A stretch of DNA of 64,000 nt from Pseudoclavibacter sp. AY1F1 (GTDB lineage Bacteria; Actinomycetota; Actinomycetes; Actinomycetales; Microbacteriaceae): assembly GCF_002931075.1 (NCBI RefSeq), contig NZ_PSTQ01000001.1, positions 124,001-188,000 of the forward strand, in the 5' to 3' direction. Position 1 is the first letter of the stretch. Each line of letters begins with the position of its first letter. The position numbers were made by a program, and so were the translations under genes. This document shows positions 1 to 64,000 of this stretch, in pieces. Under the pieces are notes generated by a model. That model worked only from the letters and a program-made list of their open reading frames with translations. It was not told the DNA's origin and searched no databases.

Positions 1-1
1 C

Positions 2-154
2 AATCGCCTCGCTCAGATCGTCTTGCCGCTCGCGATCGGAACCGCGGCCGGCCCCCTTGGGATCAGCGTCATCCTCTGGGCGAATGCGGTAGTGCTCGCG
101 ACCGCGCTGGTCATCGTGAGCGGTTCCGACATCGACGGCCTCGATCAGGACTGA
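2..154 (+). CDS. C-terminal end of an MFS-like membrane protein (partial)
   Basis: Only the last 50 codons are in the window, and the gene enters from the left edge. The visible part is hydrophobic, with a helix around GISVILWANAVVL and a short acidic tail ending LDQD. The stretch resembles the last one or two membrane helices of a major facilitator superfamily transporter. Substrate cannot be judged. It converges on the DinB-like gene that follows. Membrane location is clear from composition; the family call is an inference from a short piece. Confidence 0.5.
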   Translation, partial: NRLAQIVLPLAIGTAAGPLGISVILWANAVVLATALVIVSGSDIDGLDQD

Positions 155-169
155 AACGGTCGCGGACCC

Positions 170-712
170 TTACTCGCCGACGCTTCCGTCGATGGCCTGC
201 CGGAGCAGGTCGGCGTGCCCGTTGTGGCGCGAGTACTCCTCGACCATGTGGATGAGGATCCAGCGCAGCCGGGGGATCCGGCCGTCGGAGAAGCCGCTGG
301 CAGCGGGGTACTCGAGTCCACCCTGACGGTAGGCCTGCTCTGCCGCGGCCCGCGCCCGCGTCACGGATGCCTCCCACTGAGCCAGGAGCTCGTGCGGGTT
401 TTCTCTGCCTGCCGTGTCCCACTCCCAATCGGGGGTCGCCTTCCAGTCGACGGATGCCCACGGCTCACGCGGTTCCTCACCGAGCAGCACCACCCCGAAC
501 CAGTCGTCTTCGACGTACGTGAGGTGCTTGACCAGGCCACCGAGCGTCATGGTGCTCGGCGCAAGTGTCTTCGCCAGGTCTTCTGCGCTGAGTCCAGAGA
601 CCTTCCACGCCAGCGTGGCCCTGTGGAAGTCGAGGAAGCCGTTGAGGGTCGACCACTCGTCCTCGCCGAGCGGCGGCTCAGGTCGGTTCTGCTCGTCGAA
701 GATCGTTGTCAT
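170..712 (-). CDS. DinB family protein (DUF664)
   Basis: This 180-residue cytoplasmic protein belongs to the DinB/DUF664 four-helix-bundle group. The family includes metal-dependent, often mycothiol-linked transferases of actinobacteria. An early helix contains HLTYVEDDWF, and the C-terminal helix contains HMVEEYSRHNGHAD, placing the histidines where family members bind a divalent metal. Length is normal for the family. The ATG start sits just after a short intergenic gap. The actual substrate is unknown. It stands alone between a transporter tail and a tRNA gene, so context adds nothing. Confidence 0.75.
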   Translation of the reverse strand: MTTIFDEQNRPEPPLGEDEWSTLNGFLDFHRATLAWKVSGLSAEDLAKTLAPSTMTLGGLVKHLTYVEDDWFGVVLLGEEPREPWASVDWKATPDWEWDTAGRENPHELLAQWEASVTRARAAAEQAYRQGGLEYPAASGFSDGRIPRLRWILIHMVEEYSRHNGHADLLRQAIDGSVGE

Positions 713-767
713 CGTCCGAGTCTAGGGATGGGCGGGCGCCGATGGGCGCGGCCGCGCACCGAAGAAC

Positions 768-842
768 TGGTGCCCCTGGAGGGACTCGAACCCCCAACCG
801 TTTGCTTAGGACGCAACTGCTCTTCCATTGAGCTACAGAGGC
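768..842 (-). tRNA. tRNA-Arg (anticodon CCT)
   Basis: Read on the minus strand, the sequence folds into a full cloverleaf. The acceptor stem is GCCTCTG paired with CAGGGGC (one G-U pair). There is a GCTC/GAGC D stem, an anticodon loop GTCCTAA giving anticodon CCT, and a TTCGAGT T loop. The 3' CCA is encoded at 768-770. It would decode AGG codons. Position 32 of the loop is an unusual G. Confidence 0.92.
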
Positions 843-977
843 TGGCGCGTCAATGTTACCGGTGCTCGCGGCCTCGTGTGCACATCGTGCGGGTCTCGGG
901 CCTGCGAGTCGCTCGAAGTTGATCATGATTTCGCAACGAAGCTGTTCGTGGATCGTTCGAAGTGGAAGTGTTGGGTC

Positions 978-1397
978 ATGAGCACCTCAGAACAGCGCAG
1001 GGCGAGCCTCGCGGGTCCGATCGGTCTCGGCGTCGGGCTCATCATCATGGGCACGGCGTACCTCCTCGACCGTCTCGGTGTCCTCCCCATCGAGTGGGGA
1101 CTGCTCTGGCCGATCTTCCCGATGATCGTGGGCGTCGTCGCCCTGATCACGAGCATCCGCAACTGGTGGGGCTGGATCCTCATCGCAGTCGGCCTGTTCT
1201 TCCTTCTCAACGAGCTCGTGCTCGGTGGACTCGGCAACATCTGGGAGCTGTGGCCGGTCGCCGTCATCGTCGTCGGCATCGTGTTCATCGTGAACGCTCT
1301 CCGGGGACGCAACAAGACCGAAGCCGTGAGCGACGACGGGGGCGCGATTCCGCCGACGTCGCATGGGATCGATCCGGCGTCTGGCCGCGAAAACTAG
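978..1397 (+). CDS. Small membrane protein of the LiaI/LiaF-like transmembrane type
   Basis: The 139-residue product has four closely packed hydrophobic helices between about residues 13 and 105, then a hydrophilic tail. The spacing and the repeated short helix pairs with Trp residues (WGLLWPIF, NWWGWILI, ELWPVAVIV) match the LiaI-LiaF-like transmembrane region found in envelope-stress sensors and many small actinobacterial membrane proteins. The ATG at 978 was chosen because the reading frame upstream runs through the tRNA and lacks hydrophobic character. No DNA-binding or phage-shock domain is attached, so its role is unknown. Confidence 0.6.
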   Translation: MSTSEQRRASLAGPIGLGVGLIIMGTAYLLDRLGVLPIEWGLLWPIFPMIVGVVALITSIRNWWGWILIAVGLFFLLNELVLGGLGNIWELWPVAVIVVGIVFIVNALRGRNKTEAVSDDGGAIPPTSHGIDPASGREN

Positions 1398-1455
1398 GCC
1401 AAGCTGACCGCAATCCACGCGCGCCTCCACGCGCAGGTGCGCCCGGACACTTACA

Positions 1456-4400
1456 GTGTCACGCGTGTGGGGTCTGTTTCGTAAACGAGGTTCAGAGCCG
1501 GGCGACGCGAAGAGCGACGATCACGGCTCCGGCAAGGGTGCGCCCACAAACAGTGAGACGGAGCCGATACCTGATCTGAGTCCGGTGCGTGAGCGCCTCG
1601 AGCGCGAGCGTGCTGAACGCGCCGAGAACGACCGCGACGACCATGACGGTGACGAGGGTCTCGATCTCGGCCGCGATCACGAGAACGGGGTCCGTGCTCG
1701 CAATGCGGACGGCCCGAGCCTCACCCGCGGCAGGTCGTGGGTGGCGGATGCGGTTGCGCACGAACGCAAGACCCACCCCGTTCCCTCAGCAGACGAAGAA
1801 GCTCTCACCGCCCTCGATCTCGAGCGGGCCGAAGAGGCGAGAGCGCTCGAGGCCGCCGTTGACGCGGCCCAGGACTCCTGGTTGCACGAGCTCGCCCAGC
1901 TCGGCGGCCCATCCCCACTCCTCGATTTCGCCGACGAGCCCGGCACCTACGTTGAGCTCACGAGCGCGCACCCCGGCGGCATCGCGCCCTTCGCGGCCGG
2001 CAAGACCGTGCTCCTGTCCGCGCTCGTGCGCGAGAACTCCTCCTTCCGCGGGGCGCGCGACGCCGCCGACCTCATCGCGCAGAAGGGTACCGAGCTGCTC
2101 GCCGGCCGTGGCATGAGCACGATCCAGCTCGCCACGGGCTTCGCCGAGTGGACGCAAGACGGCACGCACTTCCGCGCGCCCATCCTGACGCGCACGGTCG
2201 ACCTGCGCCGCGCCGGTCGTGACTACGAGTTCACGCTCAAGGGCCCGAGTCGAGTCAACGCCTCACTCGTGCGACACCTCGCACAGCACTTCGGTGTGCG
2301 CCTACCCGTCGCTGAGCTCCTCGGCCTTGCCAAGTCGAACGACGCCTTCCTGCCACAGCAGGTCTTCGACCGCACGCGTGCGCTCGGCGCGTCCATCCCG
2401 CAGTTCACGGTCTCGGCCCGCGCCGTCATCTCGAGCTTCGGGGAAGTGGCGAGCGCGATGCTCCGCGACACCAACGAGCTCACGCATCCGGTGCTTCGCG
2501 CCCTCGCGGGCGACGAGGACGCACGCCAGCAGGTCTCGGCTCCCCAGCCGGCCGAGCAGCGTCCCAGCCCAGACCGGCGCGACCCCGTCGGGGATCGTTT
2601 CCTCCTGGACGCTGACACCGAGCAGGAGCGCGTCGTCGACGCCATCGCGGCCGGGAACTCCGCGGTCATCAACACGATGCCGGGCACGGGCCTCACGCAG
2701 ACCGTCATCAACGCGCTCGGCCTGCTCGTCGCCGACGGCAAGCGCGTGCTCGTCGTCACGCCCCGCTCGGCGAGCATCCGGGCCATCCGCGCTCGACTCA
2801 AGAGCGTCGGGCTCGAAGGGCTCGCGGTCACGCCCCGCACGCTCCGCCGCGACGCCATCGCCTCCATCTCGCGCAACGAGAAAGCCCGCAAGCCCGCAAT
2901 GCACGAGCTCGACGACGCGCTCGTCAGGCTCCGCCACGTCCTTGCCGACTACCGGGACGCGCTTGTGCATCCCGACCCCGCGCTGGGCGTCTCCGCGCTC
3001 GACGCACTCGAGGAGCTCTCGCGTCTCGAACTGCGCGACCAGCCGCCCATCACCACCGCTCGACTCGACCGCGACGCCATCGAGGCCATCGCGACGGGTC
3101 GCGACGCCATCGCCCGCCAGCTCCGCGCTGCCGGTGAACTCGGGCAGTTCAAGTACGGCCCCGACGACTCGCCCTGGTATGGCGTCTCGTTCGAGTCGAC
3201 GGATGAGGCGAATCGCGCGCAGGAGGCGGCGGTCGAGCTCGACGCCGGCACGCTCGTCGAGGTCATCGACCGCGCGCAGGAACTCGTCGGCCGCACTCGG
3301 ATGCGCCCCGCAGAAACCTATGGCGAGCTCGGCATCTACCTCCGCCTCCTGCTCGACCTGCGGGAGACGCTCGACCGTTTCCGCCCGGCGGTCTTCGACC
3401 ACTCGCTGACGGACGTCATCCACGCTACGAACCCGAAGCGCGAGAGCAGCGACCTGACGTCGGCCCGCCGGCGCCAGCTGCGTCAGCTCGCGAAGGACTA
3501 TGTGCGGCCCGGCGTCGTCGTCGAGGACCTCCACGAGTCGCTCAAGCTCGCGCAGCGCCAGCGCATCCTGTGGCACCGCTACGTCACGGACGGCTCGACG
3601 CCGACGGTACCCACGGGCATCTCGGATGTCCGCAAGTTCCACCGCGAGGTCGCGGAGAAGCTGCGCCTCCTCGACGAGCCGCTTGTCGACGCCGGCGCCA
3701 TCTCCCTCAGCGAGCTGCCGTTGGCCGAGCTGCCCGCCCGGATCACAGAGCTCGCGGCTGACAGCGAGGTGCTGCACAACCTCGTCGAGCGCCTGACCAT
3801 CATCGAGCGCCTCGAGAACCTCGGCCTCACGCCGCTCCTCGAGGACCTCTCCGAGCGCCACGTCGAAGCGGACGCTCTCGGCGATGAGCTCGAGCTCGCC
3901 TGGTGGCAGTCGGTGCTCGAGGATCTCCTCGACCGCGACAAGGCGCTGCTCAACGCGAACACGCGCGTCGTGACGCGCCTCGAGAGCGACTTCCGGGTCG
4001 TCGACCAGGCCCACACCGATCACTCCGCGGCACAGCTCGCTTGGCAGCTCGCCGAGGCGTGGAAGGTCGCGATCGTCGATTACAGCGAGCAGGCGGACGC
4101 CCTCCGCCAGCTCCTGCGCAGGCCAGGGGTGCCCTCCACGAAGCTGGCCCTCGAGGCCGGGGACGTGTCGAAGAGCATCGCCCAGCTGTGGCTGACCACC
4201 CCGTACGACGTGCCGCTCGTGAGCGAGCGCATCCACTTCGACACGGTAGTGCTCGTGGATGCGGGCACCATGTCGATCGCGGAGAGCATCGGCGCGATCC
4301 GCCGCGGCGACCAAGTCGTCGCGTTCGGCGACCCCGTCACGCAGTACCCCACGCCGTTCACCGTCGCCGTGACGCGGCCAGCAGCCGACAGCACGGACGC

Positions 4401-5715
4401 GTGGGGCTTGCGGCACTCCGACGAGGTCGGCGAGTCGGTGTACTCGCGCCTCGCCGAGTTCCTGCCGGAGCACGCGCTCACGCGCAGCTACCGGGCGGGA
4501 GGCGAGGACCTCGCGGAACTCGTCAACCGGCGCTTCTACAAGGGGCGCATCCGCTCGATGCCGTGGGCCGGCACGCTGCTCGGTCACTCCAGCCTCAGCT
4601 TCTCCTTCGTGGAGAACGGCACGGGGCTGCCTGACCCGATCACGGGCGGCGTCGAATCCACCGACGCCGAGGTGAGCCGCGTTGTCGAGCTCGTCGTCGA
4701 CCACGCCGTGCACCGGCCGCGTGAATCGCTCATGGTCGTCACTGCGTCTGCACTGCACGCCCGGCGAGTCGAGCAGGCCGTCTACTCCGCCGCGTCACGC
4801 CGAAGCGACATCGCCGACTTCTTCACGGCGGCTCGCGGCGAGCCTTTCACGGTCACGACGATCGAGCTGGCCACGGCGCAGTCCCGCGACCGCGTCATCT
4901 TCTCGATCGGGTTCGGGCGAACGCCCCACGGCCGCGTCCTCGCGAACTTCGGTGTGCTCGGCACCGAGCTCGGCGAGCGCGCGCTTGCCGTCGCCATGAC
5001 CCGTGCGCGACGCTCGCTCGTGATCGTCTCCTGCATCCGTCCGGGCGAACTCGACCCTTCGCGCATGTCGCGCGGTGTCCTCGGCCTGGCGCAGATCCTC
5101 GGCGAGGCCGAGTCGAACGAGCCGGTCTCAGCCGAGCCAGCTGCCGCTGAGCCCGCTGCCGCTGAGATCGACGCCGAGGGTGTCGACGAAGGCGAAAGCA
5201 CCGACAGCGAGGAACGAGAGGTCGCGGCACCGCCCATGCTGCTCGACCTCGCGAACCGACTCGAGTCGTTCGGAATGACGGTCGAGTTGTTTCATCGCGG
5301 ACGCATCCCGCTCGCCGCGGCCTACCGCGGCCGCGCGATCGCGATCGACACGGATGGGCTCGACTTGCGCATCGCGGGTTCTGCGGATGCGACGCTGCGC
5401 GAGACGCTGCGCCTGCGTCCTGAACTGCTCAAGCGCCTCGGCTGGTACTACCTGCGCGTCCACTCCTTCGAGCTGTTCGCGCACCCCGAGGCCGTTGCTC
5501 GCCGAATCGGTAAGGCACTCAAGGTGCCGCTGCCTGCGGAGACCGCTGAGATCACGGCGGGTTCCATGCAGGGTGAGCTTGGCGAACTCACCTCTGGCAG
5601 CCGGACGACCACGGCGGCTGCCGCGGCCGGCGCGAGCCTCGCCTCGGTGACTCTGCCGGACGGGAACCAGCAGATCGCTATCGCTCGACCGGGCGAGCCC
5701 GGCGGTGCAAGCTGA
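1456..5715 (+). CDS. DUF4011-type SF1 helicase/Vsr-like nuclease homologue with lost catalytic residues
   Basis: The 1419-residue protein has the order of a DUF4011 helicase. After a charged, low-complexity N-terminus (to ~110) comes a DUF4011-like region (~130-350). An SF1 ATPase core follows, split by a long helical insertion (~390-1200). An acidic Ala/Glu linker leads to a C-terminal Vsr-like endonuclease fold (~1270-1395). Key residues are missing. The Walker A is PGTGLTQT, with Leu413 where Lys is expected. Motif II reads VDAGT, with Ala936 where Glu is expected. The nuclease strand reads RIPLAA, with Pro1285 where the catalytic Asp sits. The motif VI-like MTRARR is kept. The frame is intact, so this looks like a maintained pseudo-enzyme. 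The GTG start is uncertain; another GTG lies at 1465. Confidence 0.72.
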   Translation: MSRVWGLFRKRGSEPGDAKSDDHGSGKGAPTNSETEPIPDLSPVRERLERERAERAENDRDDHDGDEGLDLGRDHENGVRARNADGPSLTRGRSWVADAVAHERKTHPVPSADEEALTALDLERAEEARALEAAVDAAQDSWLHELAQLGGPSPLLDFADEPGTYVELTSAHPGGIAPFAAGKTVLLSALVRENSSFRGARDAADLIAQKGTELLAGRGMSTIQLATGFAEWTQDGTHFRAPILTRTVDLRRAGRDYEFTLKGPSRVNASLVRHLAQHFGVRLPVAELLGLAKSNDAFLPQQVFDRTRALGASIPQFTVSARAVISSFGEVASAMLRDTNELTHPVLRALAGDEDARQQVSAPQPAEQRPSPDRRDPVGDRFLLDADTEQERVVDAIAAGNSAVINTMPGTGLTQTVINALGLLVADGKRVLVVTPRSASIRAIRARLKSVGLEGLAVTPRTLRRDAIASISRNEKARKPAMHELDDALVRLRHVLADYRDALVHPDPALGVSALDALEELSRLELRDQPPITTARLDRDAIEAIATGRDAIARQLRAAGELGQFKYGPDDSPWYGVSFESTDEANRAQEAAVELDAGTLVEVIDRAQELVGRTRMRPAETYGELGIYLRLLLDLRETLDRFRPAVFDHSLTDVIHATNPKRESSDLTSARRRQLRQLAKDYVRPGVVVEDLHESLKLAQRQRILWHRYVTDGSTPTVPTGISDVRKFHREVAEKLRLLDEPLVDAGAISLSELPLAELPARITELAADSEVLHNLVERLTIIERLENLGLTPLLEDLSERHVEADALGDELELAWWQSVLEDLLDRDKALLNANTRVVTRLESDFRVVDQAHTDHSAAQLAWQLAEAWKVAIVDYSEQADALRQLLRRPGVPSTKLALEAGDVSKSIAQLWLTTPYDVPLVSERIHFDTVVLVDAGTMSIAESIGAIRRGDQVVAFGDPVTQYPTPFTVAVTRPAADSTDAWGLRHSDEVGESVYSRLAEFLPEHALTRSYRAGGEDLAELVNRRFYKGRIRSMPWAGTLLGHSSLSFSFVENGTGLPDPITGGVESTDAEVSRVVELVVDHAVHRPRESLMVVTASALHARRVEQAVYSAASRRSDIADFFTAARGEPFTVTTIELATAQSRDRVIFSIGFGRTPHGRVLANFGVLGTELGERALAVAMTRARRSLVIVSCIRPGELDPSRMSRGVLGLAQILGEAESNEPVSAEPAAAEPAAAEIDAEGVDEGESTDSEEREVAAPPMLLDLANRLESFGMTVELFHRGRIPLAAAYRGRAIAIDTDGLDLRIAGSADATLRETLRLRPELLKRLGWYYLRVHSFELFAHPEAVARRIGKALKVPLPAETAEITAGSMQGELGELTSGSRTTTAAAAAGASLASVTLPDGNQQIAIARPGEPGGAS

Positions 5716-5717
5716 GC

Positions 5718-6131
5718 GTGAGCCAGCCCGACCGGCAAAGCGCGACCCCAGACGGGCGGACCGCGAACCCAGACGGGCAGACCGCGAACCCAGACGGCCA
5801 GACCGCGAACCCAGACGGGCAGACCGCGACCCCCGACGGGCGGACCACCAACCCCGACGGCCAGACCACCAACCCAGACGGGCAGACCACAGCTCCGGAG
5901 AAACGCCCTGCGGGTAAGACGCGCCGTCGTGTCACGACCGCGCCGCCACAGGGCAGCGATCCCACGCCCCAGTCAGTGGACGGCAGGTATGTGCCTGCCG
6001 TGCTGGCCGGCGAGGACTCGCCCGCGGCCTGGGGCGACGCTGACGTGCGCTACGCGGACGACAGAGCCGAGAGCCCTCGCGGGCCGAACGACGACCGGCT
6101 GCGCGCCGACAAGCCACCCCACTATGGCTGA
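5718..6131 (+). CDS. Hypothetical protein with seven heptapeptide repeats
   Basis: The GTG start follows the previous stop after only two bases, and the stop overlaps the next ATG (ATGGCTGA), so both neighbours are probably translationally coupled. The 137-residue product has no membrane segment. Residues ~10-58 are seven repeats of the type NPDGQTA or TPDGRTT. A basic patch (GKTRRR) and an acidic C-terminus ending DRLRADKPPHYG follow. I have the impression that this Pro-His-aromatic-Gly tail recurs in small actinobacterial proteins, but cannot verify it. Function is unknown; context suggests a partner of the large upstream protein. Confidence 0.6.
   Translation: MSQPDRQSATPDGRTANPDGQTANPDGQTANPDGQTATPDGRTTNPDGQTTNPDGQTTAPEKRPAGKTRRRVTTAPPQGSDPTPQSVDGRYVPAVLAGEDSPAAWGDADVRYADDRAESPRGPNDDRLRADKPPHYG
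5745..5891 (+). repeat. Seven 21-bp tandem coding repeats
   Basis: Seven in-frame 21-bp units encode the xPDGxTx heptapeptides of the small protein starting at 5718. Copies differ by only a few bases (AAC/ACC, CAG/CGG exchanges), implying recent slippage expansion. Copy number probably varies between strains. Confidence 0.85.
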
Positions 6132-7452
6132 GCGGGCTATCGAGCCGAACGACCCCAACGTTCCCGGCTCCGATCCCGAGCATCCGACGACAGGGCAAAT
6201 CCCTGTCGTGTCGAGCGCGGACGGCCCGAGGCCGCCCATCCCAGCAGAGATCTGGGTGCTGCTCGTCGCGACGTTCTTCATCGCGATCGGCTTCGCGCTC
6301 ATCGTGCCCGTGCTCCCGCAGTACGCGCTGAGCTTCGGCGTGGGCGCGACGCTCGTCTCGGTCGTCGTGAGCGCGTTCGCCTTCATGAGGCTCGTGTTCG
6401 CCCCAGGGGCCGGCGCACTCATCAACCGGCTGGGGGAGCGGCGCATCTACGTCGCGGGCCTCCTCATCGTGGCGGCATCCACTGCCGCCGTGGCGTTCGC
6501 CCAGGACTACTGGCAGCTGCTCGTGTTCCGAGGTCTCGGCGGGGTCGGCTCCGTCATGTTCACGATCTCGGCGGCGGGCATGATCGCCCGCTACTCGCCC
6601 CCGCAGATCCGCGGCCGGATCTCGGCGCTCTGGGGCGGCATCTTCCTCATCGGCAACATCGCAGGTCCGGCCGTTGGCGGGGTGCTCGCGCAGTTCGGCA
6701 TCGGCGTCCCCTTCCTGGTCTACTCTGGGACGCTGGTCATCGCCGCCGCCATCGTCGGCATCATGATGGGGCGCGCGCATCGCATCACCGCCAGGAAGGC
6801 CGCGGAAGAGGCCGGCCTGCATGACGCGGGTGACGACCGGGCGCCAGCGGCGAGGAAGCTCGAGCCGAAGAGCCTGCGCGAAGCGTTGCAAGACTCGGCG
6901 TACCGCGCATCCCTTGTGTTCGGCTTCGCCAACGGATGGGCGAACTTCGGCGTCCGCACGGCGATCCTCCCGCTGTTCGTCGCGACGAGCATCAGCCAGG
7001 AGCCGTGGGTGATCGGGGTCGTCATCGCGGTTGGAGCCGTTGGCAACGTGATCTCGCTGCAATACGCGGGCAGGAAGACCGACCGGGTCGGGCGGCGACC
7101 GTTCATCCTGGCGGGCCTCGGCATCTCGGCGGTGGCGATGTTCGCAACGGCGTTCGCTGGCGACATCGTCACGATGCTCGTGCTGAGCTTCGTGCTCGGC
7201 CTCGGCTCGGGGCTTGCAGCTCCCGCTGAGCAGGCCGTCATCTCGGACATCATCGGCTACGGCCGCAGCGGTGGCCAAGTGCTCTCGACCTATCAGATGA
7301 CGCAGGACGGTGGGAGCATCCTCGGTCCCATCGTGGCCGGCGTCATCGCTGACCTCTTCGGCTTCACGTGGGCCATCATCGTCTCGTCCGTGATGCTCGC
7401 CGTCGCCTGCCTGTCCTGGGTGTGGGGCCGCGAGACGTTCCGCTCGACCTGA
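6124..7452 (+). CDS. MFS transporter
   Basis: This 442-residue protein has about 38 hydrophilic N-terminal residues, then twelve predicted membrane helices in two halves joined by a charged loop around residues 225-255. The loop after helix 2 carries NRLGERRIY and the second half has GRKTDRVGRRPF, both matching the MFS loop 2-3 signature. This indicates a proton-coupled small-molecule or drug exporter, with substrate unknown. The ATG overlaps the stop of the repeat protein upstream. A strong hairpin terminator follows at 7475. Confidence 0.85.
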   Translation: MAERAIEPNDPNVPGSDPEHPTTGQIPVVSSADGPRPPIPAEIWVLLVATFFIAIGFALIVPVLPQYALSFGVGATLVSVVVSAFAFMRLVFAPGAGALINRLGERRIYVAGLLIVAASTAAVAFAQDYWQLLVFRGLGGVGSVMFTISAAGMIARYSPPQIRGRISALWGGIFLIGNIAGPAVGGVLAQFGIGVPFLVYSGTLVIAAAIVGIMMGRAHRITARKAAEEAGLHDAGDDRAPAARKLEPKSLREALQDSAYRASLVFGFANGWANFGVRTAILPLFVATSISQEPWVIGVVIAVGAVGNVISLQYAGRKTDRVGRRPFILAGLGISAVAMFATAFAGDIVTMLVLSFVLGLGSGLAAPAEQAVISDIIGYGRSGGQVLSTYQMTQDGGSILGPIVAGVIADLFGFTWAIIVSSVMLAVACLSWVWGRETFRST

Positions 7453-7474
7453 GCCGCGGAATCGCCGCCAGACG

Positions 7475-7506
7475 AAGAACGCCGCCGGGTGACCGGCGGC
7501 GTTCTT
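7475..7506. terminator. Bidirectional hairpin terminator
   Basis: A perfect 14-bp inverted repeat (AAGAACGCCGCCGG with its complement) surrounds the loop GTGA. It lies between the convergent MFS and mscL genes and can serve both. Confidence 0.85.
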
Positions 7507-7541
7507 GTGCGGCCTTGCGGCTGCGGAGTACTGCGACGTGA

Positions 7542-7979
7542 CTAGGCGCGCGTCTCCGGGCCTTCGCCCTGGAGCTTCGCGGGCGACTCCTGCTGCGCCT
7601 TGAGGAGGTCGCGGATCTCTTCGAGCACGTCCTTCTCGGTGACGGCGGCCTCGACGGCGGGCTTCGGCTTGCCGTGGATGAGTCGGTAGCTCATGTCGTT
7701 GAGCTTGTTGATCGGCAGGATGATCGCGAAGTAGACGACAGCTGCGATCAGCACGAACTGGATGACCGCGGCGATGACCGCGCCGAAGCCGATCTCGGCG
7801 CCGAGGATATTGACCGTTGCGACGGCGATGTCCTCAGCGTCGAACAGCTTGGCGATGATCGGGTTGAAGATGCCATCGACGATGGCGGTGACGATGCCGG
7901 TGAACGCGGCACCGATGATGACTGCGACGGCAAGCTCGATGACGTTGCCACGCATGATGAATTCGCGGAATCCCTTCAC
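7542..7979 (-). CDS. mscL: Large-conductance mechanosensitive channel MscL
   Basis: The 145-residue inner-membrane channel opens on membrane tension to release osmolytes on hypo-osmotic shock. The N-terminus KGFREFIMRGNVIELAVAVIIG is the conserved MscL amphipathic helix and first pore helix. A second membrane helix spans ~75-97, followed by the C-terminal bundle LEEIRDLL. The start is a GTG preceded by AAAGGGGAC; the methionine eight residues further in would truncate the conserved helix. Mycobacterial MscL is of similar length. It lies beside fmdB and the cyclo-ligase gene on the same strand, an order I associate with actinobacteria. Confidence 0.95.
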   Translation of the reverse strand: MKGFREFIMRGNVIELAVAVIIGAAFTGIVTAIVDGIFNPIIAKLFDAEDIAVATVNILGAEIGFGAVIAAVIQFVLIAAVVYFAIILPINKLNDMSYRLIHGKPKPAVEAAVTEKDVLEEIRDLLKAQQESPAKLQGEGPETRA

Positions 7980-8023
7980 GGGGTCCCCTTTCGTTTCGGA
8001 CCGCAGTACGGAGAAGTGTGAGT

Positions 8024-8338
8024 TCAGGAAGCAGCCGGTGTGCTGCTGGAGCTGGCACCGCTGGAAGCGGCAGCCGGTGCTGGGTCTTTCTTCGCGACCG
8101 AGGGCTTGGCCTCCGCGGCGCTCGTCGAGGACGAGGACGAGCCGGAGCTCTTCTTCGCGCTTGCAGCTGAGTCGGTCCGGTAGAAGCCGGACCCCTTGAA
8201 GGAGACGCCGACGGCACCGAAGACCTTGCGCAGCTTGCCTCCGCACTTGTCGCAGACGGTGAGGCTCGCGTCGGCGAACCCCTGCTGGATGTCGAAGGCG
8301 TTGTCACATTCGGTGCAACGGTATGAGTAGGTAGGCAT
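8024..8338 (-). CDS. FmdB family zinc-ribbon protein
   Basis: This 104-residue protein starts with the FmdB-type zinc ribbon MPTYSYRCTECDNAF, followed by CDKCGG, giving the four-cysteine metal site (CxxC...CxxC). The rest is a low-complexity Ser/Ala/Lys tail common in actinobacterial members. FmdB-family proteins are regulatory or structural zinc ribbons of unclear function. The neighbours mscL and 5-formyl-THF cyclo-ligase run in the same direction, and the three may be co-transcribed. Confidence 0.88.
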   Translation of the reverse strand: MPTYSYRCTECDNAFDIQQGFADASLTVCDKCGGKLRKVFGAVGVSFKGSGFYRTDSAASAKKSSGSSSSSTSAAEAKPSVAKKDPAPAAASSGASSSSTPAAS

Positions 8339-8397
8339 AATCTCGCTTTCGGGACCAGGACAGCATAATCGCGCCAGAGTGCCCGCGGGGTAATGCG

Positions 8398-8976
8398 TCA
8401 GAAACGTGTGATCCCGGACGGCGTGACGACCCCATCAACGCGCTCGTCGTGCACCTCTCTCGGCACGGAGTCGACGACCTCGTCGGCGTAAACCACCGCG
8501 TAGACGGGCGGTCTGCCGGCCATGGACCCGAGCGTCCTGTCGTAGTAGCCGCGGCCCCAGCCCATGCGGTACCCGTCCGTGTCGATGGATGCAGCTGGCA
8601 CGATGAGGAGGTCGGCGTCGCCGAGTGCGATCGGGCCGAGGAGCTCGCCGACGGCCTCGGGGAAGCCGAGCTCATGGGCGCGCTCTGACTCGCCATCGGA
8701 GACCACCCAGTCGAGGAGTCCGTCCTCTCGGGTCACGGGCAGGAGGACCGTGATGCCCTGTTCGCTCGCCCAGTTCAGGAATGGACGCGTATTCGGCTCG
8801 AATTCGCCGGAGAGATAACAGGAGATGCGGGTCGCGCCGTGAGCCGCGACGAGGTGCTGGAGGTGCCGCGAGAGCTGCTCGCCGTATTCGGCGAGTTGCA
8901 GTTCACCATGGCTGCGTCGTTGCTGTCTGATCTCGGCGCGGAGGGCGCGCTTTTCGGTCTTCGCGTCGGTCGCCAT
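8398..8976 (-). CDS. 5-formyltetrahydrofolate cyclo-ligase
   Basis: The enzyme converts 5-formyl-THF to 5,10-methenyl-THF using ATP, a folate salvage step in the cytoplasm. The 192-residue length fits. An N-terminal basic helix (KRALRAEIRQQRR) holds the ATP-binding Lys/Arg. The signature GYRMGWGRGYYDRTL near residue 145 contains the glycine-rich substrate/phosphate loop. The ATG at 8976 was chosen because the in-frame upstream extension of 51 codons is Gln/Ser-rich and outside the family length. It is divergent from galU. Confidence 0.93.
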   Translation of the reverse strand: MATDAKTEKRALRAEIRQQRRSHGELQLAEYGEQLSRHLQHLVAAHGATRISCYLSGEFEPNTRPFLNWASEQGITVLLPVTREDGLLDWVVSDGESERAHELGFPEAVGELLGPIALGDADLLIVPAASIDTDGYRMGWGRGYYDRTLGSMAGRPPVYAVVYADEVVDSVPREVHDERVDGVVTPSGITRF

Positions 8977-9152
8977 GGCGTCGAGCCTAGCGAAGCGCCT
9001 CTGGTCGGCCTGGGACGCCTGCTGGCTGGAGCTCGTCAGGCCAGCTTGGGGAGCTTTGGGAGAACCGTGGCGCGAACCCGTGGGGGCGCTCAGTTGACGC
9101 CCGAATGCGACCGCATTTCGCGATGACATTTGCGGGCCATACGATACGGCCT

Positions 9153-10076
9153 ATGTCCTCGCGCATTACTAAGGCCGTCATTCCAGCTGCGGGTCTCGGG
9201 ACGAGATTCTTGCCCGCAACAAAAGCCATTCCGAAGGAAATGTTGCCGGTTGTCGATCGTCCCGCCATCCAGTACGTGGTCGAGGAGGCTGTCGAGGCCG
9301 GGCTTTCCGACGTCCTCATGATCACTGGGCGAAATAAGACCACGCTGGAGAACCACTTCGACCGGGTTGCTGAGATCGAGGCGCTCCTTGAGGCACGCGG
9401 CGAGACGGAGAAGCTTGAACGAGTGCGTGCCGCGACGAACCTGGCGGACGTGCACTACCTGCGTCAGGGCGACCCGCTCGGGTTGGGCCACGCGGTGCTG
9501 CGTGCTAAGCAGCATGTCGGCAACGAGGCCTTCGCGGTGCTGCTCGGCGACGACATAATGACGGGTGGCGGTTCGCTTCTCAAGCGGATGATCGCGGTGC
9601 ATGAGGCGACTGGTGCGAGTGTGGTGGCGCTGCAGGAGGTGGAGCCCGCGATGATCTCGTCCTACGGTGTCGCCGCCTACGACGCGGCTTCGAGCGTTGA
9701 GGACGGCGTGGCCGGCGCTGGGCCGGACACCATCCAGATCACTGGGCTTGTCGAGAAGCCTGCCCTCGAAGACGCGCCTTCCAACTTCGCTGTCATCGGC
9801 CGGTACCTTCTGCGTCCCGAGGTCTTCGCGGTTCTCGAAGAGACGAAGCCAGGTGCCGGTGGCGAGATCCAGCTGACGGATGCCCTGCAGGTGCTGGCCG
9901 CGCAGCGCGAGGAGCTCGGCGGCGTGGTGGGCGTCGTGTACCGGGAGCGTCGCTTCGACACGGGCAACAAGCTCGACTACATCAAGGCGATCGTTGAGCT
10001 GGCCGTCGACGACCCCAAGCTCGGCCCGGCACTCAGCCCGTGGCTGAAGCAGTTCGCCGAGTCCATCGGAGAGTAG
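9153..10076 (+). CDS. galU: UTP--glucose-1-phosphate uridylyltransferase
   Basis: GalU makes UDP-glucose from UTP and glucose-1-phosphate for envelope polysaccharide and trehalose synthesis. The N-terminal nucleotide-binding signature AVIPAAGLGTRFLPATK and then PKEMLPVVDRP are intact. VLLGDD binds the metal, and ITGLVEKP and GKLDYIKA-like elements (here NKLDYIKA) are present. The 307-residue length is standard. The start at 9153 places the signature at residue 8 as in homologues. rimJ follows after 12 bases. Confidence 0.96.
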   Translation: MSSRITKAVIPAAGLGTRFLPATKAIPKEMLPVVDRPAIQYVVEEAVEAGLSDVLMITGRNKTTLENHFDRVAEIEALLEARGETEKLERVRAATNLADVHYLRQGDPLGLGHAVLRAKQHVGNEAFAVLLGDDIMTGGGSLLKRMIAVHEATGASVVALQEVEPAMISSYGVAAYDAASSVEDGVAGAGPDTIQITGLVEKPALEDAPSNFAVIGRYLLRPEVFAVLEETKPGAGGEIQLTDALQVLAAQREELGGVVGVVYRERRFDTGNKLDYIKAIVELAVDDPKLGPALSPWLKQFAESIGE

Positions 10077-10088
10077 ACTCCGCTTTCT

Positions 10089-10736
10089 ATGAGCGCATCC
10101 GTTCCCACGCTGACGCACGGCCCGGTGTCGCTGCGTCCCATCAGGGTCAGGGATGCGCGTGAGCTCGAATCCGTGCTGCTCGCGAACCGCGAGTGGCTGC
10201 AGCCTTGGGAGGCGACAAGCCCGGGCGGGGGCGGGCGCTGGGATGTGCGTGGCGGTATCCGCTCGCTGCTCTCGCAGGCTTCGGCGCACACGGCTCTGCC
10301 GTTTGTCATCACTTACGAGGGACGATTTGCGGGTCAGCTGACCGTGTCCGGCATCAGCTACGGTGCCCTTTCTTCAGCGACCTTGGGGTATTGGGTGGCA
10401 CGCGAGTTCGCTGGTAAGGGGCTCGCGACGGTCGCGACCGCCATGGCGACCGATCACTGCCTCCAGGGTCTTGGGCTGCATCGCATGGAGGTCTGCATCA
10501 GGCCGGAGAACGCGAAGTCGTTGCGAGTCGTGGAGAAGCTGGGCTTCCGCTACGAGGGGCTGCGGCGCCGCTACATCCACATCGACGGGGACTGGCGCGA
10601 CCATTTCTGCTTCGGCGTGGTGCGCGAAGAGGTGCCCCAGGGGGTGCTGCGGCGGTGGCGCGAGGGTGCCGCTGATGAGGGCGAAGCGCAGGTGCCTCAG
10701 GCCGATTGGGAGCGGACCGCCCAGCCATTGCGCTGA
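10089..10736 (+). CDS. rimJ: GNAT N-acetyltransferase, RimJ/RimL type
   Basis: The 215-residue protein has the GNAT fold of the RimJ/RimL group, which acetylates N-termini of ribosomal and other proteins using acetyl-CoA. LGYWVAREFAGKGLATVA is the acetyl-CoA pyrophosphate-binding element. The following block HRMEVCIRPENAKSLRVVEKLGF is typical of motif B. It sits 12 bases downstream of galU and upstream of the SepX/GlpR-like gene, an order seen in many actinobacteria. The true substrate is unproven. Confidence 0.85.
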   Translation: MSASVPTLTHGPVSLRPIRVRDARELESVLLANREWLQPWEATSPGGGGRWDVRGGIRSLLSQASAHTALPFVITYEGRFAGQLTVSGISYGALSSATLGYWVAREFAGKGLATVATAMATDHCLQGLGLHRMEVCIRPENAKSLRVVEKLGFRYEGLRRRYIHIDGDWRDHFCFGVVREEVPQGVLRRWREGAADEGEAQVPQADWERTAQPLR

Positions 10737-10833
10737 GTGCGAGACCGGCGCCGGCAAGAAGTTCGAGATTCCCGAATCAGACACTCCGCGCCAATCGGCG
10801 GTCGCGGGTGCCTCCGCGCTTAATGTTGACGCC

Positions 10834-11955
10834 ATGCAGTTCGGCAGCAGTCTCGTCCTCGCCCTGGCGGTGACGCTCTGGCTTGCCTATTTCGTGCCGA
10901 CGTGGGTGCGCCGCCGCAATTACCTCGCTACCGAGCAGAACGCGATCCGCATGCAGCAGGCGCTGCACTCGCTCGCGAACACGAGCGATCTGGGGGAGGC
11001 GCGGGTTCGTGCTGATGGTCGCGGAGTGAGCGAGCAGGAGCGTCGCATCAAGCGCGCGAAGGCCGAGGCGGAGCGTGCCGAGCGTGAGCGCGACGAAGCC
11101 GCCAGGCGGGCCCTGCCCGCGGTTGCTGTGCCGCGTTCGGCCGAAGACCGGCAGCGAGCAGCCCGCGCGACCCGCCGCGGTCGCCTCGTGACTTCCATGC
11201 TCACCCTCGTAGGACTCCTTGCCGCCGGGGTCGGAATCTGGCTTGGTGCTAGCGCCGGCGTCTGGTGGGTTCTGGTCGCCGGCATCGTGACGGTGCTCGC
11301 TGGGGTCGCTGGCTTGCAGCGCCTCGCCCGCATCGCCAATGCGCAGCGCCTTGCGGCGCGTGTTGCCGGCGGGGCGCCCCGCGCTGGTCGTGCTGTGCGC
11401 CGTGCCGACTCGACGATCGACTTCTCGGTGAGCGACGCCGCCACCGTCGAGATTCAGCCCGTCGCCGTAGCGCAGGTGACGGAGCCGCTCGCGGGCTGGG
11501 TGCCGGTGCCCGTGCCGAAGCCGCTGTATCTCGAGCGTCAGTCTGTCGACGCCCTGGCGGTGGCCGAGGAAGATTCCGGCGCGCCGGGGCATCCAGGCCC
11601 CGACGGTCCTGGTGGTGGTGTCGAAGTGGAAAAGATCAACCACCTTGAATTGCTCCGTGAGGCGGCGCGCAGGTCCGAGCAGAAGATTCGGGATGCGCAC
11701 GCGCAGCCGGGGATTGCGACATTCTCCACTCGTGCATCCGCCGCGACGCAGGGTATGCCGCTCGCGCAGACGGCAGCGACCCGTGCCGGGCTCGCGCAGT
11801 CTTCGCCCGCTCTGAGCGAGGTCGTGCTGAACCCGATCGTGGTCGCTCCGGTCGAGAAGCGGCCGAGCCGCTGGGCGAGCATGGGCGTTGTCGAGGAGAT
11901 CGAGCCTGGTATGGGTGACCTGGACGCCGCGTTGCGACGTCGCCGCGTCGGCTAG
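10834..11955 (+). CDS. SepX/GlpR-like divisome membrane protein
   Basis: The 373-residue protein begins with a membrane helix ending in a basic patch (WLAYFVPTWVRRR). A charged coiled-coil stretch follows (~60-95), then two more helices (~120-136, 140-158) and a long hydrophilic C-terminal region. This layout and the N-terminal FVPTWVRRR element match the GlpR/SepX family of actinobacterial division-site proteins, which binds the MoeA-like protein Glp in corynebacteria. Position after galU and rimJ supports the call. The usual moeA/glp gene is absent here. The ATG at 10834 begins directly before the first helix. The call rests on layout and context rather than strong motifs. Confidence 0.6.
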   Translation: MQFGSSLVLALAVTLWLAYFVPTWVRRRNYLATEQNAIRMQQALHSLANTSDLGEARVRADGRGVSEQERRIKRAKAEAERAERERDEAARRALPAVAVPRSAEDRQRAARATRRGRLVTSMLTLVGLLAAGVGIWLGASAGVWWVLVAGIVTVLAGVAGLQRLARIANAQRLAARVAGGAPRAGRAVRRADSTIDFSVSDAATVEIQPVAVAQVTEPLAGWVPVPVPKPLYLERQSVDALAVAEEDSGAPGHPGPDGPGGGVEVEKINHLELLREAARRSEQKIRDAHAQPGIATFSTRASAATQGMPLAQTAATRAGLAQSSPALSEVVLNPIVVAPVEKRPSRWASMGVVEEIEPGMGDLDAALRRRRVG

Positions 11956-11998
11956 TCGCGGTCGGGCTGTCCCAACGATCCACTAGTCTGGTCGGATC

Positions 11999-12919
11999 AT
12001 GGCAACACCAGTAGACGGCGACCCGTTCTCGCTTACCGACGACTCTTCGATCGATGTGCCGAACGGTATCTTCGCGGCGGGTGACGAGACGCTCGACCGC
12101 ACAGGTGCGACGAATGCTCGGCTTGTGCTCGGCGGTCCGTTTGCACGTTTTCGCGCGGCTCCAGCGGCTGCGCGCGTGAGCTGGTTTGTTGCTGCGGTGG
12201 CTCTGGTTGTTGTTGTTCTTGTGATTCCGGTGGCGATCGGTTCGTTCGCCTCGGTTCGCAAGGAGTCTCTTGCTGCATCGACGGCGGCCCCGGCTCAGCC
12301 CGCTGTTGTCGTGCTGAGTGCCGAGACGCTTGCTGTGAGTGCCCAGGTGGACGCGATCGAACCTGCTTACGTCATGTCGAACGGTCTCGTGACCGACGAA
12401 TCGAAGACGAAGATGGGCGACATGCTGACGACGGCACGCGAGCAGATCGACGCGAACGACGCGGCGGGTGCCGCTTCCACGATGGAGTCGGCAGTGCCGT
12501 ACTTCGTCTCGGAGTACTCGCAACGGGTCGCTACAGCCGCTGAGACGCAGGTAGAAGAGTACGACCAGTCGGAGTGGGAGACCGATGAGCGTCTGGCCGA
12601 GCTCATTGAGGTCGTCCGCGCGAACGCGCAGGGTCAGGATCTGACGGCGCTTGTGGCGGCCGTTATCGAGATCCCGCAGCTTGTGGGTGACGCGAGGGCA
12701 GAGCACTTCGGCAATCGACGCACGTATGTGCCGCCCGCTCCGACGACTGCAGCACCGGCGCCAACAGCACCGGCAGCGACGCCGCCCCCCGCGACCGAGG
12801 CCCCGCAGCTGACGCAGGCGCCGGCCCCATCGCAGGATCCCCAGCCTGAGCCGACAAAGGCGCCTGAGCCTGAGCCGACTGGTGGACCCAACTTCACCTC
12901 AGGCCCGAGCGGCGACTAG
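11999..12919 (+). CDS. Membrane-anchored protein with Pro/Ala-rich C-terminus
   Basis: The 306-residue protein has a hydrophilic N-terminus, one membrane helix (~60-82) and a large part expected outside. That outer part has an acidic helical domain (~95-235) with no family I recognise. It ends in a tail of about 60 residues rich in Pro, Ala and Thr (APAPTAPAATPPP type, then PEPTKAPEPEPTGG). Such tails commonly span the wall in actinobacteria. No LPXTG motif or lipobox is present. It follows the SepX/GlpR-like gene by 43 bases on the same strand, so a cell-envelope role is plausible but unproven. Confidence 0.55.
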   Translation: MATPVDGDPFSLTDDSSIDVPNGIFAAGDETLDRTGATNARLVLGGPFARFRAAPAAARVSWFVAAVALVVVVLVIPVAIGSFASVRKESLAASTAAPAQPAVVVLSAETLAVSAQVDAIEPAYVMSNGLVTDESKTKMGDMLTTAREQIDANDAAGAASTMESAVPYFVSEYSQRVATAAETQVEEYDQSEWETDERLAELIEVVRANAQGQDLTALVAAVIEIPQLVGDARAEHFGNRRTYVPPAPTTAAPAPTAPAATPPPATEAPQLTQAPAPSQDPQPEPTKAPEPEPTGGPNFTSGPSGD

Positions 12920-13280
12920 GTAGTCTCAGGCTTCCTCGCATTCGCTGGGTCTGCGCGTTCTGCGCGTTCTGCGCGTCCGAGCGGGTCTGAGTATGGGGCT
13001 GGTAGCGTCGCGCGGCGTGAGGCCTGAGGCGTTCGGGCCATGTTCGAACCGGGTGTGCGCCAGGTGCAACCGAAGCACGCCGGGCGCACACCGCGTCGCG
13101 CCGGACGCATCGTCGTATCGCCGGGCGCATCGTCGTATCGGGCGGGCGCATCGTCGTATCGCGCCGGGCGCTATCGCGCCGGGCGCGAATTGCGTCGCGC
13201 CGGGGCCGCGCGGAGCAGGCGTGGGGCCTTGTTGAGCGGGCCGAGGGCTCGCGCAAGACTTCAGAATCAGAAGTCGTCGA
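12920..13280. other. Intergenic region with low-complexity repeats
   Basis: There is no convincing gene in these 361 bases. The region contains three near-copies of CTGCGCGTT around 12952-12975 and a 20-bp tandem repeat array at 13101-13161 followed by degenerate CGCCGGGCG copies. Reading frames through it give only repetitive Arg/Ala/Ser protein and lack ribosome-binding sites. Confidence 0.6.
13101..13161. repeat. Three tandem copies of a 20-21 bp intergenic repeat
   Basis: Units of 20, 20 and 21 bases share the core CGCATCGTCGTATCG and differ mainly at the first bases. Degenerate copies continue to about 13205. The unit is not a clear palindrome. It could be a slippage-grown array or a binding-site array. 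Confidence 0.8.
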
Positions 13281-14837
13281 CTAGAACGGTGGCCGCTTGC
13301 TTCCTTGAGGTGGCGCGGGCGGCTCGTCTTCGAGCCGCGTTGCCCTTTCGGGGCGGGTCGGACGCGGGAAGTCGCGGGATCGACATTGTTCGTTGGGCCA
13401 ATGCAGCTCTTCGGTCGGTCGGAAGATCACCCCGTGGGGTTCGGGTCGGCTGATGTAGGTTTTGCCGCTTGGTGTGGTCCATTCGAGGATGCCGCCGCCG
13501 AGTTGTCTGACTTTCCAGGCGGTGTGGTGTTTCACGATGTGGTGGTTTTTGCAGAAGTCGCTCAGATTCCAGATCGCGGTTTTGCCGCCGTATTGGTAGT
13601 CCTCGGTGTGGTCGAGTTCGCAGGCCACTGCGGGTTGTCGGCAGCCGATGAAACGGCAGTGCACGTCGCGGGCGTGGAGGAACGCGCGCATCGCCGCGGT
13701 GGGTTTGTAGGAGTCGACGGCTTGCACGGCGCCCGTGATGGGGTGCGTGAGCACTCGGATGAACGCGGGCGCGGTCGCGGCGAGACGTTTCGCGTCTTCG
13801 ATGGGCATCGGGGTCATGCCCTCGAGCAGTGCTGGTGCTTGTCCGGCCCTGGGCGTCTCGGTGAGTGCGGTTGTGATGGGGATGGAGAGTTGCACGTTGG
13901 CTTGGATGCCGGCGGCCGCGGAGTTGCCCATGGGGTCGCTGGTGAGAAGCATGTCGGCGACGACGTCGGACATGACCTCGTTCAGGCTCCGCTCGTCCAG
14001 TTCCTCGGCAGTTTCTGCAGTTTTGGCGGTCGCGTGAGCGTTGTCGGCGGCGGCCCCGAACGCACTCCCGGCCCCGGGCACCCCTGTTCCATCTTCGGCT
14101 TCATCGCCGCCGTGGAGCGCAGCTCCGGGCTTCGGTCGTGCCTTGATGATCGCGCGTGCTTGTTTCCGGACTCGGTCGTGGATGGCGTGCGCGACGAACG
14201 AGTCGGTGGTGACGCGGAGGATGCTCATGCCGTCGCCGAGGTCTTCCACGCTGGTGCGGCGTTGCCGGCGGGCTCGTGCGTGTCGTTGGTCGATGGATTC
14301 CCCGGTGAGTTCTTCCGCGACTCGCTCGGCCGCTTTTTGCAGCGCCCGGGGTGGGAGGGGTTCTTGCCGGATGCGTTCGAGCATCACGTCCACGAACAGG
14401 GCTCGCCGTTCGGCTTGCTCGGCGGGGTCGTCGTGGTTGACTTTGAAGCCCACCTCGACGAGTTTGTGGACTTGGGCGGGGGTCGCGACGTTCTCGTCGA
14501 GCGCGACGACGAGCGCGGGGAAGTCGTCCTGCGTCTTCGACGCGAGCGCCAGCTGCCCCTGCGCGACGCCGGAGGTCACCTTCACGACCAGCGCGACCTC
14601 GTCCGCGATCGAGCGGACGTGCATCGCGGACTCCGCGCATCCGTCAGCGACATCGAGCGCGTGGGCGAAGTCGTAGGCCGCCGCGTGCGCGCGCAACTGC
14701 AGCGCGGTACCGCCCGCGATCATCGCGGCCGCGTGTTCCTCCATCGCGAGGATCTCCGACCGCCTCGCCGCGACCGACGCCGGGTCCGAGGGGTCAAACC
14801 CAAGGGCCCGGAGAGCGGCGTCGGAGTGCTGTTGCAT
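13281..14837 (-). CDS. HNH endonuclease with DUF222 domain
   Basis: The 518-residue protein has an N-terminal helical DUF222 region (~20-330, with a low-complexity Ala/Gly/Thr stretch near 250-275). The C-terminal HNH site reads CRFIGCRQP...ELDHTEDY...NLSDFCKNHHIVKH: two zinc-type cysteines, the HNH-like DH pair, Asn, and the final His pair. This is the 13E12-type family present in many copies in Microbacteriaceae and mycobacteria and spread by gene conversion. Its biological role is poorly known. The ATG at 14837 is preferred; an in-frame extension of 10 residues is possible. Confidence 0.9.
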   Translation of the reverse strand: MQQHSDAALRALGFDPSDPASVAARRSEILAMEEHAAAMIAGGTALQLRAHAAAYDFAHALDVADGCAESAMHVRSIADEVALVVKVTSGVAQGQLALASKTQDDFPALVVALDENVATPAQVHKLVEVGFKVNHDDPAEQAERRALFVDVMLERIRQEPLPPRALQKAAERVAEELTGESIDQRHARARRQRRTSVEDLGDGMSILRVTTDSFVAHAIHDRVRKQARAIIKARPKPGAALHGGDEAEDGTGVPGAGSAFGAAADNAHATAKTAETAEELDERSLNEVMSDVVADMLLTSDPMGNSAAAGIQANVQLSIPITTALTETPRAGQAPALLEGMTPMPIEDAKRLAATAPAFIRVLTHPITGAVQAVDSYKPTAAMRAFLHARDVHCRFIGCRQPAVACELDHTEDYQYGGKTAIWNLSDFCKNHHIVKHHTAWKVRQLGGGILEWTTPSGKTYISRPEPHGVIFRPTEELHWPNEQCRSRDFPRPTRPERATRLEDEPPAPPQGSKRPPF

Positions 14838-15155
14838 GCCCACAACACTACGGACCACCACCGACATTCGAGAGGGTCGTGGATAACTTTCAAGCCAGAA
14901 ATTCGCTGTCCACAGGGTGTTCCGAGACTTATCCCCAGATCTGGTTGAACTCAGAATCGGAACTATTCGTATCCGTGTTCGATCAAGCGTGCTGCCGTGC
15001 GGTGAAACGACAGTAACTTAAATTCTTCGCAAGATCTTCGATCACTTCCGACACTGCACCCCCGCGGGCTGTCCATCGTCCTCCCGCGATGCCCCAGGCA
15101 GGCAGGCAGCCAGGCAGGCAGTCAACCACCAGAGCAAACTGATCGACGATGAGTC
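14838..15155. other. Intergenic region with DnaA-box-like 9-mers and a GGCA repeat
   Basis: There is no gene here. Three sequences close to DnaA boxes lie within 60 bases (TTATCCAC on the minus strand near 14880, CTGTCCACA near 14906, TTATCCCCA near 14929). A short GGCA simple repeat lies at 15095-15122. It probably contains the promoter of the HNH gene. Confidence 0.4.
15095..15122. repeat. Short GGCA tetranucleotide repeat
   Basis: CAGG CAGG CAGG CAGC CAGG CAGG CAGT is a seven-unit imperfect tetranucleotide run between the HNH and siderophore-interacting genes. It lies outside both genes, so phase variation of a coding frame is not indicated. Confidence 0.7.
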
Positions 15156-15992
15156 TCAGTTCTCGGCTTTACCGATCTTCCAGTAGCCGGAGAAGGTGAT
15201 CGAGCTCGGTGGCAGGTCGCATTGCCGAACGAGGTGTCGGCGGATGGTCTTCACTGTCGTCGATTCGCAGGCGATCCACGCGTAGAAGGAGCCAGAGATC
15301 TCGGTGTGCACGGCCCAGGCATCGATTGCCTGCGTGAGGCGCTCGCCGTAGGGATGTTCGCCTCGGACAAGCCAGGTGACGACGACGTCGGTGTTGCCGG
15401 TAGGCATCGGCACGCAGTCGGCGGCAGAGGGCACCTCGAGGAAGACGCTTGCGGCCGTGTTCTTGGGGAGGCGCTGGAGGATGTTGCGCACGGCAGGCAG
15501 GCCAGACTCGTCGGCGGCCAGAAGGAGGCGTCGTGCGCCGCGAGGCTGGAAGTCCATCCCGCCGGTCGAATCGTCCGCCCGACTATCAGGTCCGACGACG
15601 ATGAGCTCGTCCCCGGGTTGCGCGGCCGACGCCCAGGCTGTGGCCGGGCCGGCTGGTTCGTGCAGGACAAAGTCGATGTCGATTTCGCGTTCCGCCGGGC
15701 GAACCGCGCTCGGCGTGTAGGTGCGGATCGGGTTGCGTTGCTCGTCGGGCAGCATGCGCCAGCGCGAGTACCAGTCCGTGAGTGACGGCGCAGGTGAGTC
15801 CTTGATGCCGAAATCGCCATACGTGCCGTCAGTGTGCTGGAGGATCAGCTTGATTCGGTGGTCGTTGCCGTGGGGCGCGAAGTGCTCGAGCTTGTCGCCG
15901 CCGAGCGTGACTCGAACGTAGCTGGGGGAGACGCGCGCGACTCGCTTGACCTTCGTCACGAACGGCGGAAACGGGGTGTATTGCTCGGTCAT
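15156..15992 (-). CDS. Siderophore-interacting protein (ferric-siderophore reductase)
   Basis: The 278-residue cytoplasmic flavoprotein is of the ViuB/SIP family, which releases iron from imported ferric siderophores by NAD(P)H-dependent reduction. The N-terminal FAD-binding barrel includes RTYTPSAV and DIDFVLHEPAGPA. The nicotinamide-binding half has ADESGLPAVRNIL (the GDETALPA-type motif) and ends with the family signature FSGYWKIGKAEN. Length and both halves are complete. The ATG overlaps the stop of the ABC ATPase by four bases, so the two are one operon, probably under the iron box at 16915. Confidence 0.93.
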   Translation of the reverse strand: MTEQYTPFPPFVTKVKRVARVSPSYVRVTLGGDKLEHFAPHGNDHRIKLILQHTDGTYGDFGIKDSPAPSLTDWYSRWRMLPDEQRNPIRTYTPSAVRPAEREIDIDFVLHEPAGPATAWASAAQPGDELIVVGPDSRADDSTGGMDFQPRGARRLLLAADESGLPAVRNILQRLPKNTAASVFLEVPSAADCVPMPTGNTDVVVTWLVRGEHPYGERLTQAIDAWAVHTEISGSFYAWIACESTTVKTIRRHLVRQCDLPPSSITFSGYWKIGKAEN

Positions 15993-16807
15993 GCCGGGAT
16001 CGCGGTCCGAGTGTGCTGGACAACTGCAGATTGCGCGAGCGGGACGACGAGTGGGGTGCCTGTTTCTGGATCTGGCACGATTCGGGCCCGCACGCCGAAC
16101 ACGTCGGCGACGAGGTCCTCGGTGACGACGTCGGCTGGACGGCCCTCCGCGATCAGCTCGCCTGACTTGAGGGCGATGAGGTGAGTGGCATAGCGAGCTG
16201 CCTGGTTGAGGTCATGCAGCACGGCGATGAGCGTCTTGCCCTGGCGGTGCAGCTCCGCGCAGAGCTCGAGAACGTCGATCTGGTGAGCGAGGTCGAGGTA
16301 GGTGGTCGGCTCGTCGAGGAGCACGACGGGTGTGTCCTGTGCCAGGACCATTGCGATCCAGACACGCTGTCGCTGCCCTCCTGAGAGCTCGTCGACGCTG
16401 CGGTCGGCGAGCTCGGTGAGGCCCGTGCGCTCGAGTGAATCCTCGACCGCGTCGTCGTCGTCATGGGACCAGCGCTGCAGGATGCCCTGATGTGGGTGTC
16501 GGCCGCGCGAGACGAGGTCGGCAACGGTGATGGTGTCCGGTGCAATGGAGGTCTGGGGGAGGAGCCCGATGCGCTTCGCGAGTTCTTTGGACTTGAGGGT
16601 GCGGATGTCGGTCGCGTCGAGGAGCACACTCCCGCCTGCGGCAGGCAGCAAGCGTGCGAGGGACCGGAGCAGGGTCGACTTACCGCACGCATTCGGGCCG
16701 ACGATGACGGTAAACGAGCCGGCCGGGATGGTCACGTCGAGTCCGTCGAGGACCGTGCGGTGTTCGTAGGCCACCGTCAGGTCTGCGGCGCGGAGCTCGC
16801 TGCTCAC
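15989..16807 (-). CDS. fepC: Iron-siderophore ABC transporter ATP-binding protein
   Basis: This 272-residue ABC ATPase of the FepC/FhuC type energises siderophore import through permeases such as those encoded at 21634-23762. Walker A is GPNACGKST, the Q-loop lies in IGLLPQ, the signature is LSGGQRQR, Walker B is VVLLDEPTTYLDL and the H-loop is in VLHDLNQAARY. It is upstream of the siderophore-interacting gene with a 4-base overlap. The promoter side holds an iron-regulator palindrome. Unusually, its matching permease and binding-protein genes lie about 4-7 kb away. Confidence 0.92.
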   Translation of the reverse strand: MSSELRAADLTVAYEHRTVLDGLDVTIPAGSFTVIVGPNACGKSTLLRSLARLLPAAGGSVLLDATDIRTLKSKELAKRIGLLPQTSIAPDTITVADLVSRGRHPHQGILQRWSHDDDDAVEDSLERTGLTELADRSVDELSGGQRQRVWIAMVLAQDTPVVLLDEPTTYLDLAHQIDVLELCAELHRQGKTLIAVLHDLNQAARYATHLIALKSGELIAEGRPADVVTEDLVADVFGVRARIVPDPETGTPLVVPLAQSAVVQHTRTAIPA

Positions 16808-16914
16808 GCGAGGCCGCGCTCAGGGGCGTGGGTCGTCGAACGTGACCTCTCGGCGGGTAACACAGTGTGCTGTCGCATGTCGTGGACCAACTTCATCTCG
16901 CATCTGGCGAACGC

Positions 16915-16929
16915 AGGCAAGGCTTGCCT
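16915..16929. promoter_or_regulatory. Probable DtxR/IdeR-type iron box upstream of fepC
   Basis: AGGCAA-GGC-TTGCCT is a six-base inverted repeat around three bases, 108 bases before the fepC start. It resembles the AGG...CCT arms of the DtxR/IdeR consensus. The distance from the start codon allows a promoter between them. Confidence 0.5.
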
Positions 16930-17012
16930 TCATGCCAAGTATTCCACGGTTCCATCTAACGCCGCGAGTGGGCGAATGCGCATCTCTTGACCCCGACGCG
17001 GCCGGCGCTGCG

Positions 17013-17834
17013 TCAAGCTGCCAGAGCGTGGGCCCGATACTGGCCCGGAGTCACGTCAAGGACACGTCTGAAGGCATCGATGAACGTGCTGGTCTGCGCG
17101 TAGCCGAGCGAGCGTGCTACGAGGGCGACGCTCGCCCCGCCCGAGAGTTGCGCGAGAGCGGATTGCACCCGCACGAGCTGGCGCCAGCTGTGGAAGGAGC
17201 TGCCGGTCTCGTTTTGGAAGATGCGCGCGAGTGTCTTGCTACTGAATTCGAGAGACTCAGCCCAGTCATCGAGTGATCTGCGATCGCCGGGCTCGGCGGT
17301 GAGTGCATCCGCGATGGGTAAAATGCGGCGATCGCGAGGCATGCGAACGCGAAGGTCGTGGGTGGCGGGCGAGAGATTGTCGAAGAGGACTCGTTCGATG
17401 TTGCGGCGCTGCACTTGGGTGAGATCGACGGCACGCAAACGCGCGAGGAGCTCGAAGAGAAGCGGGGTGATTGTGACGCCGTAGGCCTCTCGTGGCCGCA
17501 GGAACGATTCGCGTTCCGAGAAGAAGGTCGCCTGGAACTCGCAGTTAGCCGACGTTCTGCTCGTGTGGAGAGTGCCGGCGGGGACCCAGACTGCGAAGTG
17601 GGGAGGCATCACCCAGACGCTTCGTTCCACGACGAGCTTCATGATGCCCCGTTGGACGGAGAGCAATTGGCTCACGGGGTGTGAATGCGGCTCCCACTCG
17701 AGCGGCTGACCGTACTCCTGTGGCGACATGGTGGTCGCTGCTGGGAGTAGGGCAGGGGGCGGGGAGACGTCGGGCTCGATCACGATGGTGTGAGAGTCAC
17801 GTTGCCACGTTGGCGGCAGTCCGGCGGTGCGCAT
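17013..17834 (-). CDS. AraC family transcriptional regulator
   Basis: The 273-residue protein has an N-terminal cupin-like sensor domain (HSHPVSQLLSVQRG and AVWVPAGTLH) and a C-terminal pair of helix-turn-helix motifs (~185-270). The recognition element SLGYAQTSTFIDAFRRVLDVTPGQYR is typical AraC. This cupin-AraC class often controls neighbouring transport genes. Here the neighbours fepC and the siderophore-interacting gene run in the same direction, so a role in iron or siderophore response is a reasonable inference. The effector is unknown. The ATG start is followed directly by the cupin region. Confidence 0.85.
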   Translation of the reverse strand: MRTAGLPPTWQRDSHTIVIEPDVSPPPALLPAATTMSPQEYGQPLEWEPHSHPVSQLLSVQRGIMKLVVERSVWVMPPHFAVWVPAGTLHTSRTSANCEFQATFFSERESFLRPREAYGVTITPLLFELLARLRAVDLTQVQRRNIERVLFDNLSPATHDLRVRMPRDRRILPIADALTAEPGDRRSLDDWAESLEFSSKTLARIFQNETGSSFHSWRQLVRVQSALAQLSGGASVALVARSLGYAQTSTFIDAFRRVLDVTPGQYRAHALAA

Positions 17835-18039
17835 AGTCCGTCATGGTACACAGGCTCGGACCGTTCCAATGCGTCATATATGCGTAGTCAAGAAGCTTAC
17901 GTGGATTCTGCAATCCCGCGCTGATTTTTTGGGGAGCCTCGACAATCGAGAGGGAGTCTTTGGTCGGCGACGCTTCGCGATCCTGGTGCGGGCCGGATTC
18001 GCGGTCGATGCGGCCTGGTGGTAATGTTTGGCTTCGTCA

Positions 18040-18112
18040 GGGCCTATGGCGCAGTTGGTAGCGCGCCTCGTTCGCATCGAGGAGGTCAGGAGTTCGAATC
18101 TCCTTAGGTCCA
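18040..18112 (+). tRNA. tRNA-Ala (anticodon CGC)
   Basis: The sequence folds as a cloverleaf with acceptor stem GGGCCTA/TAGGTCC (one G-U pair), a GCGC-type D stem, anticodon arm CCTCG-TTCGCAT-CGAGG giving CGC, and T loop TTCGAAT. The 3' CCA is not encoded. It reads GCG codons, which are frequent here. A strong terminator follows at 18121. Confidence 0.93.
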
Positions 18113-18120
18113 CTGATACC

Positions 18121-18153
18121 AAAGAGCCCGGCCGTCAATCGGCCGGGCTCTTT
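18121..18153 (+). terminator. Terminator of tRNA-Ala
   Basis: Inverted repeat AAAGAGCCCGGCCG with its complement around the loop TCAAT, ending in TTT, starts eight bases after the tRNA. Confidence 0.85.
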
Positions 18154-18195
18154 GCCTCGGAAGTACGCTGCCGTGTTCCGAACCTGGCGACGTCC

Positions 18196-18697
18196 TCAAC
18201 CGAGGTCGCCGTACCGTTTGGCGGCGGCGAGGGCTTCGACGAGCTCTGCCTCGCTTGCCTTGGCCCCATAGCCGGGGGTGTCCCGTTGAATGCGCCAGCC
18301 CTCGGAGAGCGGGTTCAGGGCAACGGTGTCGAACCCGAACCGGTCGTAGAGGCGGCGGACGAACTCCAGACCCTCGTCGCTGTCGCTTGCCGCGACCAGG
18401 GCGCGGCGGTTCGATTCGCCACCGGGCCGCGCATCCGCGGTGATGTCGGCGGCCGCAATGTGGTTGAACGCCTTGACCACGCGCGACCCCAGAAGGTGCG
18501 CCTGCAGGAGCTCAGAGGTTGTCGGCGGCCTCAAGAGCGGTGGCGGCACGAGCCGTTGGCCCCAGCTCTGCGATGAGCGCTTCGAGTGTCTCGGGGCCAC
18601 GCGAGTTGGCGATGACCACGTTGTCGCCAGCCTCGACCGCTATGCGTGCGACCTGGCTGCCGATGTTCCCTGCCCCGATGATTCCTAGTGTTGTCAT
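18196..18697 (-). pseudogene. F420/NADPH-dependent oxidoreductase pseudogene (internal deletion + frameshift)
   Basis: The N-terminal piece, starting at the ATG at 18697, carries the Rossmann motif GIIGAGNIGSQVARIAVEAG. It then follows the NADPH-dependent F420 reductase family to about residue 60, where a TGA stops it at 18512. In the next frame the family sequence resumes with SELLQAHLLGSRVVKAFNHI and continues to a normal end at 18196. Roughly 45-55 codons of the central part (second half of the Rossmann fold) are absent at the junction near 18512. The gene is therefore disabled unless the deletion is a sequencing artefact. Confidence 0.8.
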
Positions 18698-18792
18698 GAC
18701 GGGGCAACTGCTGAGATCTGAGGATTCCTCCGATGTGACATCGCGTGACACCTGATGACGTCGTTAGTATTTCCGCAACACGAGGAGCAGAC

Positions 18793-19143
18793 ATGACCGG
18801 GCATCGCATCTACGGAACCGCGTTCGCGGACGTCTACCCGCACTACGTCACGAAGGCGGAGCGGAAGGGGCGCACAAAGGCAGAGGTCGACGAGATCATC
18901 CGCTGGCTCACCGGCTATAGCGGAACGCAGCTCGCCGGCACGCTCGAGAGCCGCGTCGACTTCGAGGCCTTCTTCGGCGACGCGCCGCTTCTGCAGCCCA
19001 ACCGATCGCTCATCAAGGGAGTCGTCTGCGGTATCCGCGTGGAGGACATCGAGGAACCCCTCATGCAGGAGATCCGCTACCTCGACAAGCTCATCGACGA
19101 GCTCGCGAAGGGGAAGGCCATGGAGAAGATCCTCCGCAGCTGA
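18793..19143 (+). CDS. DUF2200 domain-containing protein
   Basis: The 116-residue soluble protein matches DUF2200 almost end to end. It has [20 protein letters not shown] near the N-terminus, then the strongly conserved [17 protein letters not shown] and a central [15 protein letters not shown] ribosome-binding site just before 18793 fixes the start. The family is widespread in bacteria, and its biochemical role is not established. It lies alone, divergent from the oxidoreductase pseudogene. Confidence 0.9.
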
Positions 19144-19198
19144 TTCCCCACGTCCCGGCGAGGTGCGTCTCATGCTGTCCTGCCGGTAGCGTGAAGGC

Positions 19199-20497
19199 GT
19201 GAGCGCCACCAGTACTCCAGGCAATCCTGCCCCCTCTTCGCGTAGCCGAGGGTCCGTTGGCGCGGGTGGGCGTCCCCTTGGGCGTATCACTGGCCTCGAC
19301 CTGGCTCGGTTCCTGGCCCTCATCGGCATGATGGCCACTCACGTCTGGGTCACGAACTCGGACGGATCGACGCCGGCACTCGCCGCTTTCCTCGGTGGCA
19401 AGGCGGCAGCCCTTTTCGCGGTGCTGGCGGGCATCGGGGTCGTGCTCACGACGAGGCAGCAGCGCGAGCGGAAAGCGCACGCGGCGGCGGCCCTCAACGT
19501 GTTCGGACGCGGCCTCGCCCTCATGCTCATCGGCATGACGCTCGGTCTCGTGCCAGGCCCGATCGCCGTGATCCTCGTCTATTACGGCCTGGTGTTCTGG
19601 CTCATGGTCCCTCTCCTGCGGCTCTCGAACCTGTCGCTGCTCATGGTCGCAACGGCTTGGGCGGGCCTGTGGCCGTTCCTTTCCATGCTCCTTCGCGCGC
19701 CGCTCAACGTGAGCTCGGAGCTCGGCACGCCGAGCTGGCTCGATCTCGCACATCCGCTCGAACTGCTCCGAGGACTCTTCGTGACGGGCACGTACCCGGT
19801 GCTGACTTGGGTTGTCTATGCGATCGTCGGCATGGTGGTCGGGCGGATGCTCCTGGTCGCTCGGGAGCGCGGCACGATTCTGCCATTGAGCTTGGGTCTG
19901 GCCGGCGTTGGGGCCGTGCTCGCGCTCGTGGGGGTCGGTGTCAGCCTGCTTCTCGCGGGTCCCTTCGGTGGTCTGAGCTCGATCGGCGCTTCGACGGGTG
20001 CAGGCGAACGTGCATCCGACCTGTTCTACTCTGCGGCGTTTGGCACGTCACCGACGGAGAGCAGCTGGTTCCTGGCTTCACCGGCTCCACATTCCGGGAC
20101 GACGTTCGACCTCGCGATCACGGCTGGCACGTCGCTCATCGCGATCGGTGTGTGCCTGGCGCTCTGCCTCCGAATGGGTGACGCCGCGATCCGTGTCCTC
20201 GGGCCCGCGTTGGGGGCTGGCGCGACGCCGCTCACGATCTACGCGCTGCACGTCATCGTCGCCGGCATCACCTACTCGGCTCTGGTGCACGGCGGGGGGC
20301 TGGCCAACTCGCCTGAGCTGTTCTGGCTTGTCTCGAGTGCGCCGATCTGGCTCATCCACGTGGCGGGCGCTCTCGGCATCGGTGCCGTCTTCTTCTGGTG
20401 GCAGCGCCGAGGCCCGCTCGAAGCGGCCGTGACCTGGAGCGGGCAGCGGTTCGCCGCGCTCGCCTCGCCGCGCTCGCCTCGCCGCGCCGGTAGCTAG
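19199..20497 (+). CDS. Membrane acyltransferase-like protein (DUF1624/HGSNAT type)
   Basis: The 432-residue protein starts at a GTG, has a ~28-residue hydrophilic leader, then about ten membrane helices. The first helix, LDLARFLALIGMMATHVW, has the conserved Arg and His of the heparan-alpha-glucosaminide acetyltransferase/DUF418-like fold, in which a membrane-embedded His takes part in acyl transfer. The substrate is probably an envelope or secreted carbohydrate, but this is inference. It is followed by a bidirectional terminator shared with the iron-binding protein gene. Confidence 0.75.
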   Translation: MSATSTPGNPAPSSRSRGSVGAGGRPLGRITGLDLARFLALIGMMATHVWVTNSDGSTPALAAFLGGKAAALFAVLAGIGVVLTTRQQRERKAHAAAALNVFGRGLALMLIGMTLGLVPGPIAVILVYYGLVFWLMVPLLRLSNLSLLMVATAWAGLWPFLSMLLRAPLNVSSELGTPSWLDLAHPLELLRGLFVTGTYPVLTWVVYAIVGMVVGRMLLVARERGTILPLSLGLAGVGAVLALVGVGVSLLLAGPFGGLSSIGASTGAGERASDLFYSAAFGTSPTESSWFLASPAPHSGTTFDLAITAGTSLIAIGVCLALCLRMGDAAIRVLGPALGAGATPLTIYALHVIVAGITYSALVHGGGLANSPELFWLVSSAPIWLIHVAGALGIGAVFFWWQRRGPLEAAVTWSGQRFAALASPRSPRRAGS

Positions 20498-20525
20498 ACG
20501 CGCGCGAGGTGCGTTCTGGAAGGCA

Positions 20526-20562
20526 GACGGCGCCCGCCACCTCTCGGTGTGCGGGCGCCGTC
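20526..20562. terminator. Bidirectional hairpin terminator
   Basis: GACGGCGCCCGC and its exact complement are separated by 13 bases, between the convergent acyltransferase and FepB-like genes. Confidence 0.75.
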
Positions 20563-20579
20563 CACGTCTGGCTGCGCGA

Positions 20580-21575
20580 CTACTTGCCTGCGAGTGCAGT
20601 CTCGATCTGCGGAGCCACCTGGTCGATCGCGTACTGCACGGCAAGCGTCGTGCCGAGCGAGTAGGCCGAGGCGATGTCGCCGTCGATGACGACGGCGCGC
20701 CCGTCAGCGACGGCGGGGATCTGCTTCCACTGCGCGTCGTCGGTGATGGCCGTCGTCTCGATGAAAATCGGGAACGCGACGATCAGGTCGGCGTCGAGGA
20801 GATCGAGCTGCTCGTTGGAGACAGTTGCCGAGAACCCGGTGTCGGCGACGGGCAGCTCAGCGATCTTCGGGCTTTGCGCGAAGCCGAGGTTCTCGAGGAA
20901 TGCCACACGCTCGCTGCCGTCGATGTACGCACCCCAGCCCTCGGCTGTCTTCGTAGCCGCGGTTGCTGTCTTGCCAGCCCACTCTGGGTTGGCGTCTGCG
21001 ACTGCCGCAAACGCTGCGTCGACCTCGGCGAGGAGCTCGTCACCCTTCTCGGGCACACCGAGCGCGCTTGAGATGAGCTGCATCTGCTGGTCGGTTGTCG
21101 TCAGGTAGCTGTCGCCACCCTCTGGGACGCCCACGGTGGTCGTGATGGAAGAAAGGCGGTCGTAGCGGTCCTGGTCGCCCGAGCTCTTCGTGTCGAGGAT
21201 GAGGTCTGGCTCGAGCGCTGCGATGGCCTCGTAGTCAGGCTCCATGGTCTCGATGATCACGGGGGCTGTGTCGTAGAGGCCCTCAGCCCACGGGCCGACA
21301 CCCTCGCCTCCGAACGCGAGCCAGTCGGAGGCTCCGACCGGCTGGACACCGAGTGCAAGTGCGGTCTCGGCGTCGCCCCAGCCGAGCGCGACGATGCGCG
21401 TCGGTGCCGCATCGATCGTGATCTCACCGAACTTTGTGTCGACAACGGAAGGGAATGCCCCGTCGGCGGCGGGGGCGGCTGTCTCTTCGGCAGTGTCGCT
21501 CGTGGTCGCGGAGCATCCCGTCAGCAGGAATGCGGCGGCGGATGCGAGGGCGAGGCCCTTGGCGAGGTGTTTCAT
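20580..21575 (-). CDS. fepB: Iron-siderophore ABC transporter substrate-binding lipoprotein
   Basis: The 331-residue precursor has a signal peptide ending in the lipobox LLTGC (Cys21), so it is anchored outside the membrane. The mature part is a FepB/FhuD-type (Peripla_BP_2) binding protein: RIVALGWGDAETALALGV, the YEAIAALEPDLILD motif, and a helical backbone typical of the class. The ATG at 21575 was chosen because it begins the signal peptide. It is divergent from fepD with an iron box in the 58-base gap, so both directions are probably iron-repressed. Confidence 0.92.
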   Translation of the reverse strand: MKHLAKGLALASAAAFLLTGCSATTSDTAEETAAPAADGAFPSVVDTKFGEITIDAAPTRIVALGWGDAETALALGVQPVGASDWLAFGGEGVGPWAEGLYDTAPVIIETMEPDYEAIAALEPDLILDTKSSGDQDRYDRLSSITTTVGVPEGGDSYLTTTDQQMQLISSALGVPEKGDELLAEVDAAFAAVADANPEWAGKTATAATKTAEGWGAYIDGSERVAFLENLGFAQSPKIAELPVADTGFSATVSNEQLDLLDADLIVAFPIFIETTAITDDAQWKQIPAVADGRAVVIDGDIASAYSLGTTLAVQYAIDQVAPQIETALAGK

Positions 21576-21609
21576 GGAGACCTTCTGTTTCAGTGGGCGG
21601 CAGTCGATG

Positions 21610-21623
21610 TAGGTTAGCCTAAA
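21610..21623. promoter_or_regulatory. DtxR/IdeR-type iron box in the fepB-fepD divergent promoter
   Basis: TAGGTTAGCCTAAA closely matches the DtxR/IdeR consensus core TTAGGTTAGGCTAACCTAA (one base shorter in the centre). It lies only 10 bases before the fepD start and 34 before the fepB start, so binding would block both. Confidence 0.75.
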
Positions 21624-21633
21624 CTCGGTTGTC

Positions 21634-22701
21634 GTGACGACAGAAGTGAAGGGCAAGGCACCTGGAAGCGTGGTGCGGTCCAGCGGGGGCGCGCTCCGCC
21701 GCGTGTCCGACGGTCGTCGGGTGTCGATGCTCCTGATCTCGGCCATCGTGCTCGCGCTCAGCTGCGCCGCAAGCATCGCCATCGGGTCGCGCGAAGTGCC
21801 TCTCGACCAGGTCTGGGCTGCGGTCACCGGGGGACAGGTTGATCAGGCCACGCGCACCGCGATTCTTGATCTCCGCGTGACTCGGACGATCATCGGTCTC
21901 CTCGTTGGCGCGGGGCTCGCGGTGGCTGGCGCCATCATTCAGTCCGTGACCAGGAACCCCCTCGCCGACCCGGGAATCCTCGGAGTCACCTCCGGTGCCT
22001 CGTTCGCCGTTGCCCTCGCCGTGGCGGTGCTTGGTGTCACGAACCCCCTCGGCTACGTCTGGTTCGCATTCCTTGGGGCCGCCGCGACGACCGTGCTCGT
22101 CTATTTTCTCGGCAGCGGGAAGGGCGGACCGAATCCGCTGAGACTGACGCTCGCCGGCATGGCCTTCGGTGCCGTTCTGAGCGGAATCATCGCCGCCATC
22201 AGGTTCAGCGACCCTGAGCGTTTCAACGCGCTGCTCGTGTGGGAGTCCGGCTCCTTCCAGCTGCGGACGCTCGAGACGACCTTGCCCGTCGCGCCGTTCG
22301 TAGTCGCGGGAATCGTCCTGGCCCTTGCACTCGGCCGCTCTCTCAACGCGCTCGCCCTCGGAGACGACCTTGCTCACTCGCTCGGTTCCTCCGTTGCGCG
22401 CACCAGGATTCTGTCCATAATCGCCATCACGCTGCTCGCCGGCGGCGCCACGGCGATCGCCGGCCCCATCGCGTTCGTCGGGCTCATGGTCCCGCACCTG
22501 GCTCGCGCGATGGTCGGCCAGGACCAGCGCTGGATCATGGGCCTCAGCGTGCTGCTCGGCCCCTCGCTTGTCCTCGTCGCCGACGTGCTTGGCAGGGTCG
22601 TGTTGCGCCCCGGTGAGCTCCCGGTCGGAATCGTCACCGCCTTCATCGGCGCCCCAGTGCTCGTCGCCCTGGCGCGGCGCAAGAAGGTGAGCGGACTGTG
22701 A
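21634..22701 (+). CDS. fepD: Iron-siderophore ABC transporter permease
   Basis: The 355-residue FecCD-family permease has about nine to ten membrane helices. Conserved family blocks are visible: LRVTRTIIGLLVGAGLAVAG, QSVTRNPLADPGILGVTSGA and GPIAFVGLMVPHLAR, the last being the loop that contacts the ATPase. The GTG at 21634 gives the usual length plus a ~30-residue cytoplasmic leader. Its stop overlaps the next start (GTGA), so the two permeases are coupled and should form a heterodimer working with FepB and the distant FepC. Confidence 0.93.
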   Translation: MTTEVKGKAPGSVVRSSGGALRRVSDGRRVSMLLISAIVLALSCAASIAIGSREVPLDQVWAAVTGGQVDQATRTAILDLRVTRTIIGLLVGAGLAVAGAIIQSVTRNPLADPGILGVTSGASFAVALAVAVLGVTNPLGYVWFAFLGAAATTVLVYFLGSGKGGPNPLRLTLAGMAFGAVLSGIIAAIRFSDPERFNALLVWESGSFQLRTLETTLPVAPFVVAGIVLALALGRSLNALALGDDLAHSLGSSVARTRILSIIAITLLAGGATAIAGPIAFVGLMVPHLARAMVGQDQRWIMGLSVLLGPSLVLVADVLGRVVLRPGELPVGIVTAFIGAPVLVALARRKKVSGL

Positions 22702-23762
22702 CCGGACAGGAGATCACGCAGCAAGCGGCCAGTGGTTCAGGGCCCACCAGGCAACCTGGACCGGGGAGGATCGCTCGCGAGCTGCGGCGCCGGCGCACCG
22801 TCGTCGTGACGCTCAGCCTCACCGGCGTCGCAATCGTGTTGGCCGTCATCGCGCTCGGGCTCGGCAAGTACCCGCTGTCGCCGATCGAGGTGCTCGAGGC
22901 GATCTTCCTCCCTGATGGCAGCTTCGCCACGACCGTCGTCCTCGAATGGCGGGCGCCGCGAGTCGTCGCGGCGCTCGTCTTCGGTGCCGCGCTCGCCGCC
23001 TCGGGAGCGCTCTTCCAATCGCTCACGAGGAACCCGCTCGGCTCGCCCGACGTCATCGGCTTCTCAACTGGTGCCTACACGGGCGCCGTCATCGTGATCA
23101 TCGCGGGGGCGGGCACGTTTGTCGGGACGGCGCTCGGTGCCCTGGCTGGCGGCATCCTGACGGCCATCCTCGTGTACGTGCTCGCTCGCCGGGGCGGTGT
23201 CAGCAGCTTCAGGCTCATCGTCGTCGGCATCGGCGTCACCGCCTTCCTCCACGCGCTCAACACGTGGATGCTGCTCCGCGCGCAGACGGAGGTCGCGATG
23301 ACGGCGTCGATCTGGGGAGCCGGATCCCTCGCACTCGCACAGTGGTCGCAGCTCCTGCCCGCCGCCATCGTCCTTGTGCTTCTCATTCCCGCGGTCGTGA
23401 TGCTCGCCGGTCCGCTTCGGCAGCTTGAGCTGGGCGATGAGACCGCGAAGAGCCACGGCGTGCGCGTCGAACCGACGCGCTTCGCCGTGCTCATCGTGGG
23501 TGTCATGCTGACGGCAGTCGTCACGGCTGCGACGGGACCGATCGCCTTCATCGCTCTCTCGGCTCCGCAGCTCGCGCTGCGCCTCGAGCGGGGGCCTGGG
23601 GTGCCGATCCTGTCCTCGGCGGTGCTCGGCGGCGTGCTGCTGCTCGGGGCTGACCTCATTGCGCAGCACCTGCTCGGCGGCACCGTTCCCGTCGGGGTCG
23701 TGACCATCGTCATCGGCGGCGCGTACCTCGTCTTCCTGCTCGCGCTGCAGTCGCGGCGGTGA
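22698..23762 (+). CDS. fepG: Iron-siderophore ABC transporter permease
   Basis: This second FecCD-family permease has 354 residues and the matching conserved blocks LEWRAPRVVAALVFGAALA, QSLTRNPLGSPDVIGFSTGA and GPIAFIALSAPQLALRL. It starts at a GTG overlapping the fepD stop by four bases. FepD and FepG normally form the membrane channel as a heterodimer. No ATPase gene follows; the probable partner is the FepC gene at 15989-16807. Confidence 0.93.
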   Translation: MTGQEITQQAASGSGPTRQPGPGRIARELRRRRTVVVTLSLTGVAIVLAVIALGLGKYPLSPIEVLEAIFLPDGSFATTVVLEWRAPRVVAALVFGAALAASGALFQSLTRNPLGSPDVIGFSTGAYTGAVIVIIAGAGTFVGTALGALAGGILTAILVYVLARRGGVSSFRLIVVGIGVTAFLHALNTWMLLRAQTEVAMTASIWGAGSLALAQWSQLLPAAIVLVLLIPAVVMLAGPLRQLELGDETAKSHGVRVEPTRFAVLIVGVMLTAVVTAATGPIAFIALSAPQLALRLERGPGVPILSSAVLGGVLLLGADLIAQHLLGGTVPVGVVTIVIGGAYLVFLLALQSRR

Positions 23763-23829
23763 ACTGCGGTGCGCGGCTGTGCTTGGATTGCTTCATGCTC
23801 AGCAAGCACCATGACATCGCGGTCAGGGA

Positions 23830-25032
23830 GTGATCTCCCGGGCTGACCGGCGCGCGCGCATCGCAGTCGCGGCCATGTTCCTCACCAACGGGGCGCTCTT
23901 TGCGAACCTGCTCCCTCGGTACCCGGGGCTGAAGGCGGAGCTGGCGCTCAGCAACGTAAAGTTCGGACTTGTCGTCGCCGCGTATCCGAGCGGGGCGCTC
24001 CTTGCCGGTCTCGCGGCAGCGGCGCTCATCCGCCGTTTCTGGTCGTCTCGCCTTGCCGTCGCTGGCACGGCGATCACGAGCGTGGCGCTCTTCGCCGCGA
24101 GCTTCGCTCCGAACGGGCTGTTGCTCGCTGCCGCGTTCGCCTTGGGAGGGGCGGCGGATGCGCTAACCGACGTCGCGCAGAACTCGCACGGGCTGCGAGT
24201 GCAGCGACGGTTCGGGCGCTCCATCATCAACGGCTTCCACGCGATCTGGTCGATCGGTGCGGTGCTCGGCGGGCTCATGGGGGCTGCGGCCGTCGCCCTG
24301 CAAGTTCCCTTGCCGTTGCATCTCGGCATCAGCGGTCTGCTCTTCTCTCTTGTCGCGATGCTCGCTTATCGGTGGATGATCCCTGGGCCAGAGCACGACG
24401 ACGTCGAGGTCACGACCGCGGGTATCAGAGTTGTCAAGGCTGGTACCGCCTCGAGGGGCGGCTCGGCGAAGTACTTCGTGCTCCTGGCGCTTGTGCTCCT
24501 CACCGTGGCCGGCTCCGTCGTGGAGGATTCCGGCAGCACGTGGGCGGCGCTCTACTTGTCTGGATCCCTTGAAGCACCGCAGGCGCTCGCCGCCTTCGGG
24601 TTCATCGCGCTGGTCGGCGCGCAGTTCGTCGGCCGGATGCTCGGTGACCGGCTCGTCGACCGCTTCGGCGAGCGGAGGGTCGCGCAGGCCGGTGGCCTCA
24701 TTGCGGCGCTCGGCATGGGTACTGCCTTGCTGTTCCCGAGCGTGGGAGGAACAATCGCTGGTTTCGCCGCGGCGGGACTTGGCATCGCGACGCTGGTTCC
24801 TGCAGCGTTGCACACGGCGGACGAGCTGCCTGGCTTCAAACCCGGCACAGCGATAACGCTGGTGTCATGGCTCATGCGTCTCGGCTTCCTCGCGGCGCCG
24901 CCGCTCGTCGGCCTTCTTGCCGACGAGACGTCGCTGCGAGTTGGACTCGTCGTCGTGCCGATCGCCGGAATCGTGGCGTTCCTCTGCGCGGGCGTTCTCG
25001 CCGGGCGCACGCGCCGGCACGACTCGACCTAA
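23830..25032 (+). CDS. MFS transporter
   Basis: The 400-residue protein has about twelve membrane helices in two halves, with the MFS loop signature in the second half (GDRLVDRFGERRVAQAGG). The N-terminal half has NGLLLAAAFALGGAADALTDVAQNSHGLRVQRRFGRS, characteristic of the fucose-permease/YbjJ-like MFS branch. The GTG start is 67 bases after fepG. It may be co-transcribed with the siderophore permeases and act as an exporter, but its substrate cannot be told. Confidence 0.82.
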   Translation: MISRADRRARIAVAAMFLTNGALFANLLPRYPGLKAELALSNVKFGLVVAAYPSGALLAGLAAAALIRRFWSSRLAVAGTAITSVALFAASFAPNGLLLAAAFALGGAADALTDVAQNSHGLRVQRRFGRSIINGFHAIWSIGAVLGGLMGAAAVALQVPLPLHLGISGLLFSLVAMLAYRWMIPGPEHDDVEVTTAGIRVVKAGTASRGGSAKYFVLLALVLLTVAGSVVEDSGSTWAALYLSGSLEAPQALAAFGFIALVGAQFVGRMLGDRLVDRFGERRVAQAGGLIAALGMGTALLFPSVGGTIAGFAAAGLGIATLVPAALHTADELPGFKPGTAITLVSWLMRLGFLAAPPLVGLLADETSLRVGLVVVPIAGIVAFLCAGVLAGRTRRHDST

Positions 25033-25050
25033 CCCTTCGGAGGAGCTGGA

Positions 25051-25500
25051 ATGCAGGAAACCATGGACCGCGTGTTTGAGATCGTCGCCGTTGTCGTCGA
25101 GGTGCTCGGCGCTGTCGCGATCATCATCGGCATCATCACCGCCGTGGTGCTCGCCGGACTGGCCCTCCTTCGGGGGCAGGGCGGGAAGGCCGCCATCGCG
25201 ACGCTGCGCACTTCACTTGGTGCGGGCATCCTCCTCGGACTCGAGGTGCTTGTCGCGGCGGACCTCGTGCGCACGATCACCTCGAAGCCCTCACTCGAGG
25301 ACGCGCTCATTCTCGGGCTCATCGTTGTCATCCGGACCGTGCTGAGCATGTCCATCCAGATCGAGATCGAGGGTGTCCTGCCTTGGCGCCGTGCCCTCAC
25401 GACCAGCGGCGCGCAGGTGCTCGCCGATCAGGTCAAGGCGGCGAGCCGAGCTCCGGAGGTCGGCTCCGCGGACGTAGGGGGCGCCGCCGACCCGCGCTGA
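25051..25500 (+). CDS. DUF1622 membrane protein
   Basis: The 149-residue protein has three membrane helices (~12-37, ~55-75, ~85-105) and the DUF1622 pattern: a short amphipathic N-terminus, then FRT-like RTSLGAGILLGLEVLVAADLVRTI, and a third helix block ILGLIVVIRTVLSMSIQIEIEG. An AGGAGCTGG ribosome-binding site precedes the ATG. The family's function is unknown. It follows the MFS gene by 18 bases and is closed by a hairpin at 25530. Confidence 0.88.
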   Translation: MQETMDRVFEIVAVVVEVLGAVAIIIGIITAVVLAGLALLRGQGGKAAIATLRTSLGAGILLGLEVLVAADLVRTITSKPSLEDALILGLIVVIRTVLSMSIQIEIEGVLPWRRALTTSGAQVLADQVKAASRAPEVGSADVGGAADPR

Positions 25501-25529
25501 CCCACCACGGAAGAAACATGAACGGACTT

Positions 25530-25555
25530 GGCCCGCACCTTCGCAGGTGCGGGCC
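25530..25555. terminator. Hairpin terminator
   Basis: GGCCCGCACCT and its complement around TCGC form a perfect 11-bp stem between the convergent DUF1622 and TetR genes. No long T run follows on either side. Confidence 0.7.
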
Positions 25556-25588
25556 ATGATCGTCTGCAGGAGGGCCCTGGGCGGGAAC

Positions 25589-26791
25589 TCAGACGCCGAG
25601 GACGGCGCGAAGCACGTGGGCGACGCGCGCCCGGTTGCTCGGAGTGTCCTGCCAGGCGAGCACTCGGCCGAGTGAATCGACCACGTGGAAACCGGCGTGC
25701 GCGACGCAGCGGGCTTCCGAAGCGGAGAACTGCGGTTTGACCGCGCGAAGCAGGCCGGCCCACTCCTCGATGTGATCGCGCTGCAGGGAGAGCAGGCGCT
25801 CGCGCTCTTCGTCTCCGAGGTTCGTCGACTCGGCGATATAGACCTGCAGCAGCTTGTGGTGCGCGAGCTGGGCCTCGACGTAGGCGTCGATGAGGCCGTC
25901 GAGGGCGGCTTCGTTGGAGTCGACCGCCGCGAACACGTCGCGCGTCACCTGCCCGAGGTACTCGGCGGCTCGCGAGCACGCGGCCGCGAGGATCCCGCTC
26001 TTGCTTTCGAAGTGACGGTACACGCCAGATGCCGTGATGCCGACCGCGCCGCCGATCTCTTCGATGCTCACGAGGTTGTAGCCGCGGGCGAAGAAGAGTT
26101 CGATAGAGCGCGCGACGATCTGCTCGCGCTTCGCCGTGGAGGGGATGCCCGTAGCCGCGGGTGCCACGTAGGCCTCGGCCTCGGGAAGGGTGACGTCGAG
26201 AGCGCGCTGTGACGCCGCTCGAAGGTAGTCCGCGGTTGCCGCCGAAATGCTCGTGCGGTGCATCGACACGCTTGCGAGCACCGCGAACGCCGCCCGACTC
26301 TGCAGGGCGCGGTCTTCGCTGCTCAGCTCGGGGTGCAGCTCCTTCAGCACGGCTGAGAAGCGACCGTAGACCTTGGCGAGGCGCTGGTCGACGGATGCGC
26401 GATCCGCCGGCTCCAGGTAACGAGACTCCCAGCGGATGATCTCGCCTGTTCCACGGCATTTGATGAGGCTGTCGAGCGTCGCCTGAATGAGCGCGCTGGA
26501 CTGCTCGGACGCTGGCGCGTTCTCAGCCGCTGACGTCGCGGCGACGTGATCGGAGGCAGTCTCGACGGCATCGACGATGCCAAAAGCAGTGTGCTTGAAG
26601 AGGTCGTACTTGTTCGCGAAGTGGCGGTAGAGGGCTGGCGCGGAGATGCCAACCGAAGCCGCGACGTCACTCATGCTCACCTGGTGGTAGCCGCGCAGGG
26701 CGAATGCCTGCGTTGCAGCGGACTCGATGCGCTGCTTGCGGTCCTTGGGGCGGACGACTGGGGTGTGGGGCCACGTGGGGGGAGTGGTCAT
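25589..26791 (-). CDS. Transcriptional regulator with two TetR DNA-binding units
   Basis: The 400-residue protein contains two complete TetR N-terminal helix-turn-helix regions. The first is at ~20-65 (DVAASVGISAPALYRHFANK) and the second at ~212-260 (EIGGAVGITASGVYRHFESK). Each is followed by a helical ligand domain. Normal TetR proteins are 190-230 residues with one unit, so this is a fused tandem that could act as a monomeric pseudo-dimer. Such double TetR proteins are known in actinobacteria and often control fatty-acid or CoA-ester genes. The target here is not evident. The ATG at 26791 was chosen over an upstream Arg-rich extension. Confidence 0.85.
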   Translation of the reverse strand: MTTPPTWPHTPVVRPKDRKQRIESAATQAFALRGYHQVSMSDVAASVGISAPALYRHFANKYDLFKHTAFGIVDAVETASDHVAATSAAENAPASEQSSALIQATLDSLIKCRGTGEIIRWESRYLEPADRASVDQRLAKVYGRFSAVLKELHPELSSEDRALQSRAAFAVLASVSMHRTSISAATADYLRAASQRALDVTLPEAEAYVAPAATGIPSTAKREQIVARSIELFFARGYNLVSIEEIGGAVGITASGVYRHFESKSGILAAACSRAAEYLGQVTRDVFAAVDSNEAALDGLIDAYVEAQLAHHKLLQVYIAESTNLGDEERERLLSLQRDHIEEWAGLLRAVKPQFSASEARCVAHAGFHVVDSLGRVLAWQDTPSNRARVAHVLRAVLGV

Positions 26792-26953
26792 GGAGGGGGT
26801 GTTGCTCCGTTCGAAATCTGGTGCTGGTAGTGAACGAGGTCTTCGGCGTTCGGGGGTTCGCGCCTCGCCCCAGAAGGATACCCGTCTCACCAGTAGTTCT
26901 TCTCCGAACACACCTGACTTGTGGACGGTGAGTTACGTCGCCCGTGAACGTCG
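26792..26953. other. Intergenic region upstream of the TetR-type regulator
   Basis: No gene is supported. It probably contains the promoter of the double-TetR gene; no clear palindromic operator was found by eye. Confidence 0.3.
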
Positions 26954-26984
26954 AATGCCACCCCGCGCAGGACGGGGTGGCATT
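26954..26984. terminator. Hairpin terminator
   Basis: AATGCCACCCCG and its complement around GCGCAGGA-like loop bases form a 12-bp stem ending in ATTT. It would end transcription of the degraded gene to its right. Confidence 0.6.
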
Positions 26985-27300
26985 TGTAAGCTCAGGAAGA
27001 AACGACCCGGCGGCGGCGATGCCGAACTCGAATGGCAGGGTGATGCCGAGGGCCTCGCTCTGAGCGGCTCCACTTGGGACTGACCATTCTGCGTTGATAC
27101 GCAGCCAGTCCCACCTCCTACGCTCGTCCGTGGAGGAGTCGGCGGTGGCCATGATGGTGATCGTCGACGGATCGAACGTGGCCGGGTAGGTGAATTCTGC
27201 TTCGGAGACGCCTGCCGTCGCGATGCCGCCTCCGACCGTCACGGCGGTTGCTGTCAGTCTCGCCGAGAGTGGAAGTGCCGCTCGGCGTCGCGCGTCGGTT
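26985..27300 (-). pseudogene. Possible remnant of a secreted surface/adhesin protein
   Basis: In one minus-strand frame there is a hydrophobic Ala/Val stretch, then TYPATFDPSTITIMATAD, RINAEWSVPSGAAQ and ITLPFEFGIAAAGSF. This pattern (strand-rich, polar, 'xWxVPxGAxxG...TLPPEF') recalls the N-terminal Ig-like adhesion domain of wall-anchored actinobacterial surface proteins. No proper start, signal peptide or downstream repeats survive, and the frame runs into a terminator hairpin. I infer a gene fragment; homology could be chance because the piece is only about 75 residues. Confidence 0.35.
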
Positions 27301-27360
27301 CGAGGAACGCGTCTTGCACACCGCACCCAGGTGGGTGGTCCCGTGTCAGGGGAAAACAAA

Positions 27361-27388
27361 ACGAGTGCGACCCGAAGGTCGCACTCGT
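27361..27388 (-). terminator. Terminator of the cold-shock gene
   Basis: ACGAGTGCGACC and its complement around TTCG form a perfect 12-bp stem. On the minus strand it is followed by TTTGTTTT. Confidence 0.85.
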
Positions 27389-27436
27389 TGTGCGTGGTCA
27401 GTTCGTCAGAGGACGAGGACCGCTGAGAGCCTGTAT

Positions 27437-27640
27437 TTAGAGCGGGCGGATGCTCTCGGCCTGGAGACCCTTGGGTCCCTGGGTCACATCGAACTCCACG
27501 CGCTGGTTCTCTTCAAGCGTGCGGAAACCCTGGACGTCGATTGCGGAGTGGTGCGCGAAGACGTCGGGCGTTCCGTCGTCCGGAGCGATGAAGCCGTAGC
27601 CCTTGTCTGCGTTGAACCACTTCACGATGCCAGTTGCCAT
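27437..27640 (-). CDS. Cold-shock protein (CspA family)
   Basis: The 67-residue single cold-shock domain binds single-stranded RNA and DNA as an RNA chaperone. The RNP1 motif KGYGFI and the RNP2 motif VFAHHSAI are present, with [11 protein letters not shown] at the N-terminus and [13 protein letters not shown] at the end. A GGAAGAAAAC stretch precedes the ATG, fixing the start. A perfect terminator follows. About 245 bases without a gene lie upstream, fitting the long 5' leader usual for csp genes. Confidence 0.95.
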
Positions 27641-27885
27641 GTTTTCTTCCTTCATTGTTATGCAGCCCGTACTTCGGGCGAGTGATCCGCAAGCGGATCT
27701 GTGCTTATTAGGCACGGTCTATTTCGCGCAGGAATGCGCTTCCGAATCTGGAGCGATTCGGATTGCCTCCCACGGCGGCGTGGAAGAGCAAAGATCAGGG
27801 GGTGGATAAGTTCTTGGGTTCGGTGCTGTCTGGGGGCAGTTCCGATTCGGATGGGGCGCGCGCTCGACCCGTGTTAACTGCGGTG
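27641..27885. other. Promoter/leader region of the cold-shock gene
   Basis: No gene is seen. The length fits a long untranslated leader of the csp messenger, but no specific structured element was identified by eye. Confidence 0.3.
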
Positions 27886-28524
27886 CTACTGGACGGCTTC
27901 CCGACGCTCAGCGCGTGAGGTCAACGGTATCACGCTCCGGGCCCGCAAATGCAGGTGGATTCTGGCGAGAGGGTCACGCGGGGTCACGCACTGAAGACCC
28001 ACCGCGAACGCGTAGGGATTCGCGCCACCCAGCGCGCCACCCAGTTTGATCGCGCGCGCGTGTTCCAGTGCCAACTCACCTGGCCTCTTGTCGGCGGTGC
28101 GAGTGACCCAGTCGACCGAGAAGTCGGCGGGAGTATCGACCGGTTGGGTGTCGCCTGAGGTGGGAATCTCGATGACCGCGTGACCGCGTGCTTCCCGAGG
28201 AAGGACATCGATGTCGAGTTGCCGACTGTGTGCTCGGAACTCGCGCACTGTGGAGTTGTGCATCGCAGGACGCTTGGCCTGCGAGATCAGGAGGTATTTG
28301 AGATAGCCCTTGAAATCGATCCGATCGGGCATGCTGTCGAAGACGGAGTCGTCCTGCGGGGGGAGGGGGAATCTGAACCACTGGTCAAACCCGAGTCCGT
28401 GAAAGCGGACGAGGTCGTCTCCTTCGAGCGTCACGCGCACTTCGTGCTCACTCACGCGCTCCCGCGCGACAAGCCGCGACCTGATCAGGCCGCTCGAGGC
28501 GTGGGTGGTGCTGATGTTGGACAC
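27886..28524 (-). pseudogene. Second siderophore-interacting protein, internally deleted
   Basis: The frame from the GTG at 28524 encodes 212 residues, against 250-290 for the family. The N-terminal FAD-binding part is normal (FRFPLPP, KRPAMHNSTVREFR, SRQLDID). At residue ~106 (near 28206) the sequence jumps in frame to LPREARGHAVIEIPTSGDTQPVD, which belongs after the nicotinamide-binding motif. About 60 residues including the GDETALPA-type motif are gone. The C-terminus after FAVGLQ also loses the FxGYW signature. It probably cannot bind NAD(P)H. An iron box lies just upstream. Confidence 0.7.
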
Positions 28525-28541
28525 GCAGGACTCCCTCTGAG

Positions 28542-28556
28542 TTAGGTTTACCTTAG
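28542..28556. promoter_or_regulatory. DtxR/IdeR-like iron box upstream of the second siderophore-interacting gene
   Basis: TTAGGTTTACCTTAG is a near-palindrome resembling the DtxR/IdeR box, 18 bases before the GTG start at 28524. Confidence 0.6.
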
Positions 28557-28698
28557 TCGTGTGTGCCCCGCGTGGCCAGCAGGAGTCGGAACGCTCCACG
28601 GGCGCCCGCACGGCGGACCGTGCCCGGCGGGGAACGCCACCGCGTCTACGCTGGAGCGTGGGTGCGTAGCATTGAGAGCCAGCGAAGGAGTGGGTCGC

Positions 28699-29496
28699 AT
28701 GATGGGTGAAGAGACAAACTCGCCCGTGCGCGCGCTCCGAGCAGTGAGTGCTGATCACGCTCAGGAATCCCGATCCGCCCCCCAATCCCTTCGCGTCGAT
28801 CTCGAGGGCGGCAGCGTCGAGGTGCTGGTGCGTGTGTCTTCCGAGGGGCGCAAGCACGACAATCTCCTCCTCCTCGGCGAAGTACGGGCGGCGACTGCCG
28901 GGACCCTCGCCGGTCTGCTTCCCGACGCCCACGTACTGGCCCCCTCGATCTCCGACCTCGGTTGGGGTCGGAGCGCTCACAACGAGAGCGCTGCCACAGC
29001 CCGAGCCGTCGTCCAGCTCCTCGACCACTTCTCCGTCGAGCGGGCTGTCCTCGTCGGCACGGAAGCTGGAGCTGAGCTCGCCATCGCCGTCGCTGCCGCG
29101 CATCCGGATCGGGTAGGGGCCCTTGTGCTCCTGAACGGCGGGCTCGGTGAAGTCGGGCTCGGCGAAGTCGGGGACGGCGACGCGCGGGCGGCAAGCAGCG
29201 GTGCTTCCTCGCGTGATGCGCTCTCCGGGCTCAGGGTTCCCGTGGCCTTCCTGTTCGGGGGCTCGGCTGGGGAGTCGGTTGGCTACACAGCCGCGTCGGT
29301 GAATGCGATCACCGCCTGGCTGCGGCACGTCGAGGCGCAGGAGGTGGCTACCGCAGAACCCGAGGACTTCGACGCGCAGGCGCTCGCCCTCGTGGCCGAC
29401 ATCGTGCAGGCGCAGCTCGCATCCGTGCGGGCGCGGGCCGCGCATCCCGCAACGGGATCTCACCGCGTCATCACGCCGGCCGACGACGAAAGCTGA
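28699..29496 (+). CDS. Alpha/beta-hydrolase-like protein lacking the nucleophile serine
   Basis: The 265-residue protein follows the alpha/beta-hydrolase pattern through the nucleophile elbow: VERAVLVGTEAGAELAIAVAAAHPDRVGALVLLNGG. The elbow is GTEAG rather than GxSxG, with Glu122 in the catalytic serine position. Between ~150 and 175 there is a Gly/Glu/Ala-rich insertion, and a clear acid/His pair is not evident. A GAAGGAG ribosome-binding site supports the ATG at 28699. It is probably a non-hydrolytic member or uses other chemistry. It is divergent from the deleted siderophore-interacting gene. Confidence 0.6.
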   Translation: MMGEETNSPVRALRAVSADHAQESRSAPQSLRVDLEGGSVEVLVRVSSEGRKHDNLLLLGEVRAATAGTLAGLLPDAHVLAPSISDLGWGRSAHNESAATARAVVQLLDHFSVERAVLVGTEAGAELAIAVAAAHPDRVGALVLLNGGLGEVGLGEVGDGDARAASSGASSRDALSGLRVPVAFLFGGSAGESVGYTAASVNAITAWLRHVEAQEVATAEPEDFDAQALALVADIVQAQLASVRARAAHPATGSHRVITPADDES

Positions 29497-29596
29497 GCGC
29501 AGGCAGGCAGTCCCGGGACGCACGACTTGAGTGGCGTCGTATGCTGGACAGTTGCACATACGGGCTCGCCAAGCCCGAAGAGGTATTGGATGGTCT

Positions 29597-30685
29597 ATGA
29601 GCGTCGCAGCAAGCGTCGAGCCCCGCACGAACGTGAATCCGAGAAGTTTCACCGTCCGCGAGGCCCGAGTCGAAGAATTCGAGACGGTGGGCGAGGTCAC
29701 AACTCGCTCGTTCGACGCAGGAGCGCACGGCGGCAAGCCCTGGCGCGATGCTCGACGAGCGGCCGAGCGTGACGTCGCAGCGCGCAGCGAAGCAGGCTCG
29801 ATTCTCGTGGCGGTCACCGAGGACGACGGTGGCACGGCCGCCAGCATCATCGGGACGACGACACTGCTGCGTGCCGGAACCGACCAGGCCCGCCTTGCTC
29901 GCGGCGACGAGGCCGAGCTGCGTTTCACCGCAGTGGTGCCGGAGGCAAGAGGCGCTGGCGTCGCTGACGCGCTGGTCCACGCGGGCCTGGAAACCGCGCG
30001 CCGTGGCGGCGCGCGCGCCGTCGTGCTCGACGTTGGGGCGTCGAACACGCAGGCGCGACGGCTCGCGGAACGCGTGGGCTTCGCCCGGGTCAAGGGGCGT
30101 GACTCGGAGGGCACCGCCGTCGGCACCGAGCTTGCCTACCGGTACGACCTGACCCAAACCGAAGGTGTGCGCGTCCGCCTCGTCAGAAACCACGAGATCG
30201 CTGCAATCGGGATGCTCACCGAGCGCGCCTATAGCAACGACTACGAGGTCACCCCGAGCTACGCAGAAGATCTGCGCGACGCGGCCAGCCGCGCGCGGAG
30301 GGACGAGGTCTGGGTAGCGGAGGACATCGCGACGGGCGCCATCCTCGGCTCCGTGTGGACCCCACGGCCCGGCGAGCGGATCTCGCAGCTCGCGAAGCAG
30401 GGCGAACTCGATTTCCGGATGCTTGCCGTGGCTCCCGAGGCCCGTGGGCGCGGAATCGGTCAGACCCTCGCGGGTCACGTCATCGCGCTCGGACGGGACA
30501 GAGGAGCGTCGCGCGTGGTCATGAACAGCGGGCCGGAGATGCTCGGCGCGCACCGCCTCTACGAGCGCCTCGGGTTTGTGCACCTCACGGAACGAGAGGG
30601 GCCGAAGGAAGTTGCCCCCGGGATCGTCGTGCACTTGTACGCGTTCGGCTACGACCTGACGGCCTCCCCGGCAGTGGAGATCTGA
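29597..30685 (+). CDS. GNAT acetyltransferase with two tandem domains
   Basis: The 362-residue protein contains two GNAT folds. The first acetyl-CoA loop is VVPEARGAGVADAL (~residue 117) and the second is VAPEARGRGIGQTL (~290). Each is followed by the typical AxxLYExxGF-like element (ARRLAERVGF, AHRLYERLGF). Tandem GNAT architecture is shared with mycothiol synthase MshD, but the substrate motifs are not distinctive enough for that call. The ATG at 29597 gives a complete first domain; an upstream extension of 22 residues is possible. Confidence 0.82.
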   Translation: MSVAASVEPRTNVNPRSFTVREARVEEFETVGEVTTRSFDAGAHGGKPWRDARRAAERDVAARSEAGSILVAVTEDDGGTAASIIGTTTLLRAGTDQARLARGDEAELRFTAVVPEARGAGVADALVHAGLETARRGGARAVVLDVGASNTQARRLAERVGFARVKGRDSEGTAVGTELAYRYDLTQTEGVRVRLVRNHEIAAIGMLTERAYSNDYEVTPSYAEDLRDAASRARRDEVWVAEDIATGAILGSVWTPRPGERISQLAKQGELDFRMLAVAPEARGRGIGQTLAGHVIALGRDRGASRVVMNSGPEMLGAHRLYERLGFVHLTEREGPKEVAPGIVVHLYAFGYDLTASPAVEI

Positions 30686-30739
30686 CGCTCCTAGACTCTG
30701 TGGCACAGATCTCTCGGTTGCAGCGATGAGGAGCAGGCG

Positions 30740-31570
30740 ATGCCAAGGTACGAGCGTTTCGATGCGGGTGACCCCTGCTGGGTGGAATTGGCGACGTCAG
30801 ATCCGCGAGGGTCTGCCTCGTTCTACGCGTCCGTTCTCGGCTGGAGTCTGCAGGATATGGGGCCGGAGAGCGGCCACTACCACCTGATCACGGCCGGCCC
30901 GCTGGACGACGGCGATCAGGCGACGGTCGGCGGGCTCGGTGCCGCCGATCCTGGCCAGCGAGCCTCATGGATCGTCTACTTCAACGCGCCAGATCTCGCC
31001 GCGGCGCATAGCCGTGCGCTGGAGGCTGGGGCGACCGCCCTTGTCGGGCCGGACATTGTCATGGAGCAGGGCAGCATGGCGCTGCTTGCCGATAGACAGG
31101 GGGCGACGTTCGGTCTCTGGCAGCAGGCCGGTCGGCGAGGCTTCGACGCCTGGGGTGAGTCGGGCACAACAGCCTGGTTCGAGTTGCACACCACCGAGCT
31201 CGACGCAGCCACGGAGTTCTACGGGACGGTGAGCGGCCTCGTTCCGCACCCCATGGCAGACACCCCCGAGTTCCGATACAACCAGTTCGCCCCACAGCCA
31301 GGCGGGGTGGATGCACGTTTCGGCGCCTTCGAGCAGTCGATCGACCCGCATCCTGTAGCCGGCGGAGCGGCTCCGCACCCTGCTGCGGAATGGCTCGTGT
31401 ACTTCGTCACTCCTTCCGTTGATGAGGCAACAGCAAGAGCCGTCAGCCTCGGAGCGGAAGTTCGCGGTGAGCCCGCCGATACGCCCTTCGGCAGGATGGC
31501 GAATCTCGTCGACCCATTCGGCGCGGGCTTCTGCCTGGTCGAAGCTGTCGATGAAGGCGGCAACGCGTGA
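30740..31570 (+). CDS. VOC (glyoxalase-like) family protein, two domains
   Basis: The 276-residue cytoplasmic protein has two vicinal-oxygen-chelate modules (~8-127 and ~140-268). The first begins WVELATSDPRGSASFYASVLGWSL and the second WFELHTTELDAATEFYGTVSGL. Each ends in the G-x-x-F/DPFGAxFCL-type strand (GATFGLWQ, DPFGAGFCLVE). Such proteins act as dioxygenases, fosfomycin/bleomycin-type resistance or antibiotic-binding proteins; the specific role is unknown. Its stop overlaps the next GTG by four bases, coupling it to the SDR gene. Confidence 0.88.
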   Translation: MPRYERFDAGDPCWVELATSDPRGSASFYASVLGWSLQDMGPESGHYHLITAGPLDDGDQATVGGLGAADPGQRASWIVYFNAPDLAAAHSRALEAGATALVGPDIVMEQGSMALLADRQGATFGLWQQAGRRGFDAWGESGTTAWFELHTTELDAATEFYGTVSGLVPHPMADTPEFRYNQFAPQPGGVDARFGAFEQSIDPHPVAGGAAPHPAAEWLVYFVTPSVDEATARAVSLGAEVRGEPADTPFGRMANLVDPFGAGFCLVEAVDEGGNA

Positions 31571-32517
31571 ACGCGGCAGTCGAGTTCGGTCCGCACGACC
31601 TCTCCGGCAGGCGCTACCTGGTGACAGGCGCATCGACCGGCCTCGGGTTCTTCACGGCCAAGAACCTGGTCTCGCGGGGTGCGGAGGTTGTCATCACGGG
31701 CCGAAGCGCGGCGAGGCTGGAGGCTGCGGCGTCCGCGACGGAAAGGCCGGACCTCGTCACGGCCCTGCCGTTCGACATCGCGGAACTTCGTCAAGTTCAG
31801 GAGGCGGCGGCGACGCTGCTCGGGCGCGATCAGCGAGAGCGGTCTGCGTTCGATGGGGTTGTGCTCAACGCTGGCGTGGTGCACCCACCGGCGGAGCGTG
31901 AGGAGACGAGCGACGGCATCGAGCGTCTCTTCGCGACCAACGTGCTCGGGCATTTCGCCCTCCTGAGCGACCTCACCGTTGGCGCCGCACTCCGGGAGGG
32001 CGCAGCGATCGTCTGGCTGGGGAGCATTGCGCCCGGCCTCACGCGAGCGCACCTGCAGGACGTCCAGCTGCGCGGCGGCTACACCTCGTGGAACGCTTAC
32101 GCGCAGTCGAAGCTGGCGACGCAGGTCCTCGCCATCGAGGGGGACAGGCGAGCGCGCGCCGCAGGGGAGCACGTGCGCAGCCTCGTTGCTCACCCGGGGT
32201 ATTCGACGGGCGGCCTCACACCGACCGTTCCGGGAGTGCACGAACCTTCGCTCGGCAAGCGTGCGCTCGACAGCCTCCTCGCCTTCGCCGCCCAAGGGAA
32301 AGACGCCGGTGCGCTCTGCCAGCTCCGAGCCGTCACGGATCCAGGACTCGAAGGTGGCGAGACCATCGTCCCGGCGTATCTCACACGAGGGCGCCCCGTG
32401 CTCGGCAGCTCGCACTGGCGCAGCTACGATCCCGAGCTCGGGGAGCGCCTCTGGAACTACTGCGCGTCGCTCGCGGGCACAGCGCCCGACTTCTCGGCGA
32501 TGTCCGCGCGAACCTGA
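31567..32517 (+). CDS. Short-chain dehydrogenase/reductase
   Basis: The 316-residue Rossmann-fold oxidoreductase resembles retinol-dehydrogenase-type SDRs. The cofactor motif is TGASTGLG (~20-27), followed by LNAG (~100), WLGS (the catalytic Ser) and YAQSK (YxxxK). Start is a GTG overlapping the VOC gene. The last 61 bases overlap, on the opposite strand, the 3' end of the thioredoxin gene. Substrate is unknown; the VOC partner suggests a small-molecule modification or detoxification pair. Confidence 0.88.
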   Translation: MNAAVEFGPHDLSGRRYLVTGASTGLGFFTAKNLVSRGAEVVITGRSAARLEAAASATERPDLVTALPFDIAELRQVQEAAATLLGRDQRERSAFDGVVLNAGVVHPPAEREETSDGIERLFATNVLGHFALLSDLTVGAALREGAAIVWLGSIAPGLTRAHLQDVQLRGGYTSWNAYAQSKLATQVLAIEGDRRARAAGEHVRSLVAHPGYSTGGLTPTVPGVHEPSLGKRALDSLLAFAAQGKDAGALCQLRAVTDPGLEGGETIVPAYLTRGRPVLGSSHWRSYDPELGERLWNYCASLAGTAPDFSAMSART

Positions 32518-32843
32518 TTCATGTCGACGTTCTCGAGTGCCTCGATGAGCTTCTCGACACCGGCTAGCGGCATGGCTCCCGGCTCGCGGTAGAGGAGCAC
32601 ACCGTCGCGGAACGCCATCAGCGTCGGAATCGACGTGATCTGCAGGCCGGCTGAAAGCTCCTGGTTGCTCTCCGTGTCGACCTTCGCGAACGTTATGTTC
32701 TCGTGGCGCTCGGAGGCGGCGGAGTAGATGGGGCCGAACTGGCGGCAGGGGCCGCACCATTCTGCCCAGAAGTCAACGAGCACGATTCCGTCGGTGGCGA
32801 CCGTGTCCTTGAACGTCTCAGTGGTGATGTCGATGGTTGCCAT
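32457..32843 (-). CDS. Thioredoxin
   Basis: The 128-residue cytoplasmic thioredoxin has the redox site WAEWCGPCRQF, the cis-proline loop ITSIPTLMAF and the DTESNQELSAGL strand. It reduces protein disulfides using thioredoxin reductase (not in this window). The C-terminal ~20 residues extend beyond the usual thioredoxin end and are encoded antisense to the end of the SDR gene. The ATG lies after a GAGACGC-type weak ribosome site. Confidence 0.93.
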   Translation of the reverse strand: MATIDITTETFKDTVATDGIVLVDFWAEWCGPCRQFGPIYSAASERHENITFAKVDTESNQELSAGLQITSIPTLMAFRDGVLLYREPGAMPLAGVEKLIEALENVDMNQVRADIAEKSGAVPASDAQ

Positions 32844-32965
32844 GCGTCTCCTGTCTCGGGGCGTGCCGGTGTCTCACGGCGTACGGGGAGCACAACACTC
32901 CCAGCAGGCACGCTATTCCGACTCGCCTGAGCGGCGCATCCGCAAGCGGCGTAGCATCCACCCTC

Positions 32966-34435
32966 GTGGAAACAGTCTCCCGCCCCTGGCCCGCCCTCTG
33001 GGCACTTGTCCTCGGCTTCTTCATGATCCTGGTCGACTCAACGATCGTCTCCATCGCGAATCCCTCGATCCTGCGCGACCTGCAGACCGATATCACCGCG
33101 GTCATCTGGGTGACAAGCGCCTACTTGCTCAGCTACGCCGTGCCGTTGCTCATCACCGGGCGGCTCGGCGACCGCTTCGGTCCGAAGCGCATCTATCTCA
33201 TCGGCCTCGTCGTCTTCACGCTCGCCTCACTGTGGTGCGGGTTCTCCGGAGATATCGGGATGCTCATCGCGGCTCGGGCCGTCCAGGGCCTCGGGGCGGC
33301 GCTCATGACGCCGCAGACGATGTCGGTCATCACACGCATCTTCCCTCCAGACAAGCGCGGCGCCGCGATGGGCCTCTGGGGTGCTGTCGCCGGCGTCGCC
33401 ACGCTGGTGGGACCCATCCTCGGCGGTTTCCTGGTGGATGGGCTCGGCTGGGAGTGGATCTTTTTCGTCAACGTGCCGGTCGGCGTCGTGGCCTTCGTGC
33501 TGGCCTGGCGCCTCGTCCCCGACCTCGAGACGAAGGCGCACTCGTTCGATTGGCTCGGGGTCGTGCTCAGCGCGCTTGGCCTCTTCCTGCTCGTGTTCGG
33601 CATTCAAGAAGGCGAGACCTTCGACTGGGGTCAGATCGTCGGCCCGATCTCGGTGTGGGGCCTCATCGTGTCCGGCGCGGTTGTACTTATCGGATTCGTG
33701 ATCTGGCAGCGCTTCAACCGCAAGGAGCCGCTCCTGCCGCTCGGCCTCTTCCGCGACCGCAACTTCACCGTCGCAAACCTGGGCATCTCCGTGCTCGGTC
33801 TCGCCATCGTGTCCATGCCGCTGCCGATCGCGTTCTACTTCCAGACGGCGCGCGCCCTCGAACCGACCCAGGCGGCGCTCATGCTCGTGCCCATGGCAGT
33901 CGTCTCCGGAGCCATGGCGCCGTTTGTCGGTCGTCTGACCGACCGGACAGAGCCGCGCTGGATCGCTTTCGCCGGCTTCGTGATCGTCGCCGCCTCGCTC
34001 GCATGGATGTCGCTGCTCATGACGGCGGACCGCCCCCTCTGGCAGCTGCTGCTTCCTCCCGCGTTCCTGGGGCTCGGGCTCTCCGGCCTCTGGGCGCCGC
34101 TCGCGACGAGCGCAACGAGGAACCTGCCGCCCGCACTGGCGGGAGCTGGGTCTGGCGTCTACAACATGACGCGGCAGGTCGGCTCGGTCCTCGGTTCGGC
34201 CGCGATCGCCGCGCTCATCAGCTCACGGCTTACCGCAGAGCTGCCAGGGATGCCCGCTGAGTCGGCTGAGCAGAGCACGGGAACACTGCCCGCTGCCGTC
34301 GCCGAGGGATTCTCGACCGCGATGGGGCAATCGCTTGTCCTCCCGATCGCCGCCTTCCTCGTGGGCGCGGTGGTGGTGCTGTTCTTCGAGAAGCCACGTG
34401 CCCAAAGCCCGGCGCGGAACGACGGGGCTGCATAG
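32966..34435 (+). CDS. DHA2-family drug efflux MFS transporter
   Basis: The 489-residue protein from the GTG at 32966 has about fourteen membrane helices. Its motifs are those of DHA2 (EmrB/QacA) H+/drug antiporters: MILVDSTIVSIANPSI in helix 1, WVTSAYLLSYA in helix 2, GRLGDRFGPKRIY in loop 2-3, and GAVAGVATLVGPILGG (motif C) in helix 5. Upstream in-frame codons give a Cys-rich leader and are not used. A strong terminator follows. It is divergent from thioredoxin. No TetR/MarR repressor is adjacent. Confidence 0.9.
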   Translation: METVSRPWPALWALVLGFFMILVDSTIVSIANPSILRDLQTDITAVIWVTSAYLLSYAVPLLITGRLGDRFGPKRIYLIGLVVFTLASLWCGFSGDIGMLIAARAVQGLGAALMTPQTMSVITRIFPPDKRGAAMGLWGAVAGVATLVGPILGGFLVDGLGWEWIFFVNVPVGVVAFVLAWRLVPDLETKAHSFDWLGVVLSALGLFLLVFGIQEGETFDWGQIVGPISVWGLIVSGAVVLIGFVIWQRFNRKEPLLPLGLFRDRNFTVANLGISVLGLAIVSMPLPIAFYFQTARALEPTQAALMLVPMAVVSGAMAPFVGRLTDRTEPRWIAFAGFVIVAASLAWMSLLMTADRPLWQLLLPPAFLGLGLSGLWAPLATSATRNLPPALAGAGSGVYNMTRQVGSVLGSAAIAALISSRLTAELPGMPAESAEQSTGTLPAAVAEGFSTAMGQSLVLPIAAFLVGAVVVLFFEKPRAQSPARNDGAA

Positions 34436-34438
34436 ACG

Positions 34439-34469
34439 AACCGGTCGCCGCGAAACGCGGCGACCGGTT
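34439..34469. terminator. Bidirectional hairpin terminator
   Basis: AACCGGTCGCCGCG and its exact complement around AAA, between the convergent efflux and YciI genes. Flanking GACG/CGTC extends the stem. Confidence 0.85.
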
Positions 34470-34492
34470 TCGTCGGTCGAAAGGTGGCGACG

Positions 34493-34780
34493 CTAGGGAA
34501 CAAACGGTCCGAAGACAGGGGTCCACTCGTAGACGTCGGTCTGGCGGATGACGCCGACAACGGCGAACGGGTCTGCCGGGATCAGCTCACGCAGCGAGGC
34601 TTCGTCGTCGCTCTCCCAGAGGAGCAGCGCGCCGGCGTGAGGGGCAGCCCAGGGGCCGGAGGCCTTCAGAATGCCCGCATCCTTCTGCTCGCCAAGCCAA
34701 GCCCTGTGGGCTGGACGGTGCTCGTCGCGGGTCGCGTCTGAATCGTCTTCGTAGTGGTAGATCGTGGCGAAGATAGGCAA
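34493..34780 (-). CDS. YciI-like protein
   Basis: The 95-residue protein is of the YciI/YCII fold: FATIYHYEDD at the start, then the conserved EHRPAHRAWLGEQKDAGILKASGPW (His and Asp of the presumed active site) and DPFAVVGVIRQTDVYEW. These proteins are small dimeric enzymes of mostly unknown activity. The start is a TTG; AGGAG seven bases upstream and the family N-terminus support it. It follows the PRC-barrel gene by eight bases on the same strand, so the two are probably co-transcribed. Confidence 0.85.
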   Translation of the reverse strand: MPIFATIYHYEDDSDATRDEHRPAHRAWLGEQKDAGILKASGPWAAPHAGALLLWESDDEASLRELIPADPFAVVGVIRQTDVYEWTPVFGPFVP

Positions 34781-34788
34781 GGAGGCTC

Positions 34789-35709
34789 CTAATTCCGGTC
34801 GGTGCTGGTCGGGTCGGTTGGCTCGTCGGCGGGTCGCTGGAAGCTGATCTCTTCCCACTCGGTGACCGTCGGCGCCTCGAACTCGTCGTCGCTCGCAGCA
34901 GCTTCGGCCGTCGCGATGAGGCGGGTGTCGTCTTCGTCCGCCGAGAGCAGCGGCGCCGCAGTCTCGTGGGCGTCGATGCTCGCCTCTGTGTCGAAGGCGG
35001 AGTCCGCGACCGACTCCGCGAGCAGCGCGTCCTCGGTCAGCGTCGCTTCGTCGGCCTCGGACAGATCGTCGCCGCTCTTCTCGAGCACGACGGGGGCGCT
35101 GCCTGGGCGCAGTTCGTTGCCGTCTTCCACGAGGCTCGAGTCGGTGCCGTTCTCCGGCATGCGGCCAGGAACCTCGTAATGCACGTAGAGGGCGTCTTCC
35201 TCGGCGGGGCTGAGGTTCTGGTCGACCTCGGTGCTCGGCGCACTCGTGACCTGTGACTTGGCGTACGGCACGAGGATGCGCTTCTCGTCGAGCTCTGCGA
35301 GATCGAGCGGGATGAAGAACTCCTTGGTGCCGAAGAAGCCCGTCTTCACGGTGATCCAGTTCGGGTCGCGAGTCTGGTCGTCGAGGTACACCTGACCGAC
35401 GCGTCCGATGCGCTCATCGCCGGGACCGAACACCGTCGCCTGGAAGATGCGGGTGAGCTTCGCCTCGTGCGCCTTCAGTGCGGCAGCGGCTCCGCTCTCG
35501 CCGGCAACCAGGGTGTCGTCAGCCGCGAGCGAGTCTGCGGCTTCGTCGTCGGCCTGCGGAGGCTCGATGGGGTCGTCAGCGAGGCCTTCGGCCGCGTCTG
35601 CCGTCGCAGGGTCCCGCTCAGGGGCCTCAGCGGCGTCGATGCGCGTCGTGTCGTCGTCGCGCGGCTCGAAATCAGGGTCGAACTTGTTGTTCGTGTCGTC
35701 GGCAGCCAT
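34789..35709 (-). CDS. PRC-barrel domain protein
   Basis: The 306-residue acidic protein has a disordered Asp/Ala-rich N-terminus, then a PRC-barrel domain (~84-160). In the domain, ATVFGPGDERIGRVGQVYLDD and WITVKTGFFGTKEFFIPL give the paired-strand pattern. A second acidic low-complexity half follows. PRC-barrel proteins are adaptor or RNA/photosystem-associated; in actinobacteria they are often stress-linked with no known enzyme activity. A GAGGAGCACAGC leader before 35709 fixes the ATG. Confidence 0.82.
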   Translation of the reverse strand: MAADDTNNKFDPDFEPRDDDTTRIDAAEAPERDPATADAAEGLADDPIEPPQADDEAADSLAADDTLVAGESGAAAALKAHEAKLTRIFQATVFGPGDERIGRVGQVYLDDQTRDPNWITVKTGFFGTKEFFIPLDLAELDEKRILVPYAKSQVTSAPSTEVDQNLSPAEEDALYVHYEVPGRMPENGTDSSLVEDGNELRPGSAPVVLEKSGDDLSEADEATLTEDALLAESVADSAFDTEASIDAHETAAPLLSADEDDTRLIATAEAAASDDEFEAPTVTEWEEISFQRPADEPTDPTSTDRN

Positions 35710-35816
35710 GCTGTGCTCCTCGGTCAACGTGGATGTGGCGGGCCGCCCGCGCCTGCTTGCACGCGAACGACCTGCACAAGACTAGCGATCGCGGCGGTGC
35801 GCTGGCCGAATCGTCG

Positions 35817-36767
35817 CTAGGAGACCGGCCCGGGCGGGGCGGTGTCGCCTCTCGCGGGCGGGCCGGCAGGAGGCGTCGGGACGATTGGCCCCGGCGGCAC
35901 GGGGCGTGCATCCGCCCGTCTCGCTGCGCGGCTCGCAGCGCGCTTGAGGCTCAGACGGACGATGAGCCAGGCCGCCGCCCCAAACACGGCGAGGAGCACA
36001 AGACCTGGGAGTGCGAAGCCGAAGGCGGTCCAGAACGCCGCGAACCCGCGGAACAGAGCCGCCATTCCGTCTTGCAGCCCCGCCAGGAATCCCGCGGGCT
36101 CGTCACCGGGGGACGGGGCGTCGCTCGAGATCGAGATGGAGACGGTCGAGTACGCGATGCTCTCCTCAAGGACCTCGAGTTGCGCGCGCAGGCTCTGCAG
36201 CTCGCTGGTGCGCTCGGTGAGCGTCGTCTCGATCGCGAGGAGGTCGTCGACCTCCGTGGCTGAGGAGAGCATCCCGCGCAGCGAGGTGACGGAAGCCTCG
36301 AGGGTCGCGACGCGCGATGCCAAGTCGGTCTTCTGCAGCGTCACGTCGACGGCTGTCGTCTCGACCGAGACGACCTCGCCGACTTCTCGCAGCTCCGTGA
36401 TGAAGGTGTCGTAGTCCGCCGCAGGAACGCGGGCGGTGAGCTGCGCGGAGATGGAGTCGCCCCCGGTCTCCGACCGCGCATCGATGCGCCCGTCACGGGC
36501 CTCGACAAGAGCCTCGACCTTCTCGCGTGCGCCTGGCACGTCTCCCGTCTGGATCCCGACGTAGCCCGTCGTGACGACGTCCCGGTTCTCCTGGGAAGCG
36601 TCCGACATGGCCTCCGGCCCGGCGTATTCCTGCGCGAGGCCCTGCGGAGCGCCGGCGGATTCGGAGGCGGACGTGCCCGAGCTCGCGCATCCGGCGAGCA
36701 GCAGTGCGCTCAGGGCGATGGCGGTCGCGGCGCCAAGCCGCCGGTATGAGGTGCGCATAGGAGTCAT
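35817..36767 (-). CDS. DUF4349 lipoprotein
   Basis: The 316-residue precursor has a signal peptide with lipobox LLAGC (Cys near residue 27). The DUF4349 region follows: VVTTGYVGIQTGDVPGAREKVEALVEARDGRIDARSE, AQLTARVPAADYDTFI and a coiled coil (~125-195). Near 250-275 is a membrane helix, then a basic cytoplasmic tail and Pro-rich end. Thus it is anchored at both ends and spans the outer face. Function of DUF4349 is unknown. The start may be the ATG at 36758 instead. Confidence 0.85.
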   Translation of the reverse strand: MTPMRTSYRRLGAATAIALSALLLAGCASSGTSASESAGAPQGLAQEYAGPEAMSDASQENRDVVTTGYVGIQTGDVPGAREKVEALVEARDGRIDARSETGGDSISAQLTARVPAADYDTFITELREVGEVVSVETTAVDVTLQKTDLASRVATLEASVTSLRGMLSSATEVDDLLAIETTLTERTSELQSLRAQLEVLEESIAYSTVSISISSDAPSPGDEPAGFLAGLQDGMAALFRGFAAFWTAFGFALPGLVLLAVFGAAAWLIVRLSLKRAASRAARRADARPVPPGPIVPTPPAGPPARGDTAPPGPVS

Positions 36768-36875
36768 GCAAGCACCTGACACGACGCCGCGTGCTCCGAG
36801 TTCCCCCAGAGATCTGTCGGCCACCTGCGTCCGGCTGGCTCCGTCGGCGCTCCGCGTGCAGAAAAAGTCGGGCCT

Positions 36876-37706
36876 TCAGAAGAAGAGGTCTGGGTCCTTG
36901 CCGGTCCGTTCGCCCGATTCGAGCGCGGCGATCGTTGCCAGGTCGTCCCCGTCGAGCGCGAAGTCGAACACCTCGAGGTTCGAGGCGAGGCGATCGTGGT
37001 GGACGGACTTCGGGATGACAACGTTGCCGAGGTCGAGCTGCCACCTCAGGACAACCTGGGCCACGGTCTTGCCGTGCTTGGCGGCGACCGCGACAAGCGT
37101 CGGCTCTTCGAGCAGCGTTCCCCTGGCAAGCGGGGACCAGGCTTCGGTGAGGATGCCGTGCGCGCGGTTGTACTCGCGGGTCGCGGACTGCGGCAGGCGC
37201 GGGTGCAGTTCGATCTGGTTGACGGCCGGGACCGTGGCGGTCTCTCGTGCCAGGCGGTCGAGGTGGTGTCCCTTGAAGTTCGAGACGCCGATCGAGCGGG
37301 CGCGCCCCTCAGTGCGGAGCCGTTCGAGCGCCCGCCACGTGTCGACGTAGCGGTCCTGCGCGGGGGCCGGCCAGTGGATGAGGTAGAGGTCGACGTAGTC
37401 GAGACCGAGCTTGTCGAGGCTCTCGTCGAACGATGCGAGCGTGTCGTCGAAGCCGTGCCGGTCGTGCCAGACCTTCGTCGCCACGAAGAGGTCCTCGCGG
37501 TGCGCGCCGCTCTCGCGGATTCCGCGTCCCACACCGACCTCGTTGTCGTAGAAGGCAGCGGTATCGATGTGGCGGTAGCCGAGGCCGATGGCGTCGACCA
37601 CGACGTTCGTCGCCTCGAGGTCGGGAACCTTGTAGACGCCAAGCCCGAGCTGCGGGATCTTGACGCCGTCGTTCATCGTCAGGCTGGGGGAGAGCGGCGA
37701 GGGCAT
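36876..37706 (-). CDS. Aldo/keto reductase (2,5-diketogluconate reductase-like)
   Basis: The 276-residue NADPH-dependent oxidoreductase has the full AKR catalytic tetrad in context: Asp and Tyr in HIDTAAFYDNE, Lys in VATKVWHDRHG, and His in YLIHWPAP. The cofactor loop IPKSVHHDRLASN lies near the C-terminus. It belongs to the AKR5-like group (2,5-diketo-D-gluconate reductases and relatives). Physiological substrate is unknown. It lies 71 bases downstream of the MFS gene on the same strand. Confidence 0.93.
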   Translation of the reverse strand: MPSPLSPSLTMNDGVKIPQLGLGVYKVPDLEATNVVVDAIGLGYRHIDTAAFYDNEVGVGRGIRESGAHREDLFVATKVWHDRHGFDDTLASFDESLDKLGLDYVDLYLIHWPAPAQDRYVDTWRALERLRTEGRARSIGVSNFKGHHLDRLARETATVPAVNQIELHPRLPQSATREYNRAHGILTEAWSPLARGTLLEEPTLVAVAAKHGKTVAQVVLRWQLDLGNVVIPKSVHHDRLASNLEVFDFALDGDDLATIAALESGERTGKDPDLFF

Positions 37707-37763
37707 TGAGGCCTTTCGAGTGGTGGAGGGTGCGTGGGCAGCCGTGCGATCAGGACGGCGAGG

Positions 37764-37797
37764 TCAGGATGGCGCGTTCAGGATGGCGCGTTCAGGA
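37764..37797. repeat. Short tandem repeat at the end of the MFS gene
   Basis: TCAGGATGGCGCGT occurs in adjacent copies with a partial third copy, spanning the stop codon of the MFS gene. A length change would alter only the last residues. Confidence 0.65.
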
Positions 37798-38992
37798 TGT
37801 TCATGGGCTCGGTGTCTGGGCGAGGCGCGATGTCGGTGCCACGGAGGTCAGGGATGCTGCCGCGCCAGATGAGCGCCACGGACGCGCCGAGGAGTGCAAA
37901 CGCGGCACTGACCAGGAAACCGCCGAGGGAGCCCGCGACGTCGTTCGCGATGCCGGCGAGTGCGGAACCCGCGGCCGCGCCGATGAGCTGGCCCGTTGCC
38001 ATCCACCCGTACGACTCCGCGCTCTCGCTGAAACGAACACTCGAGGAGACTGCGGAGAAGCTGCCGGAGAAGACCGGTGCGATGCCGAGTCCGCTCACGA
38101 AGAACGCCGCGCCGAGCCAGATCGGGTTCGCGGAGACGAGTGCGAGGCCGATGCCGAGGAACACGATCCCCATCCGGCGAGCCAGGGAGATCGGGGCGAG
38201 TGGGAGGTGCCCGAAGGCGAGTCCGCCAACGAGCGAGCCCACTGCGAACACGGCGAGGAGGATTCCGGTCTCGGCCCGCTCGTGTCCGAACTCGGCGACG
38301 ACGGCTGCCTCGATAGCCGAGCACGCGCCGACGAGCAGCGCGCCGACGGCCGACATGAGCACCACGACCGGGTTGCGGAGTACCGCGCCCGCCCTCCTGC
38401 GCGATTTCGGGATGCGCACCTTGCCCACCTCTGGGGCCGCGACGAACCAGAGGCCGCCGAGCAGCAGGATTCCCGCCGCCACGAGGATGCCGGCGGCGGG
38501 GGAGATCGCGAATGCGACCGCCGTGGTCGCCACCGGGCCGATGACCCAGATGACCTCCTGGAGCGATGCGTCGAGCGAGAACAGCCTGGACAACTGCGCG
38601 GCGTTGACGACCTTCGGGTAGATGGTTCGCACGGCAGGGGAGACAGGAGGGATGGTCAGCCCGGCGAGTACGGCCAGGATCGAGGCCTGCCAGAGCACGG
38701 GGGGCCAGAGGGCGAGCGCCGTGAGAGACAGTGCGCAGGCGACCATCGTGACGATGAGGACGGGACGCATGCCCCAGACCGTCATGAGGCGACCGGCGAC
38801 GGGCCCGGAGATCGCCTGGCCGATGCTCAGGGCCGCGAGGACAACGCCGGCCGAGGTGAAGTTGCTGTAGGTGTCCTCGACGTGCATGAGGATGGCCAGC
38901 GAGAGCATGCCAGCGGGGAACCTGGCCACGAGCTGCGAGAGCAGGAGTCGTGCCAGGCCGGGGGTTCTGAGTACAGTCGCATAGTTCGTCAC
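37778..38992 (-). CDS. MFS transporter
   Basis: The 404-residue protein has about twelve membrane helices. Loop 2-3 carries the MFS-type GRLMTVWGMRPVL, and helix 5 and the central loop (GKVRIPKSRRRAGAV) are typical of actinobacterial drug/sugar exporters. The GTG at 38992 gives the start VTNYATVLRTPGLARLLLSQ; an upstream extension of 22 residues overlaps promoter-like sequence. Its C-terminal NILNAPS comes from a short tandem repeat at the DNA level (37764-37797). Substrate is unknown. Confidence 0.82.
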   Translation of the reverse strand: MTNYATVLRTPGLARLLLSQLVARFPAGMLSLAILMHVEDTYSNFTSAGVVLAALSIGQAISGPVAGRLMTVWGMRPVLIVTMVACALSLTALALWPPVLWQASILAVLAGLTIPPVSPAVRTIYPKVVNAAQLSRLFSLDASLQEVIWVIGPVATTAVAFAISPAAGILVAAGILLLGGLWFVAAPEVGKVRIPKSRRRAGAVLRNPVVVLMSAVGALLVGACSAIEAAVVAEFGHERAETGILLAVFAVGSLVGGLAFGHLPLAPISLARRMGIVFLGIGLALVSANPIWLGAAFFVSGLGIAPVFSGSFSAVSSSVRFSESAESYGWMATGQLIGAAAGSALAGIANDVAGSLGGFLVSAAFALLGASVALIWRGSIPDLRGTDIAPRPDTEPMNILNAPS

Positions 38993-39045
38993 AGCGCCGA
39001 CAATCGTACGCCCAGGACACCGAATGTCGGTGGTTGGGGACAGAC

Positions 39046-39054
39046 TGTGGACAA
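39046..39054 (-). promoter_or_regulatory. DnaA box upstream of nrdH
   Basis: TGTGGACAA is the exact reverse complement of TTGTCCACA, the usual high-GC Gram-positive DnaA box. A one-mismatch copy, TGTGGAGAA, lies at 39110-39118. Confidence 0.5.
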
Positions 39055-39131
39055 CCACCGAAAACCGGTGGAGAAACGCCGGAAACTAGGGCATTTTCTG
39101 TGGAGGACTTGTGGAGAACTACACGGTTGTA

Positions 39132-39147
39132 ACACCGCATCTAGTGG
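39132..39147. promoter_or_regulatory. NrdR box 1 upstream of nrdH
   Basis: ACACCGCATCTAGTGG fits the 16-bp NrdR pattern (ACAC....AT....GTG). It is paired with a second box exactly 31 bases downstream, the three-turn phasing typical of NrdR-repressed ribonucleotide reductase operons. Confidence 0.72.
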
Positions 39148-39162
39148 TGATAGCCTCATCGA

Positions 39163-39178
39163 GCACAAGATGTAGTGG
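39163..39178. promoter_or_regulatory. NrdR box 2 upstream of nrdH
   Basis: GCACAAGATGTAGTGG is the second 16-bp NrdR-like element, in phase with the first. It keeps the CAC and GTG outer arms and the central AT. Confidence 0.72.
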
Positions 39179-39324
39179 CCGCAGGAAACTGCGACACAAC
39201 GGGGGTTCATCCACCTGGCACCGCGGAATCCTGCTCGAGCAGCACCGCGGAAGACCGGGCGAGACGCTTTCAACACACTGCACGAATAGCACTCCCCAAG
39301 CACTTAGGAACCAGGAGAAAACCC

Positions 39325-39561
39325 ATGGCAATCGCCGTCTACAGCAAGCCGTCATGCGTGCAGTGCACCGCCACCTACCGTGCCCTCGACAAGCAGGGTC
39401 TCGAGTACGAGATCTTCGACGTCTCCGCCGACGAAAAGGCGCTCCAGACCGTCAAGGAGCTCGGCTACATGCAGGCTCCCGTTGTCATCGCCGGTGACGA
39501 GCACTGGTCGGGCTTCCGCCCGGACAAGATCAGCCAGCTCGCTGCTCTCGCCACGGCCTAG
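39325..39561 (+). CDS. nrdH: NrdH glutaredoxin-like electron donor
   Basis: The 78-residue glutaredoxin-like protein reduces class Ib ribonucleotide reductase NrdEF, taking electrons from thioredoxin reductase. The redox site is SCVQCTATYRALDK and the C-terminal WSGFRPDKI is the NrdH signature. An AGGAG ribosome-binding site nine bases before the ATG fixes the start. It is the first gene of nrdHIEF and directly follows the NrdR-like boxes. Confidence 0.96.
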   Translation: MAIAVYSKPSCVQCTATYRALDKQGLEYEIFDVSADEKALQTVKELGYMQAPVVIAGDEHWSGFRPDKISQLAALATA

Positions 39562-39630
39562 CCGTTCTCGCCACGGCTCAGGCCGTCGCCACCTGCTGCT
39601 CTCGCCGCTGCTGAAGAAGGGACTGCACCC

Positions 39631-40062
39631 ATGACCGGGCTCATCTACTTCTCGAGCGTCTCCGAGAACACGCGCCGCTTCGTCGAGAAGCTCGATCGGC
39701 CAGCGAGCCGCATTCCGCTCTTCCCGAGCGAACCCCAGCTTGTCGCGGACGAGCCCTACGTGCTCATCGTCCCCACCTACGGTGGGGGAGATGGGCGCGG
39801 GGCCGTCCCCAAGCAGGTCATCAGATTCCTCAACGAACCTCGCAACCGCGAGCTCATCCGCGGCGTCATCGCCGGCGGCAATACGAACTTCGGCAAGGGC
39901 TACGGCCTCGCGGCCGACATCATCTCAACGAAGTGCGGCGTACCCACGCTGTATCGCTTCGAACTCTTCGGCACGCCAGACGACGTGGCCGCAGTGAACT
40001 CTGGATTGGACAGGTTTTGGCAGCATCAACCGCTCTCGACGACGCAGGTGTCATCACGATGA
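39631..40062 (+). CDS. nrdI: NrdI flavodoxin-like protein
   Basis: NrdI is a flavodoxin-like FMN protein that activates the manganese tyrosyl-radical cofactor of NrdF. The FMN loop [16 protein letters not shown] and the region [17 protein letters not shown] are typical. [15 protein letters not shown] is the conserved late motif. The 143-residue length is normal. It begins 69 bases after nrdH and overlaps the nrdE start by four bases. Confidence 0.95.
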
Positions 40063-42185
40063 ACGCACCAACGGCGGCTAACACGCTCGATTACCACTCG
40101 CTCAACGCGATGCTGAACCTGTACGACGAGAACGGCCAGATCCAGTTCGACAAGGATCGCGAAGCCGCTCACCAGTACTTCATCCAGCACGTCAACCAGA
40201 ACACTGTCTTCTTCCACGACCTGGAAGAGCGCCTCGAGTACCTCGTCGAGAACGAGTACTACGAGCCCGAGACGCTCGCGATGTACTCGCACTCGTTCAT
40301 CGAAGGCCTCCGCAACCGCCTCTACGCGAAGAAGTTCCGATTCCCGACGTTCCTCGGCGCGTTCAAGTTCTACACGTCGTACGCCCTCAAGACGTTCGAC
40401 GGCAAGCGCTACCTCGAGCGCTTCGAGGACCGCGTGCTCATGGTCGCGCTCGGCCTCGCACAGGGTGAAGAGGCGCTCGCGACCTCGCTCGCCGACGAAA
40501 TGATCGCCGGACGCTTCCAGCCCGCGACCCCGACGTTCCTCAACACGGGCAAGAAGCAGCGCGGCGAGCTCGTCTCCTGCTTCCTCCTCCGCATCGAGGA
40601 CAACATGGAGTCGATCGGCCGCTCCATCAACTCCGCACTGCAGCTCTCCAAGCGCGGTGGCGGTGTCGCCTTCAACCTCTCGAACATCCGCGAGTCCGGC
40701 GCTCCCATCAAGCAGATCCAGAACCAGTCCTCTGGAATCATCCCGATCATGAAGCTGCTCGAGGACTCCTTCTCCTACGCGAACCAGCTCGGTGCGCGCC
40801 AGGGTGCCGGTGCCGTGTACCTCAACGTGCACCACCCCGACATCATGCGCTTCCTCGACACCAAGCGCGAGAACGCCGACGAGAAGATCCGCATCAAGAC
40901 GCTCTCGCTCGGCGTCGTCGTCCCAGACATCACGTTCGAGCTCGCGAAGCGCGGCGAGGACATGTACCTCTTCTCCCCGTACGACGTTGAGCGTGTGTAC
41001 GGCAAGCCGTTCGGCGACATCTCCGTCACGGAGAAGTACTACGAGATGGTTGACGACGCACGCATCCAGAAGACGAAGATCAGCGCGCGCCAGTTGTTCC
41101 AGACCCTCGCCGAGATCCAGTTCGAGTCCGGCTACCCGTACATCATGTACGAAGACACGGTGAACCGTGCGAACCCCATCGAGGGCCGCATCAACATGTC
41201 GAACCTCTGCTCGGAGATCCTCCAGGTCAACTCGCCGACGACCTACACCGACGACCTCGGCTACGAGACCATCGGCAACGACATCTCCTGCAACCTCGGC
41301 TCGATGAACATCGCCGCCGCCATGGATTCGCGTGACCTCGCGACAGCCGTCGAGACCGCCATCCGCGGCCTCACCGCCGTGAGCGACATGAGCCACATCG
41401 CGTCGGTGCCCTCCATCGCGAAGGGCAACGACGAGTCGCACGCCATCGGCCTCGGCCAGATGAACCTGCACGGCTTCCTGGGACGCGAGCGCATCTTCTA
41501 CGGTTCGGAAGCGGCTCTCGACTTCACGAACACCTACTTCTACACGGTCGTGTTCCACGCGATCCGCGCCTCGAACCTCATCGCGACCGAGCGTGGCCGC
41601 TCCTTCGCGGGCTTCGAGCGCTCCACCTACGCGACCGGCGAGTTCTTCGACAAGTACATCGACGCCGAGTGGGCACCCAAGACGGAGCGCGTCCGCGAGC
41701 TCTTCGCGGACATGCACATCCCGACCCAGGCTGACTGGGCGGAACTGCGTGAACTCGTGCAGAAGCACGGCATGTACAACCGCAACCTGCAGGCCGTGCC
41801 GCCGACTGGTTCAATCAGCTACATCAACCACTCGACGTCGTCGATCCACCCGATCGCCTCGAAGATCGAGATCCGCAAGGAAGGCAAGCTCGGTCGCGTC
41901 TACTACCCGGCGCCGTACCTCTCGAACGACAACCTCGAGTACTTCGAGGATGCCTACGAGATCGGCTACGAGAAGATCATCGACACGTACGCCGAGGCGA
42001 CGCAGCACGTCGACCAGGGCCTGTCGCTGACGCTCTTCTTCAAGGACACGGCCACCACCCGCGACATCAACCGCGCGCAGATCTACGCGTGGAAGAAGGG
42101 CATCAAGACGATCTACTACATCCGTCTTCGCCAGCTCGCGCTCGAGGGTACCGAGGTCGACGGCTGCGTCAGCTGCATGCTCTAG
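40059..42185 (+). CDS. nrdE: Class Ib ribonucleotide reductase large subunit
   Basis: The 708-residue catalytic subunit reduces ribonucleoside diphosphates to deoxy forms for DNA synthesis. Visible landmarks include [13 protein letters not shown], the active-site cysteine in [10 protein letters not shown], the radical-path and substrate region NLCSEI, and the C-terminal redox cysteines in VDGCVSCML that receive electrons from NrdH. The ATG at 40059 overlaps the nrdI stop. There is no long N-terminal ATP cone, as expected for class Ib. Confidence 0.97.
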
Positions 42186-43238
<1,053 letters not shown>

Positions 43239-43260
43239 ACCCGCGACTTCGACAGCGTCC

Positions 43261-43304
43261 CTCGAGGCGGCACCAACCAGATTCCTGGTCGGTGCCGCCT
43301 CGAG
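43261..43304 (+). terminator. Terminator of the nrd operon
   Basis: A 20-bp inverted repeat with a single G-U pair encloses the loop ATTC, beginning 22 bases after the nrdF stop. It is GC-rich in the outer part. Confidence 0.85.
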
Positions 43305-43437
43305 GCGGTTCGGGACGAGTCGTCGAAGCAGCGACCAACTCCTGCCGCGATTCAGATGCCGCGCGCTACGCTCTCGTCAGCGGCACCCCGCCGTGAACGG
43401 CGAGCACGGATCCCGAACACGATCGAAGGAGACCCCC

Positions 43438-43599
43438 ATGGGACACGACAAGAACGAAGAACTGCGCGACGAGCACGAGCAGCAGGACGAGCACCGTCAG
43501 GAGCACCGCGACGAGGCGTTCGAAGCCGGCAACGGTGCCGTCGACGACGAGGGTTCGCAGGACCGTCGACGCCAGGATGGCGTCAGCGACCTCGCCTGA
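43438..43599 (+). CDS. Small acidic hydrophilic hypothetical protein
   Basis: The 53-residue product starts at an ATG preceded by GAAGGAG and is made almost wholly of Glu, Asp, Gln, Arg and His (DEHEQQDEHRQEHRDEAFE). It has no membrane segment or known motif and is probably disordered. It is expressed from its own site between the nrd terminator and the DUF6328 gene. Real expression is plausible because of the good ribosome site but is unproven. Confidence 0.5.
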   Translation: MGHDKNEELRDEHEQQDEHRQEHRDEAFEAGNGAVDDEGSQDRRRQDGVSDLA

Positions 43600-43695
43600 T
43601 CGCCGAGTCCGGCGCGTCCCCGGCCCTCGGCTCGGGGTGCGCCGGACCACCAGCCCAACGAAACACACAGCACCTCCAGGAACGCAGGAGAACTC

Positions 43696-44202
43696 ATGGT
43701 TGACAACGCGGTCACCACGCCTGACGACGGGCGCGACGAGACTCCGAACGAGCGCTACGACCGGAACTGGAACGAGCTCATGCAGGAGTTCCGCGTGCTG
43801 CAGACGGGCACGCAGATCATGGCCGGGTTCCTGTTGACGCTGCCGTTCCAGCAGCGGTTCACGGAGCTCGGGCCGTTCGACCACGTGCTCTACCTGTGCC
43901 TCGTCATTCTCGCTGTTGTCATCACGCTCTTGGCGCTCGCCCCGGTCATGCTGCATCGCCTCCTCTTCCAGGAGCGCGCAAAGGCGCAGCTTGTGCACGC
44001 GGCGAGCGTCATCCTCATCGTGTGTCTTGTCGCAGCCTCACTGCTCTTCGTGGGGATCGTGCTGTTCGTCTTCGATTTCGTGGTGTCACCGACGGCAGGC
44101 CTGTGGGCCGGGGGAGCGGTCGCCGTGGTCGCGGTGCTGCTCTGGGCATTCGGTCCCAAAGTTCTCAGAGCCGCGCGCGACCGCGCCGCGAAGAACGCCT
44201 GA
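43696..44202 (+). CDS. DUF6328 membrane protein
   Basis: The 168-residue protein has a charged N-terminal segment ending RYDRNWNELMQEFRVLQTGTQIMAGFLLTLPFQQRF, which is the DUF6328 signature. Four membrane helices (~40-55, 68-90, 107-130, 133-152) follow. Family members are sometimes labelled sodium/proton antiporter-like, without experimental support. A GGAG sequence nine bases upstream sets the ATG. It follows the small acidic gene by 96 bases. Confidence 0.8.
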   Translation: MVDNAVTTPDDGRDETPNERYDRNWNELMQEFRVLQTGTQIMAGFLLTLPFQQRFTELGPFDHVLYLCLVILAVVITLLALAPVMLHRLLFQERAKAQLVHAASVILIVCLVAASLLFVGIVLFVFDFVVSPTAGLWAGGAVAVVAVLLWAFGPKVLRAARDRAAKNA

Positions 44203-44270
44203 ACGCCTGAACGCGGGATGCTCCCCTGGCCCGCGAACGAGGCATGAGAGCATCCTTGGTTTCGCATCGA

Positions 44271-45092
44271 TCAGGACTTGACGGCACCTCCAAGCGCACC
44301 GGCCGCGATATACCGCTGTGCCACGATCAAGAGCACGATCGCCGGCAACGAAGAGATGACTGCGGTCGCGAGCACCGGAGCCCAGCTTTGCACGTTGCCC
44401 TCCAGGTAGTCGTAGATCCCCAGCGTGATGGGCTTGACCGTCTCGGACGACGTCAGCGTCAAGGCGAAGATGAAGTCACTCCACGCGAATAGGAAACTGA
44501 AGAGGCCCGCCGTGATGATCGAGTTCCTGCTGACAGGGATGACGATCGACCAGAAAGCTCGGAAGTGTCCGGCGCCATCAACTCTGGCGGCCTCGACGAG
44601 CTCAGGCGGTATCGAGCGCATGAAGGCCGTCATGATGAGAATCGCGAACGGTATCGCATGCGTCGCATCGGCCAGGATGAGACCAGGGATCGAGTTCAGA
44701 AGCCCGAGGTCGTTGAACATCGTGTACAGCGAGTTCGCGATGACGATGCCCGGGATCATCTGTGCGACCAGAAGAACGAACTGGAACACACCGACGCCAG
44801 GCATCTGGAACTTCGCCAGCGCGTAGGCAGCCGGGGTCGAGATGGCGAGTGAGAGGACGACGGTGCCGAGCGCCACGATGATGCTCGTCACGAGGTTGCC
44901 CGTCTGCTGTTCGAGCGCCTTCTCGTAGCCGGAGAAGTCAGGGGAGACAGGGAAGAACGTGCTGCTGGAAGCCATGCCACCGCCCTGAAGCGAGACGTTG
45001 AACATCCAGTACACGGGGAAAAGCATGAAGGCCAGGATCACGATCCCGAGGATCGTCATCGGCAGCGAGCGCGCCTGCGATTTGCGTTTCAT
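44271..45092 (-). CDS. Sugar ABC transporter permease (MalG type)
   Basis: The 273-residue inner-membrane protein has six helices and the binding-protein-dependent permease EAA loop (ELVEAARVDGAGHFRAFWSIVIPVSRN) that couples to the ATPase. It ends ...ALGGAVKS, the CUT1 permease terminus. With the next two genes it forms a complete set of membrane and binding components for sugar uptake; the ATPase is missing, as is common when a shared MsiK-type ATPase serves many importers. The start at 45092 is preceded by the permease stop eight bases away. Confidence 0.92.
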   Translation of the reverse strand: MKRKSQARSLPMTILGIVILAFMLFPVYWMFNVSLQGGGMASSSTFFPVSPDFSGYEKALEQQTGNLVTSIIVALGTVVLSLAISTPAAYALAKFQMPGVGVFQFVLLVAQMIPGIVIANSLYTMFNDLGLLNSIPGLILADATHAIPFAILIMTAFMRSIPPELVEAARVDGAGHFRAFWSIVIPVSRNSIITAGLFSFLFAWSDFIFALTLTSSETVKPITLGIYDYLEGNVQSWAPVLATAVISSLPAIVLLIVAQRYIAAGALGGAVKS

Positions 45093-45100
45093 GATCTGCC

Positions 45101-46045
45101 TTACTCGTCGACCTGCTTGCGGTTGGCGCGGAGATAGAACATCGCGAAAACCAGGGAGAACAGGATGAGGATGTTGCTGACGGCGGCGCCGGTACCGAAC
45201 GTGAACTCCCGGAACGAGCGGAAGTAGGAATCGGTCGCCAGCGTTTGGGTCGCGTTCGCCGGGCCGCCGCCCGTGAGTCCGAGGATGATGTCGAGCACTT
45301 TCAGCGTGTAGATCACGCCGAGCACGAGCACGACGGTGACCACGGGGCGCAGCGACGGCCACGTGATGTGCCAGAAGGCCTTCCAGCCCGTCGCACCGTC
45401 AAGCGCGGCAGCTTCGTAGAGGTCCTCTGGGATGTTCTGAAGCCCGCTGTACAGCAGCGAGACGTTGAACGGGATGCCGAGCCAGATGTTCACGAGGACA
45501 ACCGCCACCAGTGCGACGTCCGGGCTCGTCAGCCAGGGCACCGGAGCGATGCCGAAAGTGCCGAGGAGCTGGTTGAGGACACCGCTGTCCTGATCCAGAA
45601 TCCATTTCCAGACCGATGTGGATGCGATGACCGGGAGCAGCCAAGGCAGCAGCAGCAACGACCGCATGATGTTGCTCAATGGGAACTTGTTGTTGAAGAA
45701 CAGCGCGAACAGCAGGCCGATCACGAACTGCCCGATGATCGAGCCGACCGTGAAGAGGACCGTGTTCAGGAGGGTGGTGCCGAACAGATTGCTGCCGAGC
45801 ACTTCCGCGTAGTTCTCGAATCCGACCCACGGAGCTTCGCCGGTGAAGAACGTCCGCGTCGAGTAGTCCTGGAAGCTCATGATGAGGTTCTTGACGACCG
45901 GGTACCCGAAGAAGGCGACCACGTAGAGGATCGCGGGGGCGAGGAACATCCACTGCGTCACGCGTTCTGCCGTGAAGCGTCGAGCTCTCGGGGGCGCGGA
46001 GGCGCGCGCGACCTTCGTCGTGCGCGCCTCGTCGAGTTGAGTCAT
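45101..46045 (-). CDS. Sugar ABC transporter permease (MalF type)
   Basis: The 314-residue CUT1 permease has six membrane helices plus a basic N-terminal tail (RARRFTAER). The EAA loop reads DLYEAAALDGATGWKAFWHITWPSLRP. It pairs with the MalG-type permease downstream and the lipoprotein upstream (39-base gap), forming one operon read away from the LacI regulator. Substrate is inferred from the divergent alpha-xylosidase. Confidence 0.92.
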   Translation of the reverse strand: MTQLDEARTTKVARASAPPRARRFTAERVTQWMFLAPAILYVVAFFGYPVVKNLIMSFQDYSTRTFFTGEAPWVGFENYAEVLGSNLFGTTLLNTVLFTVGSIIGQFVIGLLFALFFNNKFPLSNIMRSLLLLPWLLPVIASTSVWKWILDQDSGVLNQLLGTFGIAPVPWLTSPDVALVAVVLVNIWLGIPFNVSLLYSGLQNIPEDLYEAAALDGATGWKAFWHITWPSLRPVVTVVLVLGVIYTLKVLDIILGLTGGGPANATQTLATDSYFRSFREFTFGTGAAVSNILILFSLVFAMFYLRANRKQVDE

Positions 46046-46084
46046 GCGGAGCTGCTCCCTTGCAGTATCTGGTGGTCTCGAGTG

Positions 46085-47299
46085 TTAGCTCGACGCCTGC
46101 TCGAGCGCCTCGGCGGGGCTCGCCTGTCCGGTCAGCGCGATCTGCACGGCGGTGTAGATGCTCGTGGCTGCGGCTGGCCACTCCTCGCCGAGGAGGGCCG
46201 TGCGTGCCCGCGCGTTCTGCACGGTCTCTACGAACGAGTTGATGAGGGGGTTGTCGGCGGCTGCGGTCTCAGCGGCTGCAGTGCTGGAGGGGACTGCACC
46301 TCGGCCTGTTGCCATCGTGATCTGGTGCTCGTCTTCGGTCACGCAGGCGACAAATTCACCTGCGGCCGCCATCTTGGCGGGATCTCCGGTCTGCGGCACG
46401 GTGAATGCTTCGCCGCCAAGCGGCGCGATCGTCGTGTCACCTGCGGTCGGCACGGGGATCTCTATGCTCTCGAAGTTGAGGCCCTCGGCTGCGGTCAGCT
46501 TCGGCATGTTCCACGGCCCGTTGATCATCATCGCTGCGTTGCCGGCGATGAACTGGTCGTTGACGTCGTTCTGCGACCAGCCGACGACACTCGAAGAGGC
46601 TGATCCATCTGCCACGAGGCCGTTCACGAACTCGAGCGCCTCGACTGCCTCAGGTGAGGTCAGATCGTCCTCGCTGCCGCCGTTGCTCCAGAGGAAGGGC
46701 AGGAACTGCCAGGTGCCTTCGAAGCTGTTGGCGGCGCTGAAGGCGATACCGTAGCGACTGCCATCCGTGAGCGCGCTCGCCGCGGCCTTGAGTTCGTCCC
46801 AGGTCTGCGGTGGCTCCACGCCGGCCTCTGCGAGCAGGTCTGCGTTGTAGAAGAGCCCGATCGAGTTGACGACTGGCGCGATCCCGTAGAGGTCACCCTC
46901 GTAGGTGCCGGCGTCCAGGATTCCTTGTGGGTAGCCCTCGCCCGTGATCCCGTAGTCGCCGAGCGGGGACAGGGCACCCGACGAGGCGATCTGCTGAACA
47001 TCCGGGTTGTCGAGCATGAGGATGTCGGGCAGGGTTCTCGAAGATGCCTGCTGCAGGACCTTGGCGATGAGGCCTGATCCTGCGACGTGACTCGCCTCAA
47101 CGGTGACGCCCACCTGCTCTGCGCAGACCTCGTAGACCTCTTCGTAGATGGGGGCGCTCGTCTCGGAGAGCGTGTCGGTGATCGTGAGCGTGATCGGCCC
47201 GTTCGACTCGGCGCTCCCGCCGCCGCCGGTGCAGCCGGTCAGCACCAGTAGGGCCGTGCTGGCCAATGCTCCAGTGGCAATGAGTTGTGTTCGCTTCAC
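46085..47299 (-). CDS. Sugar ABC transporter substrate-binding lipoprotein
   Basis: The 404-residue precursor starts at a GTG with AGGAG six bases upstream. It has a signal peptide ending in lipobox VLTGC (Cys23) and then a Gly/Ser linker. The mature part is a type-1 solute-binding protein of the CUT1 family, with GYPQGILDAGTYEGDLYGIAPVVNSIGLFYN and AGNAAMMINGPWNMP as typical blocks. It captures an oligosaccharide outside the cell for the two permeases. The divergent alpha-xylosidase and gluconokinase suggest a xylose-containing or similar glucoside. Confidence 0.92.
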   Translation of the reverse strand: MKRTQLIATGALASTALLVLTGCTGGGGSAESNGPITLTITDTLSETSAPIYEEVYEVCAEQVGVTVEASHVAGSGLIAKVLQQASSRTLPDILMLDNPDVQQIASSGALSPLGDYGITGEGYPQGILDAGTYEGDLYGIAPVVNSIGLFYNADLLAEAGVEPPQTWDELKAAASALTDGSRYGIAFSAANSFEGTWQFLPFLWSNGGSEDDLTSPEAVEALEFVNGLVADGSASSSVVGWSQNDVNDQFIAGNAAMMINGPWNMPKLTAAEGLNFESIEIPVPTAGDTTIAPLGGEAFTVPQTGDPAKMAAAGEFVACVTEDEHQITMATGRGAVPSSTAAAETAAADNPLINSFVETVQNARARTALLGEEWPAAATSIYTAVQIALTGQASPAEALEQASS

Positions 47300-47397
47300 G
47301 GAAAGCTCCTTTGCTTCGTTCCTGCAACAGGCACCGTCGCTCGGGGATCGCAGACGGGGCGTTGACAGCATTGTGCCGTCGTGTTCGGATTGAAGTC

Positions 47398-47429
47398 AAG
47401 CGGTTTACTAACATTTGGTGAAGCGGTTT
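47398..47429. promoter_or_regulatory. Candidate LacI-type operator repeats
   Basis: AAGCGGTTT occurs twice as direct repeats at 47398-47406 and 47421-47429, in the divergent gap between the ABC operon and the lacI-type gene. The GCGG core and the position fit a LacI/GalR target, but the repeat is direct rather than a clean palindrome. Confidence 0.45.
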
Positions 47430-47508
47430 TCTGTGACTACAGTGTGCCTATCAGCATGTGATTGCGATCGCCTTAGGTCGCAATATCAATCGTTCCAAGG
47501 AGGCAACG

Positions 47509-48609
47509 ATGGTGACCATGAGAGAAGTGGCCAACCTGGCAGGGGTCTCGGTCGCCACCGTGTCGTTCGTCGTGAACGACTCGAAGCCCGTGAGCGCCGC
47601 GACTCGCGAGCGAGTCGAGGCAGCGATGGATCAGCTCGGCTTCCGTCGCAACGTTCTTGCCAGGGCTCTCGCGAGCCAGCGGACCCGCATTATCGCGATC
47701 GTCTTCCCCGCCTCACAGCACCGACTCGGGGCCACGGCGCTGAGCATCATCACCAGCGCCGCGGTCGCGGCGGGCGAGCGCGGGCACAACATCGTGCTCT
47801 GGCCAGCGGGCTACGACGACGGGAAACTCGAGGAGTATGTTCGCGGGGGACTTGTCGACGGCGTCCTCCTGATGGAAGTCCGTGACGGCGATCCGCGCAT
47901 CCCGGTGCTGCAGAAGCTCGGGGTGCCATTCGGCCTGATCGGCCGCACCGAGCGCGATGAGTCGCATCCCTACGTCGATATCGACTTCGAACAGGCCGTT
48001 ATCGATGGAATCGCGCATCTCACGGGGGAAGGGCATCAGCACCTCGGCCTCGTCATCGGAGAAGCGGGTGACGACGCCTACGGCGGCTACGGACCGATCC
48101 TGCGCACCCGAGAGGCCTACGAGCGGCGGATGCAGGAGCTCGGCCTCGAAGCCGTTGTCGTCGAATCGTCACATAACCCGATCGGCGGTCTCGCGGCAGC
48201 GGACGCCCTCGCAAGCGAGCATCCAGATGTCACGGGGGTGCTTGTCCTCAATGAGGCTGCGCTCTTCGGCTTCCTCAGCGGCATCGTGCGCCACGGCTAC
48301 GCGGTCCCTCACGACATCTCCATCCTCGGACTCGCGACTTCCGCGGACAACGTGGCCATCGCCGACCCGGTCCTCTCAACTCTCGTCGCTCCGGGTAGCG
48401 AGGTGGGGCAGATCGCTGTCTCGGCGATTATCGATGCGCTCGAAGACCCGACGGGGGAGCCGTCCCGCACGCTCGTCCGATGCTCCCTGCAGCTCGCCGG
48501 CTCGACGGCCCCACCGCAGCCCGGCCGTGCTCGCTCTTCTTCTGCACGTCCCTCACGACCCGCACGGCCATCGACGGCCGAGGAAGGCTCAACGCATGAA
48601 GTTCACTGA
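47509..48609 (+). CDS. LacI family transcriptional regulator
   Basis: The 366-residue repressor has the LacI helix-turn-helix (TMREVANLAGVSVATVSFVVNDSKPVS) and hinge. The periplasmic-binding-like sugar sensor spans ~65-335. The C-terminus is a Pro/Ser/Arg tail. AAGGAGG seven bases before the ATG fixes the start. Its 3' end overlaps the alpha-xylosidase start by 14 bases, so the two are coupled. It probably represses both this operon and the divergent ABC importer. Confidence 0.93.
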   Translation: MVTMREVANLAGVSVATVSFVVNDSKPVSAATRERVEAAMDQLGFRRNVLARALASQRTRIIAIVFPASQHRLGATALSIITSAAVAAGERGHNIVLWPAGYDDGKLEEYVRGGLVDGVLLMEVRDGDPRIPVLQKLGVPFGLIGRTERDESHPYVDIDFEQAVIDGIAHLTGEGHQHLGLVIGEAGDDAYGGYGPILRTREAYERRMQELGLEAVVVESSHNPIGGLAAADALASEHPDVTGVLVLNEAALFGFLSGIVRHGYAVPHDISILGLATSADNVAIADPVLSTLVAPGSEVGQIAVSAIIDALEDPTGEPSRTLVRCSLQLAGSTAPPQPGRARSSSARPSRPARPSTAEEGSTHEVH

Positions 48610-50893
48610 TGGTTTCTGGCACCCCCGGCCAGGAGCGGCACTGCACTACGCCAGGGAGATCGATCGAGTCGAAAAGCGTGGCTCGCGCCTCGTCGCTGTG
48701 GCCCCGACTAAGCCGGTACTGAAGCGCGGTGACGTGCTCAACCAGCCCCTCTTGACGGTGAGCCTGTCGGCCCCCATGGATGATGTCATCCGCGTGCATG
48801 TCCTGCACCACGCCGGCCGAGCCGAGCCGCTCCGCTTCGACGTGACGGACGCTGCTGACCCTGACCGCATCTCCGTTGACGAGGAACGCGGAACAATCAC
48901 GAGCGGCGCCCTTCACGCGACCCTGACCTCCGGTCCGAGCTGGGACCTCACATTCGCGGCCGACGGCCGGGCGCTTACCCGCAACGGCAGCAAATCGGTT
49001 GCCTGGGCGAGTGTCGCAAGCGACGCGAAGGTCGAGCACGGCCCGATCGAGCTGCAACGCCCAGGTCCGACCAGTTACATGTTCGCGCAGCTCGACCTCG
49101 ACGTCGGCGAGGTGGTCTACGGCCTCGGCGAGCGCTTCGGGCCGGTCGTCAAGAACGGGCAGTCGGTCGACATCTGGAACTACGACGGCGGCACCTCCAG
49201 TGAGCAGGCCTACAAGAACATCCCCTTCTACCTCACCAACCGCGGCTACGGGGTCTTCGTCAACGACCCAGGACACGTCTCGTACGAGGTCGGCAGCGAA
49301 GCAGTCGAGCGCGTGCAGTTCTCTGTTCAAGGGGAATCGCTCGAGTACTTCATCATCTACGGTCCGGAGCCGAAAGCGATCCTCGAGAAGTACACGGCTC
49401 TCACCGGCCGTCCGGCGAGCGTTCCCGCGTGGACGTACGGCCTCTGGCTCTCGACGAGCTTCACGACCGACTACGACGAGGCCACCGTCAACCGCTTCGT
49501 CGACGGCATGTTCGAGCGCGACCTACCGCTCTCGGTCTTCCACTTCGACTGCTTCTGGATGCGCGGGTTCAACTGGTGCGATCTGGTCTGGGACGAGCGA
49601 CTCTTCCCAGACCCAGACGCGATGCTGCGCCGGCTCCATGACAAGGGCTTGAAGATCTGCGTCTGGATCAATCCTTACATCGCGCAGGAATCTCCACTCT
49701 TCGCGGAGGGCATGGCCGCGGGGTACCTCGTGAAGCGCAGCGACGGCAGCGTCTGGCAATGGGACCGCTGGCAGGCGGGCATGGGTCTCGTCGACTTCAC
49801 GAACCCGGACGCTGCCGAGTGGTTCAAGGCGCATTTGCGACGTCTCGTGCGCCAGGGGGTCGACTGCTTCAAGACTGACTTCGGCGAGCGCATCCCGGTC
49901 GACGGAGTGTACTCCGACGGATCCGACGGGGAGCGCATGCACAACCTCTACACGCACCTCTACAACCGTGCCGTCCATGAGGCCCTCGTCGAGGAGCTCG
50001 GCGAGGGTGAAGCGACGCTGTTCGCAAGGTCTGCGACCGCAGGTGGACAGAAGTACCCGGTGCATTGGGGTGGGGACTCGACGTCGTCGTTCGCTTCGAT
50101 GGCTGAAACGCTACGCGGTGGGCTTTCCCTGGCTTTCAGTGGGTTCGGATACTGGAGCCACGACATCGGTGGCTTCGAAGGCGTCCCGGACTCGGCCGTC
50201 TTCAAGCGCTGGACGGCGTTCGGGTTGCTTTCAAGCCACAGCAGACTGCACGCCAGCGAGTCGTACCGTGTGCCGTGGGACTTCGACACGGACGTCGACG
50301 AATCAGACGCGCAGAGTGCGGTCAGCGTGCTGCGAAAGTTCACGCGCCTCAAAGCCACGCTGATGCCGTACCTGCTCATGGCCGGTCGCGAGGCGTCTGC
50401 GGCTGGGACGCCCATCATGCGCCCCCTTCTTCTCGAGTTCCCGCACGATCCGTCCGTTGAGTACCTCGAGCGTCAATACATGCTCGGGAGCGACCTCCTG
50501 GTCGCGCCCGTGTTCAGCTCGGAGGGGCGGGTCGACTTCTACTTGCCCGCTGGTCGCTGGGTCTCACTGCTCACGCAGGAAGTCGTTGAAGGCGGTCGCT
50601 GGATTCGGGAGGAGCACGCGTTCGACTCCGTCCCGCTGTACTTGCGGGCGGGGGCCGCGATTGCGCTTGGCGAAGCGGATGCGCTTCCTGAGCGGGCGCT
50701 CACGACCGGCATTCTCGTGCACCCCGATGGTGACGACGGCGAGACCGTGATCGCTGCGACCGACGGCGCCACGTTTGTCGTCACGCGTGACGCTGGTCAC
50801 ATCGTCGTGACGGGTCCTGAGGATCGGGACTGGACGGCGGCCATTGCACGGGGACGCCAGGTCGATGCGAATGCAGGGACCGCGCGACTGTGA
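48596..50893 (+). CDS. GH31 alpha-xylosidase (YicI-like)
   Basis: The 765-residue cytoplasmic glycoside hydrolase matches the YicI alpha-xylosidase group of family 31. It has an N-terminal beta-sandwich, then the TIM barrel with FHFDCFWMRGFNWCDLVWD, the nucleophile Asp in FKTDFGERIP, and the acid/base Asp in HWGGDSTSSF. GLSLAFSGFGYWSHDIGGFEG completes the barrel. It would release alpha-linked xylose (or glucose) from imported oligosaccharides. It overlaps both the LacI gene and the kinase gene. Confidence 0.93.
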   Translation: MKFTDGFWHPRPGAALHYAREIDRVEKRGSRLVAVAPTKPVLKRGDVLNQPLLTVSLSAPMDDVIRVHVLHHAGRAEPLRFDVTDAADPDRISVDEERGTITSGALHATLTSGPSWDLTFAADGRALTRNGSKSVAWASVASDAKVEHGPIELQRPGPTSYMFAQLDLDVGEVVYGLGERFGPVVKNGQSVDIWNYDGGTSSEQAYKNIPFYLTNRGYGVFVNDPGHVSYEVGSEAVERVQFSVQGESLEYFIIYGPEPKAILEKYTALTGRPASVPAWTYGLWLSTSFTTDYDEATVNRFVDGMFERDLPLSVFHFDCFWMRGFNWCDLVWDERLFPDPDAMLRRLHDKGLKICVWINPYIAQESPLFAEGMAAGYLVKRSDGSVWQWDRWQAGMGLVDFTNPDAAEWFKAHLRRLVRQGVDCFKTDFGERIPVDGVYSDGSDGERMHNLYTHLYNRAVHEALVEELGEGEATLFARSATAGGQKYPVHWGGDSTSSFASMAETLRGGLSLAFSGFGYWSHDIGGFEGVPDSAVFKRWTAFGLLSSHSRLHASESYRVPWDFDTDVDESDAQSAVSVLRKFTRLKATLMPYLLMAGREASAAGTPIMRPLLLEFPHDPSVEYLERQYMLGSDLLVAPVFSSEGRVDFYLPAGRWVSLLTQEVVEGGRWIREEHAFDSVPLYLRAGAAIALGEADALPERALTTGILVHPDGDDGETVIAATDGATFVVTRDAGHIVVTGPEDRDWTAAIARGRQVDANAGTARL

Positions 50894-51459
50894 GCCTCTC
50901 TCCGGTGGCGCCCGATGAACTTGCTGCAATCGAAGCTCCTGTTCTTGTTGTCATGGGCGTCTCCGGAGTAGGCAAGACGACCGTTGCCTCGGCGCTCGCC
51001 GAGCGGCTCGGTTGGCGGAGAGCGGAAGGCGACGACCTGCATCCAGCCGAGAACCTCGCCAAGATGGCCTCAGGAGTTCCACTGGACGATGACGATCGCT
51101 GGCCTTGGCTCGCCAGGGTCCGCGAGTGGATCGTCGCTCGGACCGAAGCGGGAGAAGCTGGCATCATCACGTGCTCTGCACTCACCGTCGCCTACCGAGA
51201 TCAGCTGCGTCAGCCATCCGTCATCTTTGTTCATCTCGACGGGTCGCTGTCAGTCGTCGGCGGAAGGCATGCGGCGCGATCTGACCACTTCATGCCGTCG
51301 TCGCTTCTCGCATCCCAGTTCACGGCACTTGAGCCGCTTCGCGACGACGAGCAATCGATCTCGGTGGGAATCGTCGAGTCTCCTGACGCGATCGCTGACC
51401 GCATCGTCGCGATGCTGGGATTGCGTCGAGTCGAGCGCCCGCTTGGCGCGGCGCATTGA
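50890..51459 (+). CDS. gntK: Gluconokinase-family carbohydrate kinase
   Basis: The 189-residue P-loop kinase has Walker A GVSGVGKTT, the DDLHPAENLAKMASGVPLDDDDRWPWL block that binds gluconate in GntK, and SALTVAYRD, RHAARSDHFMPSSLLASQF and LEPL in family order. It phosphorylates gluconate or a related sugar acid with ATP. The start overlaps the GH31 stop by four bases. Presence in this operon suggests the product of glycoside breakdown may be an aldonic acid, but this is inference. Confidence 0.9.
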   Translation: MSLSPVAPDELAAIEAPVLVVMGVSGVGKTTVASALAERLGWRRAEGDDLHPAENLAKMASGVPLDDDDRWPWLARVREWIVARTEAGEAGIITCSALTVAYRDQLRQPSVIFVHLDGSLSVVGGRHAARSDHFMPSSLLASQFTALEPLRDDEQSISVGIVESPDAIADRIVAMLGLRRVERPLGAAH

Positions 51460-51508
51460 AGTTCATCGCCATGAGGTCGCGCGAGCCACTCGACGGCAGT
51501 CCCGCTGG

Positions 51509-53167
51509 CTACCCGAGCGCGAACTCGTCGAAGAGGTGAGCCGGTGTCTCCGGCGTGCGGGGGTCGTAGACGTAGCTTCCGACCACGGCACCCGCTTCCG
51601 CTGACACGGTCAGCACGCTGAACACGCTCAGGTCGGGGTCGGCGATGTAGGGAAGCGGCTGATGTGCTACGCCGCGCCGCGGGCGGATTGTCGGCACGAT
51701 CGGGGCGAGGCCGCCGGGGTCGCCCTGGGAGAGGGCGTCGTGGACGTTCCACTGTGGTGGCGGGCCTGCCCGCCGCTGCCCGCTGCTGCGGTCGAACGCA
51801 CCGTGCGTGCTGCCGGCGTGCGAGGTCTCCAGGTAGTGCACGCCGGCGTTCGACGTGAACCGCGACCAGAGGTGGGAGTGCCCGCCGACAACGAGGTCGA
51901 CCCGGGCAGCTTCGAGCAGCGGTGCCACATCTCGCAGCAGGATGTTCTCGCTCGACGGGTAGTCGTAGCGCACGCCGGACACCTCGCCGGCAGCGTTGCG
52001 CTCCTCGAGACGCACGGGATGCGCGAAGTGCGGCATCGCGTTCACCCCGATGCTGTGCGGGCTCTCGTGCATGACAACAACCCGCAACCTGGCCTCAGCG
52101 AACTCCGGACTCTGCAGTTCGCGTCGCAGCCAGTTGTGCTGCGTGCTGCCGACGCTCAGGTCGTCGATGATGTGCGAACCGTAGCGTTGAGCAAGCGGGT
52201 CGTCGAGCACGTCGCGTGACTCCTGGTACCTGCTCGAGACGTCACGGTCCTCGGGACGCTCGTCCGCGCGGCCCGATCGCCAGACGCGCGCCGCGCTGAG
52301 CGCGATGATGCGCACACCGCCGAACGTGATGGCGTAGAAGCGCGACCCTGACGGGGAAGGGAACAGCGCCTCGTAGTTCGAGAGGCTGTGGCCGTCGGCG
52401 CAGACGGTGAGCGGCAGGGCGTTCTCGAACGTCTCCGAGAGCAGCGCGCCTGGCTCTCGCCTGCCTTGGACCTCGTGGTTCCCGACAACCGGGAAGATCG
52501 GGGTGCTCGGCAAGATGCTCCTCATGGATGGGAAAAACGCCGACCCTCTGGCATCGTCGAACCACTCTGAGGCCCGATCCGGAACGTTCACGAAGTCGCC
52601 TGCGTAGAGAACGGCGTCGAACCGGCCAGCCGTTGCTCGTGCCTGCTCCATCGCGGCTGGCACGGCGGCACCGAGCTGGTGATCGCTGGTCAGCAGGATG
52701 CGGAGCAGTGGCACGTCAGCGGGGGGAGCGGCAGAGAGGCGAGCGACGGCGGACGCGGCATTGTCGCTGACGACTCGGTACGCGTAGGCCCGGCCCGGCA
52801 CGAGCCCCTCAGCCCTCGCAGAGACATGCCACACCTCGCGGGGCACGGTCACCTCAGTCTCCAAGGCACGACGCAGCTCGATCAGGCCCGTCGGGAGCAC
52901 GCTCTCGCGATCCTCCGCCATGCCAGGGAGCCGTGCGGCGGCCGCATCCACCGCAAGCGCACCAGGCAGCAGAGCACTGAGTTCCTCGCACTGCAACTCG
53001 GTCGGCGTGAGTCCCGAGAGTTGTTCCGCGGTTTCGACGGCAGCCAACACGAGGCGGCTCCTACGCGGCTCGCCGTCAGTGATCCAGGTGACCTCGACGC
53101 CGCGCTCATCCGGCCGCAGCAGGTACGGCTCACACAACAACCCGATTTCTGCTTCTGCATGCGCCAT
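51509..53167 (-). CDS. Metallophosphoesterase with purple-acid-phosphatase-like layout
   Basis: The 552-residue protein has an N-terminal Fn3-like region (~10-165). A calcineurin-like phosphoesterase domain follows, with the metal ligands in order: LLTSDHQLG, LYAGDFVNV, VVGNHEVQG, VVMHESPHS and VVGGHSHLW. It could hydrolyse phosphomonoesters or diesters with two metal ions. No signal peptide is visible from the ATG at 53167; an upstream extension of 26 residues also lacks one. It faces the gluconokinase gene convergently. Confidence 0.85.
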   Translation of the reverse strand: MAHAEAEIGLLCEPYLLRPDERGVEVTWITDGEPRRSRLVLAAVETAEQLSGLTPTELQCEELSALLPGALAVDAAAARLPGMAEDRESVLPTGLIELRRALETEVTVPREVWHVSARAEGLVPGRAYAYRVVSDNAASAVARLSAAPPADVPLLRILLTSDHQLGAAVPAAMEQARATAGRFDAVLYAGDFVNVPDRASEWFDDARGSAFFPSMRSILPSTPIFPVVGNHEVQGRREPGALLSETFENALPLTVCADGHSLSNYEALFPSPSGSRFYAITFGGVRIIALSAARVWRSGRADERPEDRDVSSRYQESRDVLDDPLAQRYGSHIIDDLSVGSTQHNWLRRELQSPEFAEARLRVVVMHESPHSIGVNAMPHFAHPVRLEERNAAGEVSGVRYDYPSSENILLRDVAPLLEAARVDLVVGGHSHLWSRFTSNAGVHYLETSHAGSTHGAFDRSSGQRRAGPPPQWNVHDALSQGDPGGLAPIVPTIRPRRGVAHQPLPYIADPDLSVFSVLTVSAEAGAVVGSYVYDPRTPETPAHLFDEFALG

Positions 53168-53702
53168 TACGTCCCCGCCCCGACCCCGACTCTTGCGGCT
53201 ATCCCCGCCAGTGGCCAGAGTAATCACCTGAGTACCCTGCTCCACCGAATCCAGCCGATGTTCCCCCGACGATCTTCAGCAGCGCGCACGAGCTTGCACC
53301 TCTTCCGAAGCTGACGCTGCCAAAGGACGCGTCCCCCGAGGCGGCCACGCTCGCGGGGCTCGCCTTCAAGAAGCGGTGGGCCGCCAAGCGCAAGGCCAAG
53401 GGGTGGTAGCCAGTGGATGCACCCGACATCGTGCTCTCGAGCGCCGTGCAGGTGTGCTGGGAGAAGTTCTGGCCCAAAGCATCCCGCGAGGTGAAAACCA
53501 GGGTTTCACGTCGCAAGCGAAACATCACAAGGCGACCACGATCTGCGTCTGGTGTCATACAGCAGACTCTCAGGCAGGTAGCGTTGCGCACACAATTCGG
53601 TTGAGGCGATCCGCGTCAGCCGACACACCGGCAGACGCGGGGGCAGCCGGGTTCCGACAGGTTCCAACGCTGCTCCAGGTTCTGCCCTGGCCGAGGAGCA
53701 CG
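53168..53702. other. Intergenic region with an orphan C-terminal coding fragment and glnP promoter
   Basis: No intact gene is supported here. The part 53224-53409 encodes a plausible protein end in one frame (listed separately). The remainder probably holds the promoter and leader of the fused importer gene. No clear operator was seen. Confidence 0.45.
53224..53409 (+). pseudogene. Orphan C-terminal fragment of an unknown protein
   Basis: One plus-strand frame, opened by a stop at 53221, reads SPEYPAPPNPADVPPTIF, then a short LPKLTLPKD stretch, and ends with the basic AFKKRWAAKRKAKGW before TAG. There is no start codon or ribosome site, yet the sequence has real-protein character. It may be the end of a gene lost by deletion. 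The family was not recognised. Confidence 0.35.
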
Positions 53703-55984
53703 ATGCGAACTTCGCTCACCTCACTCCTGCAACGAGTCGCAGACTCACGAAACCAAATCCTCTCCGTCATCGCGGTGGCACTGCTTCTGCTGCTGACCGG
53801 TGGTGCCATCGCGGGAACCGCGCAGGCGGCCACGATCGGCAAGAGCGCCGTCGAGGGACAGACCTACACGATCGCCACCGACACCACGTGGGCGCCGTTC
53901 GAGTTCGAGATCGACGGCGAACTGCGCGGCATCGACATGGACCTCATCAATGCCATCGCGGATGATCAGGGCTTCGACGTCGAGATCAAGTCGCTTGGCT
54001 TCGACGGGGCGTTGCAGGCAGTTCAGACCAACGCCGTGGACGGCATGATCGCCGGAATGTCGATCACTGACGAGCGGAAGGGCACCTTCGACTTCTCGAA
54101 CCCCTACTTCGACTCGGGCATCCAGATGGCCGTCGCGAAGAGCAACAACGACGTCACCACCTACGAGGACCTCGCCGGTAAGACCGTCGCCGCGAAGAAC
54201 GGCACGGAGGGCTTCACCTTCGCCGAGACGCTCGGCAAGGAAATCGGCTTCACCGTCACGGGCTTCCAGGATGCGTCTGACGCGTTCAACGACGTCACGA
54301 GCGGCAACTCGGTTGCCGTCTTCGATGACTTCCCGATCCTCCAGTACGGCATCGAGACGGGCGAGATCAACCTCAAGACCGTCACCGAGCCCGAGCGCGC
54401 GTCGTCGTACGGCTTCGCTGTGAACAAGGGCCAGAACCCGGAGCTTCGTGAGGCGTTCAATGAGGGCCTGAAGAACGTCGTCGAGAACGGCACGTACCAG
54501 GGCATCCTCGACGAGTACCTCGGAGATGGTGCGCCTGACGCGACCAAGATCTCCGGTGGCGTTGTCACCCTCGGCAACGAGGTCATCGAGGACGACGGGC
54601 CGGGAACGCTCCCGAAGAACCCGCTCTTCGCTGTCGACACCCCGCAGGACAAAGGCTCGTTCGTCATCGCGACGGACAACACCTACGCGCCGTTCGAGTT
54701 CGAGCAGAACGGCGAGACCATCGGCATCGACATGGACCTGATGCGCGCGATCGCCGCGAACCAGGGCTTCACGGTCGACATCAAGCCGCTCGGCTTCGAC
54801 GCCGCTCTCCAAGCAGTGCAGTCCGGCCAGGCCGACGGCATCATCGCCGGCATGACCATCACCGACGAGCGCAAGGAGGTCTTCGACTTCTCGGAGCCGT
54901 ACTTCACCTCCGGTGTGCAGATGGCCGTCGCTGAGGGCGACACGAGCATCGCCGGCTACGAGGACCTGGCCGGCAAGAACGTCGCCGTCAAGACTGGAAC
55001 CGTGGGCGCCACGACCGCCGAAGAGCTCTCGACCGAGTACGGCTTCACGATCCGCACGTTCTCCGACACCGCCGACATGATCGCGGAGGTGCAGACGGGC
55101 AACTCCGTCGCACTGTTCGAGGACTTCCCTGTCCTGCAATACGGCATCCAGCAGGGCAACGGCCTCATGACCGTGGGAGACCCCATCGAGGGCGGCGAGT
55201 ACGGCTTCGCGGTGCTCAAGGGACAGAACGCTGACCTGCTCGAGATGTTCGACGCCGGCCTCGCCAACGCCGAAGACACGGGAGTGCTCGACACGATCAA
55301 CGACCGCTACCTGGGCAGCGAGGAGGAGTCGGGACAGCTCGGCTTCTTCGAGCTCGTCGTCGCCGCCTTCCCGTCGCTCATGGTCGGCCTCGGCTACACG
55401 CTGCTCGCCACGGCGCTCTCGCTCGTCTTCGCCATGATCCTGGGCCTCGCGTTCGGCTTCCTGAAGATCTCGAAGAACCTGCTCCTCCGCGGCATCGCGT
55501 CGACGTACGTGAACATCTTCCGAGGCACCCCGGTGCTGGTGCAGGCGTTCTTCTTCTACTTCGGTGTGCCAGCCGTGACGGGCATCTCGCTCGACGCGCT
55601 GACAGCCGGTGTGATCACGCTGAGCCTCAACGCTGGCGCGTACATCACGGAGACGGTGCGCTCGGGCATTCAGTCGGTCGACCCAGGTCAGATGGAGGCG
55701 GCTCGCTCGCTCGGTCTGACGCGCGGCAAGTCGATGCGCCGGGTTGTGCTGCCGCAGGCGTTCAAGATCATGACGCCGTCGCTCATCAACCAGTTCATCA
55801 TCACGCTGAAGGACACCTCGCTGCTGTCCGTCCTCGGCTTCGCTGAGCTCACCTACCAGGGCCGAATCGTCATCGCCTCGACCTTCCGGTCGTTCGAGAT
55901 CTGGCTCGTCGTCGGTGTGCTCTACTTCATCGTCATCTACCTGCTGACGGTCCTCTCCAACTACGTCGACAAGAGGTTCAACAA

Positions 55985-55988
<4 letters not shown>
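53703..55988 (+). CDS. glnP: Fused amino-acid ABC importer: two binding domains + permease (GlnP-like)
   Basis: The 761-residue protein has a signal/anchor helix (~20-42), then two family-3 solute-binding domains (~50-285 and ~318-545). They are closely similar (both ATDxTxAPFEFE, GIDMDL, LGFDxALQAVQ, GMxITDER). A permease domain (~550-755) with the EAA loop [21 protein letters not shown] follows. This is the layout of lactococcal GlnP, which imports glutamine/glutamate. Tethered domains replace a free binding protein. Its last codon overlaps glnQ. The signature APFEFE supports polar amino-acid binding; exact specificity is unknown. Confidence 0.9.
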
Positions 55989-56800
<812 letters not shown>

Positions 56801-56831
56801 CGATTCTGCGCCTCCAGCGCTGAAGAACGTG

Positions 56832-56867
56832 GCACCCCCTGTCCGGTGGACAGGGGGTGCTTCGTTT
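56832..56867 (+). terminator. Terminator of the glnPQ operon
   Basis: GCACCCCCTGTCC and its complement around GGT form a perfect 13-bp stem followed by TTCGTTT. Confidence 0.88.
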
Positions 56868-56883
56868 CCACTAGCCTGTCGAG

Positions 56884-58587
56884 GTGACGCTCAACGATGC
56901 ACCCACAGCCGCCCAGTTCGCCAACGACACCACTCCCGGATCCGAATGGTGGCGCTCCGCCGTCATCTACCAGGTCTACCCGCGCTCGTTCGCGGACGGC
57001 AGCGGCGACGGCATCGGCGATCTCGCCGGCGTGACGGCGCACATCCCTGACCTCGCGGACCTTGGCATCGACGCCATTTGGCTCTCGCCGTTCTACCCGT
57101 CGCCGCTCAACGACGCCGGGTACGACGTCGCCGACTACTGCGACGTCGACCCCGTCTTCGGCACGCTCGATGAGTTCGACCGGATGCTCGACGCTGCTCA
57201 CGAGCGCGGCATCCGCATCATCGTCGACATCGTCCCGAACCACTCGTCGTCGGAGCACGCCTGGTTCAAGGCGGCGCTTGCCGCGGGACCTGGCAGCCCT
57301 GAGCGCGCCCGCTACCTCTTCCGCGAGGGGAAGGGCGAGCACGGGGAGCTGCCGCCGAACAACTGGCAGTCGCTGTTCGGCGGACCGGCCTGGACTCGTC
57401 TCACGGAAGCGGACGGCACGCCGGGCCAGTGGTACCTGCACCTCTTCGATTCGACGCAGCCCGACTTCGACTGGTCGAACCCGGTGGTGCACCAGGACTT
57501 CGAGGACATCCTCCGTTTCTGGCTCGACCGCGGCGTCGACGGCTTCCGCATCGACGTCGCCCACGGCCTCGCGAAGGAGGACGGGCTGCCCGACTACATC
57601 CCCGTCGAGAGCAACCTGCCCATCGTCGGCGACCCCCGCACCCCGTACCTCGGGCAGGAGGCCGTGCACGAGATCTTCCGCGCCTGGCACCTCGTCGCCG
57701 CCGAGTACGACGGCGACCGCGTGCTGTGCGGTGAGGCGTGGCTGCCGAGCGTCGAGGAGATGGCCGAGTGGGTTCGCCCGGGCCAGCTGCACCAGACGTT
57801 CAACTTCGCGTACCTGCGCGCTCCTTGGGACGCGGACGGCCAGAAAGAGGTCGTGACGCGCTCGCTCGCCGCGTTCGCCTCATCCGGTGCCCCCAGCACG
57901 TGGGTGCTGTCGAACCACGACACCGTGCGCCACGCGACCCGCCTCGCGCTGACCGAGCCCAACGCGCACGGCGCCGGAGTCGGCCCGAAGACCCCGGGCC
58001 AGCCCGACCCCGTCGTCGGGGAACGTCGTGCCCGCGCCGCGACGGCGCTCATGCTCGGCCTCCCGGGGTCGAGCTACCTCTACCAGGGCGAGGAGCTCGG
58101 CCTGCCCGACGTCATCGACCTCGCCGACGACGCTCGCCAGGACCCGATCTTCATCCGCTCCGAGGGCGAGCTGTACGGCCGCGACGGGTGCCGCGTGCCG
58201 ATCCCGTGGGAAGCGGACGGCGCCAGCTACGGATTCAGCGCGACCGGGAAATCCTGGCTGCCGCAGCCTGAGCTGTGGGGGAAACTCGCGCGCAGCGAGC
58301 AGGTGCACGACGCCTCCTCGACCCTGAACCTGTACCGGTCGCTGCTGGCGCTGCGACGCGAGCATGACCTCGGCATGGGCGATGCGCGCTTCGAGTGGGT
58401 CGACGGCTTCGGCGACGAGGTACTCGCCTACCGCAACGGCGACGTCACCGTCATCACGAACTTCGGAGCGGAGCCGGTGGAGCTGCCGGAGGGCCTTCGA
58501 GTGCTCGCCCGCAGCGAGGTCGCGCACGTGGACGGCGCTACCCAGCTGCCGACTGATACGACGGTCTGGCTTGGTGCAGCCGAGTAG
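56884..58587 (+). CDS. GH13 alpha-glucosidase
   Basis: The 567-residue cytoplasmic glycosidase of family 13 (oligo-1,6-glucosidase/maltase group) has the four conserved regions: DIVPNHSS, GFRIDVAHG (nucleophile Asp), VLCGEAWLP (acid/base Glu) and LSNHDTVR. WWRSAVIYQVYPRSFADGSGDGIGD is the N-terminal signature. A C-terminal beta-sandwich completes it. It releases glucose from alpha-glucosides such as maltose or trehalose-like sugars. GTG start; its 3' end overlaps the PAP2-like gene by 14 bases. Confidence 0.93.
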   Translation: MTLNDAPTAAQFANDTTPGSEWWRSAVIYQVYPRSFADGSGDGIGDLAGVTAHIPDLADLGIDAIWLSPFYPSPLNDAGYDVADYCDVDPVFGTLDEFDRMLDAAHERGIRIIVDIVPNHSSSEHAWFKAALAAGPGSPERARYLFREGKGEHGELPPNNWQSLFGGPAWTRLTEADGTPGQWYLHLFDSTQPDFDWSNPVVHQDFEDILRFWLDRGVDGFRIDVAHGLAKEDGLPDYIPVESNLPIVGDPRTPYLGQEAVHEIFRAWHLVAAEYDGDRVLCGEAWLPSVEEMAEWVRPGQLHQTFNFAYLRAPWDADGQKEVVTRSLAAFASSGAPSTWVLSNHDTVRHATRLALTEPNAHGAGVGPKTPGQPDPVVGERRARAATALMLGLPGSSYLYQGEELGLPDVIDLADDARQDPIFIRSEGELYGRDGCRVPIPWEADGASYGFSATGKSWLPQPELWGKLARSEQVHDASSTLNLYRSLLALRREHDLGMGDARFEWVDGFGDEVLAYRNGDVTVITNFGAEPVELPEGLRVLARSEVAHVDGATQLPTDTTVWLGAAE

Positions 58588-59251
58588 CACCGCGGCGTCT
58601 GGAGCGTCTGGCTTTTCTGGAGCGTCTGGCTTGCCTGGAGAACCTGGCTTGCCTGGAGTGTCAGTTCGCGGCAGCGTCGGGGCGGCGAGGCTCATCACCG
58701 AGCTCTCGACCCCGGCGCTGCCGGTTGTTGTGATCTCGCTGCTGTGCGGTATCTCGAGCAGCCCGGGCTGGGCGGGCCTCCTGTGGGGTGCCATCCCGGC
58801 TGTGCTGTGCGGGGTTGTGCCTTACGCGGTGCTCGAGATCGCGTCGCGGCGCGGGATGCTCACCGACCGTCACGTCACGCAGAAGCGGCAGCGGCCGTGG
58901 GCGTACGGCATCTGTCTCGTGTCGGTCGCCGTCAGTGTCGCGCTTCTCGTCCTGCTTGGCGCGCCATCGATGATGTTCTGGGCGCTCGGGACAATGTTCG
59001 TGGGGCTCGTCGCCGCTGGCGGCATCACGGTGGTCGGCCCGAAGGTGTCCGTTCACGCGTTCTGCTGGAGCGCGCTGTGCGTGTTTCTCGCGTTGCTCTT
59101 CTCGCCCTGGTGGCTGCTGCTCGGACTCGTTCTGCCGGTGATCGCCTGGAGCCGCCTCCGCCTCGAACATCACTCGCCGACCGAGGTTGTGCTCGGCACG
59201 GTGCTCGGTGCCCTCGTCACGGCGGTCGCCTGGTTCTTTCAGCCGATGTGA
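58574..59251 (+). CDS. PAP2-superfamily-like membrane protein with collagen-like N-terminus
   Basis: From the GTG at 58574 the 225-residue protein has a Gly-rich N-terminus (~10-30) of type GASGFSGASGLPGEPGLPG, then six membrane helices. TQKRQRPWAYG resembles the KxxxxxxRP motif of PAP2 phosphatases, and WSRLRLEHHSPTEVVLG the third SRxxxxxHxxxD motif, with Glu for Asp. Motif 2 (SGH) is not clear; KVSVHAF is the nearest. It may act on membrane-lipid phosphates or be inactive. It overlaps the glucosidase gene, so the two are coupled. Confidence 0.65.
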   Translation: MQPSSTAASGASGFSGASGLPGEPGLPGVSVRGSVGAARLITELSTPALPVVVISLLCGISSSPGWAGLLWGAIPAVLCGVVPYAVLEIASRRGMLTDRHVTQKRQRPWAYGICLVSVAVSVALLVLLGAPSMMFWALGTMFVGLVAAGGITVVGPKVSVHAFCWSALCVFLALLFSPWWLLLGLVLPVIAWSRLRLEHHSPTEVVLGTVLGALVTAVAWFFQPM

Positions 59252-59412
59252 TCGGCGGCGCGACTGGTCGACCCGGTCAGCGCCGCCAGGTACAGTTCAC
59301 TCGGATCGTACGCCTCTTCGCTGACCCGAGACACAGCCATTTGCGGATGTGCGGGAGCACACTCGAAGCGGTGGCCGGATCTCGCTGGCCCCGCTTCGGA
59401 AGGATTCAGCAG

Positions 59413-60168
59413 ATGGCATTTCAGGACAAAGTCGCGATCGTGACCGGCGGCGGTTCGGGGATTGGCGAGGCGATCGCCAAGGACCTCGCGGCGAACGGCG
59501 TCAAAGTTGTCGTCTCCGACATCAACCTCGACGGCGCGAAGCGCGTCGTCGGCGAGATCGAGGCTGCGGGCGGCACGGCTTCAGCGTTCGAGGCGAACAC
59601 GGCAATCGCCGAGGACAGCGTCCGGACCGTGGAGTACGCCGTCGCGACCTACGGCAAGCTCAACTACGCGGTGAACAACGCCGGCATCGGCGGCAAGGCG
59701 GCCCCCGCGGCAGAGGTGGAAGTCGACGACTGGGACCGCGTCATCAACATCAACCTCAACGGCGTGCTCTACGGCCTGCGCGCGCAGATCCCCGCCATCC
59801 TCGAGGCCGGCGCCGACGAGGGCGCGATCGTCAACATGGCGTCGATCCACGGCACCGTCGCCGCGATCGGCAGCGGCGCGTACACCGCGGCGAAGCACGG
59901 CGTTGTCGGCCTCACCAAGAACGCGGCAGCGGAGTACGGGCCGCAGGGACTGCGCATCAACTCCGTCGGACCCGCGTACATCCGCACCCCGCTCCTCGAG
60001 CAGCACCTCGACGCGGCCGGGTTCGCGGCGCTCGAGGCGAAGCATCCACTTGGCCGACTCGGCAAGCCGGAGGAGGTTGCGAACCTCGCGACGTTCCTCC
60101 TCTCCGACAAAGCGAGCTTCATGACGGGCGCCTACGTGCTCGTCGACGGCGGCTACACGGCCGTCTGA
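59413..60168 (+). CDS. Short-chain dehydrogenase/reductase
   Basis: The 251-residue classical SDR has TGGGSGIG for cofactor binding (~11-18), NNAGIGG (~88), the catalytic Ser in NMASIHGT and YTAAKHG (YxxxK). The late motif RINSVGPAYIRTPLL and the C-terminal FMTGAYVLVDGGYTAV are family hallmarks. The Asp in VSDINLDGAK at the end of strand 2 favours NAD over NADP. It is a stand-alone gene with an AGGATT-type ribosome site. Substrate is unknown. Confidence 0.92.
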   Translation: MAFQDKVAIVTGGGSGIGEAIAKDLAANGVKVVVSDINLDGAKRVVGEIEAAGGTASAFEANTAIAEDSVRTVEYAVATYGKLNYAVNNAGIGGKAAPAAEVEVDDWDRVININLNGVLYGLRAQIPAILEAGADEGAIVNMASIHGTVAAIGSGAYTAAKHGVVGLTKNAAAEYGPQGLRINSVGPAYIRTPLLEQHLDAAGFAALEAKHPLGRLGKPEEVANLATFLLSDKASFMTGAYVLVDGGYTAV

Positions 60169-60186
60169 CCGCTGCACCCGCCACAG

Positions 60187-60239
60187 GAGTCAGCCAGAGG
60201 CCCCCCTTTTCCGTGGGGGAGCGTGCTTCCGGCTGACTC
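60187..60239. terminator. Possible bidirectional hairpin
   Basis: GAGTCAGCC and its complement GGCTGACTC enclose a C-rich/G-rich inner stem between the convergent SDR and hrpA genes. The inner pairing is imperfect. Confidence 0.55.
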
Positions 60240-60288
60240 TTCGTGCCGGGTGGTAGCGGGGGTCAAGCGGAAGCGTTGCGGCGGCGCG

Positions 60289-63200
60289 CTACTTCTCGGC
60301 GATGGCCTGGCGGATGCGCTTGAGCGAGACCGTCTCGGACGTGCCGAGCTGCTGGGCGAAGAGACTCACGCGGAACTCCTCGAGCATCCACCTGACCTGC
60401 ACGATGGATGCTGGGGCGGTCCGGTTCACGGGGAACGTGCCGCCCGCCTCCGTGTACAGGGCCGTGGCCTGCTCAACCTGCATAACGCCTGCCCGCTCGA
60501 TGCTCGAGTGGCTGAGCACGCGGTCAAGTCGGTACGTGAGGGCGCGAAGGTAACGCGGAAGGTGCGCGAGGCGGGCGACGCCCGTCCTCGAGACGAAGCC
60601 GGGGTACACGAGGGCCTGCAGCTGCGACCTGGCGTCGGCGAGCGACGGCAGCACCGAGATGTGGTTCGCCGACTTGAGCGCCTTGTTGGCCTCGCGGAAG
60701 CGGTCGAGCACCTCGGAGACGAGCTTCGTCTGCGCGAACATGCGGTCGAGGAGGGTCGCGTTGAAGGCGTCGCGCAGCACGTCGAAGGCGGCACGAGTTC
60801 GGACGGGTCCGCCGTGCTCCGCGCTGTAGGCGGCAACCGCATCCTGGGCGAGAGCGGCGACGATGTCGTTGAACAGCGCTGGCGTCGAGTGGTACGGGCT
60901 CGTCGCGAGGGCGAGCTTCTCCTTCGCCGTCAGGTGCTCTTGCACATAGCTTGCGGGGGAGGGCACGGATGCGGCGAGCAGGGCCGCGACGCCGACCGGA
61001 TGCTCCCGCGCCTGGTCCTCCGGAGTCGTCACGAGGCGCAGGTCGATGCTGCCCTTGACGACGGCGAGCGAAGGGTAGGCGCGGATCACACCGTGCTTGC
61101 GCTTGATGTCGATGAGCTCGGGGATCTCGTCGAGCGGCCACTCGGTGAGACCATGCTGGTCGTAGCGAAGTTCCGCCGTGGATGCGCTCTGGGCTGGGAC
61201 CGAGCCTGCCTCCCGCACGCCGCTCCCGGGCCGTGCCGGAGCCGCGACTTCCTGCGTCGCGCGCAGCACGGACGCCTCCGACGCCTTCTTGAGCTTCTCC
61301 TGCAGCGTCTTCAGGTCTTCGCCGGTGCCGAGCTCGCGGCCCCGGTCGTCGAGCACACGGAAGCGCACGCGCAGGTGCGACGCCACACGGCTCCAGTCGA
61401 ACTCGGAGACGTCGAAGCGGATGCCCGCCTGCCGCTGCATGATCTGCCGGAGCGCGTCGTCGAAGTCGCCTGGCACGTCCTGGCCGAGGTCGGGTCTCGC
61501 CTCGCCGAGCTCGCCGAGGAGCTTGTCTGCCCAGTCGGCGGAGGGCACAAAGTTCCGGCGGGTCGATTTCGGCAGCGACTTGAGCAAGGCAATGACGAGC
61601 TCGCGGCGCATGCCCGGCACCTGCCAGTCGAAGCCGCGGTCGTCGAGGCGCGACAGGAGGGGGAGCGGGATGTTGACGGTCACGCCGTCGTCGGGCGCGC
61701 CCGGGTCGAAGCGGTACCTGAGGCGCAGGCGCTGATCGCCCTGCTTCCACTCTGTCGGGAACCCTGCGCCCTGCTCGTCTGGGTCGGCGTGCTCCTCGCC
61801 GAGCACATCCGCCCGCGTCATGGTGAGCAGCTGCGGGGTCTGCTGCTGCGCGCCCTGCCACCACTTCTCGAACGTCGACTGCGAGACGACGTCGCGGGGG
61901 AGCCGCTCGTCGTAGAACTCGAACACGGCGTCCTCGTCGTCGGAGTACGCGCCGCGCGACCTGGTGCGCTCCTCGAGGTCGGCGAGGCTCTTGCGCAACG
62001 CCCGGTTCTTCGAGTCGAAGCTGTGGCGGCCGTTCCAGTCGCCCTCGACGAGGGCGTGGCGGATGAACAGGTCGCGCGACCAGGCCGGGTCGATCTTCGA
62101 GAACTGCACCGTGCGTCCGCGGACGATCGGCACGCCGTAGAGGGTCACGCGCTCGATGGCGACGGCGGAGCCCTGCTTCTTCTCCCAGTGCGGGTCGGAG
62201 TGGTTGCGCTTCGCGAGGTCGCCCGCGAGCACCTCGGCCCAGGCGGGATCGATCTTGGCGACGGTGCGCGCGAAGAGGCGGCTCGTCTCGACGAGCTCTG
62301 CCGCCATGACGACGTCCGGCTGCTTCTTCGCCTTCGCGAGGCCCGAGCCCGGGAAGATCTGGAAGCGCGTGCCGCGGGCTCCCGCGTAGTCGCGCTTCAG
62401 CTCGTCGCGGATGCCGATGTGGCTGAGGAGGCCGGCGAGCATGGAGCGGTGGATGGCGTCGGCGAGGGCGCCGGGCTCCTGCACCTGTCCGGCGGCGGGC
62501 CGCTGCACCTTGAGCCCGATGGGGCCAGCGAGCTGGCGCAGCTGCCGGAACACGTCCTGCCATTCGCGGAAGCGGACGAAGTTGATGAACTCGTCGCGGC
62601 ATTTACGCCGGAAGGCGCTCGAACCGAGCTCGTGGCTCTGCTCCTCGAGGTAGTTCCAGAGGTTCACGAGCGTGAGGAAGTCGCTGGACGGGTCGCGGAA
62701 GCGGGCGTGCAGCTCGTCGGCCTTCTGCCGGTGGTCGAGCGGCCGCTCGCGGATGTCCTGCACGGTCATGCCGGCCACGATGATGAGCACCTCACGGCTC
62801 ACGTCGTGCTGTTTCGACTCGATGACCATGCGCCCGAAGCGGGGGTCGATAGGCAGGCGGGCGAGGCTGCGGCCCGTCTTGGTGAGGCGCAGCTGGCTGG
62901 CCTGCCCGTGGCTGGCCTTGCCGGGTTCGACGGCGCCGAGCTCGCTGAGCAGGTCGGTGCCGTCCTTGATGCCGCGGGCGTCCGGCGGCTGCAGGAACGG
63001 GAACTCTGAGAGGGCGCCGAGGCCGAGTTCGAGCATCTGCAGGAGCACGCTCGCGAGGTTCGTGCGGAGGATCTCGGGCTCCGTGAACTCCGGACGGCGG
63101 TCGAAGTCGGCCTCGGAGTACAGGCGGATGGCGACGCCTGCCGAAGTGCGGCCGGCGCGGCCGGATCGCTGCTTGGCGGAAGCCTGCGAGATGGCCTCGA

Positions 63201-63999
63201 TGGGGAGGCGCTGCACCTTCGCGCGCGTCGAGTAGCGGGAGATGCGGGCCGTGCCCGTGTCGATGACGGCCACGATGCCCGGCACCGTGAGGCTCGTCTC
63301 GGCGACGTTCGTCGCCAGCACCACGCGGCGCCGCACGCCAGGCGGGCGCTTCGACTCGAACACGCGGTGCTGTTCGGCGGAGGAAAGGCGCCCGAAGAGC
63401 GGCAGCACCTCCGTCGACTCGGGGCGACGGTCGCGCGCGACGTGCGCGCGGATCGCGTCCTGCGCATCCCGGATCTCCTGCTCGCCCGAAAGGAACACGA
63501 GGACGTCGCCCGGCAGGTCGCGGTCAAGCTCGTCGAGCGCATCCACGATGCCCTCGAACATGTCGCGCTCAGGCGTCTGCGGTGCCGCGTCTTCGTCGTC
63601 GTCCTCGCCGGGGAGAGCGGCGTCGGCGACAAGCGGCCGGTAGCGCACGTCGACGGGGAACGTTCGACCCGAGACCTCGATCATGGGGGCGTCGTTGAAG
63701 TGCTTCGAGAACGACTCGGGGTCGATCGTCGCCGACGTGATGATGACCTTCAGATCGGGCCGCTTCGGCAGGAGCGTCTTCAGGTAGCCGAGGAGGAAGT
63801 CGATGTTGAGGCTGCGCTCGTGGGCCTCGTCAATGATGATCGTGTCGTACTTGCGCAGCAGGCGATCGCGGTGGATCTCGTTGAGGAGGATGCCGTCGGT
63901 CATAAGCTTGACGCGCGTCTCGGCCGACACCTCGTCGGTGAAGCGCACCTGGTAGCCGACCAGCCCGCCGATGTCGCCGCCGAGCTCATCGGCGATGCG
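60289..63999 (-). CDS. hrpA: ATP-dependent RNA helicase HrpA (partial)
   Basis: The 1236 visible residues lack the N-terminus, which lies beyond the right edge. RIADELGGDIGGLVGYQVRF near the edge, the DEAH motif II in IIIDEAHERSLNIDFLLGYLK, motif III SATI, and motif VI QRSGRAGRTSAGVAIRLY identify the DEAH-box helicase HrpA. The HA2/OB-type region and a long C-terminal DUF3418 (~760-1230) complete it. HrpA acts on mRNA structure and stalled ribosomes. The Walker A part is outside the window. It converges on the SDR gene. Confidence 0.95.
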   Translation of the reverse strand, partial: RIADELGGDIGGLVGYQVRFTDEVSAETRVKLMTDGILLNEIHRDRLLRKYDTIIIDEAHERSLNIDFLLGYLKTLLPKRPDLKVIITSATIDPESFSKHFNDAPMIEVSGRTFPVDVRYRPLVADAALPGEDDDEDAAPQTPERDMFEGIVDALDELDRDLPGDVLVFLSGEQEIRDAQDAIRAHVARDRRPESTEVLPLFGRLSSAEQHRVFESKRPPGVRRRVVLATNVAETSLTVPGIVAVIDTGTARISRYSTRAKVQRLPIEAISQASAKQRSGRAGRTSAGVAIRLYSEADFDRRPEFTEPEILRTNLASVLLQMLELGLGALSEFPFLQPPDARGIKDGTDLLSELGAVEPGKASHGQASQLRLTKTGRSLARLPIDPRFGRMVIESKQHDVSREVLIIVAGMTVQDIRERPLDHRQKADELHARFRDPSSDFLTLVNLWNYLEEQSHELGSSAFRRKCRDEFINFVRFREWQDVFRQLRQLAGPIGLKVQRPAAGQVQEPGALADAIHRSMLAGLLSHIGIRDELKRDYAGARGTRFQIFPGSGLAKAKKQPDVVMAAELVETSRLFARTVAKIDPAWAEVLAGDLAKRNHSDPHWEKKQGSAVAIERVTLYGVPIVRGRTVQFSKIDPAWSRDLFIRHALVEGDWNGRHSFDSKNRALRKSLADLEERTRSRGAYSDDEDAVFEFYDERLPRDVVSQSTFEKWWQGAQQQTPQLLTMTRADVLGEEHADPDEQGAGFPTEWKQGDQRLRLRYRFDPGAPDDGVTVNIPLPLLSRLDDRGFDWQVPGMRRELVIALLKSLPKSTRRNFVPSADWADKLLGELGEARPDLGQDVPGDFDDALRQIMQRQAGIRFDVSEFDWSRVASHLRVRFRVLDDRGRELGTGEDLKTLQEKLKKASEASVLRATQEVAAPARPGSGVREAGSVPAQSASTAELRYDQHGLTEWPLDEIPELIDIKRKHGVIRAYPSLAVVKGSIDLRLVTTPEDQAREHPVGVAALLAASVPSPASYVQEHLTAKEKLALATSPYHSTPALFNDIVAALAQDAVAAYSAEHGGPVRTRAAFDVLRDAFNATLLDRMFAQTKLVSEVLDRFREANKALKSANHISVLPSLADARSQLQALVYPGFVSRTGVARLAHLPRYLRALTYRLDRVLSHSSIERAGVMQVEQATALYTEAGGTFPVNRTAPASIVQVRWMLEEFRVSLFAQQLGTSETVSLKRIRQAIAEK

Positions 64000-64000
64000 C

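Follow-up and report, generated by a model that had tools for sequence, protein, structure and literature searches.

In the part of PMC3710099 devoted to it, MTES_1575 of Microbacterium testaceum is described as a protein of >2100 aa that combines an SF1 helicase with a Vsr-type REase, along with transglutaminase, HEPN (listed as active), and two wHTH domains. The helicase-plus-REase plan so described is common to the protein analyzed here, P0001, and the Pfam REase model is named after MTES_1575; a Pfam search of P0001 detected none of the transglutaminase, HEPN, or wHTH domains. The closest profile models belong to phage defence, namely the PADLOC candidate PDC-S37 (P0001 324 bits, E 4.9e-97; intact orthologue L048 820 bits; a model without a stated cut-off), anti-phage ProA (NCBIfam NF058533; 309.6 and 801 bits, respectively), and Hhe (NF042953), an anti-phage protein which likewise belongs to a DUF4011-containing helicase family. 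However, P0001 and its intact orthologues fall far below the curated ProA cut-off of 1500 bits, and P0001 reaches 161.2 bits against a cut-off of 2000 for Hhe. Unlike these systems, P0001 has lost its catalytic residues (Walker A Lys, motif II Asp-Glu, and nuclease Asp), and it is a core gene found mostly at one place. RecC carries an inactivated helicase fold. Its nuclease-like domain is presented, in the section of PMC1185551 concerned with it, as lacking catalytic features and forming a hoop for DNA; RecC works beside RecB and RecD, and its likeness to P0001 is one of description, not of sequence comparison. For the Deinococcus radiodurans PriA pseudohelicase, the corresponding portion of PMC4504706 reports lineage-wide changes of the Walker A Lys and Walker B, no ATPase or unwinding, retained DNA binding, and evidence for DnaB binding. 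Lineage-wide alteration of these two motifs is shared with the P0001 family, but PriA as portrayed there is a replication-restart protein from another helicase family in which Lys became Arg.

P0001 is encoded in a 64,000-nucleotide window of Pseudoclavibacter sp. AY1F1 (Microbacteriaceae), a soil-type bacterium. As the first-pass annotation had stated, it forms an uninterrupted frame of 1419 aa (1456..5715, + strand, as are all features within it), with a GTG start that is uncertain, given the poor conservation over the first ~135 residues. The DUF4011 helicase-nuclease segment order proposed there was also recovered, with AAA_12, a partial DUF4011, and a weak MTES_1575 match following each other as expected in Pfam, giving an SF1 helicase of DUF4011 type whose C-terminus is PD-(D/E)xK-like. 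The DUF4011-type N-terminal domain (approximately residues 136–375, 1861..2580) scored 22.0 bits on the protein and 25.4 bits in the genome search (PF13195, gathering threshold 22.2), and three intact orthologues scored 29.0–47.5 bits. The C-terminal PD-(D/E)xK / MTES_1575-like domain (residues 1261–1360, 5236..5535) reached 20.9 bits with REase_MTES_1575 (PF18741), below the threshold of 38.2, with Pro1285 at the catalytic Asp; seven orthologues from other families scored 44–122 bits. An AlphaFold comparison, which the annotation had recommended, yielded a model of residues 136–1225 with a mean pLDDT of 90.8 and a strand-loop-helix at the P-loop. In this model, two RecA domains of SF1B fold are predicted, with SETX, Aquarius, Sen1, Upf1, and Dna2 as the nearest solved folds (Foldseek, E 1e-14 to 1e-9), and its secondary structure indicates a mainly helical insertion at approximately residues 476–905 (2881..4170). 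Consistent with this fold, a profile built from 18 relatives matched SMUBP-2, Dna2, and Upf1. For the C-terminal domain, Foldseek returned Hjc, VRR_NUC, 3hrl, and 3r3p, with a best E of 0.048 and none at E ≤0.001.

P0001 has neither the Walker A Lys nor the motif II Asp-Glu expected of an SF1 helicase. In the degenerate Walker A (TMPGTGLTQT, residues 407–416, 2674..2703), alignment with orthologues places Leu413 (codon 2692–2694) at the Lys site and, in the nuclease domain, Pro1285 at the Asp site, as originally read. The claim that Ala936 replaces the motif II Glu proved to be a one-register misreading: since from FD through GD the sequence lines up gap-free with that of intact orthologues (FDVVIFDEASQI over FDTVVLVDAGTM), DEAS corresponds to VDAG, so that Val934 occupies the Asp site, Asp935 the Glu site, and Ala936 is an ordinary Ala (FDTVVLVDAG, 4237..4266). 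Intermediates in other families (VDDA, VEDA, and LDDA) support the corrected register. Motif III is altered (GDPVTQYP, 4327..4350), with Thr962 for the canonical Gln, and motif V (4870..4890) reads ATAQSRD in P0001 and VQGDERD in intact orthologues, i.e., Thr-Ala-x-Ser for Q-G-x-E. The nuclease Glu column holds Asp1298, and is a weak criterion because, of 11 long paralogues whose helicase motifs are intact, 6 have Leu or Met there. Apart from this register and the description of the losses as "independent", which fails for P0001 because the same losses are common to the whole family, the original observation was borne out.

Across 113 distinct Microbacteriaceae sequences, the Walker A Lys and the motif II Asp are absent from every one, which answers the earlier question about fixation: within the sampled Microbacteriaceae, these losses are fixed. 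In the same sequences, P409, G410, G412, Q415, T416, N419, and D935 are identical throughout and T414 in 112, as are Tyr1012-Arg1013 in the motif IV region (4477..4503) and Arg1183 in motif VI (LAVAMTRAR, 4984..5010) in all 113, while Gln963, one residue past Thr962, is kept in 109 and is Glu in 4. Q390 also appears in 113/113, a biased column, since the pattern used to select the sequences itself contains Q390. The Microbacteriaceae P-loop is thus nearly intact save for its Lys, and nucleotide binding may persist. A Lys shifted to position 406 (VVK ahead of the P-loop in many Microbacteriaceae) was considered as a replacement and rejected, because residue 406 varies and Lys also occurs there in several intact orthologues. 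We then scored retention in dead lineages at 116 columns that intact copies and long paralogues conserve. The Lys (0%) and motif II Glu (3%) rank with the least retained, while residues including G219, G228, N268, D929, and W1330 are retained at 100%; in the DUF4011-type domain, G219, G228, P242, and N268 stand at 99–100%. Average retention was 46% for motif columns and 62% for other conserved columns, and the loss thus extends beyond the catalytic motifs. Columns of motifs Ia and IV, which are expected to contact nucleic acid, are partly lost in dead lineages, which weakens the case for DNA binding of a helicase-like kind.

The conserved protein extends far past one odd Pseudoclavibacter sequence, a near-universal core status that the first-pass annotation missed. 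A homologue was found in 247 of 249 Microbacteriaceae genomes and in 292 of 297 genomes of the order, and also in three genomes of 0.8–0.9 Mb, whose open frames span 1175, 1205, and 1221 aa, a retention which speaks for a housekeeping role; one genome (G132) contains only a gene fragment (88-aa frame). At least one of three marker genes lies nearby at 72 of 90 loci: mscL, the commonest (7542..8246, − strand in the window; the true start is probably further in, as the MscL model matches residues 90–216 of the listed ORF), the 5-formyltetrahydrofolate cyclo-ligase gene (5-FCL; 8398..9129, − strand), and a gene which we take to be galU-like (9105..10076, + strand). Ten of the 11 copies with both Lys and DE adjoin mscL at this same locus, and intact orthologues from another two families within the order occupy it too. 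Most of the conserved neighbours are convergent, downstream genes lying mainly on the opposite strand, and so offer no hint of an operon. An operon partner is likewise disfavoured on the upstream side, where the most widespread gene cluster occurs at only 9 of 90 loci.

Lys and DE are kept in 11 of 121 orthologues (23 families), and Lys is lost in most sampled families. The Lys-plus-DE copies branch early in the outgroup-rooted tree, and the catalytic residues are therefore ancestral and were lost, as in a pseudohelicase. Orthologues with Lys, Glu, and Asp, named beforehand as potential counter-evidence, do exist outside Microbacteriaceae; being ancestral on the rooted tree, they do not refute the reading. 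The gene tree follows families, with 16 changes across 17 groups, the fewest possible. In a first rooted tree (LG+G4), family f18 was split and two Lys losses were needed; in a mixture-model tree of 47 rows, on which we rely, f18 was rejoined at 99 and at least three losses are needed, at the base of the large clade, in L107, and one or more among L101, L074, and L100. Together, the shared locus and the early-branching intact copies indicate an ancestral helicase-nuclease whose inactivation is ancient and which has since been maintained. Dead lineages evolved faster, with a median root-to-tip distance of 2.16 (n=81) vs 0.79 for intact ones (n=11).

In Pseudoclavibacter, purifying selection on the dead RecA1 and nuclease domains is strong, with omega of 0–0.009 and 0.018–0.049, respectively. 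Whole-protein omega was 0.046–0.067 in four comparisons, and the linker at residues 1226–1260 (5131..5235; omega 0.28–0.61) is under weak constraint. The neighbouring MFS gene (omega 0.092–0.096) is the sole usable control, mscL (0.200–0.829) and a LiaF-like ORF (0.246–1.495) having been dropped because their ORF calls were too long, pS was low, or alignments were short. In other genera, three of nine pairs gave omega of 0.147, 0.203, and 0.285, and the other six 0.009–0.090; the deeper pairs L133 and L135 (0.48 and 0.35) were excluded for high pS. The faster dead lineages and the higher omega in some genera fit some relaxation.

Because these proteins remain strongly conserved though their catalytic residues are gone in most families, they are probably structural scaffolds and no enzymes. 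P0001 is very likely non-hydrolysing and selectively maintained, and the proposed selection for a non-catalytic role agrees with both the fixed losses and the low omega in Pseudoclavibacter. As a whole, a vertically inherited, inactivated core protein acting by binding is a likely explanation, and we lean towards a housekeeping role in a DNA or RNA transaction, either as a scaffold or as a passive sensor. P0001 would descend, as a single-copy core protein, from an active DUF4011 helicase-nuclease resembling PDC-S37 and ProA, with ATP hydrolysis and DNA cleavage lost well before Microbacteriaceae diversified. The DUF4011 domain, helical insertion, and RecA and nuclease fold shells would most likely form a rigid scaffold holding a partner protein, a nucleic-acid structure, or both, with neither translocation nor cutting, a job comparable to that of RecC within RecBCD or Deinococcus PriA at forks.

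Continued ATPase or nucleotide-switch activity, using neither the usual Lys nor DE but a rearranged pocket in which Asp935 and Gln963 each stand one position past the canonical motif II Asp and motif III Gln, would account for the near-invariant P-loop residues, D935, Gln963, Tyr1012-Arg1013, and Arg1183 of Microbacteriaceae. Yet Lys, motif II Asp, and motif III Gln have changed in concert with motif V, and the pocket is further broken in divergent members (L221, with Gln for G412 and Gly for D935; L222 and L224, with Val and Ile, respectively, for T414), with most of the P-loop gone in such families as f3, f4, f9, f10, f14, and f20, making this quite unlikely. Phage defence by a non-catalytic protein that acts as a sensor or guard and alerts an effector encoded at another site also seems unlikely. 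The closest models do point that way, but defence genes are usually patchy in distribution, whereas this gene is near-universal, sits mainly at one locus, is inherited with families, persists in the three genomes of 0.8–0.9 Mb noted above, and has no widely conserved upstream gene across the 90 loci.

The first-pass annotation had also suggested that the protein inhibits or decoys for an active paralogue, as dead homologues can in principle do; in some genomes elsewhere long paralogues exist, with helicase motifs I–III and the nuclease Asp intact in all 11 fetched. However, a DUF4011 profile search found no second such gene in the Pseudoclavibacter genome, and each of ten genomes of the genus gave exactly one match (E 1e-3), so that this role is very improbable here. 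A decaying gene heading for loss would explain the acceleration after Lys loss (branch length 0.76 to L107 vs 0.27–0.30 from the same fork to intact L049 and L104), but is barely credible given the purifying selection (omega about 0.05 in Pseudoclavibacter), the retention in 247 of 249 family genomes, and open frames of 866–1747 aa at 125 of 127 loci, the shortest truncated by a contig end and the remaining two loci being 100-base placeholders. Recent decay is disfavoured by the same dN/dS values and retention.

An extension of the scaffold reading is offered tentatively and is, taken whole, doubtful: a defence-type helicase-nuclease would have been domesticated as a fixed-place core gene in an ancestor of the order and its neighbours, with most lineages later losing both activities, in three or more events on the tree, and the shell kept under selection as a RecC-like or PriA-like structural factor, so far unrecognised, in chromosome or RNA maintenance, whose Lys-free, near-invariant pocket in Microbacteriaceae would still bind nucleotide as a non-hydrolysing sensor. 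In literature searches, none of the titles or abstract openings among the matches listed described the gene as a conserved dead protein; a core gene of the whole order, which three or more genomes of 0.8–0.9 Mb retain, is without a described function in the literature searched. As its best matches are anti-phage models, defence-gene finders could mislabel a housekeeping pseudoenzyme as anti-phage. The orthologues, many at one locus, form a natural series from intact to fully eroded active sites, which lets one ask how a defence-type motor-nuclease becomes a scaffold.

The gene at window 1456-5715 (+) is, as the first-pass annotation had stated, an uninterrupted reading frame of 1419 residues. 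For its product P0001, a DUF4011-type SF1 helicase with a PD-(D/E)xK-like C-terminus, Pfam searches returned AAA_12 (residues 994-1192), a partial DUF4011 match (residues 207-263; 22.0 bits, cut-off 22.2), and a weak match to the MTES_1575 nuclease (residues 1284-1355; 20.9 bits, cut-off 38.2). The top NCBIfam models were anti-phage ProA (310 bits, cut-off 1500) and Hhe (161 bits, cut-off 2000), and the top PADLOC model was the defence candidate PDC-S37 (324 bits). Residues 136-1225, modeled by AlphaFold from a 56-sequence alignment (mean pLDDT 90.8), grouped by Foldseek with SETX, Aquarius, Sen1, Upf1, IGHMBP2, and Dna2. The 194-residue C-terminal piece reached a mean pLDDT of 76.4 (>90 at piece residues 31-70 and 101-130), and its likeness to Hjc, VRR_NUC, and Vsr-like proteins had a best E of only 0.048.

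Alignment to intact orthologues, i.e., those with the Walker A Lys plus the motif II DE (motif names follow general knowledge of SF1 helicases), placed Leu413 at the Walker A Lys and Pro1285 at the nuclease Asp, both as initially annotated, with Asp1298 in the nuclease Glu column. The third proposed loss, Ala936 for the motif II Glu, was only partly correct: motif II aligns without gaps (FDVVIFDEASQI over FDTVVLVDAGTM), so the catalytic pair is indeed altered, from Asp to Val934 and from Glu to Asp935, but Ala936 is an ordinary Ala and no substitution. The motif III Gln is replaced by Thr962 and motif V is gone; motif IV Arg1013, motif VI Arg1183, and Q-motif Gln390 are still present.

We then read these columns residue by residue in 121 orthologues, which represent 20 coded families inside the order plus three beyond it and include a few partial rows. 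Lys plus DE were kept in 11 orthologues (two of family f5, eight of f18, one of f45), 10 of which kept all tested columns, and the nuclease Asp and Glu were both present in 17/121. Among 80 named Microbacteriaceae loci, all lacked the Lys and the motif II Asp, and 79 the nuclease Asp. The Lys loss, one of those from which a non-catalytic role had been argued, held in all Microbacteriaceae examined (Lys in 0/113 distinct core sequences from 124 pooled rows); the 11 intact copies lie outside this family. Of seven additional loci, most of them in small genomes, four were Microbacteriaceae also without Lys (V, T, Y, Y), two were f4 loci without the P-loop, and one (L220) gave no reading. Motifs I-III and the nuclease Asp were present in all eleven long paralogues used as outgroup (1667-2355 aa), but six of these read Leu or Met at the nuclease Glu position, which makes that column a weak criterion.

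The closest named relatives of P0001 were Pseudoclavibacter records (93-96% protein identity), and coded family f1 corresponds to Microbacteriaceae. A translated search with the P0001 protein (E 1e-3), whose counts may in certain genomes be due to longer paralogues, detected homologues in 10/10 genomes of the genus, 247/249 of the family (85/85 genera), and 292/297 of the order, catalytic residues being read only in the aligned orthologue and locus sequences. Genomes of 0.8-0.9 Mb retain open frames of 1175, 1205, and 1221 aa. G191 and G102 were the sole matchless genomes in the family sample; as the G191 assembly is 94% complete, the gene may truly have been lost there. Matches were found in 79/246 genomes of the class sample; beyond the order, f38, f25, and f45 alone were listed with full-length matches of the short form, many others being partial, to longer proteins. 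Some dead (catalytically degenerate) orthologues have frames of 1550-1700 aa (L044-L046 of f7, L055, L057, L061), in which the additional sequence may be genuine or may reflect a start codon called too early.

Quick trees required one change per listed family, f18 and f8 excepted, and in a mixture-model tree 17 groups together took 16 changes, the minimum. With four long paralogues as the root, f45 branched off first, followed by f5 plus f18 (support 86); all of these lie outside a 28-row clade (support 94) that has no row with the Lys. The mixture-model tree placed separate Lys losses within f18, in L107 and in rows L101, L074, and L100, although the exact number of losses is uncertain because of long, fast branches. 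L107 has a branch of 0.76, and its intact sisters L049 and L104 lie 0.27-0.30 from the same fork, making this comparatively recent loss a handy before-and-after pair. Locus evidence agrees with the tree on descent: mscL follows downstream in 59/90 loci, 56 times on the opposite strand, and 72/90 carry one or more of mscL, 5-FCL (5-formyltetrahydrofolate cyclo-ligase), and galU, some of the remainder being short contigs; 10 of the 11 intact copies adjoin mscL. No upstream gene cluster was present in more than 9/90 loci.

Selection was estimated by Nei-Gojobori omega (own script), which is crude for GC-rich genes. Across four Pseudoclavibacter comparisons, the whole protein had an omega of 0.046-0.067, compared to 0.092-0.096 for the adjoining MFS gene. 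By region, values were 0-0.009 in the dead RecA1 part, 0.018-0.049 in the dead nuclease domain, and 0.28-0.61 in the linker; nine pairs from other genera gave whole-protein values of 0.009-0.285. On longer time scales, dead lineages show more change than intact ones: the median root-to-tip distance is 2.16 (n=81) for the former and 0.79 (n=11) for the latter. In the combined set of 21 intact copies and outgroup rows, 116 columns were the same in 20 or more. At these columns, family-balanced retention in dead lineages was 0% for the Walker A Lys, 3% for the motif II Glu, 40% for the motif II Asp, and 27% for the nuclease Asp, and a large part of motifs Ia and IV was gone as well; G219, G228, N268, P242, D929, G1173, D1300, and W1330 were 97-100% kept. 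Motif columns were less retained than the rest (0.46 versus 0.62, one-sided p 0.009), and loss thus leans towards catalysis, though it is not confined there.

Within Microbacteriaceae, P409, G410, G412, Q415, T416, N419, D935, Y1012, R1013, and R1183 were invariant in the 113 distinct sequences and T414 was found in 112, with position 413 varying among G, L, A, V, and S; divergent members depart from otherwise invariant pocket residues. From these residues, the pocket could be kept for nucleotide binding without hydrolysis. Motifs II and III (window 4237-4350) look as if both had been re-registered: position 935, the place of the Glu, has Asp, and the Gln of motif III stands at 963, one residue past canonical. 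The P-loop itself is eroded in f3, f4, f9, f10, f14, and f20, so nucleotide binding cannot be the function that all families share. The common denominator is a non-catalytic conserved shell in nearly all sampled genomes, mostly at one locus, with a single copy in the source genome. Such a protein probably acts as a scaffold or passive sensor for a housekeeping nucleic-acid process. There are two precedents for a non-catalytic role: the RecC nuclease-like domain lacks catalytic features and forms a hoop for DNA (PMC1185551), and Deinococcus PriA, which retains DNA binding, has lost its Walker A Lys together with ATPase and unwinding activity, with evidence that it binds DnaB (PMC4504706). In Pseudomonas aeruginosa, a DUF4011 gene is described as a core gene flanking a defence hotspot (PMC10250203). 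Active relatives are already known, as is the concept of a pseudohelicase; a literature search of open-licence papers found no description of the order-wide inactive form.

Two other open frames were noted. An 818-aa antisense ORF within the P0001 gene (window 2302-4758, -) has matches in 14/49 further loci, including 12 from Microbacteriaceae; in GC-rich DNA, a frame that mirrors the sense strand is expected to behave in this way. A 530-aa ORF at window 10363-11955 (+) matches SepX/GlpR divisome models at 53.7 bits, under the cut-off of 150.
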